Source: a virus
Strand: one strand, 5' to 3'
IMG/VR virus record: IMGVR_UViG_3300044960_000403
Span: 1 to 31,056 of that record
DNA length: 31,056 nt
Each line of letters opens with the position of its first letter. Position 1 is the first letter of the stretch. A model generated the notes under the pieces. It searched no databases. It saw only the letters and a program-made list of their open reading frames with translations, and was not told the origin of the DNA. Positions 1-31,056 of the stretch are shown piece by piece. The position numbers and the translations under genes were made by a program.

Positions 1-4
1 TCAT
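1..4 (-). CDS. start of next late gene, cut by window edge
   Basis: Immediately after the stop codon of the large tail-fibre gene, the minus strand reads an AGGAG ribosome-binding site (positions 14-10), a short spacer and ATG (positions 4-2), so another gene begins here and leaves the window after one base of its second codon. The arrangement is that of tightly coupled phage late genes. The likely gene is the second tail fibre, whose C-terminal part is at the other end of the window. Joining position 1 directly to 31056 would place this ATG out of frame with that gene, so intervening sequence appears to be missing. Only the start site is seen; identity is inferred. Confidence 0.5.
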
Positions 5-12
5 GTAGTCTC

Positions 13-3000
13 CTATGAGATTTTGTGGATGGCTACCCAGACAAGAGAACTATCAGAAAGAAGGTTTCTTGCTGCCCCTGTAAAATTGTTAGCTCTAATG
101 CTTATTGTATCTCCAGCATTTAATTGTATATCAGCAGAACCGCCCATCGAAGGAAAAACGTTACCGCCAGTTGGAACAGTCATTCTACCAATCTCGCAAA
201 CATAATTGTTGTTTTTATACAAAGCTGTAGGCATATCAAGTGGAGCGGACACGGAGAAAAAATTGTACAAAAGACGAAAAGATACGTTGTAAATTCCAGC
301 AACAGGGGCAGTAAACACCCAGTTTGTTCCAGTTGTCACTGCATTATGAGTGTCATAATCTTTTATGTTAAAATTTACCGTTGTATATGTGTCAATCGGG
401 ATTGATTGCCCGCTCGACGTTCTATACCTCGCAGCCACCACTTCACCCATCGCAATGGTCTGTGGGGATTGTACTTTAAAAATACTTACATAAGTTCTCA
501 TTATGCCGCCTTCAAGAAAGTAGGCATTTGAACTATTGTTCCCAGCTCCAAAAACAAGGATTTCTACTACATCACCCGCTTTTAGATAAAAAACATCATT
601 ACATATAAGGTCTTGCCGTGATCCGGCAAATGGGGTTGATATCCCCTCAGATCGTACAGAATTATTTATTCTTATTGCTACTGCATAAAAGTTGTTTAAA
701 ACATTGCTGCCAGATAAACGTAAATTGGCATTTATTCGATAATAGCCAGCAGAAGGGCATATCCATCGATTATTTGAGACGTCAAAGCTGTTTGTTGTGT
801 CTATTTCAACATGAGAAAATTGAACTTTAACTGAGTTGCCATTTGTGTTTACCGATTGATCGGTGTTTCTATAAGCTCTACAAACAATCTCCCGCCCATC
901 ATACCCATCGCTCATCTTTACTGAAGACGACCAGCCTTGGATGGGGGCTTCGAGCTGACAAAAAAACTCGTCTCCAGCTCCCCAAGTAAAAGGGAAGTTT
1001 GATTGCACTCTGTTTGAAATATTATCACTTATCCTTCTTGCTGCAAAATGGAAGGTATTTGATGTGCCATCTATTACAATAGTTCCGACTTCTCTTTGAT
1101 TAGTTCCGCCTTCATCAAAACAATCAAAAACGCCTATCCTATCAAAGCCAAAAGGTATTTTCGTAAAATCAAATGCTCGTCCGCTCGGCAATGAGGCAAA
1201 AAAGTAACTAGACCCCATTGAAAATCCAGAGCTTCCAAACTTAAAGCTACCACGAACCTGAATACTATCCCCGACACGTCTCCAATACCATTTATTAAAA
1301 ACACCGCCGCCTGTACCAACACTAAAGCCAGAGTTGAAAGTCGGTGTATACTCCACCCAATCCGTAATTGGTGTGCCGTAAACGTACTTACTTGGAGCGA
1401 CTACCACGTTGTCCACCTTCAAACTCCACGCACTGGAATTTGTAGTGGCTACGTGAAAAATCAAACGATAGTTTGTGCTAGCTGCGCTTGTTTGAAAGTA
1501 GCCGCTAAAACGATCGGCTATATTTGTAGCATTGGCATATAATTTAAAAGTAGATGGCTCAATTAGTTGGTTAGCATCAACATCATAAATGTAAACGATC
1601 AAATCTGAATCAGCTGTGTTAGTTCCAGCATTAAATGTTCCGCTGTTGACAAGATAATCAAACTCAATCTTTAAAACACGAGCACGTGAAGCTCTATCGA
1701 TTGCAAAGTTAACGCTAACACCCTCACCTTGTAAGTTTCCAGAAGGTTTAGAGATGATTAAACTATTATTGCCTGATAATGGTGTAGTATTTGAAGTTGT
1801 GATTGTAACAGAAGGCGAACCACCTGTACCATCTTGTGGGCGAGATTGAGCTGCGTCCTTATATGTAGCAAAGCCAGCTGTACCATTTTCACCATCCCAT
1901 GAAGCGTTAGCAAGCTGTAGAAAATTAAGTTCTCCGCCACCTGAGCCAAGTTCTTTTAAATTGGTACCATCATCATACAACACCTTATCCCCATCGGTGT
2001 CATACACTAAGGTACCCTCTTTACGAGTGAGAGCATTTAAGTTAGTTCGAGTATTTTTAGGAAGTGTTATTCGATTGGAGTTGGAAGCTGTACCCCCGTC
2101 AATGTCTTTATTTGTAATTACTTGGGAGGCATCAATAGTCACAATGTCTGAAGAGTTGGGTAAGTTGTTGCCTGAAACTACCACACCTGAAGCATCTCTA
2201 CGAATTACTTTGTTAGCGTTAGCGACGTCTGTTTTTAACGAAGTTAAAGACAGATCTTGTACAGTATTATCATCGCCATCAATAGTCTTGTTTGTTAATG
2301 TTTGGGTAGAATCGACAGTAACTAAATCTGATGAATTTGGTAGGTTGTTGTCAGAGACAACTACACCCGATGCATTCCTACGAATGACTTTGTTAGCATT
2401 AGGTAAGTCTGTTTTTAAAGACGTTAGGGCTAAGTCTTGAACGGTGTTGTCGTCACCATCGATAGTTTTATTTGTTAGAGTTTGAGATCCGGCCTCTGTA
2501 ACAATTATACCGCTAGAAGGGAACGTAACTGCTGTATTATCTGCTCCCGTACCTCCCCTAGACTTGGCTAGATACTGTTCGGAGCTTAAAACCCCAGATC
2601 CATCGTTTATAACGACATGGTTGGCTGAACCAGAAGCAATCTTAGATCTGGCTATGGCAGCTGCGGCAGCTATATGAGAATCTGTTATAGAGCCAGATAC
2701 GATGTCTGCTGATATGTTAGTACCTGTTAAGGTTAAGTCTACCGTAGCTGTATCAGATACACTGATTTCGTTTTGTAGGGTTGTACCGTTAAACTGTAAC
2801 GTATTCCCGTTTAAGGATAGCGTTAGGTCAGCTGTATTATTAGAATTTCTCCAAGCTATAACATCCGTATTAGCTAGTCTTAATATACCAGATTGCGCTA
2901 TGTTGCTTGAGTTTGATTTGTAGTATTTTGAGATAAGGCCAAAGTTTAAACCGAAGTCGACATCGGCAAGTAGGGTAAAGTTGCCCCCAGCCTTTTGAAG

Positions 3001-3111
3001 CATACCGTTTGTAACAGCTACAGCCCAATCGGTTGCCTGTGTACCCCAGTTGCTGTCGCCTTCTTCTGGATATAGGAAGTTGGTGCCATTTATCGTTAAA
3101 TTTACAGCCAT
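13..3111 (-). CDS. modular tail fibre / receptor-binding protein with C1q-like C-terminal domains
   Basis: A 1032-residue fibre-type protein, probably carried on the virion and contacting the host surface. The N-terminus (about 1-60) resembles the virion-attachment part of short-tail phage fibres. Residues 211-330 are two near-identical 60-residue repeats with a partial third to about 345, typical of a shaft. Residues about 395-585 look like a beta-sandwich carbohydrate-binding-type region. Residues about 743-880 and 892-1032 look like two C1q/TNF-type jelly rolls, separated by a SPQTIAMGEVV linker. The gene follows a hairpin terminator and the TTAATAAGTA motif, with AGAGG close to the ATG. 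Its 3' part shares DNA blocks with the partial fibre gene at 30033-31056. The fibre role is well supported by composition and repeats; domain limits are by eye and the receptor is unknown. Confidence 0.85.
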   Translation of the reverse strand: MAVNLTINGTNFLYPEEGDSNWGTQATDWAVAVTNGMLQKAGGNFTLLADVDFGLNFGLISKYYKSNSSNIAQSGILRLANTDVIAWRNSNNTADLTLSLNGNTLQFNGTTLQNEISVSDTATVDLTLTGTNISADIVSGSITDSHIAAAAAIARSKIASGSANHVVINDGSGVLSSEQYLAKSRGGTGADNTAVTFPSSGIIVTEAGSQTLTNKTIDGDDNTVQDLALTSLKTDLPNANKVIRRNASGVVVSDNNLPNSSDLVTVDSTQTLTNKTIDGDDNTVQDLSLTSLKTDVANANKVIRRDASGVVVSGNNLPNSSDIVTIDASQVITNKDIDGGTASNSNRITLPKNTRTNLNALTRKEGTLVYDTDGDKVLYDDGTNLKELGSGGGELNFLQLANASWDGENGTAGFATYKDAAQSRPQDGTGGSPSVTITTSNTTPLSGNNSLIISKPSGNLQGEGVSVNFAIDRASRARVLKIEFDYLVNSGTFNAGTNTADSDLIVYIYDVDANQLIEPSTFKLYANATNIADRFSGYFQTSAASTNYRLIFHVATTNSSAWSLKVDNVVVAPSKYVYGTPITDWVEYTPTFNSGFSVGTGGGVFNKWYWRRVGDSIQVRGSFKFGSSGFSMGSSYFFASLPSGRAFDFTKIPFGFDRIGVFDCFDEGGTNQREVGTIVIDGTSNTFHFAARRISDNISNRVQSNFPFTWGAGDEFFCQLEAPIQGWSSSVKMSDGYDGREIVCRAYRNTDQSVNTNGNSVKVQFSHVEIDTTNSFDVSNNRWICPSAGYYRINANLRLSGSNVLNNFYAVAIRINNSVRSEGISTPFAGSRQDLICNDVFYLKAGDVVEILVFGAGNNSSNAYFLEGGIMRTYVSIFKVQSPQTIAMGEVVAARYRTSSGQSIPIDTYTTVNFNIKDYDTHNAVTTGTNWVFTAPVAGIYNVSFRLLYNFFSVSAPLDMPTALYKNNNYVCEIGRMTVPTGGNVFPSMGGSADIQLNAGDTISIRANNFTGAARNLLSDSSLVWVAIHKIS
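436..469 (-). repeat. 34-bp fibre linker repeat, copy 1
   Basis: This block encodes the SPQTIAMGEVV linker between the two C-terminal C1q-like domains. It recurs with one mismatch at 30447-30480 in the second fibre gene, although the flanking domains differ. It therefore behaves as a module boundary. Confidence 0.85.
885..1009 (-). repeat. 125-bp fibre repeat, copy 1
   Basis: This block matches the last 125 bases of the window (30932-31056) with two mismatches, at 952 and 961. It encodes the conserved stretch including GWSSSVKMSDGYDGREI just before the first C1q-like domain. After it the two fibre genes diverge. The two mismatches argue against a plain exact assembly overlap and favour two true genomic copies. 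Confidence 0.9.
2122..2481 (-). repeat. two 180-bp tandem repeats in the fibre shaft
   Basis: Residues 211-270 (2302-2481) and 271-330 (2122-2301) of the fibre are near-identical 60-residue units, both starting TLTNKTIDGDDNTVQDL. A third, degenerate unit follows to about 2080. Such units usually form trimeric fibre shafts, and copy number can change by recombination. Confidence 0.85.
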
Positions 3112-3129
3112 TGAAAATACCTCTATATC

Positions 3130-3139
3130 TACTTATTAA
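3130..3139 (-). promoter_or_regulatory. TTAATAAGTA promoter-like motif before the tail fibre
   Basis: Exact copy, continued as GATATAGAGG, 18 bp before the fibre ATG. It lies directly downstream of a terminator hairpin, which is where a new promoter would be expected. It shares 14 consecutive bases (TTAATAAGTAGATA) with the copy before the capsid gene. Confidence 0.6.
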
Positions 3140-3144
3140 GAAAT

Positions 3145-3165
3145 AAGGGGGCTTTGCGCCCCCTT
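3145..3165 (-). terminator. hairpin terminator between capsid and fibre
   Basis: An 8-bp stem (AAGGGGGC pairing with GCCCCCTT) with a 5-base loop. On the minus strand it is followed by ATTTC, so the U-tract is short. It is the second of two hairpins after the capsid gene and sits just before a promoter-like motif. It could also act on the plus strand. Confidence 0.65.
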
Positions 3166-3232
3166 TGTTGTTTGGGATGTTATTTAGCTGTACTGGTTGT
3201 TATACCCACCTTTAATCTCATTTTAAGCTATA

Positions 3233-3256
3233 AAGAGAGGGGATTCCCCCTCTCTT
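3233..3256 (-). terminator. hairpin terminator just after the capsid gene
   Basis: A perfect 10-bp stem (AAGAGAGGGG pairing with CCCCTCTCTT) with a 4-base loop, 10 bp after the capsid stop codon. The following minus-strand sequence, TATAGC, is a weak U-tract. The hairpin may instead protect the 3' end of the capsid message. Confidence 0.6.
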
Positions 3257-3266
3257 CATCTAGTTA

Positions 3267-4529
3267 TTATTGAGAGTTGGTGAAACCAGTTAGGTAAACG
3301 CATCGAGCAGGAGTCTCGACGAATACACACTGATCGGTGTATAAACGCAGCTCAAAACCAGCTCGGTTGCTTAGGTGTAGGAAGATCTCGTCAGACATCC
3401 CCGGAGTCTTAAAGCTAAGATCCTGAGCTCCGATCCTCTTAACTCGCTTAGGAGGAAGGATAAAAGCCTCACCTGCCTTAACGAGGTTGTAGGAATGGAT
3501 CTCGATCTCGCCATTTTGTCCGTGGTAGACAAGAGCTTCAAAGCCGTTCTCACCTTTCTTACGATCGTAAGAAGAATCAAACTTCCTCAAAGCAGCTAGA
3601 TCTGCCGCTAGATCTGACCATGTATCGGGGTTAACAAGAACGATAACCTTCTCATCCAACCCTCTTTGGACAGCCTTGGAGACTGCAGCTAAGACTTTAC
3701 CCATAGTTAGTTGGCCTGATACGGTTACGGTATTACCCTTCCATAGGTTCCATACACCAGCGTTGATGTTGAACAAGGTACCAGTGTTCTGGATGATCTT
3801 GCGTAGACCAGCCATCTCACCCGCCTTAGCACCTTTAAAATAGATGTTAGCGTTGGAAGAAGCATCTAGAGCGGTGATACCAGCAGCTGTACCCTTTACA
3901 CGGATCTTCTTGTTCTCGATGTCTACAGACTCGATCTCAAAGATAGAATCAGCGCCAGAACCTACTAGGTTATCGTTAGATGTGAGGTAGAACTGGATCT
4001 TAGCGTTCTCCATACCAGCCCAGATTCCAGCTGCAAACGAAGCAGCAGAGATCGTTACGTCGGTAGTGGTAGGGTTAACGTTAGTTGTAGCGGTTTTAAC
4101 ACCGAGACCAACCTGACCGTGAAGGATGGAGATCTCAAGACGCTTGGTTAAAGACTCCATCATGTTCTTGATAAGAAGGTCTGTAGACTTTACAAAAGCC
4201 TTCTTAGAAGAAGCAGCACGAGCAGCAGCATCGTAGGATAGAGCAGAGCGTAGAAGCATCTGGGAGCCCACGACCTGAGCATCCTGCATCTGCATGCCCA
4301 CATGGTCCTCTAATTCAAAAGCACCAGAATCTGGGGCAGCGTAAGAGATACCATGCTCTTGAGATACGATAACTGGTTGACGATAGCGTTGTCCAAGCTC
4401 TTTGTCTTTTTGAACAAACTCAAAGATCTTGGTTAATTTCGCACTTTCAGGGATCAGGTTTTCTACTGCATCCCCATAGGTCTCTTTAAAAAGACCGGTT
4501 AATTGTGAAGGGCTTACAAATTGAGCCAT
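3267..4529 (-). CDS. major capsid protein
   Basis: A 420-residue protein in the position of the major capsid gene, directly after the scaffold-like gene and portal. The sequence fits an HK97-fold capsid of the type found in short-tailed phages: a helical N-terminus (MAQFVSPSQLTGLFKETYGD), an alanine-rich long-helix segment around residues 90-125, and a beta-rich C-terminal half. The start has AAGGAG 7 bp upstream. The message has an unusually long leader of about 180 bases containing a strong hairpin, and the gene is flanked by a TTAATAAGTA motif upstream and two hairpins downstream, as expected for the most highly expressed gene. Family assignment is from order, length and general sequence features, not a database match. 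Confidence 0.85.
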   Translation of the reverse strand: MAQFVSPSQLTGLFKETYGDAVENLIPESAKLTKIFEFVQKDKELGQRYRQPVIVSQEHGISYAAPDSGAFELEDHVGMQMQDAQVVGSQMLLRSALSYDAAARAASSKKAFVKSTDLLIKNMMESLTKRLEISILHGQVGLGVKTATTNVNPTTTDVTISAASFAAGIWAGMENAKIQFYLTSNDNLVGSGADSIFEIESVDIENKKIRVKGTAAGITALDASSNANIYFKGAKAGEMAGLRKIIQNTGTLFNINAGVWNLWKGNTVTVSGQLTMGKVLAAVSKAVQRGLDEKVIVLVNPDTWSDLAADLAALRKFDSSYDRKKGENGFEALVYHGQNGEIEIHSYNLVKAGEAFILPPKRVKRIGAQDLSFKTPGMSDEIFLHLSNRAGFELRLYTDQCVFVETPARCVYLTGFTNSQ

Positions 4530-4650
4530 AAATTCTCCTTATCTTGTTTATAATATAAATAGTTTTAGTTTACCTCAGATCTTCACCTAGCTTGAGTAGC
4601 ATATCGCGCCCAATACTAGCGTTGCGTTCCTCGGTGGTTGTCGTGAAAAA

Positions 4651-4696
4651 CCTTAAGCTACCTCACTTAGCCGCAGCGAGTGAGCCGTAGATAAGG
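4651..4696 (-). promoter_or_regulatory. terminator-like hairpin in the capsid mRNA leader
   Basis: Three stem segments pair in order: 4651-4655 with 4692-4696, 4658-4661 with 4687-4690, and 4662-4667 with 4679-4684. Together they give 15 bp with small bulges and an 11-base loop. On the minus strand it is followed by TTTTT. It begins 12 bases after the promoter-like motif, so it would form at the very 5' end of the capsid transcript. It may be an attenuator, a stabilising 5' cap structure or a nuclease-processing site. Confidence 0.6.
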
Positions 4697-4708
4697 CTCT
4701 TCACTATC

Positions 4709-4718
4709 TACTTATTAA
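4709..4718 (-). promoter_or_regulatory. TTAATAAGTA promoter-like motif before the capsid gene
   Basis: Exact copy followed by GATAGTGAAGAG, 179 bp before the capsid ATG. A perfect 12-bp palindrome, TTGTGCGCACAA (4729-4740), lies 10 bp upstream of it. Confidence 0.6.
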
Positions 4719-4789
4719 ATTTTAAAAGTTGTGCGCACAAAAAGTAGAAAAGTCTTTTTTTTGTCTAGTTTTGCGTATACCTTAAGCCC

Positions 4790-5680
4790 TTATTCGTCTA
4801 TTTTTGAGTATACTTCCTTCATGTACTCGTCGTAGGTTTTTTTCTTTTCTCTTGGTTTGGAATCAGACCTACCAGTTGGCTGGTCCTTAGGTGTCGCAGG
4901 GGTTTTCTTAGCTTTTAGCTTATCCACATCGTATCTTCTGATCTTATTAACCAGATCATCCCCTAAAAGCTGAACTAGTAGATCCCCATCCAAAGAGCTG
5001 TATAAAGCCCTCTGTTCTTTGATATAATCCTCTTTAACTAGTGGAGCCACCTGCTTAGCAGATAGGTTATAACCACGCCTTAACCCTTCATACATATAAT
5101 AAGCTATTCTTTTAACCGTAAACTCGTTTTTAGGCAGTCCTGAGGATTGAAGAGCCTCTGTGATGTCTTTAACGTAGTTCTGGCTATACTCAGCTTTAAG
5201 CTGCTCGATCATAGCCTCTTGCTGAGCCCTTTCTTGCTCCTGCTTCTGCCTCTCCATCTCCTCTATCATCGCCTTATACTTCTTAAGCTCACGGTCCTTA
5301 GGGTCCATAAGCTCTTCTTCTAGTTGATGGTATAGGTACTCCTCAGCCAACTTCTTGAAGTCTACACCTAGGCTAGGGTGCGTTAAAACCTTTATAGGGT
5401 CTTTTTTAAGTAAGGATATGAACTCTTCTGCCTGTTTTCTGAGCATGGAAGCTTCACGAAACTTCTCGTCAGCGGCTTTTCTGATCTGATAGCCCTTGAT
5501 AAGTTCCTCTTCGGTAACTTCCATCTCCTCGCCGTTTACCTTTACCTTATACTTCTTTACACCAGATCCGTCGCTAGGTTGCTCTACGGGTGTGGTACCT
5601 GCATCTGGTTTGATAGGCTCGCCTTGTTGTTGGCTTGGTTCTGAGGTGGAGGGAGCTCCACTGTTATCTACCTCTGACAT
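4790..5680 (-). CDS. scaffolding-type head assembly protein
   Basis: A 296-residue, highly charged protein between portal and capsid, the usual place of a scaffold. The N-terminal 40 residues are low-complexity (Ser, Pro, Gln, Gly). Residues about 45-70 form a small beta-type segment (KYKVKVNGEEMEVTEEEL) seen at the start of many phage scaffold or capsid-assembly proteins. Residues about 75-170 are strongly helical with coiled-coil character, and the C-terminus is basic, which often binds capsid protein. AAGGAG precedes the ATG, and the leader carries a small hairpin also found before the gene at 10048. The function is inferred from order and composition. Confidence 0.75.
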   Translation of the reverse strand: MSEVDNSGAPSTSEPSQQQGEPIKPDAGTTPVEQPSDGSGVKKYKVKVNGEEMEVTEEELIKGYQIRKAADEKFREASMLRKQAEEFISLLKKDPIKVLTHPSLGVDFKKLAEEYLYHQLEEELMDPKDRELKKYKAMIEEMERQKQEQERAQQEAMIEQLKAEYSQNYVKDITEALQSSGLPKNEFTVKRIAYYMYEGLRRGYNLSAKQVAPLVKEDYIKEQRALYSSLDGDLLVQLLGDDLVNKIRRYDVDKLKAKKTPATPKDQPTGRSDSKPREKKKTYDEYMKEVYSKIDE

Positions 5681-5693
5681 ATAATCTCCTTTT

Positions 5694-5709
5694 AGCCGTT
5701 GTATAGGCT
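5694..5709 (-). promoter_or_regulatory. leader hairpin next to the scaffold ribosome-binding site, copy 1
   Basis: Minus strand AGCCTATACAACGGCT: a 4-bp stem with an 8-base loop, followed by AAAAGGAGATTATATGTC. A close relative precedes the gene ending at 10048 (10291-10306), where the outer A-T pair is G-C, so pairing is kept. A further stem, CCCC with GGGG, lies at 5724-5737. It may modulate translation or mark an RNA-processing or binding site. Confidence 0.5.
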
Positions 5710-5752
5710 ATCAAGTTGGCCAACCCCTTAAACGGGGCTAGGCTTTTAATAA

Positions 5753-5762
5753 TACTTATTAA
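5753..5762 (-). promoter_or_regulatory. TTAATAAGTA motif at the portal stop codon, before scaffold
   Basis: Exact copy followed by TTATTAAAAG, 72 bp before the scaffold ATG. It overlaps the portal stop codon: the portal ends ATG AGT TAA and the motif runs on from there. Confidence 0.6.
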
Positions 5763-7741
5763 CTCATCTGTTGCTGCTCTATGATGTCAACGCTTACAGG
5801 GTCAGCGTTAGGTGGCGGTTTGGGCATATTAGGCATATTAACCATATCTGCTTTTTGTTGCACTGCCGAGGTTGGCTCTAGCACCTGAGAGTTAGGTCCC
5901 ATACCTCTTACGTTAGGTTCTGGAGCCGTAGCTTGTACAGGTTGCTGGTTTAAAAGAAGCAGCATCTGAGCGTTGGCTGGGTTTCTAAGGATGTCTAGAT
6001 GCTCTTGTAAATGGGCCGTAACAGCTTGGATCAGCTCAGGATTGCGTCTAGCCTCAGGACTTGAAAGGATGACCCTATGCTCCTCTATGTGTAAACGATG
6101 ATTATCTGTAATCATTACAGGGACAGATCTACCTTCGGCTAGCTCTTCGTTCTCAGCTCTTATGTTTAAAAGCTCAGCTTGGGTGCCTTCTATGGCAGGC
6201 TCAAGCTTGCCTGTTGACATAACCTGAATATACTGTTCGGGGGTTTTGATAAGCCCTTGAGCTAGGAGGTTATCAGCTAACTGTATCTTACCAGCTGTGG
6301 TTTTAGAGATGCTAGCCCCCTGATCTACGATCACCCTATTAATCATGTTTAGATCATCCCCTGTAAACTGGCGCATAAGGCTTCTTTGTGATTTGCCGGC
6401 GATTATAGCAACACGAGGGGTTGTAGCGAAGTCTCTAAGGATAGAGATGGTGGCTGTGCCTAGATCCTCTAGAAGCTGGCTGTAAGACTGCTGTAAAGAT
6501 ATGGAGAACTGGATAGACATCGACTGGATAAGGGCTAAGGCTGATCCTGATAGGCTATGTTCAGGGTTACCACGGGCCACACTGTTAATACCTGAGATGG
6601 TTTCGGCCAGCCTTTCAAGCTGTTGCATGAAACTGAAGATCTCAGGAGGTGTGGATGTTAGGTTTAGCGATTGGGGCGCTCCTACCTTCGGGTCATACTC
6701 AATAACGTTTAGTCCCCTACTTAACTCGTTATGGCCTATATTAGCACCTCTGGGTACTAGTACGTTCTGAACTCCAAACTGAGCTTGGTTCGTGATAACC
6801 GTGGAGTATAGATTATCTATGGACTGACATATAGGGAGCAGATCAAAACCTACCGTATAACCGAAACAGGTGCCGATCTGGTCCTCAGGAGCTACCCTGT
6901 AAACAGGTAAGGCGCGATAGGGTAGGTCGCCATCAAGAAAAACCGTATCATCACTTGAAAACACGGTCAAACGTCCATTAGGGACAGAAGCTGTAGGTTT
7001 ATGGTAGAACTCGTAAACTATCACGTCATCGCTGATCTCGTCTTCCTTGATGTGGCTGGTTAGTTTGATCTTTTCGTAGTACTCGGAAGCGTTAGGCAAG
7101 GATAGTATCTTTTCTTTTAGTTCTGGATACTTAGCTATAAGATCAAACCTGTTTTGTCTTGTGATGAGTAGGTACCAATCATGGCTGTTAGGGTCTGTTT
7201 TTGTGAAATCACGTACAACATCCAACGGGAGGAAGTTGTCATACTGGATGTCGCCTTCCTTGATGGGTCGCTGTGTTTCAGGATCAATCTGGACAATCTC
7301 ACCAAGTTCTGTGTTCCATAAACACCGGACAAAACCCTCGCCAAACACAAGGCAATGCTCTATGGCTTGTTTGATGTAGCGCTCTAGATGCTTTTCTCTC
7401 ATGTAGTAGTCTAGGAGGCCAGAAGCAAGGATGGTTTGTGCCTGCGATTTATAGTCTGTGTTCGTAGCTCTAGGCTCAAAAGCTGGACGGGATTGTAGGG
7501 TGAGGGTTTTAAGATGGGTAATTAGGTTTTTGTAATGGTTGACGCTGATCTGGGTATACTCGTTCTGCTCCCCTACCCTTTTAAGCCTACCTCCCTGCAT
7601 AGCTGGGTTGTAGTAGTACTTGTAAGATAGCCGCCAAAGAGAAAGGCGCCCTGATTCTATCAGGTGATCCTTATAAGCTTCGGTTTTCTTTAACAGGTTA
7701 GGTATAAGCTTCTCTAAGCTTTCAGTTGCGAAATACTCCAT
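5759..7741 (-). CDS. portal protein
   Basis: A 660-residue protein immediately after the large terminase. Its length and sequence fit the portal of short-tailed phages (the P22/T7-type group that forms the dodecameric DNA channel at one capsid vertex). The N-terminal 100 residues are helical and basic. The middle holds the alternating beta and helix segments of the portal core. Residues about 385-445 are rich in small and hydroxyl residues around helices consistent with the channel. The last 60 residues are Pro, Asn and Gln-rich and likely disordered. AGAGGT precedes the ATG, and the 3' end overlaps a TTAATAAGTA motif. Assignment rests on order and size plus family resemblance. Confidence 0.85.
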   Translation of the reverse strand: MEYFATESLEKLIPNLLKKTEAYKDHLIESGRLSLWRLSYKYYYNPAMQGGRLKRVGEQNEYTQISVNHYKNLITHLKTLTLQSRPAFEPRATNTDYKSQAQTILASGLLDYYMREKHLERYIKQAIEHCLVFGEGFVRCLWNTELGEIVQIDPETQRPIKEGDIQYDNFLPLDVVRDFTKTDPNSHDWYLLITRQNRFDLIAKYPELKEKILSLPNASEYYEKIKLTSHIKEDEISDDVIVYEFYHKPTASVPNGRLTVFSSDDTVFLDGDLPYRALPVYRVAPEDQIGTCFGYTVGFDLLPICQSIDNLYSTVITNQAQFGVQNVLVPRGANIGHNELSRGLNVIEYDPKVGAPQSLNLTSTPPEIFSFMQQLERLAETISGINSVARGNPEHSLSGSALALIQSMSIQFSISLQQSYSQLLEDLGTATISILRDFATTPRVAIIAGKSQRSLMRQFTGDDLNMINRVIVDQGASISKTTAGKIQLADNLLAQGLIKTPEQYIQVMSTGKLEPAIEGTQAELLNIRAENEELAEGRSVPVMITDNHRLHIEEHRVILSSPEARRNPELIQAVTAHLQEHLDILRNPANAQMLLLLNQQPVQATAPEPNVRGMGPNSQVLEPTSAVQQKADMVNMPNMPKPPPNADPVSVDIIEQQQMS

Positions 7742-7779
7742 CTTTACCTCTTTGAAATGGTTTTAAACCCCATCTTTAT

Positions 7780-9222
7780 TTACTTATTAACTCTAAAGAT
7801 CCTTCTTATGATCTCGGTTTGTTTATTTTCTTGTTTATTTTCAGGGATATAGTGCGTATAAGGACTTACAAACTCCTCCGGAGGGATAGGGTTGGTGTGC
7901 TGGTCTAGGTTGCGTACAAGGTAGATAAGGGCGGCTAAACCATCAAAATGACCATAAACGCTGCTTCTGGCGAATCCCTTATGGTTCCTATCCCATATTG
8001 CATATCTTAGGCAGCCGATAAGGTGGGTGCATCTGGGATGTACCCTTATCCTGCCACTACCTATCATAAGCCTTGTTTCGTTTACCATAGCGTCTAAGTT
8101 TTCTTTGTTGGTAGGGGAGAAGTGTAGGTTATGCATGGAGGATAAGTCTTGGAGCAGGATCAGATTATTGTTATCTGCTATACGTTTATAGGGTTGTAAA
8201 TCTCCAAATACTTGTTTTTCTTTATCTTTTATTTCTTTGGTCAGTCTTTCGGTGGTAACCTCATTGCCCTGCAACGTGATCTCATCTTCGATGTATAGGA
8301 TACCTTCTTTAAAGTTGTAATGGCCGAATATAACAGCAGTTTTGTCTATAACGCCTATATCAAGAGCAACGTAGCGATGGTAGTATTTATCAAACTTATT
8401 GGTCTTATCAGGAATTTGAATATATTCATCCCTCCATTCAGGTACAACGGATAGGGTTTCGTCTGTCACAAACTTACATAAGTATTCCCGCTTAAATATG
8501 GATGAGTTGTAGCCACCAGCTTCTTTGGCGTACAGGTCTACGGTCTCCTTGGATAGGGTTTTGTTGTCGAATATGGTAAAGATCTTATAAAACCCCTGAG
8601 CTTCACACTCTTGTGCAATACTTACAAAGTCATGGGCAGGGGTTTTAGGCGGGGTGGATGCGAGCAAGGTCTTGCCACCTGTAGTTAGGGTTTGAGGTAT
8701 CAAGATTGAATTAATTACATAGTTGAGATCATCGCAGAAGCCGGCCTCGTCTATCAGGTTTAGATGGGAGGTGGTTCCTCTTAGGTTCTCAGCGTGACCG
8801 TTGTCTGTACCAGCACAAGCTATTATTGAGCCGTTAGGGAATCTCCATTCCTGATCTTGGGTGTAATAGCGGGGTTTTAGATGTTTAGGGCAAGTCTCAA
8901 GCAGCATCCTAAAGATAGGGTTCGTGATTTTTTTTAGCGCTTTACCAGTGGGGGCGGCAAACCTGATCTGGGAGTTGGGGTTGCGTATAGCGAACTCCAA
9001 AGCGATAAGACACATTATCGTTGATTTACCGTATCTTCTGGAACAATTTAGCACGTACTTCAAACACTTAGGGTTTCTGATCGCTCCCCATAACGACCCA
9101 TAAAGAGGTAGCTGATAATCATATAACAGAAAAGACAGCAGTCCCCTCTCCCAAGCAAGGCGAAGGGCTGTATCTTTATCAAGGAGCGGTTTTTTTTGAT
9201 CTTTTCTTTTTTTTCTCCCCAT
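7780..9222 (-). CDS. terL: terminase large subunit (packaging ATPase and nuclease)
   Basis: This 480-residue motor protein cuts concatemeric phage DNA and drives it through the portal. The ATPase domain shows a Walker A variant, CSRRYGKST (residues 60-68, Lys66), a second conserved stretch APTGKALKK near 90, and Walker B LNLIDEAG (154-161, Asp158 and Glu159), then a coupling-type motif ASTPP near 188. The RNase H-like nuclease domain has candidate metal-binding Asp288 (ALDIG), Asp350 (IADNN) and Asp427 (HFDGLAAL). Its start overlaps the preceding small gene by 44 bp, which suggests coupled translation. The C-terminus ends VNK because a TTAATAAGTA motif overlaps the last codons. Confident from motifs. 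Confidence 0.95.
   Translation of the reverse strand: MGRKKRKDQKKPLLDKDTALRLAWERGLLSFLLYDYQLPLYGSLWGAIRNPKCLKYVLNCSRRYGKSTIMCLIALEFAIRNPNSQIRFAAPTGKALKKITNPIFRMLLETCPKHLKPRYYTQDQEWRFPNGSIIACAGTDNGHAENLRGTTSHLNLIDEAGFCDDLNYVINSILIPQTLTTGGKTLLASTPPKTPAHDFVSIAQECEAQGFYKIFTIFDNKTLSKETVDLYAKEAGGYNSSIFKREYLCKFVTDETLSVVPEWRDEYIQIPDKTNKFDKYYHRYVALDIGVIDKTAVIFGHYNFKEGILYIEDEITLQGNEVTTERLTKEIKDKEKQVFGDLQPYKRIADNNNLILLQDLSSMHNLHFSPTNKENLDAMVNETRLMIGSGRIRVHPRCTHLIGCLRYAIWDRNHKGFARSSVYGHFDGLAALIYLVRNLDQHTNPIPPEEFVSPYTHYIPENKQENKQTEIIRRIFRVNK
7781..7790 (-). promoter_or_regulatory. TTAATAAGTA motif at the terL stop codon, before portal
   Basis: Exact copy embedded in the last codons of terL (GTT AAT AAG TAA), 39 bp before the portal ATG. 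It is followed by AATAAAGATGGGG and a small GGTT/AACC hairpin. Confidence 0.6.
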
Positions 9223-9463
9223 TACCTGCTCCTTGTTGGGGCTTTAAAACTTCTAAGATGTCTTTATCGGCGATCGATCCTTCGCATGATTGGGTTGTTG
9301 TGGTTATCTCTGTAGGCTCGCCAATAAGCAGCTGACGGGTTTTTATAAGTATTTCAAGCTGCTTGGTTTCTGATAGGTCAAGGCCAGAAGTAGAGGCTTT
9401 GGTCCCAAGTCTTTTAATTTCTAGGTCTATTATGGATAAGGTGTTAAGTATAACCTCACTCAT
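9179..9463 (-). CDS. probable terminase small subunit
   Basis: A 94-residue protein directly upstream of and overlapping terL, the standard place of the small terminase that recognises phage DNA and loads the large subunit. Two helices (about residues 5-20 and 28-48) fit an N-terminal helical DNA-binding region. The middle is polar. The segment IADKDILEVLK (about 64-74) is followed by a very basic tail (KKKKRSKK). The same DKDIL-type segment occurs at the C-terminus of the 79-residue protein at 11403-11642, so the two may be related or share a partner. No clear helix-turn-helix is visible; the call is mainly positional. Confidence 0.55.
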   Translation of the reverse strand: MSEVILNTLSIIDLEIKRLGTKASTSGLDLSETKQLEILIKTRQLLIGEPTEITTTTQSCEGSIADKDILEVLKPQQGAGNGEKKKKRSKKTAP

Positions 9464-9794
9464 CTTTCTTCACCACCTTAAAACCTAAAGATAGCGCCAC
9501 CTTGCTAGCCTGATCCAAAGCTAGGCTGGCCTTATTAGACACCTCCTCCAACTTTTTTGAGACCTCTTCTAGCTCCTTGCTAGGTTTGGCAGCTCGTATC
9601 CTGTTGTTTTCGTAGCGTTTATGGCTATAGGACAAGAGTGTCACCAGAAGACCAGAAACAACAGCCCAGTCTAAAGTTGGGTAGTAGGCTATCTTTACCA
9701 GAATTATAACAACGGCTATATTCGTTATAGACAGCTTGCCGTTATAATCCGTCAGATTCAAAAAAGTTAACAAATTCAACAATTTAGTTTTCAT
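9456..9794 (-). CDS. small two-pass membrane protein, holin candidate
   Basis: A membrane protein of about 112 residues with two hydrophobic segments (ITNIAVVIILVKIAYYP and WAVVSGLLVTLLSYS) and a long C-terminal amphipathic, coiled-coil-prone tail rich in Glu and Lys. Small proteins of this plan sit near terminase genes in many short-tailed phages and are often holin candidates, which release the endolysin through the inner membrane. The ATG at 9794 overlaps the upstream stop region and suits coupled translation. An ATG at 9800 or a GTG at 9863 would give longer versions, and none has a strong ribosome-binding site. It overlaps the small terminase candidate by 8 bp. Confidence 0.55.
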   Translation of the reverse strand: MKTKLLNLLTFLNLTDYNGKLSITNIAVVIILVKIAYYPTLDWAVVSGLLVTLLSYSHKRYENNRIRAAKPSKELEEVSKKLEEVSNKASLALDQASKVALSLGFKVVKKDE

Positions 9795-10044
9795 CGTCAT
9801 AAAAAGTTCTGACAAAGTCGATCTTAGCCTGTTCCATAGCGATAGACTTAAGGTTTGGTTCACTTGACCTGATGTCTACCACCTCGTTGCCCTTGATTGT
9901 AAGAATTACAGAAACATAAGCTTCAGACGAAGGAGCATCCGGGATACGAACAAGGGCCACAGCTTTAAATGTTGGGATCTTGGTGGCGGTGTCCTCCGAT
10001 GCAGCTGGTACCTGCATATCGGCTTTCTTCTTAGCCTTGGTCAT
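9784..10044 (-). CDS. unrecognised 86-residue late protein
   Basis: A small soluble protein with a basic N-terminus (MTKAKKKAD) and alternating beta-type segments (KAVALVRIPDA, EAYVSVILTIKGNEVVDI), ending in an acidic tail. No family recognised. It lies 3 bp after the gene ending at 10048 and overlaps the membrane protein that follows, so it is part of the pre-terminase operon. GGGGGAG lies 6 bp before the ATG. Confidence 0.6.
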   Translation of the reverse strand: MTKAKKKADMQVPAASEDTATKIPTFKAVALVRIPDAPSSEAYVSVILTIKGNEVVDIRSSEPNLKSIAMEQAKIDFVRTFYDDEN

Positions 10045-10047
10045 GTT

Positions 10048-10278
10048 TTACTCCCCCTTACTTTGGAACAACTCGGGGAGAGCTTTCTCAGCTTCAGGGT
10101 GTGATTTAACGTCAGCTAATAGCTGAGAGTGCAAGGAAGCGATGAAGGCAAAGGCTTCCTCTAACCTCTTTGACTTGTAGCCCTCATGCTTTGCTGTGGC
10201 TAAAAGATCGTTGATAGAAACAAGGGCTTTTAAAGCATTAACCTTGTCTTGTAGGTCCTTGGGGATAGATTCAGACAT
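10048..10278 (-). CDS. unrecognised 76-residue helical late protein
   Basis: A short, helical, mildly acidic protein with no membrane segment and no recognised domain. It is the first gene of the minus-strand packaging operon, behind a 162-base leader that starts at a TTAATAAGTA motif and ends in a hairpin beside AAAGGAG. The same hairpin type precedes the scaffold gene. That placement suggests a structural or assembly role, but this is inference. Confidence 0.6.
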   Translation of the reverse strand: MSESIPKDLQDKVNALKALVSINDLLATAKHEGYKSKRLEEAFAFIASLHSQLLADVKSHPEAEKALPELFQSKGE

Positions 10279-10440
10279 ATGATCTCCTTTGGCCGTTTAA
10301 TGGGCCTGTTTTGATTACGAGCTTAAAGCTTAGTAACCTGTTTAAAAACAAGAGTAGTCGCTTAGTTAGCAAGGCCGTCTTTTGTATTTGAAAGCTACAC
10401 GCTTAGATGTTGGCCGCGTAAAGGCTACCCTCTTAAAGAT
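10279..10440 (-). promoter_or_regulatory. 162-base structured 5' leader of the packaging operon
   Basis: This gene-free leader runs from a promoter-like motif to the ATG at 10278. On the plus strand it holds CGCTTAG at 10400-10406 and 10359-10365 and AGCTTAG at 10327-10333, and CGGCC recurs on the minus strand in three places. The pattern suggests repeated structural or binding elements. No reading frame with a ribosome-binding site was seen. Confidence 0.4.
10291..10306 (-). promoter_or_regulatory. leader hairpin next to ribosome-binding site, copy 2
   Basis: Minus strand GGCCCATTAAACGGCC, followed by AAAGGAGATCATATGTC. It aligns closely with the scaffold leader copy (5694-5709), and the one changed stem position is compensated so the 4-bp stem is kept. 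Confidence 0.5.
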
Positions 10441-10450
10441 TACTTATTAA
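10441..10450 (-). promoter_or_regulatory. TTAATAAGTA promoter-like motif before the packaging operon
   Basis: Exact copy followed by ATCTTTAAGAGGG, 162 bp before the ATG at 10278 and 20 bp downstream of a terminator. The terminator-then-motif order repeats that seen at 3130-3165. Confidence 0.65.
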
Positions 10451-10470
10451 ATTGACGAAAAAAAGGGCTT

Positions 10471-10520
10471 AAAAAAGAAGGTCCCCCAGAAAAGAATAGG
10501 AGCAACTTAACTGAGGGACC
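10471..10520 (-). terminator. rho-independent terminator of the 117-residue gene
   Basis: On the minus strand GGTCCCTCAG pairs with CTGGGGGACC (10 bp including one G-U) around a 21-base loop, followed by TTCTTTTTT. It closes the transcript of the gene at 10577-10930 before the next promoter-like motif. Confidence 0.8.
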
Positions 10521-10576
10521 AAGAAAGGAAGAAAGGAAGCAGTAATTCAAGGGTGAGGAGCGCACCCCCTCATACA

Positions 10577-10930
10577 CTACTTATTAACACAAAATCTCAA
10601 GTTGTCAATGTTTTTTCTGATTTTATCATACATGGGAAGATCGATCAAGCCAAGATCTTTCTTAGCCTCCAAGTTATCGTTTAAAGCATCGTATATGTGC
10701 TCAGGATTAAAGGATCTTAGCAGCCCGTAACTATCTAGAAGCTTAAGCATGGTCAGATCAAGGTTCATCACAACCCTTACCAAAGCACGTGGGGTTATGT
10801 TGGTGATGAAGCCGCTAGCAAGGATACCTTCTACAACATCGTATCTGGATGATTCTAGCGCTTTTTGAAGTAGGTCTGGGGTGGGTATCTTGTAGATCTG
10901 GGTTAGCTCGTCGTTGAACGTATGGCTCAT
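10577..10930 (-). CDS. independently controlled small protein with ankyrin-like helices
   Basis: A 117-residue soluble protein. The segments DLLQKALESSRYDVVEGILASG and the following 30 residues have the spacing of ankyrin-type helix pairs, but no canonical repeat is complete. The gene has its own sigma70-like promoter (-35 TTGACT, -10 TAAGAT) and a strong terminator, so it is transcribed apart from the packaging operon. This is the usual plan of an early or accessory (moron-type) gene, for example one acting on a host target. The ribosome-binding site AAGGAGG is strong. Its last codons (VNK, stop) overlap a TTAATAAGTA motif. Function unknown. Confidence 0.65.
   Translation of the reverse strand: MSHTFNDELTQIYKIPTPDLLQKALESSRYDVVEGILASGFITNITPRALVRVVMNLDLTMLKLLDSYGLLRSFNPEHIYDALNDNLEAKKDLGLIDLPMYDKIRKNIDNLRFCVNK
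10578..10587 (-). promoter_or_regulatory. TTAATAAGTA motif at the end of the 117-residue gene
   Basis: Exact copy in the last codons (GTT AAT AAG TAG), followed by GTGTATGAGGGGG. It lies upstream of the terminator at 10471-10520, so a transcript starting here would be short unless it reads through. It could be an RNA-processing site rather than a promoter. Confidence 0.5.
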
Positions 10931-10955
10931 ATTCCCTCCTTTTTGTTGTATCTAC

Positions 10956-10983
10956 ATCTTACAGATGGCAAGAGAAAAGTCAA
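10956..10983 (-). promoter_or_regulatory. sigma70-like promoter of the 117-residue gene
   Basis: -35 TTGACT (10978-10983) and -10 TAAGAT (10956-10961) with a 16-bp spacer. It would be read by host RNA polymerase. No TTAATAAGTA motif precedes this gene on its strand. Confidence 0.5.
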
Positions 10984-10995
10984 TATGAAAAACGC

Positions 10996-11005
10996 TTAAT
11001 AAGTA
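10996..11005 (+). promoter_or_regulatory. TTAATAAGTA promoter-like motif, plus strand
   Basis: Exact copy on the plus strand, followed by TGTTATGTGGTGG, 48 bp before the ATG at 11054. It is back to back with the sigma70-like promoter of the divergent gene, and its orientation switches with gene direction. Confidence 0.6.
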
Positions 11006-11053
11006 TGTTATGTGGTGGTGAGGCCATAATTCTTAAAAAAAAGAGCAGATGAT

Positions 11054-11392
11054 ATGCTAAGTTTTATTAGAAAGATAAAGTTTTATTATAGGATTATCAT
11101 GGCGTTAAGATGGGTTCTAAATCCTGACGCACCTGATAGATGGAGAGATGAGCTTGATCTAAAAGATCTTGCGCGAGGTCGTTGGTTGCGCTATAAGGAG
11201 GTAGCAGCTCCACAGATCAGTATCGGGCTGGATAAGGATACGGAAGCCTTGTTGGAACAAAAGCTTATCTTTGAGATAACACAGTTTAAACGCAAGCTTA
11301 CAGGTAGGGAGGAGATTGAGTTAACTAATAAAATGATCGAGCTATGTAAGAAAGCTGAGATAGAAGGTAAGAAGGTAAAGGATCTGTTATAA
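11054..11392 (+). CDS. unrecognised 112-residue basic protein
   Basis: A basic, largely helical protein: a hydrophobic, aromatic N-terminus (MLSFIRKIKFYYRIIMALRW), then a soluble region with a conserved-looking NPDAPDRWRDE segment and a C-terminal helical part rich in Lys and Glu. No family recognised. The ATG at 11054 has a weak ribosome-binding site; an ATG at 11099 behind AGGA would remove the N-terminal 15 residues. It is followed 10 bp later by the next gene, so the two form a small operon behind a promoter-like motif. Confidence 0.6.
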   Translation: MLSFIRKIKFYYRIIMALRWVLNPDAPDRWRDELDLKDLARGRWLRYKEVAAPQISIGLDKDTEALLEQKLIFEITQFKRKLTGREEIELTNKMIELCKKAEIEGKKVKDLL

Positions 11393-11402
11393 GGGGTTTG
11401 TT

Positions 11403-11642
11403 ATGAAATCGTATACAGTACGAGAGTTAACTATCTGGAAGCTAGAAAGACTCGTAGAACAAAGAGAAAAATATGGTTTTCTTGGCGCTTCTGACGAGGC
11501 AGAGCTTAAAAGATGTGTGTTCTTATTGCAACACTGGGGCATAGATCATCCTAGCATTAAGGCGGTTGAGAACAAGCGACAAGAAAGCGAAGAGGATATA
11601 TCGGATAAGGATATACTGGACGCTCTAAAAAAAGAGATCTAG
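11403..11642 (+). CDS. 79-residue protein sharing a DKDIL motif with the small terminase candidate
   Basis: A small charged helical protein with AAGGGG before the ATG. The C-terminal ISDKDILDALK closely resembles IADKDILEVLK in the small terminase candidate (9179-9463). The N-terminal helices also look alike (LTIWKLERL versus LSIIDLEIKRL). The two may be distant paralogues or share a docking motif for the same partner. The gene converges with the M15 peptidase gene and overlaps its 3' end by 18 bp. Confidence 0.6.
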   Translation: MKSYTVRELTIWKLERLVEQREKYGFLGASDEAELKRCVFLLQHWGIDHPSIKAVENKRQESEEDISDKDILDALKKEI

Positions 11643-12098
11643 CTCTGGTTCGTATTTACCGTCCCAAAAAGCAGGATTAGGGTTGGGTTGGGTGGAAGGG
11701 ACAAAGAAACGTTTGCCAGATCTTGGTGGTTTGGTTTGGATGTGAACCCAAGAACCGTTTTTATGATTGGTCCAGCAGGGATGTTCAACATATAGCCCAA
11801 GCTCTTTAAGCTTAAATCTATTCTGCCAAACATATCTCCATGTGACACCTGAGGCATCGTCGTCTAAATCAATAGCAGCCCCTTTAAAATGCCAGCTTGT
11901 GGCAGAGCCATTTTTGGGAGAGTCTTGAGGTCTTCTGTATCCGTCGTTTACCTTTTTGGGTAATTGTTTTGGCCAAGTATAGCCGTCAAAGAACTTGTTT
12001 ATCTTTTCGACCAGTTCTTTTAGGTTGTCTTGATGTTCTTTGGGCAGGTCAGTTAGCCTAGCCCTCCCCATAAGCACGTCGTTGGTTGTTATTAGCAC
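11625..12098 (-). CDS. M15-type peptidoglycan peptidase (endolysin candidate)
   Basis: A 157-residue zinc peptidase of the M15/D-Ala-D-Ala carboxypeptidase-like fold, which cleaves peptide links in peptidoglycan. The zinc motif is S-x-H-x(3)-G-x-A-x-D (SWHFKGAAIDLD; His70, Asp77), with the third ligand His119 in SWVHI and Glu105 as a candidate catalytic residue. There is no signal peptide or cell-wall-binding domain, so release would need a holin or similar. It starts at GTG behind GGGAGG; a later ATG would lose 9 residues. It is the only minus-strand gene between two plus-strand blocks, adjoining the origin-like region. A degenerate TTAATAAGTA-like sequence (GTTACCAAGTAATAATAAGG) lies just upstream. 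Confidence 0.85.
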   Translation of the reverse strand: MLITTNDVLMGRARLTDLPKEHQDNLKELVEKINKFFDGYTWPKQLPKKVNDGYRRPQDSPKNGSATSWHFKGAAIDLDDDASGVTWRYVWQNRFKLKELGLYVEHPCWTNHKNGSWVHIQTKPPRSGKRFFVPSTQPNPNPAFWDGKYEPELDLFF

Positions 12099-12730
12099 GA
12101 TACCTCCCTTATTATTACTTGGTAACTTGACGCTCTAATTTGGCTTATAACGAGAGATTTTTGACTACCCTATATGGTTACCTACCCCAGAACAAAAATC
12201 GTTTATAGGGCATTTTAGGAGGTCGGTTGTTTAGAACCTGTGAGACTTGTGCGAGACCTGTGCGAGACCCTGTGCGAGTTGTAAATCCTTATTTTTATTA
12301 TATTATATTATCTTTTTTTTATAGATATAACAGGTATAACAGAGAAAATACAGAAATTATTTTATATTTTTTTTTTATAGTAAGTAGGAACTACCCCCCG
12401 CTGCCTGTGAACCTGTGTGAAAACCCTGCTTTTGCTAATAATTCTAAATACTTAACCTCTCTCACACCCCCTGTGCATCACTATGAGCAGGCACCTGCAT
12501 AGTAAAAAAAAGTGACAAAAAACGTCACATTTTAATAACTTAAACTTATAACACCCATTAAAATATATGACAAAAAGGACCTACAACATCGATCTCGAGA
12601 AAGGGCGGGGGAGTACATAAAAATAATTTGTATAAAAAACTTAAAAAAATAAACATTATTTTAATAAGTCTTTTATAGAGGCACCAATTTTTGTGATAAT
12701 TTTAACATATGAAATAGGAAGGAGAAGAAC
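12099..12730 (+). other. gene-free origin-like region with CCTGTG repeats
   Basis: No credible gene was seen in these 632 bases. Four tandem GTGCGAG-type units span 12240-12282. The hexamer CCTGTG occurs at 12237, 12257, 12269, 12404, 12412 and 12470, all on the plus strand. These flank a very AT-rich tract (about 12283-12395). A GTGAC/GTCAC inverted repeat lies at 12512-12528, and more AT-rich DNA runs to the promoter-like site at 12661. Iterons plus an AT-rich element just upstream of the primase and helicase genes suggest a replication origin. Confidence 0.6.
12661..12670 (+). promoter_or_regulatory. TTAATAAGTC, near-consensus motif before replication genes
   Basis: A one-base variant of TTAATAAGTA followed by TTTTATAGAGG, 60 bp before the ATG at 12731. 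The TATAGAGG part matches that after the motif at 3130. Confidence 0.55.
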
Positions 12731-13165
12731 ATGACACCAAAGATATATGAAACACTAAACAGCATCTACAACGAAGGGCTTAACTTAAGCAAGATCGAAG
12801 CCTTAGAAAAAGAGCTTAGATCTACCATAAAAGACAATAAAAAAATTAAATCTATCTTGGATAAGGTCATCGAGTCTGCCTCAAAAAAACATAAAAGGCC
12901 TAACAAGAAAACAGATAGTGGCAATTTAAAGTCTTTTTTAGAGAGTCTAAACCTTGGCCAAGGCTCTTTCTTTGTGCCCCTAAACGCAATCGCAGAGCTA
13001 TACAACAAATCAAACCCTGATCTTCAGGTTTCACATAAAACCTTAGGTAAATGGTTATCTTCATTAGGTTTTACGAAGAGAGTTCTCATTAAGAATTCTG
13101 AGGCTGAGATTCACTACCTCATGAACAGACCCCTAGATGTGGATCTCTTATTGGGCGAGCAGTAA
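12731..13165 (+). CDS. winged-helix-like protein next to the origin region
   Basis: A 144-residue protein, first gene of the replication block, with AGGAAGGAG before the ATG. The N-terminal half is helical and basic (KKHKRPNKK near residues 53-61). The C-terminal half (about 68-135) has the pattern of a winged helix-turn-helix, with VSHKTLGKWLSSLGF as the likely recognition part. Similar domains occur at the C-termini of D5/VirE-type primase-helicases and in replication initiators. It may bind the nearby repeats or serve as a detached domain of the helicase. No exact family recognised. Confidence 0.6.
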   Translation: MTPKIYETLNSIYNEGLNLSKIEALEKELRSTIKDNKKIKSILDKVIESASKKHKRPNKKTDSGNLKSFLESLNLGQGSFFVPLNAIAELYNKSNPDLQVSHKTLGKWLSSLGFTKRVLIKNSEAEIHYLMNRPLDVDLLLGEQ

Positions 13166-13181
13166 TCTTAATACCGAGCAG

Positions 13182-13189
13182 TTAATAAG
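13182..13189 (+). promoter_or_regulatory. TTAATAAG partial motif before the helicase gene
   Basis: TTAATAAG followed by GAGATAATAAAGAAGG, 23 bp before the helicase ATG. It is a partial match that lacks the final TA, so it may be chance or a weak site. Confidence 0.3.
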
Positions 13190-13212
13190 GAGATAATAAA
13201 GAAGGAGCTAAT

Positions 13213-14487
13213 ATGAAAAACCTAAAACAAATTCTTTCAGACCCTAGATTGTTTGTATCGGAGTGGCTAACTTTAAACAACATAATCCTCAATGAAAGGG
13301 GAGAGGTGGATTCTCAACTAGGGCTCAACACCTTTGACATCTTGGGTAAGATGTGGCTGGACTATTCTGCTCAACTCCATAGTTATAACTCTCTTGAAAA
13401 GCAGAAAGCCCCAAATCTTCGGGAAGTGGCCATAAAATTCAGCGAAAGAGATCTCACATTGGCGTTCGAAGAAAAGATAAAAGAGTCTAAGATAAAGGCT
13501 CGTCAAGAAACTATAGAAAAGTTGAAATGTAAAAAAGAAAACCTAGAGCCTATTAGAACCTTCGTAAGAGCGTTAAAAGGCGAAGATTCTATCCTAGATA
13601 CGATGGTTATGGCCCACTGGATTTGGATGGTTAAAAGAAAGATGCAGAATCTGGAAGTGCGTTATCACATCATGCCTGTTTTGTATTCAGGCCAAGGTTC
13701 AGGCAAGACCTACTCGGTAAGTAAGCTTTTAGATCCTGTAGGCAACTACCGGTTGAACCTCAGAATGGACCAATTGTCAGACCCAAGGTACGCTGTTGCT
13801 CTCTCCGAAAACTATGTTGTCGCGTTTGACGAGCTTCAGGGGGCTTCAAAAGCGGACATTGATTGCTTGAAGCATAGCCTCACTGCGATATACAACGACG
13901 CGAGACGACTGGGCACGCACGTTGTGACCAAGGTGCGTCAAAATTGCTCATTCATTGGTACCACAAATAAGCCCGTTCGTGAACAGATCGTAGACTATAC
14001 AGGTATGCGCCGTTTTTGGCAGATTGATTGTCAGCCTAAAATCAATTGGGATTTAATCAATAGCATTGATTACTTAGCCTTGTGGCAAGGTGTGGATGAA
14101 ACCAAAGAAAATGGGTATATTTACGACTACTTAGATCAGATCAGCGCTGTTCAGAAAGAAGAGTTAACGATTAAAGACGAGGTTCAACTTTTCTTGGAAG
14201 ATACAGGGTTGATCTTTCATGATCCTGAAGAGAACAAAGGTACCTTCAAAACAAACCACCAGCTGTATGATTTATACCGCTCATGGCGGTCATGTAACGG
14301 GATGATGCAGCAGGATTCTATGAAATTCTTTACAAAATTGGGCAGATTTAACGGGAATAAGAAATCTATAACAAAAAGTATTAAGGGGAAGAATTATAGA
14401 GGGTACTACGTTAGTACTGGCACCGAAAAGACATTCAACGACCTGATCGAAGAGAATAGCGTTATCCCTATAAAGCTGTTCCAGTAA
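13213..14487 (+). CDS. VirE/D5-like SF3-type replicative helicase
   Basis: A 424-residue ATPase of the virulence-associated E/DUF5906-like type, which unwinds DNA at the phage fork. Walker A is GQGSGKT (160-166, Lys165). Walker B is VVAFDE (Asp206, Glu207). The sensor-type stretch is GTTNKP (249-254). The arginine motif TGMRRFW (263-269) is characteristic of this group. The N-terminal 140 residues are helical and unassigned. The C-terminal 100 residues look like a winged helix. It is followed by a primase gene 32 bp downstream, so primase and helicase are split into two genes where many mobile elements fuse them. No phage DNA polymerase is present, so host polymerase may do the synthesis. Confidence 0.85.
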   Translation: MKNLKQILSDPRLFVSEWLTLNNIILNERGEVDSQLGLNTFDILGKMWLDYSAQLHSYNSLEKQKAPNLREVAIKFSERDLTLAFEEKIKESKIKARQETIEKLKCKKENLEPIRTFVRALKGEDSILDTMVMAHWIWMVKRKMQNLEVRYHIMPVLYSGQGSGKTYSVSKLLDPVGNYRLNLRMDQLSDPRYAVALSENYVVAFDELQGASKADIDCLKHSLTAIYNDARRLGTHVVTKVRQNCSFIGTTNKPVREQIVDYTGMRRFWQIDCQPKINWDLINSIDYLALWQGVDETKENGYIYDYLDQISAVQKEELTIKDEVQLFLEDTGLIFHDPEENKGTFKTNHQLYDLYRSWRSCNGMMQQDSMKFFTKLGRFNGNKKSITKSIKGKNYRGYYVSTGTEKTFNDLIEENSVIPIKLFQ

Positions 14488-14519
14488 CCTCCCCTTAAGA
14501 TAAAAATAGGAGCTAAGTC

Positions 14520-15377
14520 ATGGATACTTCTAAATTTTTCAAGATCTTGTTTGATGATGGTGAGTTTACCTGCTTTACCTCGTCGCCTAAAGGCACAAAG
14601 GTTTATCCCGTCTATAACCCGATAAACTGGACACCAGAATACTTCTGCCTCAACCCTTTAGACGGTCATAAGGACCATGACCCGCACCAAGAATGGCATT
14701 CCCAAGACAAACCTAGACGAGCCGATGTAAATGTTACAAAATTCAGAAACATACTTATCGAGATAGACACCATACCAGTGCATGAGCAGGTATCTTTTAT
14801 ATGCGATCAGGCTAAGCTTCCACACTCAACCGCGGTCTTCTCTGGGGGTAAATCGATCCATTTCATTATAAGTTTAGAGGAACCTTTATCCTCCAAAGAC
14901 GAGTACACAGACCTGGTATGTAAGATCTACAAAGCTTTAAATAAAATCCGACCTAATGTTATAGATCAAGCTAATAAAAACCCTAGCAGGTTAACCCGCA
15001 CTCCAAATGCCTTTAGGGCAGATAAGGACAAAACTCAGGAGCTGCTTTACGTTAAAACACGTATACCTAACTCACATATTACGGATTGGCTAAAGCAGTA
15101 TCTAACAGAAGAGGAGCTTGTAGGTGTTAAAAAGCCTGCTATAGCCCCAAGCTTTAACTCTATTGGCCAACTATCTCCATGGGCTAAGAACGTTATGATG
15201 GCAGGTGTCCCTAAAGGACAAAGAAACATCACTTGCTTTAAATTGGCCTGTGAAATGTCCAGAATAGGTATGGATGAATCTGAGGCCGTGGCAACCATTG
15301 AGGGGATAACGGATCTGCCAAAGAGAGAAATTAGCAGTTTGGTCAGATCAGCCTTTAGGGCTGTCTCAAAAGGTTAA
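14520..15377 (+). CDS. archaeo-eukaryotic-type DNA primase
   Basis: A 285-residue protein of the AEP/prim-pol type, which makes primers for replication. The first acidic motif is ILIEID (Glu81, Asp83). The S-x-H-type nucleotide motif is SGGKSIHF (108-115, His114). A third acidic position is Asp149 in NVIDQANKNPSRLTR, followed by TPNAFR. Residues about 215-283 look like a PriCT-type helical C-terminal domain (QRNITCFKLACEMSRIGM). It directly follows the helicase, with AGGAG before the ATG. The family is recognised by motif order; whether it also has polymerase activity is unknown. Confidence 0.85.
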   Translation: MDTSKFFKILFDDGEFTCFTSSPKGTKVYPVYNPINWTPEYFCLNPLDGHKDHDPHQEWHSQDKPRRADVNVTKFRNILIEIDTIPVHEQVSFICDQAKLPHSTAVFSGGKSIHFIISLEEPLSSKDEYTDLVCKIYKALNKIRPNVIDQANKNPSRLTRTPNAFRADKDKTQELLYVKTRIPNSHITDWLKQYLTEEELVGVKKPAIAPSFNSIGQLSPWAKNVMMAGVPKGQRNITCFKLACEMSRIGMDESEAVATIEGITDLPKREISSLVRSAFRAVSKG

Positions 15378-15415
15378 ATCTATGAATATATCACGCTTTA
15401 ACAAAAAAAATCCAC

Positions 15416-15466
15416 ATCTTAACGAAATCTTAACACAATCTTAACACAACTGCCTTGTATTTTTAA
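15416..15466 (+). promoter_or_regulatory. phased TTAAC direct repeats, response-regulator-type binding array
   Basis: Three ATCTTAAC units with an 11-bp period (15416-15448), giving TTAA-N7-TTAA-N7-TTAA at 15419, 15430 and 15441. A further TTAAC lies at 15463, exactly two periods on. TTAA-N7-TTAA is the published consensus of CtrA of alphaproteobacteria, and 11-bp direct repeats are typical of OmpR/PhoB-family regulators. The array lies in the 229-bp gap before the 124-residue gene. Binding is inference. Confidence 0.45.
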
Positions 15467-15539
15467 CATCTGATTATAGGGGAGCCCTAATCTTATAAAT
15501 AGAAAGGAGGTGAAATTTTAAAACATATAAAAAAAAGAG

Positions 15540-15563
15540 ATGGTATCCCCCATTGTATACCAT
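15540..15563 (+). promoter_or_regulatory. ATGGTAT-N10-ATACCAT dyad, operator-like
   Basis: A perfect 7-bp inverted repeat with a 10-bp centre, located between an isolated strong ribosome-binding site (AAAGGAGGTGA, 15504-15513) and the gene at 15607. It could be a repressor operator or a leader hairpin. Confidence 0.45.
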
Positions 15564-15606
15564 ATAGCAAACAACCAACTAAAGTCAACAAAAAAAGGAG
15601 CGTAAG

Positions 15607-15981
15607 ATGAAAAAAACAAAGAAAAAACCAGCAGAATTTTTAGATAGCCCATTATTCAGGAAGAATACGCAATGGAAGGTCGACTACGACTACGTCGAAG
15701 AGCTCAGAGCTAAAGCTAAAAAAGGCGATGTAGAAGCCGCTGAAGCCCTTGCGTGGCTTTCTAAATTCTCAAACGAATACTACGGCTCAACGTTCGATAA
15801 GAACGACCGAAAAAATCTCCATAAAGGTAAAAAGGCAAAGAGGGAGATATATGCTTTACGGAACGCTGAGAACAGATGCCTTCACACCCTAAAAAGCAAT
15901 CTTGGTCTGCTTGTAACGATCGACGTCGTTAATAAAGACTCAGAAAAAGAAGAGGAAGAGGGGCGCGACGATGAGAATTAA
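15607..15981 (+). CDS. unrecognised 124-residue phage protein
   Basis: A charged soluble protein: a basic N-terminus, then WKVDYDYVEELRAKAKKGD and AWLSKFSNEYYGSTF around residues 23-62, a basic segment (LHKGKKAKREIYALRNAENR) and an acidic tail. Proteins with the WKVDYDY plus AWLxKFxxEYYG pattern recur in phage genomes, to my recollection without a known role. AAAGGAG precedes the ATG. It overlaps the next gene by 11 bp. The gap upstream carries the TTAAC array and a dyad, so expression is probably regulated. Confidence 0.7.
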   Translation: MKKTKKKPAEFLDSPLFRKNTQWKVDYDYVEELRAKAKKGDVEAAEALAWLSKFSNEYYGSTFDKNDRKNLHKGKKAKREIYALRNAENRCLHTLKSNLGLLVTIDVVNKDSEKEEEEGRDDEN

Positions 15982-16153
15982 GGATTTAAAGCAACTAGAA
16001 AGAGAAGAGCTTGAAAAATTTACAATCAGACTCTTCGAGATAAACCTAAAACTCCAAGATCAGATCAAGAAATTGGAGCAAACTTTAGAGCAATATAAGC
16101 AGATGGTAGAGGCCATTGAAAATTACTTCGGTGGCCACAGTTATAAAAACTAA
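15971..16153 (+). CDS. 60-residue coiled-coil protein
   Basis: A short, almost fully helical protein with heptad-like hydrophobic spacing (about residues 8-52), likely an oligomeric coiled coil. It overlaps the previous gene by 11 bp, so it is probably translationally coupled. Function unknown. Confidence 0.6.
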   Translation: MRIKDLKQLEREELEKFTIRLFEINLKLQDQIKKLEQTLEQYKQMVEAIENYFGGHSYKN

Positions 16154-16181
16154 CAACAACAAAAAGAATAGGAGAATAAAA

Positions 16182-16625
16182 ATGAAAACATTAGATCTAA
16201 AAACCCCATCAACTAAGAAAGAATTTGGGATTTTTGTTGGGTTTTTCAACAAAATTAACGGGACGAGGTTTTCTGTTGAGGCGGCAGCAAAGAACGAAAA
16301 CATAACAAGCCTATACAACAGCCTTTCAACCTTGGTTGCCCAAACAGGCTCGATCATAGAAGCTCAAACCCCTAAGCGGTCAACAACTAGAAGTATGAGC
16401 TACTCCTTGCTAGATGCACCGAGGGTAGATCGGGAAGTTTACGACTTTTTGTCTAAAAACCCACCTAAAACCAGAGCCGAGATAAGCTTAGGCACAGGGC
16501 TTCGCCTACAAACCGTATGCGGGGCCGTCAACAGGCTTATGCAGAACAACCTTGTGCAGTTTACAGGTAAGCTGGTCAGGGACCCAGAAACAAACAGATG
16601 GGTCGAACTCGTCACCATAAAATAA
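16182..16625 (+). CDS. winged helix-turn-helix DNA-binding protein, candidate regulator
   Basis: A 147-residue protein. The N-terminal half is polar and mixed (residues 1-75). The C-terminal part (about 80-147) has a MarR/ArsR-like winged helix: REVYDFLSKNPPKTRAEISL, then GLRLQTVCGAVNRLMQNN as the recognition region, then a beta wing. It probably binds DNA and may control phage gene expression, and is a candidate ligand for the dyads or the TTAATAAGTA sites. The start is placed at the ATG at 16182 behind AGGAG; an upstream in-frame ATG at 16116 would overlap the previous gene without a ribosome-binding site. Confidence 0.65.
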   Translation: MKTLDLKTPSTKKEFGIFVGFFNKINGTRFSVEAAAKNENITSLYNSLSTLVAQTGSIIEAQTPKRSTTRSMSYSLLDAPRVDREVYDFLSKNPPKTRAEISLGTGLRLQTVCGAVNRLMQNNLVQFTGKLVRDPETNRWVELVTIK

Positions 16626-16631
16626 CCCCCG

Positions 16632-16641
16632 TTAATAAGTA
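16632..16641 (+). promoter_or_regulatory. TTAATAAGTA promoter-like motif before the phosphoesterase
   Basis: Exact plus-strand copy, 26 bp before the ATG at 16668, separating this gene from the upstream cluster. It also fits TTAA-N7-TTAA (16632-16646), which may be coincidence. Confidence 0.55.
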
Positions 16642-16667
16642 ATTAAGTAGCGTATAGGAGTTTTAAG

Positions 16668-17324
16668 ATGAAGGTATTTATCATATCTGACACCCACTTC
16701 CCGTTTGTTGACCAGAAAGCTTATAAAAAGATGATGCAGGCCCTAAAAAAAGAAAAGCCTGACGCGGTCGTTCAAGTGGGCGATTTGCTTGACCAGTACG
16801 TCTTTAGTAAGTATTCAAAATCTTTAGAAATTACGCCGAGCCAAGAAATTTCAAAAGCACTCAAGATGGCTGAATCTATGTGGAGTGAAATTAGAAAAAT
16901 AGTCCCGCGAGCCAAATGCTACCAACTCCTCGGGAATCACGATATGAGACTTGCTAAGAAAGTTGCGGAGAAAATACCTGAACTTAGCACTTTTATAAAA
17001 ATAAAGGATTTCTACAAGTTTGATGGCGTTGAGGTTTTAGATAGCGATAGGGAATACTTGGAGCTCGATGGCGTTATCTATACTCACGGGTGGTTATGTA
17101 AATCTATAGACCATGCCAAATACTTTGGTAAACCTGTGGTTCATGGTCACACCCATAGACCCTCTATTACATATGATACCCCCCGATTGTGGACGACGGA
17201 TGCTGGGTGTCTTATCTCTAAAGACTCGATCCCGTTTAGTTATACTCCATCAAAATTTAGTAAATGGACCCTGGCTTGCGGCGTTGTTGAGGATGGTAAA
17301 CCGAGACTTTTGATTTTAGAATAA
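16668..17324 (+). CDS. calcineurin-type metallophosphoesterase
   Basis: A 218-residue two-metal phosphoesterase. All signature motifs are present: SDTHF (Asp8, His10), GDLLD (Gly38, Asp39), GNHDMR (89-94), YTHGW (His140) and GHTHRP (160-165, His161 and His163). Such enzymes hydrolyse phosphomono- or diesters. Phage homologues may process nucleotides, DNA ends or RNA, and the substrate cannot be read from sequence. It is about family minimal length with no extra domain. It has its own promoter-like motif and TAGGAG before the ATG. Confidence 0.9.
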   Translation: MKVFIISDTHFPFVDQKAYKKMMQALKKEKPDAVVQVGDLLDQYVFSKYSKSLEITPSQEISKALKMAESMWSEIRKIVPRAKCYQLLGNHDMRLAKKVAEKIPELSTFIKIKDFYKFDGVEVLDSDREYLELDGVIYTHGWLCKSIDHAKYFGKPVVHGHTHRPSITYDTPRLWTTDAGCLISKDSIPFSYTPSKFSKWTLACGVVEDGKPRLLILE

Positions 17325-17359
17325 AAAGTAAAGTAAGAAAAAAAGAAAGGAGAACAAAG

Positions 17360-17527
17360 ATGAGCTATCTCAATCCTAAAAACTGGGAATTCGCCCATTA
17401 TGCCACTTTTTTCATGGCGATCATCCTACTACCTACCAACTGGTGGCTGTTGCCATCATCTTATCTATGTACTATTGTCGTAGGTACGTACTTTAACAAC
17501 TTAAAAGTAGGTTTTAGAGGAGAATAA
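17360..17527 (+). CDS. 55-residue two-pass membrane peptide
   Basis: Starts at ATG behind AAAGGAG and ends TAA just before the next ATG. The sequence MSYLNPKNWEFAHYATFFM leads into a hydrophobic stretch ending in NWWLLP, then a second hydrophobic segment (SYLCTIVVGTYF). It has the size and form of small phage membrane proteins such as holin-like or superinfection-exclusion peptides, but no family is recognised. It is coupled to the next gene (2-bp gap). Confidence 0.55.
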   Translation: MSYLNPKNWEFAHYATFFMAIILLPTNWWLLPSSYLCTIVVGTYFNNLKVGFRGE

Positions 17528-17529
17528 AG

Positions 17530-17712
17530 ATGGTCACAAAACAAGAAGAAAAGGATCAGGTAAGAGCGGATCTTTTTGAGATGGTATTAAAGCTGGAGCA
17601 GAAAATGTTACTTTTAGATAGCCGCTTAGAGGATCTGCTAAAAAGCTTTAAAAATATATCGGATCAGCTTAAAAAAACCAATCATAACAATACAATGTTT
17701 GACAAACGTTAA
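17530..17712 (+). CDS. 60-residue coiled-coil protein
   Basis: A highly charged helical protein with regular Leu spacing (MVLKLEQKMLLLDSRLEDLL), likely an oligomer. It follows the 55-residue membrane peptide by 2 bp and may be its partner. AGGAG overlaps the end of that gene. The next gene's sigma70-like promoter overlaps its last codons. Function unknown. Confidence 0.6.
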   Translation: MVTKQEEKDQVRADLFEMVLKLEQKMLLLDSRLEDLLKSFKNISDQLKKTNHNNTMFDKR

Positions 17713-17727
17713 AAAACGTGATAATCT
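17699..17727 (+). promoter_or_regulatory. sigma70-like promoter before the envelope protein genes
   Basis: A perfect -35 TTGACA (17699-17704), with -10 TAATCT at 17 bp (17722-17727) or GATAAT at 15 bp (17720-17725). A strong AGGAGG and the ATG at 17754 follow. It would be read by host RNA polymerase. Confidence 0.5.
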
Positions 17728-17753
17728 TGTATTAAAAAGAATAGGAGGTAACC

Positions 17754-18149
17754 ATGAACTTAATTTTAAGATGGGCAGCAATAGTCATCTCATCCATAGC
17801 AGCCGGTCTGCTATGGGTGGCTATCCTTGCAGTATGTGTGTTATCTAGCGGGTGTTCTGCTGACGTGAACATCAAAGAGCAGTATTTACCACCAAAGGTG
17901 GAGCCTTGCAAAGACTCCTTACTTGTTAAGGATTGGGTAGCCCCCAGACAAGGTTATGCAACGGCTCTTTTTAGGGCTGACTGTACATACGTAAGCCATA
18001 CGTTTGATAGAACGGTCCGTATTGAAGGTACGTATAGGGACTTAAATCCTGGGTCACTAGAAGGTATAGTCGTCATGAGGATGTATGGTTATGATTTCGG
18101 TATAAGGTATAAAATAAACGAGGATATGACTTTATTGGAGCTTTTTTAA
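17754..18149 (+). CDS. lipoprotein-like envelope protein
   Basis: A 131-residue protein with a long hydrophobic N-terminus (about residues 3-32) ending in LSSGC (Cys34), an imperfect lipobox. The remaining 95 residues are a soluble, beta-rich domain with two further cysteines. It is probably exported and anchored by a lipid or by the hydrophobic segment. Phage proteins of this plan include outer spanins and superinfection-exclusion lipoproteins; neither is proven. It has its own sigma70-like promoter and AGGAGGT, so it may be expressed early and alter the host envelope. Confidence 0.6.
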   Translation: MNLILRWAAIVISSIAAGLLWVAILAVCVLSSGCSADVNIKEQYLPPKVEPCKDSLLVKDWVAPRQGYATALFRADCTYVSHTFDRTVRIEGTYRDLNPGSLEGIVVMRMYGYDFGIRYKINEDMTLLELF

Positions 18150-18161
18150 AAAGGGGGGTAT

Positions 18162-18359
18162 ATGTTAGGCCTTTTAATCTTGTACTACGCTTTGTTGTTA
18201 GCGTTCTGGTTGGATGAGAATTACATCTTTTTTTTCTTAACATTGTTCGTCGTGAATTTGATAGCTTTCTTCAGTATGGAACTATATTTCATGATAGCTA
18301 CGTCGATTCCTTTTTATCTGGTGCTTTTCACAAAAAAAGCGCGAACCCCTAGCTGTTAA
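18162..18359 (+). CDS. 65-residue multi-pass membrane protein
   Basis: Almost entirely hydrophobic, with about three membrane segments and a short basic C-terminus (TKKARTPSC). It follows the lipoprotein-like gene by 12 bp behind AGGGGGG. Size and layout fit a class I-type holin or an accessory membrane protein, but there is no endolysin beside it. Unassigned. Confidence 0.55.
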   Translation: MLGLLILYYALLLAFWLDENYIFFFLTLFVVNLIAFFSMELYFMIATSIPFYLVLFTKKARTPSC

Positions 18360-18401
18360 TCATGTATAAAAAAACAAATAACAACAAACAAAGGAGCGAA
18401 T

Positions 18402-18599
18402 ATGAAAACTAAAAAAACCCAAACTAAAAAATTTAAAGAAGATGAACTAGAGCTAATCGACTATTTGAAAGCTAATTTTAAAGATAGAAAAGACTTGAAA
18501 TTAAGAAGTCGTGAAGCTTTTGAAGGGCTGCGAAAGCACTTCCGACCAATCCTCGACGCTGCCCTTCCGCCTACCCCTAGAAAAAAAGCTAATAATTAA
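18402..18599 (+). CDS. 65-residue basic protein
   Basis: A very basic, helical soluble protein with Lys-rich ends and a central LIDYLKANFKDRKDLKLRSR stretch. It may bind nucleic acid. It has AAAGGAG before the ATG. It is the last gene of the plus-strand block, and its stop codon overlaps that of the convergent gene. Function unknown. Confidence 0.55.
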   Translation: MKTKKTQTKKFKEDELELIDYLKANFKDRKDLKLRSREAFEGLRKHFRPILDAALPPTPRKKANN

Positions 18600-18949
18600 A
18601 ATATGAAAAATAAGGGGTTGAGGACCAAACTCACCCCTTTTAGTTTTAAAAAGAAATCGATAAGCTTAACAAGGCTAAAAACAAAACCTGTGACGATGCT
18701 CAAAATTCCAATAAATTTCAACGCTCCAGACACCTGTGTTACGTGTTTAGAAACCGGCACAAGTTCATCTTCGATCTTATTTAACCTCTGCTCAGAGAGT
18801 TCGGTTCTTAATATGTGCTTATCTAAAGATGCTGTGTTCACTACTAAAGTTTTATCGATCTCGCTTAGTCTGGCATCAATTTTGTCCAACCTCTGTTCGA
18901 ATCTTTTTAACACCTCGTGAATCCCCTCATCCGTGTAAACCTTACTCAT
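18596..18949 (-). CDS. coiled-coil membrane protein, holin-like candidate
   Basis: A 117-residue protein. Residues about 8-70 are a charged coiled coil with heptad spacing (RFEQRLDKIDARLSEIDKTL). Residues about 78-98 are a single membrane span (FIGILSIVTGFVFSLVKLI), followed by a short hydrophobic C-terminus. Such proteins occur at the end of short-tail phage late operons and are often called holin-like or of unknown function. It is the last gene of the ejection-protein operon (1 bp after the previous stop). A terminator hairpin lies inside its 3' end. Confidence 0.6.
   Translation of the reverse strand: MSKVYTDEGIHEVLKRFEQRLDKIDARLSEIDKTLVVNTASLDKHILRTELSEQRLNKIEDELVPVSKHVTQVSGALKFIGILSIVTGFVFSLVKLIDFFLKLKGVSLVLNPLFFIF
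18612..18639 (+). terminator. bidirectional terminator between convergent operons
   Basis: Stem AAGGGGT plus GAG pairing with CTC plus ACCCCTT (10 bp, one bulged base, 7-base loop). On the plus strand it is followed by TTAGTTTT; on the minus strand TATTTTTCATATTTT follows. It lies within the last codons of the minus-strand gene and ends both operons. Confidence 0.65.
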
Positions 18950-18950
18950 G

Positions 18951-20555
18951 TTACTTCCCTTTACGCCTTCTATTATATTCTTCTATGTTTTTCATAAACT
19001 CGCGAAACTCGCGGTCCTTATTATACAGCAAATAATAAGCCGCAGCTCCAGATTGTGGCCCCCTCTGCATGGCCTGACTTAATACTGATGCCCATCGAGG
19101 GTTCTTTGCTGCTATAGCATCTAGATGCTCGGTAAGCCTAAAAAGGCTAGAACCGACAAGGAGGGGACTGGCGTTCTCAGCCAGCTTCTTGCCCAGTACC
19201 GCACCACCGGCAACAAGGGGATCTCCTGTCGCTATAATACCGCCCCCGGCTACGACATAGTCCGTTAAACCCAATAACCTGTTGCCCTCCTGTAATAGCT
19301 TGTTGTTTGTAAATTTTTCAATCTGACTTAAACTTTTATAATCTAAGATAGCGTTACGATACCTAGGCAGCAGATCAGGTGCACTTGTTTTTATCGTGTC
19401 GTAGATCGACTCATTTAGCGCTTTTTTCGCCGAATTTATGATCTCCTTCTTAAACAAAGCTTCCTCAGATAGGTTTACCCCTTGGAATCGACGCTCAAGT
19501 CGTGAGAACCCCTCTTGTAAGGCTTTCACCTGCTTTAAACTAGGAGCTTCGCCTAGGCTTTTGATGTCATCAACCACATCTTGAAAAACCTTTAGCTGAG
19601 GCCTGTTCATGCTTAGGGACAGCTCGTCCGCCCATTCACTTCTAAGCTTTTCAAGTATCGAGCTAGTGTCGATCTTTGCGTTAGGATTATTCTTACTTAC
19701 GTCGTCGATGATACCGCCAATCTGTTTGCCGACATAGGTTTTAGCCTCTGCCACCTTTTTAGCCATATCATCAGCGCTACCACCAAGAAGTTTGTACTTT
19801 ACTGCTGTGTTAGCTAACCTTTTCTGCGCCTCAACCAGATCTTCAGGACGAGATGCTATCTTGTTAAGCCGAGCTTTGTCGGCGCCTAACCCTTTTAAAA
19901 CGCTGCTTCTAGCTGTCTGTGCAGCGTTCTGTAAAGCACCAACCGCACCGCCAATCGCTGCACCTAGGGCGCCACCTTTGATAGAATCAGCAGCTACGTC
20001 ACCAAGTGACTCACCCTCAGATGTACCCGCCCCATACAAACCACCACTCAAAGCTCCTTTGGCAGCAGCCCCTGTTACTGTTGCCCCTCTACCTACAGTT
20101 GTAGCCGCTCCAACAACAGGCACTAAGCTTGTAGCAACGCCGCCTCCTATCATGCCGGCAGTGAAGGTTTTGGGGTTTGCCTCCTGAGCCTGACGGTAAG
20201 CTTCGCGTGATTCGTCTCTTTTCTTGGTGTATAGATCTGAAAAGTCCGATAATGTTTTATCGGTGAAAGCTATGTCCTTCAGAGCCGATAGGCCACCAGC
20301 TATCTCGTCAGCAAACCCGAAAGTTACCCCCTGTGCAGCCCCCCTTAGTGCTGACTCCAACTTGCTTACACCAGGATCTACTATCGTGTAGGGGCCAATG
20401 TCTCGAATGTTAAGAGGCCTTTTAGGACCCTCGTCCACTATCGTGTAGGGGCCTATATCTTTTATGTTAAGAGGCTTTTTAGGCTCCTCATCTAGTATCG
20501 TGTAGCTTTCAAGGTCTCTGATGTTTAGCACTTTTTTCTTATTGTTTTGACTCAT
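18951..20555 (-). CDS. ejection-type internal virion protein with N-terminal 19-residue repeats
   Basis: A 534-residue protein, last large member of the ejection-protein set, probably packed in the capsid or tail and delivered into the envelope with the DNA. Residues 10-62 hold three copies of a 19-residue unit (LNIRDIGPYTIVDEGPKRP type). Residues about 65-215 include long Gly/Ala-rich segments with GxxxG-like spacing (for example GGALGAAIGGAVGAL), likely membrane-inserting. The C-terminal half is helical. These features resemble phage DNA-transfer proteins. The repeats could be binding sites for another virion protein. AGGAG precedes the ATG. Confidence 0.7.
   Translation of the reverse strand: MSQNNKKKVLNIRDLESYTILDEEPKKPLNIKDIGPYTIVDEGPKRPLNIRDIGPYTIVDPGVSKLESALRGAAQGVTFGFADEIAGGLSALKDIAFTDKTLSDFSDLYTKKRDESREAYRQAQEANPKTFTAGMIGGGVATSLVPVVGAATTVGRGATVTGAAAKGALSGGLYGAGTSEGESLGDVAADSIKGGALGAAIGGAVGALQNAAQTARSSVLKGLGADKARLNKIASRPEDLVEAQKRLANTAVKYKLLGGSADDMAKKVAEAKTYVGKQIGGIIDDVSKNNPNAKIDTSSILEKLRSEWADELSLSMNRPQLKVFQDVVDDIKSLGEAPSLKQVKALQEGFSRLERRFQGVNLSEEALFKKEIINSAKKALNESIYDTIKTSAPDLLPRYRNAILDYKSLSQIEKFTNNKLLQEGNRLLGLTDYVVAGGGIIATGDPLVAGGAVLGKKLAENASPLLVGSSLFRLTEHLDAIAAKNPRWASVLSQAMQRGPQSGAAAYYLLYNKDREFREFMKNIEEYNRRRKGK
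20370..20528 (-). repeat. three 57-bp repeats in the ejection protein N-terminus
   Basis: These encode residues 10-28, 29-47 and 48-62 of the 534-residue protein. Units 2 and 3 are nearly identical; unit 1 has diverged. Each contains an acidic YTIVD core, a plausible short binding peptide. Confidence 0.8.
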
Positions 20556-20581
20556 CTTTTAAAGTCTCCTATTAAAACCTA

Positions 20582-22060
20582 TTAAATAGGCTCAAGATCT
20601 CCACGTGTGTTTACAACCTTGTACTTTCTTCCGTCAGGCGCTACTACCGTCTGTCCCGGTCTTACAGGTCTATCCTGTTTAGGCAGGTCAGCTAGATTCT
20701 TAGGAGTAGGCTCATTGCTGGGAGCATCGGGTTGTTGTCTTGAAGAGGTTTGTTCGACAGGGTCTAGGTCGCCAACGTTGTTCTTCACCTTATACTGTTT
20801 ACCATCAGCTCCTATGACAACCTGTCCCGGCCTTATAGTTCCTTGGTCTGGAAGATCAGATATATGCTTAGGAGCTGGCTTTTCTACCTTGGCAAAGGGT
20901 AGTTCAAGGTTGTAGTCGATACCTAAACCGTTTAGCGTTTTCGTGTTATTTTTTGTCAGTAGTACGATACCGTTTACGGCTGTTTCTAGATCTTCTTTAG
21001 CAAACGTTCTTTGCCTTTTAAATAAGTTATCCCAAACCTTCTCTACATAACCTATGCTTTTCTGTGGGACACCAGACTCTGAGGCTATTCGTCGGTACTC
21101 GCTAAGCGTTGTGTTTGCTAGCTTAGAGAATGTCCCCATATCAATCTCACCCCTCTGCGCCTTATTAAACAGCTCAGTAAGGTTGTTGATCGTCTGTTGT
21201 GAGGTTTTTACAAAATCAGCCTCCTCAAAAGCCTTGTCTCTTTCTTTTTCGTTAGCTGCAAGCTCGAAGATCTTGGATCTTAAAGGGTCCCCTCCTCTCA
21301 ACATACGAACGATCTCTTGTTGCTTTTCACGCTCGGTTTTAGCCTGAGCTTCACGTTCAGAGATAACTTTCGCCTCAGCTTGTAGGAACGGGAACACCTT
21401 AGTTAGCTGTTCTGCGTTAAATTTTGAGAAGTCCCTACCAGGCAACAGTGTACTGATGCTTTTTTGTAGCTGTCTAGACAGTAAAGAGTTGGGGTCTCTC
21501 ATCTCTTCTAGCTGAGCTTGGGTATCAAGTCTCTCTAGATCTTTTTCTAAACCAGCTTTTGTTTTATCGAATTCGTTCAGCTTAAATTGTTGCCCCTCTC
21601 TTTGCAGTCTTACAAGATCGATAGCCCCTTGCCCACCTTTACCTTGTAACGTAGATCCAAGACCAGCAGCAAACGCTAACCAGTTAAAGCCTTTATTCTG
21701 CTCTTCAAACTTAGCTAAAAGCTCTTCTCTTTTATCCATCCCATACTTGTTTATCAGATCTTCGTATAGCTTTCTCCTAAGATCTGGTTTGTTCTCAGTC
21801 TTGGCGTCGATCTGGGCCACTTCCTGCTCTATCTTTGGCATAACCTGAGCTAGGGGTAGGCGTTGCTCTAAAGGCTTACTCTTGATCTTATCTTCTAAAA
21901 CCTTATCTACCGTGATCTCCTCTTTTTGAGGAGAAGAAGGAGAAGGGGAAGGAGAGGGTAAAGAAGCTTGTTGCGCACCTGTACCCATCATGTAAAAAGG
22001 CACCTGCTCTTCTTTAGGCGCAAACGGATCGAGCAGTTTGTTTAGATCTTGTTTTTTCAT
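20582..22060 (-). CDS. ejection-type virion protein with duplicated C-terminal domain
   Basis: A 492-residue mostly helical, charged protein with long coiled-coil-prone stretches (about 60-350) and a short Pro/Ser-rich segment near 35-45. The C-terminus carries two copies of a 39-40-residue unit (397-435 and 453-492) with pattern RPGQ-VV-DGK-YKV-GDL-P, probably a small beta-barrel, joined by a Gln/Pro linker. A paired small domain may bind envelope or another virion protein. It starts 3 bp after the previous stop, so translation is coupled. The role is inferred from the cluster. Confidence 0.65.
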   Translation of the reverse strand: MKKQDLNKLLDPFAPKEEQVPFYMMGTGAQQASLPSPSPSPSSPQKEEITVDKVLEDKIKSKPLEQRLPLAQVMPKIEQEVAQIDAKTENKPDLRRKLYEDLINKYGMDKREELLAKFEEQNKGFNWLAFAAGLGSTLQGKGGQGAIDLVRLQREGQQFKLNEFDKTKAGLEKDLERLDTQAQLEEMRDPNSLLSRQLQKSISTLLPGRDFSKFNAEQLTKVFPFLQAEAKVISEREAQAKTEREKQQEIVRMLRGGDPLRSKIFELAANEKERDKAFEEADFVKTSQQTINNLTELFNKAQRGEIDMGTFSKLANTTLSEYRRIASESGVPQKSIGYVEKVWDNLFKRQRTFAKEDLETAVNGIVLLTKNNTKTLNGLGIDYNLELPFAKVEKPAPKHISDLPDQGTIRPGQVVIGADGKQYKVKNNVGDLDPVEQTSSRQQPDAPSNEPTPKNLADLPKQDRPVRPGQTVVAPDGRKYKVVNTRGDLEPI

Positions 22061-22063
22061 AAA

Positions 22064-23257
22064 CTACTCCGATTTATCTTCGATCTTGGAGAGTCGATTG
22101 TTCATGTCGGCTAAGGCGGCTAGAATTGGACCTCCAAGCTTGCTGTAGTCTATCATTAGTGTACCATCCTTATCTTTCACAACGGCTTGAGGAGCCACTT
22201 TCTGTAGATCTTGAGCCATAATACCTACCTGCTCCCCTTCCCCATGTTTTTGAGGATTTTTGTACCTGTATCTATAGCCCGTAATCTCATCGAGGAACTT
22301 AGAACTATCAAACTCCTCAACTTGTTTCTTAACATTCCTATCAGAAGCTGCTCCTGCCGTAGCTGCTGACTGAGCTAACCCCCCGATAAAATTCATCCTA
22401 CCAAGGCCTTGATTAGTAAGCATGGCTGCTTCGTTCTGGTAGCCAGAGGCAACGCCTCCAGCTTTTCGATACCTATTCTCGAAATCTTGTTGTATAAGTG
22501 CTTTGTTGGTTGCCTCTTGTTGGTTGCGTAACATAACGTTCGCATCGGCAATTCTTTGCCTTTCTGCTAGGTTCTGCATCTGCGCTTGTTGACGAGCCTG
22601 CATATTAGCTAGATTAACCTGCTGTTGGTTTTGAGCGTTAAACTGCGCTATAGCATCACGAGCTTGGGCCACCCTAGCTTGTTGTTCAAAATCTTGACCC
22701 CTTATCTGCCCACCTAGCTGACCGCCCTGTAATATAGCCTGTAAAGCCCTCTCCTGAGCTAGGGCGGCCACATCCAACCCCTGCTGTGCTGCTCTGTTAG
22801 CCCCTTGCTGTTGAGTTAACATGGATTGAGCCAACTCCAACCCTGACCCTGCTACACCACGAGCTTGAGCATTTTGTAGGATAGCCTCTCTTTGCCCCCG
22901 TTCAAAAGCAGCTTGCTCAGCCTTTATCCTTTCAAGGTTAGCTTTATCCCTTAGAGTGAGCCCGCCTTCGCTGATCTCGTTGAGCTTAGCTAGCGAGGCA
23001 AGTTGAGCTTCTCTTAGCCTAGGATCTAAAGATATGTCTTCTAGCCTTGAGCGCTCAACCAAAGCTGCTTGAGCTTGTTCTGGTGTGATCTGCCCTTGAA
23101 GAACTAGCTGCTCAAGTTTAACCTTCATCTCCTCGATACTAGGAAGTTGGAGGTTTGCAAACTGAGCCGTAGCTGCTCTTTGAGCGTCGCTAGCTTGTTT
23201 TTCTCGTCCGCCAGTTATAACATCGAAAACGGAATCTAAAATCTGTCCAAAGGGCAT
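22064..23257 (-). CDS. ejection-type virion protein with C-terminal S74 chaperone domain
   Basis: A 397-residue protein. Residues about 1-290 are Gln/Ala-rich helix, typical of internal virion proteins. Residues 305-397 are a recognisable intramolecular chaperone domain of the Peptidase S74 family: SDRNVKK (Ser305, the usual self-cleavage site), YRYRYK, GIMAQDLQKV and IDYSKLGGPILAALADMNNRL. In most phages this domain ends fibres or endosialidases and helps trimerise them before cutting itself off. Here it follows a helical ejection-type protein, implying an assembled oligomer with self-removal. AAAAGGAG precedes the ATG. Confidence 0.8.
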   Translation of the reverse strand: MPFGQILDSVFDVITGGREKQASDAQRAATAQFANLQLPSIEEMKVKLEQLVLQGQITPEQAQAALVERSRLEDISLDPRLREAQLASLAKLNEISEGGLTLRDKANLERIKAEQAAFERGQREAILQNAQARGVAGSGLELAQSMLTQQQGANRAAQQGLDVAALAQERALQAILQGGQLGGQIRGQDFEQQARVAQARDAIAQFNAQNQQQVNLANMQARQQAQMQNLAERQRIADANVMLRNQQEATNKALIQQDFENRYRKAGGVASGYQNEAAMLTNQGLGRMNFIGGLAQSAATAGAASDRNVKKQVEEFDSSKFLDEITGYRYRYKNPQKHGEGEQVGIMAQDLQKVAPQAVVKDKDGTLMIDYSKLGGPILAALADMNNRLSKIEDKSE

Positions 23258-23269
23258 TAAATTCTCCTT

Positions 23270-24772
23270 TTACTTTAAGATAGAGCTAAAAATCTCTCTC
23301 GAGTTAAACTTCTCAACATCCTTCTTAGCGTTCTTGTCTGAAATTCCAAACAAGCTACCTACCAAGTTGACAGGGGCTGTAAAGATTTGTCCTGCGGCAT
23401 CTACTGCCTTCTCAAGGTCGCTCTTACTTCCTCCTCCGCCGCCTTGAGGAGCAGCGGCAGCGGCTCGTCTAGCCTTCTCGTTATTGATCGCAGATCTAAG
23501 GTCATTTAAAGCGGCGTTGTAATCAAAACTAGAAAGCCTGTTAGGAGCTCCTCCTACTTGGGTTAAGAACTGAGGCGCCATACCTGCTAGATCAGCCAAC
23601 GCCTGATACCTAGCCAAGTCCTCTGCTGTAGCAACAGCTTGCGGTGTAACTACATCAGGGGAGTATAAGGCTTGAACAAAAGGTGATAGATCTCTGGTAA
23701 TGCCTAACCCTTTAGCTTCGTTAACGGTATCCATCAATGTCGTGAACTGATCGTAGTTAACTCCTAATAGGTCTGGACCCTTTGCGTAGTCTATCGAAGG
23801 CGTAATCTTTACGTGAACTCCTGACCCGGGTTGTACGGGCATGGTAGACAACTGTGTAATCAGCTGCCTAAGTTCGTCATCCGTACCGATCAACTGTTGT
23901 TTTCTAGCTTCAGCTCTTTGCTGTAGTCCTTGCTGTAAACCAGCCCTTTCAGATTCAAGGAGCTCCCTTGTTCTTTGACGAGCTTGCTCGGTGGTCTCAG
24001 CAGCTGTTCTAGCCATATCTTGAGCCGATAACCTGCTCTGCTCTAGTCTTCCTCCTATATCGCTAACGCTCTCTATAGCTTGACCTAATCTTTGTTGTGC
24101 CCTAGGATCTACAGATAGAAGTAAATTATTTAGGTTTACTACTCCACTTGTGGCCCGCCTTCCTGTAGTAACCTCCTTAGCCAGTTGTGCCCTGCCCTCT
24201 TCTGTTTGTGCTGCCTGTGCTAGGGCCATGGCTCTTTCTGCCTGTGCTTTGGCTGCGTTGTAATCCTCTATCTCAGAGAGATCTCGCGGACCCTTAAACT
24301 GAGCATCTCTTTGAGCTTTTACCATTTGTCTTTCAGCTTCGGTTAGCTGTGTAGGGTTTTGTCTTATCAGATCGGCTAGCCTGTCATCAAAATTTACCGT
24401 TTGGGACCTTACCTGCTGAGAAAACTTATCAAGAGTCTGACCGATCCCTTGCCTAGCCATCTCACCGGCACCTTCTATCTTACCGCCGGCAGCTTCGGAG
24501 AGGCGGCTAGGGTCATTTTGTTGGATGTATTGTCCTATGTTTGCAAAGCGATTACCTCCCGGCCCTTGAGCCGCTCCTCTAGCCGCATCAGAAGAAATTG
24601 TTGTACCGCTTATCAAACCAGAGCCGGTGTTAAGCTGCGGGGCGTTAGGTAGGTTTGATTGCTGCCCCTGAGGATCTGGTGCTACCTGTCCGGGAGCGAT
24701 TATACCACTAGCCGACTGGTTTGCCGCTTCTTTTAATCTCTCATCTAAGTCATCTTGAAAGTTGTAAGCCAT
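23270..24772 (-). CDS. ejection-type virion protein ending in a truncated S74 start
   Basis: A 500-residue protein: the N-terminal 100 residues are Gly/Gln/Pro-rich, the middle (about 110-320) is Gln/Ala/Arg-rich helix, and a mixed domain spans 320-440. The last 23 residues, SDKNAKKDVEKFNSREIFSS and three more, match the beginning of the S74 domain in the next gene (SDRNVKKQVEEF), then stop. The stop is followed by a normal ribosome-binding site with no frameshift sign, so this is a remnant or a deliberately short tag. The gene has its own TTAATAAGTA motif and AGAGAGAGG just before the ATG. It is probably an internal virion protein. Confidence 0.7.
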   Translation of the reverse strand: MAYNFQDDLDERLKEAANQSASGIIAPGQVAPDPQGQQSNLPNAPQLNTGSGLISGTTISSDAARGAAQGPGGNRFANIGQYIQQNDPSRLSEAAGGKIEGAGEMARQGIGQTLDKFSQQVRSQTVNFDDRLADLIRQNPTQLTEAERQMVKAQRDAQFKGPRDLSEIEDYNAAKAQAERAMALAQAAQTEEGRAQLAKEVTTGRRATSGVVNLNNLLLSVDPRAQQRLGQAIESVSDIGGRLEQSRLSAQDMARTAAETTEQARQRTRELLESERAGLQQGLQQRAEARKQQLIGTDDELRQLITQLSTMPVQPGSGVHVKITPSIDYAKGPDLLGVNYDQFTTLMDTVNEAKGLGITRDLSPFVQALYSPDVVTPQAVATAEDLARYQALADLAGMAPQFLTQVGGAPNRLSSFDYNAALNDLRSAINNEKARRAAAAAPQGGGGGSKSDLEKAVDAAGQIFTAPVNLVGSLFGISDKNAKKDVEKFNSREIFSSILK

Positions 24773-24787
24773 ACATACCTCTCTCTA

Positions 24788-24797
24788 TACTTATTAA
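24788..24797 (-). promoter_or_regulatory. TTAATAAGTA promoter-like motif before the ejection-protein genes
   Basis: Exact copy followed by TAGAGAGAGG, 15 bp before the ATG at 24772. It resembles the fibre copy at 3130 in its short distance to the ATG and its AGAGG. It starts the block of four ejection-type genes. Confidence 0.6.
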
Positions 24798-24798
24798 C

Positions 24799-25212
24799 TT
24801 AAATTATTAAAAATCTTAGCATATAAGTTGTTGAGTTATTTAGGTTATTGACACCTATAGATTCGATGAACACCTCCTCGTTACCGGCTCGCCACTGGAC
24901 TGATAAGGCTCCGTTTACGGGGGAGTACGTACCATCAACCTGTCTTATCTCCATCAACAACACCCCTTCAGGCCTACTTCTTAGGTTGTGTTTTAATTTT
25001 ATTGGTAGGGTGAAGGTGCCTGTAGGGCTAGTTTTAAACTGATACTCGACTATGTCACACCTGATGTTGTTTCTAAAATCTACGTTCTTGTTTAGTAAGT
25101 TATAAACATTCTCCATAAATTGGTTTATGGGTGTTATAAGCTTTTCTATCCAATTGGGAGCCTCCTTGATCTCCTCCTTTAGTATCCTTTTCTGTGTAGG
25201 TAAGCGGCCCAT
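24799..25212 (-). CDS. small virion-associated protein
   Basis: A 137-residue protein with a helical N-terminus (EAPNWIEKLITPINQFMENV) and a beta-rich C-terminal domain (LPIKLKHNLRSRPEGVLLME, then WRAGNEEVFIESIGV). Proteins of this plan often follow the nozzle-type gene in short-tailed phages and are of unknown role, possibly a tail or needle accessory. It starts 1 bp after the previous stop, so translation is coupled. The name is positional. Confidence 0.6.
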   Translation of the reverse strand: MGRLPTQKRILKEEIKEAPNWIEKLITPINQFMENVYNLLNKNVDFRNNIRCDIVEYQFKTSPTGTFTLPIKLKHNLRSRPEGVLLMEIRQVDGTYSPVNGALSVQWRAGNEEVFIESIGVNNLNNSTTYMLRFLII

Positions 25213-25213
25213 A

Positions 25214-28087
25214 CTACCTCACCCTCTCCCTCATGGGATTGAACTGCAAGCTGATTCCGCTTAAGCCAAAGCTGCTAAAGGCTTGTTTAAGCTGGATACT
25301 AACGTTTAGCCAGTGAGCACGAGACTTTTCTAGAGGTACGTAGGTTCTAAGTACCTGCTGACCACCTACGCCTCCGCCCCAAGATGCGTTACCCCATGGG
25401 AAGTCCCCCCATCCGTTTTCAGGCTGAGGGTTTAGGGTAACCGTCTCGGTAAACTTGCTCAGATTTGTCGAAAACCTAGCATCGATCCTGGTAAAGCTAG
25501 CATCAGCAAAGACCAGGCTAACCTCCCTAAATCGCTTCAAGATCCCCGCATTGTTGCAGTCGTTAGGGTTTAACGTGACCAGATTTGATATAGGCTCGTA
25601 AACAGCTGCTGACCCGTTATTCCAGCTCTGTAGACGATCTACGGTGATCGTGTTGCCTGTCTTAGCCGTGATTAAGGCGATCTTTGCTCCCTGCTTGATG
25701 CTTCTGCCTACCTTCGCCTCCTGTGCATTAGCTAAGGTTATGCTTAGTCCGTTTGAGCTTGTAATAGTTACGGGGTAGTCCTCATCTGCAAAGTCGTTTA
25801 GGTTAAACTCTTTACGCTCAACATATACGCGTTTGTTTACAGGGTTTGTGAGATATAACTTATCATCGACAGGGTTTATGATCGCACTTGTACGATCCAT
25901 AACCCACCTCGTCCAGCTGTTTGTGAAGCTGTTATAACAGAAGGCTTGGGTGGGGTAGGTGTCTGTTGTGTTGGTTAACGTGAATAATATGTAGAGCCTA
26001 GAAGATTCGTATCCTACAGCAAAGCTTGTAGATTCAAAGTTAGGGAAGTTTGCCGAGCTAACCCTAAGTAAGGTGTTCTCGATTGGCCTTGATACAACAG
26101 CAACTCCGCTATCACCTACAGCGATTACTCCCTGATCTGAGAACGTGAAGATCTGGTTATTAAAAGCAACACAGGTTTCTGGAGCTCTTATTATGGAGGT
26201 GTTATCGAATAAGGCTACGGTAAAGTTTGAAGGGCTTTCGCCTGTAAGCCTAAAGATACCGTCTGTCTTAAATATGAACAAACTATCCCTCAAAGGGACT
26301 ATCTTGCGTATATCTTCGTTTGCTGATCCTATATCAAGGTAGTTCAACAAAGGAACCGCTTCAGGCTGTTGAAACTTACTGAAAAATAAACGATTCTTTC
26401 TGGTTTCGTTGTCGGATACGACGTACTCGCTTTTTTTGAAAAAATAACCTGTATTCCCCGCTGTTGTAACGTTTACAGGGATGGTGAAAGTGTTAGAGTT
26501 TACTACCGTAACCTTATATGTTCCGTTAACGCTAGGGGTGGAGTTAGATCCAAATATAACAATTTCTTCGTTGTTTGATAACCCATGGTTATTACTTGTA
26601 ATGACTGTGGGGTTACCTACAGCTATGTTTGTTATGGGTCGTTTCTCAGGCAAGTTAGGGCTAAAACCTGCTCCGTATGTAGAACTCATATGAAACTCAA
26701 CCCCACCTATACTCCTCTCCTCTATCAGGATCTTACCGGGCACCTCATCTTCACCTGAGATGTAGTAGGCGTAAACCAAGGTGTTGCTGTTAGATCTGTT
26801 TATGGCTTCTATAAGATATAGGGAGGTTTCAGCTATGTTCTCAGCTGGTGTAAGCGTGGTTTCAACCTTAAACTGGTTTGAGGCTAAGTTCATGCTACTT
26901 CCGGCCCAGTAGTCAACTCCAGCGATGGTTATCCTATCTTGAAACTCAAGGCTTACGGTATTGCTAGCTGTGGCTTGATTGGATAACGTAACCTGAGTAT
27001 TGGAGTCGATAGAAACTACAGTCGTATTGGCTGGGATACCTGTTCCTACAACCCTCATCCCTACTCGTAATCCTGTGTTGTTAGGAAGTCCTGTAACAAA
27101 AGGTGAACCGTTAGTTGTTGTACCTGTTTTTGTCGTATACCCAAAGTTTGGCGAGCCTACACCAAGCAAGGTGAAGTTTAGCCTATGTCTGCTGATGGTG
27201 TTGCCGAAGAAAGTATAACCCTTATAAGTTGCCAAGACCTTAGCTAAAGGTGGTTTCTCGTTAGCTTGTAAGATACCTTGTTGCTGTACGTTTGTATAAA
27301 GTGCGGTACCTCTTAGAGAGTCAGGTGTCACGTCTTCTATCGTTATCGTCTTGTTTGTTATGTCAGCAGCAGTTACCACCCCCTCAAAAACAAGCTGCAT
27401 ATTATCATCAGGAGGTATGTTAGCTCCACCGGACAAACCACTCCTATACACTTGAAAAAACTCATTTTCTTTCACATCTGACGGTAGGTACCATGTGAGA
27501 GATACGTTCTTAGATCCACCTCCAGACGGGTTGATGACGATCAGCCTTTGGGACGGTGCTCCTAGGATGAGGTTGCCTTGTCTATCTCTGTAACAGTAGA
27601 CTATCCTGTAAGCAACCTGATTGTTAGCTGGCATCCAGCCAGAAGACCCTGTTAACGTGAAATCCCCATCTAACCCTTTAGCCCCTCCAGCTGGTCTAAC
27701 AGCATTAGGGACTAGGGAGTCGATCTTGTAGATACCGGATTGGGTTGTGAAGTAGAAGTTTTTGTTAGCTTGCACGGAATCTATCTTAAACCCTGTAGGG
27801 GGGGTATAGGTGCCTGTAAAGTTTACCCATGTACCTGTGTTGTCAGAATCAAAAGCTAGCTTGTTGTCGTAATTCAGTAACAGCGTGTCGTTGTAGGTAA
27901 ACAGCTTATTTAAGCTTGTGGCCGTAAGAGCAGGTCCATAGAACGTTTGACCTCTCCTAGATTGGATGATAGACTCCCTATCTAGTACGACGTTATCGGC
28001 CACAGCCAGTGAGCCCGGAGGTGTTTCTGATAGGTTGTTTGGGTTGGTGTACAACCCTCCTCTTAATCTTAGATCAAGTTTCTGCAT
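25214..28087 (-). CDS. large beta-rich tail nozzle / stabilisation-type protein
   Basis: A 957-residue protein at the place of the P22 gp10/T7 gp12-type tail nozzle that closes the tail below the adaptor. The N-terminus (LRGGLYTNPNNLSETPPGSL and AVADNVVLDRESIIQSRRG) and many short beta strands fit a propeller-like virion protein. Two inserted beta domains are visible: about 317-385 (GMRVVGTGIPANTTVVSID) and about 480-550 (NHGLSNNEEIVIFGSN), both of types that recur in phage virion proteins. It lies between the connector-type gene and the small virion protein with nearly no gaps. The nozzle role is inferred. Confidence 0.75.
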   Translation of the reverse strand: MQKLDLRLRGGLYTNPNNLSETPPGSLAVADNVVLDRESIIQSRRGQTFYGPALTATSLNKLFTYNDTLLLNYDNKLAFDSDNTGTWVNFTGTYTPPTGFKIDSVQANKNFYFTTQSGIYKIDSLVPNAVRPAGGAKGLDGDFTLTGSSGWMPANNQVAYRIVYCYRDRQGNLILGAPSQRLIVINPSGGGSKNVSLTWYLPSDVKENEFFQVYRSGLSGGANIPPDDNMQLVFEGVVTAADITNKTITIEDVTPDSLRGTALYTNVQQQGILQANEKPPLAKVLATYKGYTFFGNTISRHRLNFTLLGVGSPNFGYTTKTGTTTNGSPFVTGLPNNTGLRVGMRVVGTGIPANTTVVSIDSNTQVTLSNQATASNTVSLEFQDRITIAGVDYWAGSSMNLASNQFKVETTLTPAENIAETSLYLIEAINRSNSNTLVYAYYISGEDEVPGKILIEERSIGGVEFHMSSTYGAGFSPNLPEKRPITNIAVGNPTVITSNNHGLSNNEEIVIFGSNSTPSVNGTYKVTVVNSNTFTIPVNVTTAGNTGYFFKKSEYVVSDNETRKNRLFFSKFQQPEAVPLLNYLDIGSANEDIRKIVPLRDSLFIFKTDGIFRLTGESPSNFTVALFDNTSIIRAPETCVAFNNQIFTFSDQGVIAVGDSGVAVVSRPIENTLLRVSSANFPNFESTSFAVGYESSRLYILFTLTNTTDTYPTQAFCYNSFTNSWTRWVMDRTSAIINPVDDKLYLTNPVNKRVYVERKEFNLNDFADEDYPVTITSSNGLSITLANAQEAKVGRSIKQGAKIALITAKTGNTITVDRLQSWNNGSAAVYEPISNLVTLNPNDCNNAGILKRFREVSLVFADASFTRIDARFSTNLSKFTETVTLNPQPENGWGDFPWGNASWGGGVGGQQVLRTYVPLEKSRAHWLNVSIQLKQAFSSFGLSGISLQFNPMRERVR

Positions 28088-28099
28088 CGCAACACCCTA

Positions 28100-29029
28100 C
28101 TAAAATCTTCTGATGCTAGTACCGTAGTCCCACAGACCGCTACCGTTGGATGTGACCCTTTTAACGGATGAATCTACCCTAGGACTTATAAGCTTAAGCA
28201 TATCTTCCTTATTTTGATTGAGCTTTCGTTCGGCAGCAGCCATGCCTTCAAAATCGCCCAGGGCTTCAAGTACCTTAACAGCTGTAGCTTGAGCTAGTAC
28301 CTTGTGAGCTTCTACGGGGATCTGAGGAATACAGCTAAAACCCTCTAAAGCAACGTAATCACCAACCTGAATGCCTGATACGGTGGTAAGGGTTAACGTA
28401 GGACTTGATATGGCTGTAATTTCTACAGACTCGATCACCGTCTGAAATGGTTGTGATCCTCTTACAACCGACAGCTTATTACCAACAGCCCATGTGCTAG
28501 GTACGCCGTCAAGCACTATCTGGTTGTTGTTTGTGTTTACCTGCGTGATCTTTGCTGCCTTGTTTAAAGGTACAAGCGTTAAAGGTCTTTTAAAGTAGAA
28601 CACCCTTAATGTCCGTCCAGCATAGCTCCTAGCTGGGTACAAAACAACCTTGTTAGCTCTTACGATGAAGCCGGACACAGTAGTCGTCTCAAGATTTGAG
28701 CCTGAAACCTGCTCTGGGGCTATCCTAGGTATGGAGGTTAGGCTTCCGTCGTTAGGGTCCACAATACAAAGCTCGCGTAGTTTTTGTCCTATAGCATCAG
28801 CTGGGATCTCAAACTCAAAAGGGGTGCTAAGGTTAGCTGGAACAACAACATCCTTAAAACCAACAAAATACTCTTCCCTGACAGACATTATGAGAGGGAT
28901 GATGTTTGTCTCCATCTCATCGTTTGCAAAGTCTACATAGTCCTCTACCTTAAACAGCTGCTGAGAGGTAGGACTTGTAGACCGTCTTTTGATAGCTTTA
29001 ACCAGCTCTTCTGTCGTGTATCTAGACAT
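28100..29029 (-). CDS. head-tail connector / tail adaptor-type protein
   Basis: A 309-residue protein just upstream of the nozzle-type gene. The N-terminus, MSRYTTEELVKAIKRRSTSP followed by DYVDFANDEMETNIIPLIMS, is a helical pattern seen in podovirus connector-type structural proteins. The middle is beta-rich and the C-terminus (about 240-285) is helical again. Probably it joins portal and nozzle, as the tail adaptor does in P22-like particles. No exact family is named; support comes from order and general pattern. Confidence 0.65.
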   Translation of the reverse strand: MSRYTTEELVKAIKRRSTSPTSQQLFKVEDYVDFANDEMETNIIPLIMSVREEYFVGFKDVVVPANLSTPFEFEIPADAIGQKLRELCIVDPNDGSLTSIPRIAPEQVSGSNLETTTVSGFIVRANKVVLYPARSYAGRTLRVFYFKRPLTLVPLNKAAKITQVNTNNNQIVLDGVPSTWAVGNKLSVVRGSQPFQTVIESVEITAISSPTLTLTTVSGIQVGDYVALEGFSCIPQIPVEAHKVLAQATAVKVLEALGDFEGMAAAERKLNQNKEDMLKLISPRVDSSVKRVTSNGSGLWDYGTSIRRF

Positions 29030-29032
29030 GGT

Positions 29033-29395
29033 TTACTCTTTATTATCTTCTTCTAGCATCTTTTTTTTCTTCTTAGCTTCGATGATCTTTTTTAACAGTT
29101 CGGAACCATAGTCCTCGTCGCCATCTTCTTTCATGCCCTCATCCTTAGATGGTTCTTTCATAGGCATCTCAGAAGAAGAAGGCTTCTCCTCTTCATCTTT
29201 CATCTCCTCGAACTTCTTTTTAAGCTCTTCTTTAGCCTCATCTAATGGGACAACCTTCTCCTCGACTATCCTAGCCATAGGTTCCTCTTCATCCTCCTTC
29301 TTATGAGATAGTTTAGAACGAAGATCAGACTCGTCCATAACGTCCATAAGCTCTTCTAAGAGCATCATTTTGATCTGTTTTTCTAGGTTTTTCAT
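29033..29395 (-). CDS. highly charged acidic/Lys-rich small protein
   Basis: A 120-residue protein made mostly of Glu, Lys, Asp and Met with no fold-like region; it is likely disordered or coiled coil. It ends in a Lys-rich helix (KKIIEAKKKKKMLEEDNKE). It lies between the fibre-associated gene and the connector-type gene, 3 bp before the latter. It might be an assembly cofactor or a packed internal protein. GGGAG precedes the ATG. Function unknown. Confidence 0.6.
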   Translation of the reverse strand: MKNLEKQIKMMLLEELMDVMDESDLRSKLSHKKEDEEEPMARIVEEKVVPLDEAKEELKKKFEEMKDEEEKPSSSEMPMKEPSKDEGMKEDGDEDYGSELLKKIIEAKKKKKMLEEDNKE

Positions 29396-29421
29396 GTTAA
29401 TTCTCCCTTTTTATTAATATG

Positions 29422-30033
29422 TTAAATTTCCCCTAATTCTTGCAATTTAGCTAACAACTTAGCTTTTATGACATCCAAATCAGCTTGTGAAAACACCATC
29501 AAAATTTTTGGCTCAATAGATAGTATTTTGTTATAAGCCGACTTTAACGACCCCGCATATAGATGTTCACGGATAATGGTAAAATCTGGGTCTGTTAAAA
29601 GAACTTCTAAAGCTTGTTCGTTTATATTAGCTTGCTCGTTTAATACAGAAATTTGATCTATCATGTGCTCGCCAAATAAACGCTTTTGTCTTCTAGTTTC
29701 TAGTCTTTTCTGAGCTTCTATTTCAGCCGTAATGTCCTCAATTACCACTTCAAACTCGGCGGGGTGCTCGATCGTTGTCTCGGGAGAGACGACTATTTCC
29801 TGCATCTCTGTCACCGCAGGTGTAATGACGTTACCCTCCTCATCACGAACTTCGGGAGTGATGACTACCTCTTGCTGTTCAGTGATTCTTGGCTGAACCA
29901 CTTCCGTATAAGCAGGCTTCCCCCACCATTGCTGCGCTGTACCTTCAGCTATCCAAGCATCAGCTTCGGCTTGGGTGTTAAATTCTCCTAAATGTGTAAC
30001 TTGCCCATTTTTAATAATGTTTACTCTAAGCAT
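29422..30033 (-). CDS. probable tail-fibre-associated assembly protein
   Basis: A 203-residue protein whose ATG overlaps the stop of the fibre gene (TAATG) behind GGAGG, so it is tightly coupled. The N-terminus (LRVNIIKNGQVTHLGEFNTQ, then AEADAWIAEG) is a small alpha/beta domain. The middle has two similar stretches (EVVITPEVRDEEGNVITPAV and EIVVSPE). The C-terminus is helical. Small proteins directly after fibres often help fibre folding or attachment, in the way gp38-type proteins do. A GTG at 30048 would add 5 residues without a better ribosome-binding site. Confidence 0.6.
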   Translation of the reverse strand: MLRVNIIKNGQVTHLGEFNTQAEADAWIAEGTAQQWWGKPAYTEVVQPRITEQQEVVITPEVRDEEGNVITPAVTEMQEIVVSPETTIEHPAEFEVVIEDITAEIEAQKRLETRRQKRLFGEHMIDQISVLNEQANINEQALEVLLTDPDFTIIREHLYAGSLKSAYNKILSIEPKILMVFSQADLDVIKAKLLAKLQELGEI

Positions 30034-31056
30034 TAGTAGATCCTCCACGAAAAGTTATTTCTCTGTGGTGCACCGGCAAGTAATGCGAGCGACGGGCTCA
30101 CGGTATGCCAAACCATCGGCTTAAAAACATCTCCCGCTTTAACTGGATAACCTTTCACCGTAACGACACAAGTAGCTTGCCCATTTCCTGTCGGAGCTAT
30201 ATCAGTTGCTTGTATATCAACTAAACTCGGGCTAAATCTTCTAATAAATGCTGTTCTTATCCCGTTTGGATTACTCACAAATGTCGCCACAAAAGAAATG
30301 TCTAAAAATCCAGACCTATTAATTGTAAGCTCACCTGTTGATGGATTAAAAATTCCATGAGTATCAGAGACAACAGTCCAACCTGTCGGAGCAAAATCAG
30401 TAAATTGTGGTATGCTAGGGCCGCTTGATAGACTAGCATACCCCGTCACCACTTCACCCATCGCAATGGTCTGCGGGGATGAGATGCGTTCGATGGAGAC
30501 GAAGTTCGGCTCGTTAGCTCCACCCACCTCAAGAGACCTGTTGGCGCCGCTTGATTGAAACAATCCAATACTAACTGCATCACCAGCTTTCAGATACAGC
30601 GTTCCTGAAATACTTATTCCTCTTTCTTCTGCTGTTATCGTAGTTACATACCTTGACCTTGTTCCTCTAACAATTGGACTGCCATTTCTGTGAAGCTCTA
30701 AAAACGCACCGCATTCGGTGCTTGCTGGAAAAAGAATAGTTGCATTAGCACTAACTCTATAATAACCACTTACCGGAGCAATATATCTCCAAGTATTTTG
30801 CCAGTTTGTACTGTGACCGTTACCAGCACCGACAACACTCGATGTAGTATCAAAATCTTTTGAGTTAAAATCTATAAATGTCGCCGTATTATTTACAAGA
30901 GTGCCGCCTACTGTAGCTCTATAAGTAGCCGCAATCTCCCGCCCATCATACCCATCGCTCATCTTTACTGAAGACGACCAGCCTTGGATGGGGGCTTCAA
31001 GCTGACAGAAAAACTCGTCTCCAGCTCCCCAAGTAAAAGGGAAGTTTGATTGCACT
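30033..31056 (-). CDS. second tail fibre, C-terminal part, 5' end missing
   Basis: About 340 residues of a second fibre; the reading frame is open at the window edge, so the true start is outside. It begins with the conserved block (GWSSSVKMSDGYDGREI) shared with the large fibre, then a C1q-like domain (about 42-190 of the visible part) different from the large fibre's, then the same SPQTIAMGEVV linker, then a second distinct beta domain. The shared blocks with different domains between them point to module exchange. It is coupled to the next gene by TAATG. Role: probable receptor binding. Confidence 0.85.
   Translation of the reverse strand, partial: VQSNFPFTWGAGDEFFCQLEAPIQGWSSSVKMSDGYDGREIAATYRATVGGTLVNNTATFIDFNSKDFDTTSSVVGAGNGHSTNWQNTWRYIAPVSGYYRVSANATILFPASTECGAFLELHRNGSPIVRGTRSRYVTTITAEERGISISGTLYLKAGDAVSIGLFQSSGANRSLEVGGANEPNFVSIERISSPQTIAMGEVVTGYASLSSGPSIPQFTDFAPTGWTVVSDTHGIFNPSTGELTINRSGFLDISFVATFVSNPNGIRTAFIRRFSPSLVDIQATDIAPTGNGQATCVVTVKGYPVKAGDVFKPMVWHTVSPSLALLAGAPQRNNFSWRIY
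30447..30480 (-). repeat. 34-bp fibre linker repeat, copy 2
   Basis: Pairs with 436-469 with one mismatch, and encodes the SPQTIAMGEVV linker in the second fibre gene. Confidence 0.85.
30932..31056 (-). repeat. 125-bp fibre repeat, copy 2, at the window end
   Basis: Pairs with 885-1009 with two mismatches. The window stops inside or at the edge of this repeat, as happens when an assembly cannot cross duplicated DNA. Confidence 0.9.

Follow-up and report, generated by a model that had tools for sequence, protein, structure and literature searches.

In T-even phages, adhesin specificity is reportedly swapped via recombination between conserved motifs, a statement carried by the title of a 1998 report by Tetart et al. 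that PMC7468147 cites. The proteins of the distal tail fibre locus of those phages are unrelated to the ones described here, where the fibre of a short-tailed-type phage carries C1q-like beads. In natural phage populations, the genes that can be identified in metaviromic islands include C1q-like proteins as one of the most frequent kinds (Mizuno et al. 2014, PMC3909814), and a C1q-domain gene was found to differ between locations in near-identical phages, with coexisting gene variants per metagenome and contigs broken at the variable regions (Bellas et al. 2020, PMC7468147). The locus and relatives analyzed here share with these islands the strong variation of putative C1q-like receptor-binding proteins in near-identical natural phages. 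They differ in that the earlier studies rested on read-recruitment gaps and whole-gene variants, whereas here the joints can be given at base level, and in that an endonuclease and an assembly gene can be part of the exchanged cassette.

Both the exchange of fibre tips and the variation of C1q tips in natural phages have already been published, and what we present is a new example of a known process. The new elements are the base-level joints for environmental C1q-tip exchange (hinge, linker, trunk repeats and stop codon) and a natural recombinant group of three contigs (G001, G002 and G003), in which an endonuclease and an assembly gene accompany the moving tip. The analysis also carries a caution, which is that when a metagenomic phage contig has a fibre piece at either end, the pair should not be taken for two genes.

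Layout of the two fibre ends and their C1q-like beads

The window, by which we mean the whole stretch of DNA that was analyzed, is an entire linear virus record of 31,056 bases, and its final base lies inside a repeat copy (30932-31056). The fibre features at its two ends are listed below, where L035 denotes a contig with baseplate genes that is the nearest other carrier of the window's hinge and linker.

13..3111, minus strand: fibre gene 1, complete ORF, 1032 aa
13..435, minus strand: C-terminal bead of fibre 1, variable, also C1q-like (phrog_15750 at aa 897-1012 and a predicted second beta sandwich)
436..469, minus strand: linker SPQTIAMGEVV of fibre 1, conserved; 33/34 identical to 30447-30480, and 30/33 nt in L035
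470..884, minus strand: C1q-like bead 1 of fibre 1, variable (Pfam C1q and predicted fold)
885..1009, minus strand: hinge block of fibre 1, VQSNFPFTWGAGDEFFCQLEAPIQGWSSSVKMSDGYDGREI; 98.4% identity with 30932-31056
2096..2455, minus strand: two tandem 180-nt trunk repeats (NKTIDGDD...ANKVIRR), copies 72% identical
29422..30048, minus strand: probable tail-fibre assembly gene (g208), 208 aa, directly after fibre piece 2
30033..31056, minus strand: fibre piece 2, ORF open at the contig end, C-terminal 340 aa only
30033..30446, minus strand: C-terminal bead of fibre piece 2, variable, of the L035 type (DNA match and alignment with L035)
30447..30480, minus strand: linker of fibre piece 2, conserved; 33/34 match to 436-469
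30481..30931, minus strand: C1q-like bead 1 of fibre piece 2, variable (predicted fold)
30932..31056, minus strand: hinge block of fibre piece 2, cut by the contig end

Fibre gene 1 is arranged as an N-terminal part, a repeated trunk, the conserved hinge block, C1q bead 1, the linker and C1q bead 2, and its N-terminus is conserved among relatives, where it comes after the capsid gene. Fibre piece 2 is a 340-aa C-terminal fragment and not a full gene. The product of 29422..30048 has 72% identity over 117 aa with that of an L035 gene, itself a match to PHROG 4912 ('tail fiber assembly').

The first-pass annotation had described near-identical DNA blocks in both fibre pieces with strongly different domains between them, and both observations were borne out. 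The hinge blocks (885-1009 and 30932-31056) are identical at 123 of 125 nt, with two mismatches, and the linker blocks (436-469 and 30447-30480) at 33 of 34 nt, with one. Over 394 aligned positions the head between the blocks gave 177 matches, and shuffled controls gave 156-183 over about 390; the DNA of the C-terminal domain after the linker block likewise aligned no better than its shuffled control. The hinge block had been given as 42 residues and is corrected here to 41 codons. The 125-bp match itself stands, but not as the full shared length; because the right-hand copy stops at the record's last base (31056), 125 bp is a lower limit and the shared DNA may be longer.

Pfam C1q (PF00386) matches aa 757-854 of fibre 1 with 24.4 bits, the gathering cut-off being 23.7. 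A Pfam search with fibre piece 2 gave no C1q match at E 0.1, and this piece was placed with C1q by its predicted fold alone. AlphaFold models of both tips, built as single chains on an alignment with L035, L110, L111 and L004, each contain two beta sandwiches, with a mean pLDDT of 76 for fibre 1 and 73 for piece 2. The top Foldseek matches of both tips in the PDB were C1q and TNF-family domains, with E values down to 1e-13 and 1e-10, respectively. The predicted fold of bead 1 of fibre 1 scored a TM-score of about 0.85 by target against C1q structures, and single-chain C1q trimers aligned over both beads. Both predicted tips also gave fold matches to phage structures, namely the C-terminal receptor-binding domain of TM4 gp23 (9n6a) and the phi812 central spike (9eul), but these are at 13-20% sequence identity and belong to other phages with another fibre architecture. 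As modelled, each fibre end is predicted to consist of the hinge, a C1q bead, the conserved linker and another C1q bead. Of the C1q-like domain and the separate variable C-terminal domain originally described, the first is upheld by Pfam and fold, and the second is reassigned as a predicted second C1q-like bead. The fold of the beads and their position suggest that they bind the receptor.

One fibre locus or two genes

Relatives were gathered by portal and capsid searches, and their gene order is terminase, portal, scaffold, capsid, fibre, small genes, g309 and a tail gene. The left end of the window reads capsid and fibre 1, and the right end reads fibre 2, g208, g120 and g309. This order at both ends matches the relatives, and on a circular map the two ends therefore share one slot. 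The nearest relative seen is a 5-kb contig (L037) that is 94.6% identical to window 3525-8577 and ends inside the capsid gene, before the fibre.

On balance, a single fibre gene with an alternative version at each window end is the probable reading, and a likelier one than tandem genes. The earlier description of two fibre genes in this genome is not established by the record, in which the pieces lie at opposite contig ends and synteny favours one locus. The genome would be that of a circularly mapped short-tailed-type phage, cut by the assembler inside its main fibre locus, and the distal part of a single fibre gene would be seen at the two ends in two versions. Each version would have the common trunk and hinge followed by two C1q-like receptor-binding beads with a conserved linker, and on the fibre-2 side the matching assembly gene would come after the beads. 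The two ends would be alleles coexisting in the sample.

Contig G007 (33,246 bp), from the same group, illustrates how contig ends of this type arise. Between its ends (L242:1-652 and L243:5592-6243) there is a fibre overlap of 652 nt, exact over its first 127 nt and 4-5% divergent over the remainder, with an overall identity of 96%. G007 is a circular genome that was classed as linear because its overlap is non-identical. The ends of another contig, G008, overlap by 194 nt with 1 mismatch. Among 19 near-complete contigs of the group, a rough count gave about 4 or 5 cuts in the fibre slot against about 3 expected, a difference that is not significant. For the window, an assembly k-mer length may be considered as the origin of the 125-nt end overlap; the two SNPs argue against a shared graph node, although the exact stretch at the start of G007 is 127 nt long. 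The longest exact match between the right end and fibre 1 is 48 nt, which is not a usual k-mer length. Together with the two SNPs this means that the window ends do not simply represent one node of the assembly graph, which counts against the one-locus reading.

A tandem arrangement, in which fibre 1 would be followed by an unassembled stretch and by a second fibre with its own N-terminus in the same genome, is possible and in our view less probable. The direct repeats would then allow tip deletion, conversion or swapping within one genome. A second large ORF is present in the slot between the capsid gene and g309 in 6 of 30 relatives. In line with tandem genes, L108 has two fibre ORFs with related N-termini in this slot, and the larger relative G001 has two fibre genes with related trunks on one contig. 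The second slot ORF of L112 and of L123/L124 is unrelated to the first, and the larger relatives L007 and L019 have a second large slot ORF too. A GGAG followed by an ATG a few bases on, downstream of the fibre 1 stop, can also be cited for tandem genes; it marks the start of another gene after fibre 1, which fits the one-locus and the two-gene readings alike. The tandem arrangement is opposed by the slot itself, which holds at most one ORF of at least 400 aa in 24 of the 30 slot-complete contigs (our count), and by the left contig end, which is not a repeat elsewhere within the contig.

A more specific form, in which a phage of about 31 kb has tandem fibre genes whose C1q cassettes are kept in register by the hinge and linker DNA and whose tips are switched or copied by intragenomic recombination, is improbable; if true, it would be a tip-switching device without invertase or reverse transcriptase.

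It is very unlikely that the assembly is chimeric, with the right end wrongly joined from another phage. Tip 2 and its assembly gene do resemble those of the baseplate-gene phage L035, but its hinge DNA is much nearer to that of fibre 1 (98%) than to that of L035, and the succession of fibre, assembly gene and g309 is the same in L082 and L113, where the assembly gene has the same position after the fibre.

The least probable reading, and one already made unlikely by silent-site counts, is that no exchange took place and the blocks are alike through strong protein constraint alone: the hinge and linker motifs are indeed conserved as protein in other phages (the hinge motif PI.GWSSSV is present in L035 and L110, and in looser form in L111), but all three block differences within the window are silent third-position changes (2 of 41 hinge codons and 1 of 11 linker codons), whereas 6 of 20 hinge and 53 of 117 trunk third positions differ between the window and L035. 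Because third positions differ far more against L035, the near-identity of the blocks within the window is recent and goes beyond protein constraint.

Exchange of fibre tips in related phages

Strain groups (n=16) were defined by an identity of at least 98.5% between contigs over the capsid gene. By our count, abrupt divergence occurs in 3 of these 16 near-identical groups, and it is always inside the fibre. For example, L038 and L039 share 7,668 bp at 99.83% identity and then continue into unrelated distal fibres of about 692 and 328 residues, with homology resuming at the stop codon. L009 and L011 part within a trunk repeat of the NKTIDGDD kind, and the same kind of repeat is present in the window.

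Another case is the recombinant group. G001 and G003 have zero mismatches over 16,560 bp and then carry different tips; the tips of G001-G003 and of the other exchange relatives were called C1q-like by eye from sequence. The tip of G002 is that of G003, and G001 also contains this tip, in a second fibre gene located at its opposite contig end. Behind different trunks, G001 (L236:4177-5742) and G002 (L241:9123-10688) share an identical cassette of 1,566 bp, which contains the fibre tip, a GIY-YIG/NUMOD-type endonuclease and most of the tail-fibre assembly gene. The crossover in G002 lies within a 33-nt stretch (SGYLVINASK) conserved between both fibre genes, and the cassette has its right-hand breakpoint within FL.STDWM, a conserved part of the assembly gene. 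Because the exact overlap at the crossing point is only 5 nt, this junction is not an assembly error caused by shared k-mers. The endonuclease might drive the transfer of the cassette.

The swapping of heads between fibres proposed in the first-pass annotation is thus found in relatives at the same locus, in the three strain groups and the G002 cassette, but not at the window's own blocks. The G002 event is the predicted swap, in a larger relative and at another linker. In the mechanism that we propose, recombination between phages that share a host would take place at short joints that are conserved (trunk repeats, hinge, linker and stop codon), and an incoming tip, often with its assembly gene, would replace the resident tip. 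The exchange would probably proceed by homologous or homology-guided recombination.

Joints of the window and diversification machinery

Compared with the window, L035 is 78% identical in trunk DNA over about 435 nt, 85% in the hinge over 73 nt and 91% in the linker over 35 nt. Against fibre piece 2 it is 71% identical over 189 nt of DNA, from the linker into the last bead; it also has the last bead of tip 2 and the assembly gene, and a different first bead. Fibre trunk, tip bead and assembly gene are common to window 29422-31056 and L035:8178-10564. The modules of L035 and the window are joined at the same motifs and are common to phages of different tail type, which suggests module exchange across tail types, between the short-tailed-type phage of the window and the baseplate-gene phage L035.

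A search of all viral contigs with the linker DNA pattern found only the contig of L035. The contig searches gave no second contig with the window trunk and another tip, and L035 was the only other one found to have the hinge or linker of the window. None of the exchanges seen in relatives uses the 125-bp and 34-bp blocks, which had been put forward as crossover sites. From the joints seen in relatives and in L035, we infer that the hinge and linker of the window can be used in this way. The annotated phage collection contained no DNA match for the head genes and one distant fibre relative (MW202898.1), and alignments of tip and trunk against bacterial genomes, in a search for host or prophage, gave no relative.

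We agree with the earlier statement that no reverse transcriptase or invertase is visible, as neither was found in the proteins scanned. A phage recombinase was also not found among the window proteins scanned, which include several small ORFs without assignment. The locus does not have the features of a diversity-generating retroelement, as the window proteins scanned gave no reverse transcriptase and the differences are whole-domain replacements. Nor does it resemble an invertible tail-fibre segment of the Mu/P1 type, as the same proteins gave no invertase hit, the blocks are direct repeats, and a matching pair in inverted orientation is not present there. Elsewhere in the window, a 534-aa protein with a match to an internal virion protein family begins with three tandem 57-nt repeats (20377-20547).
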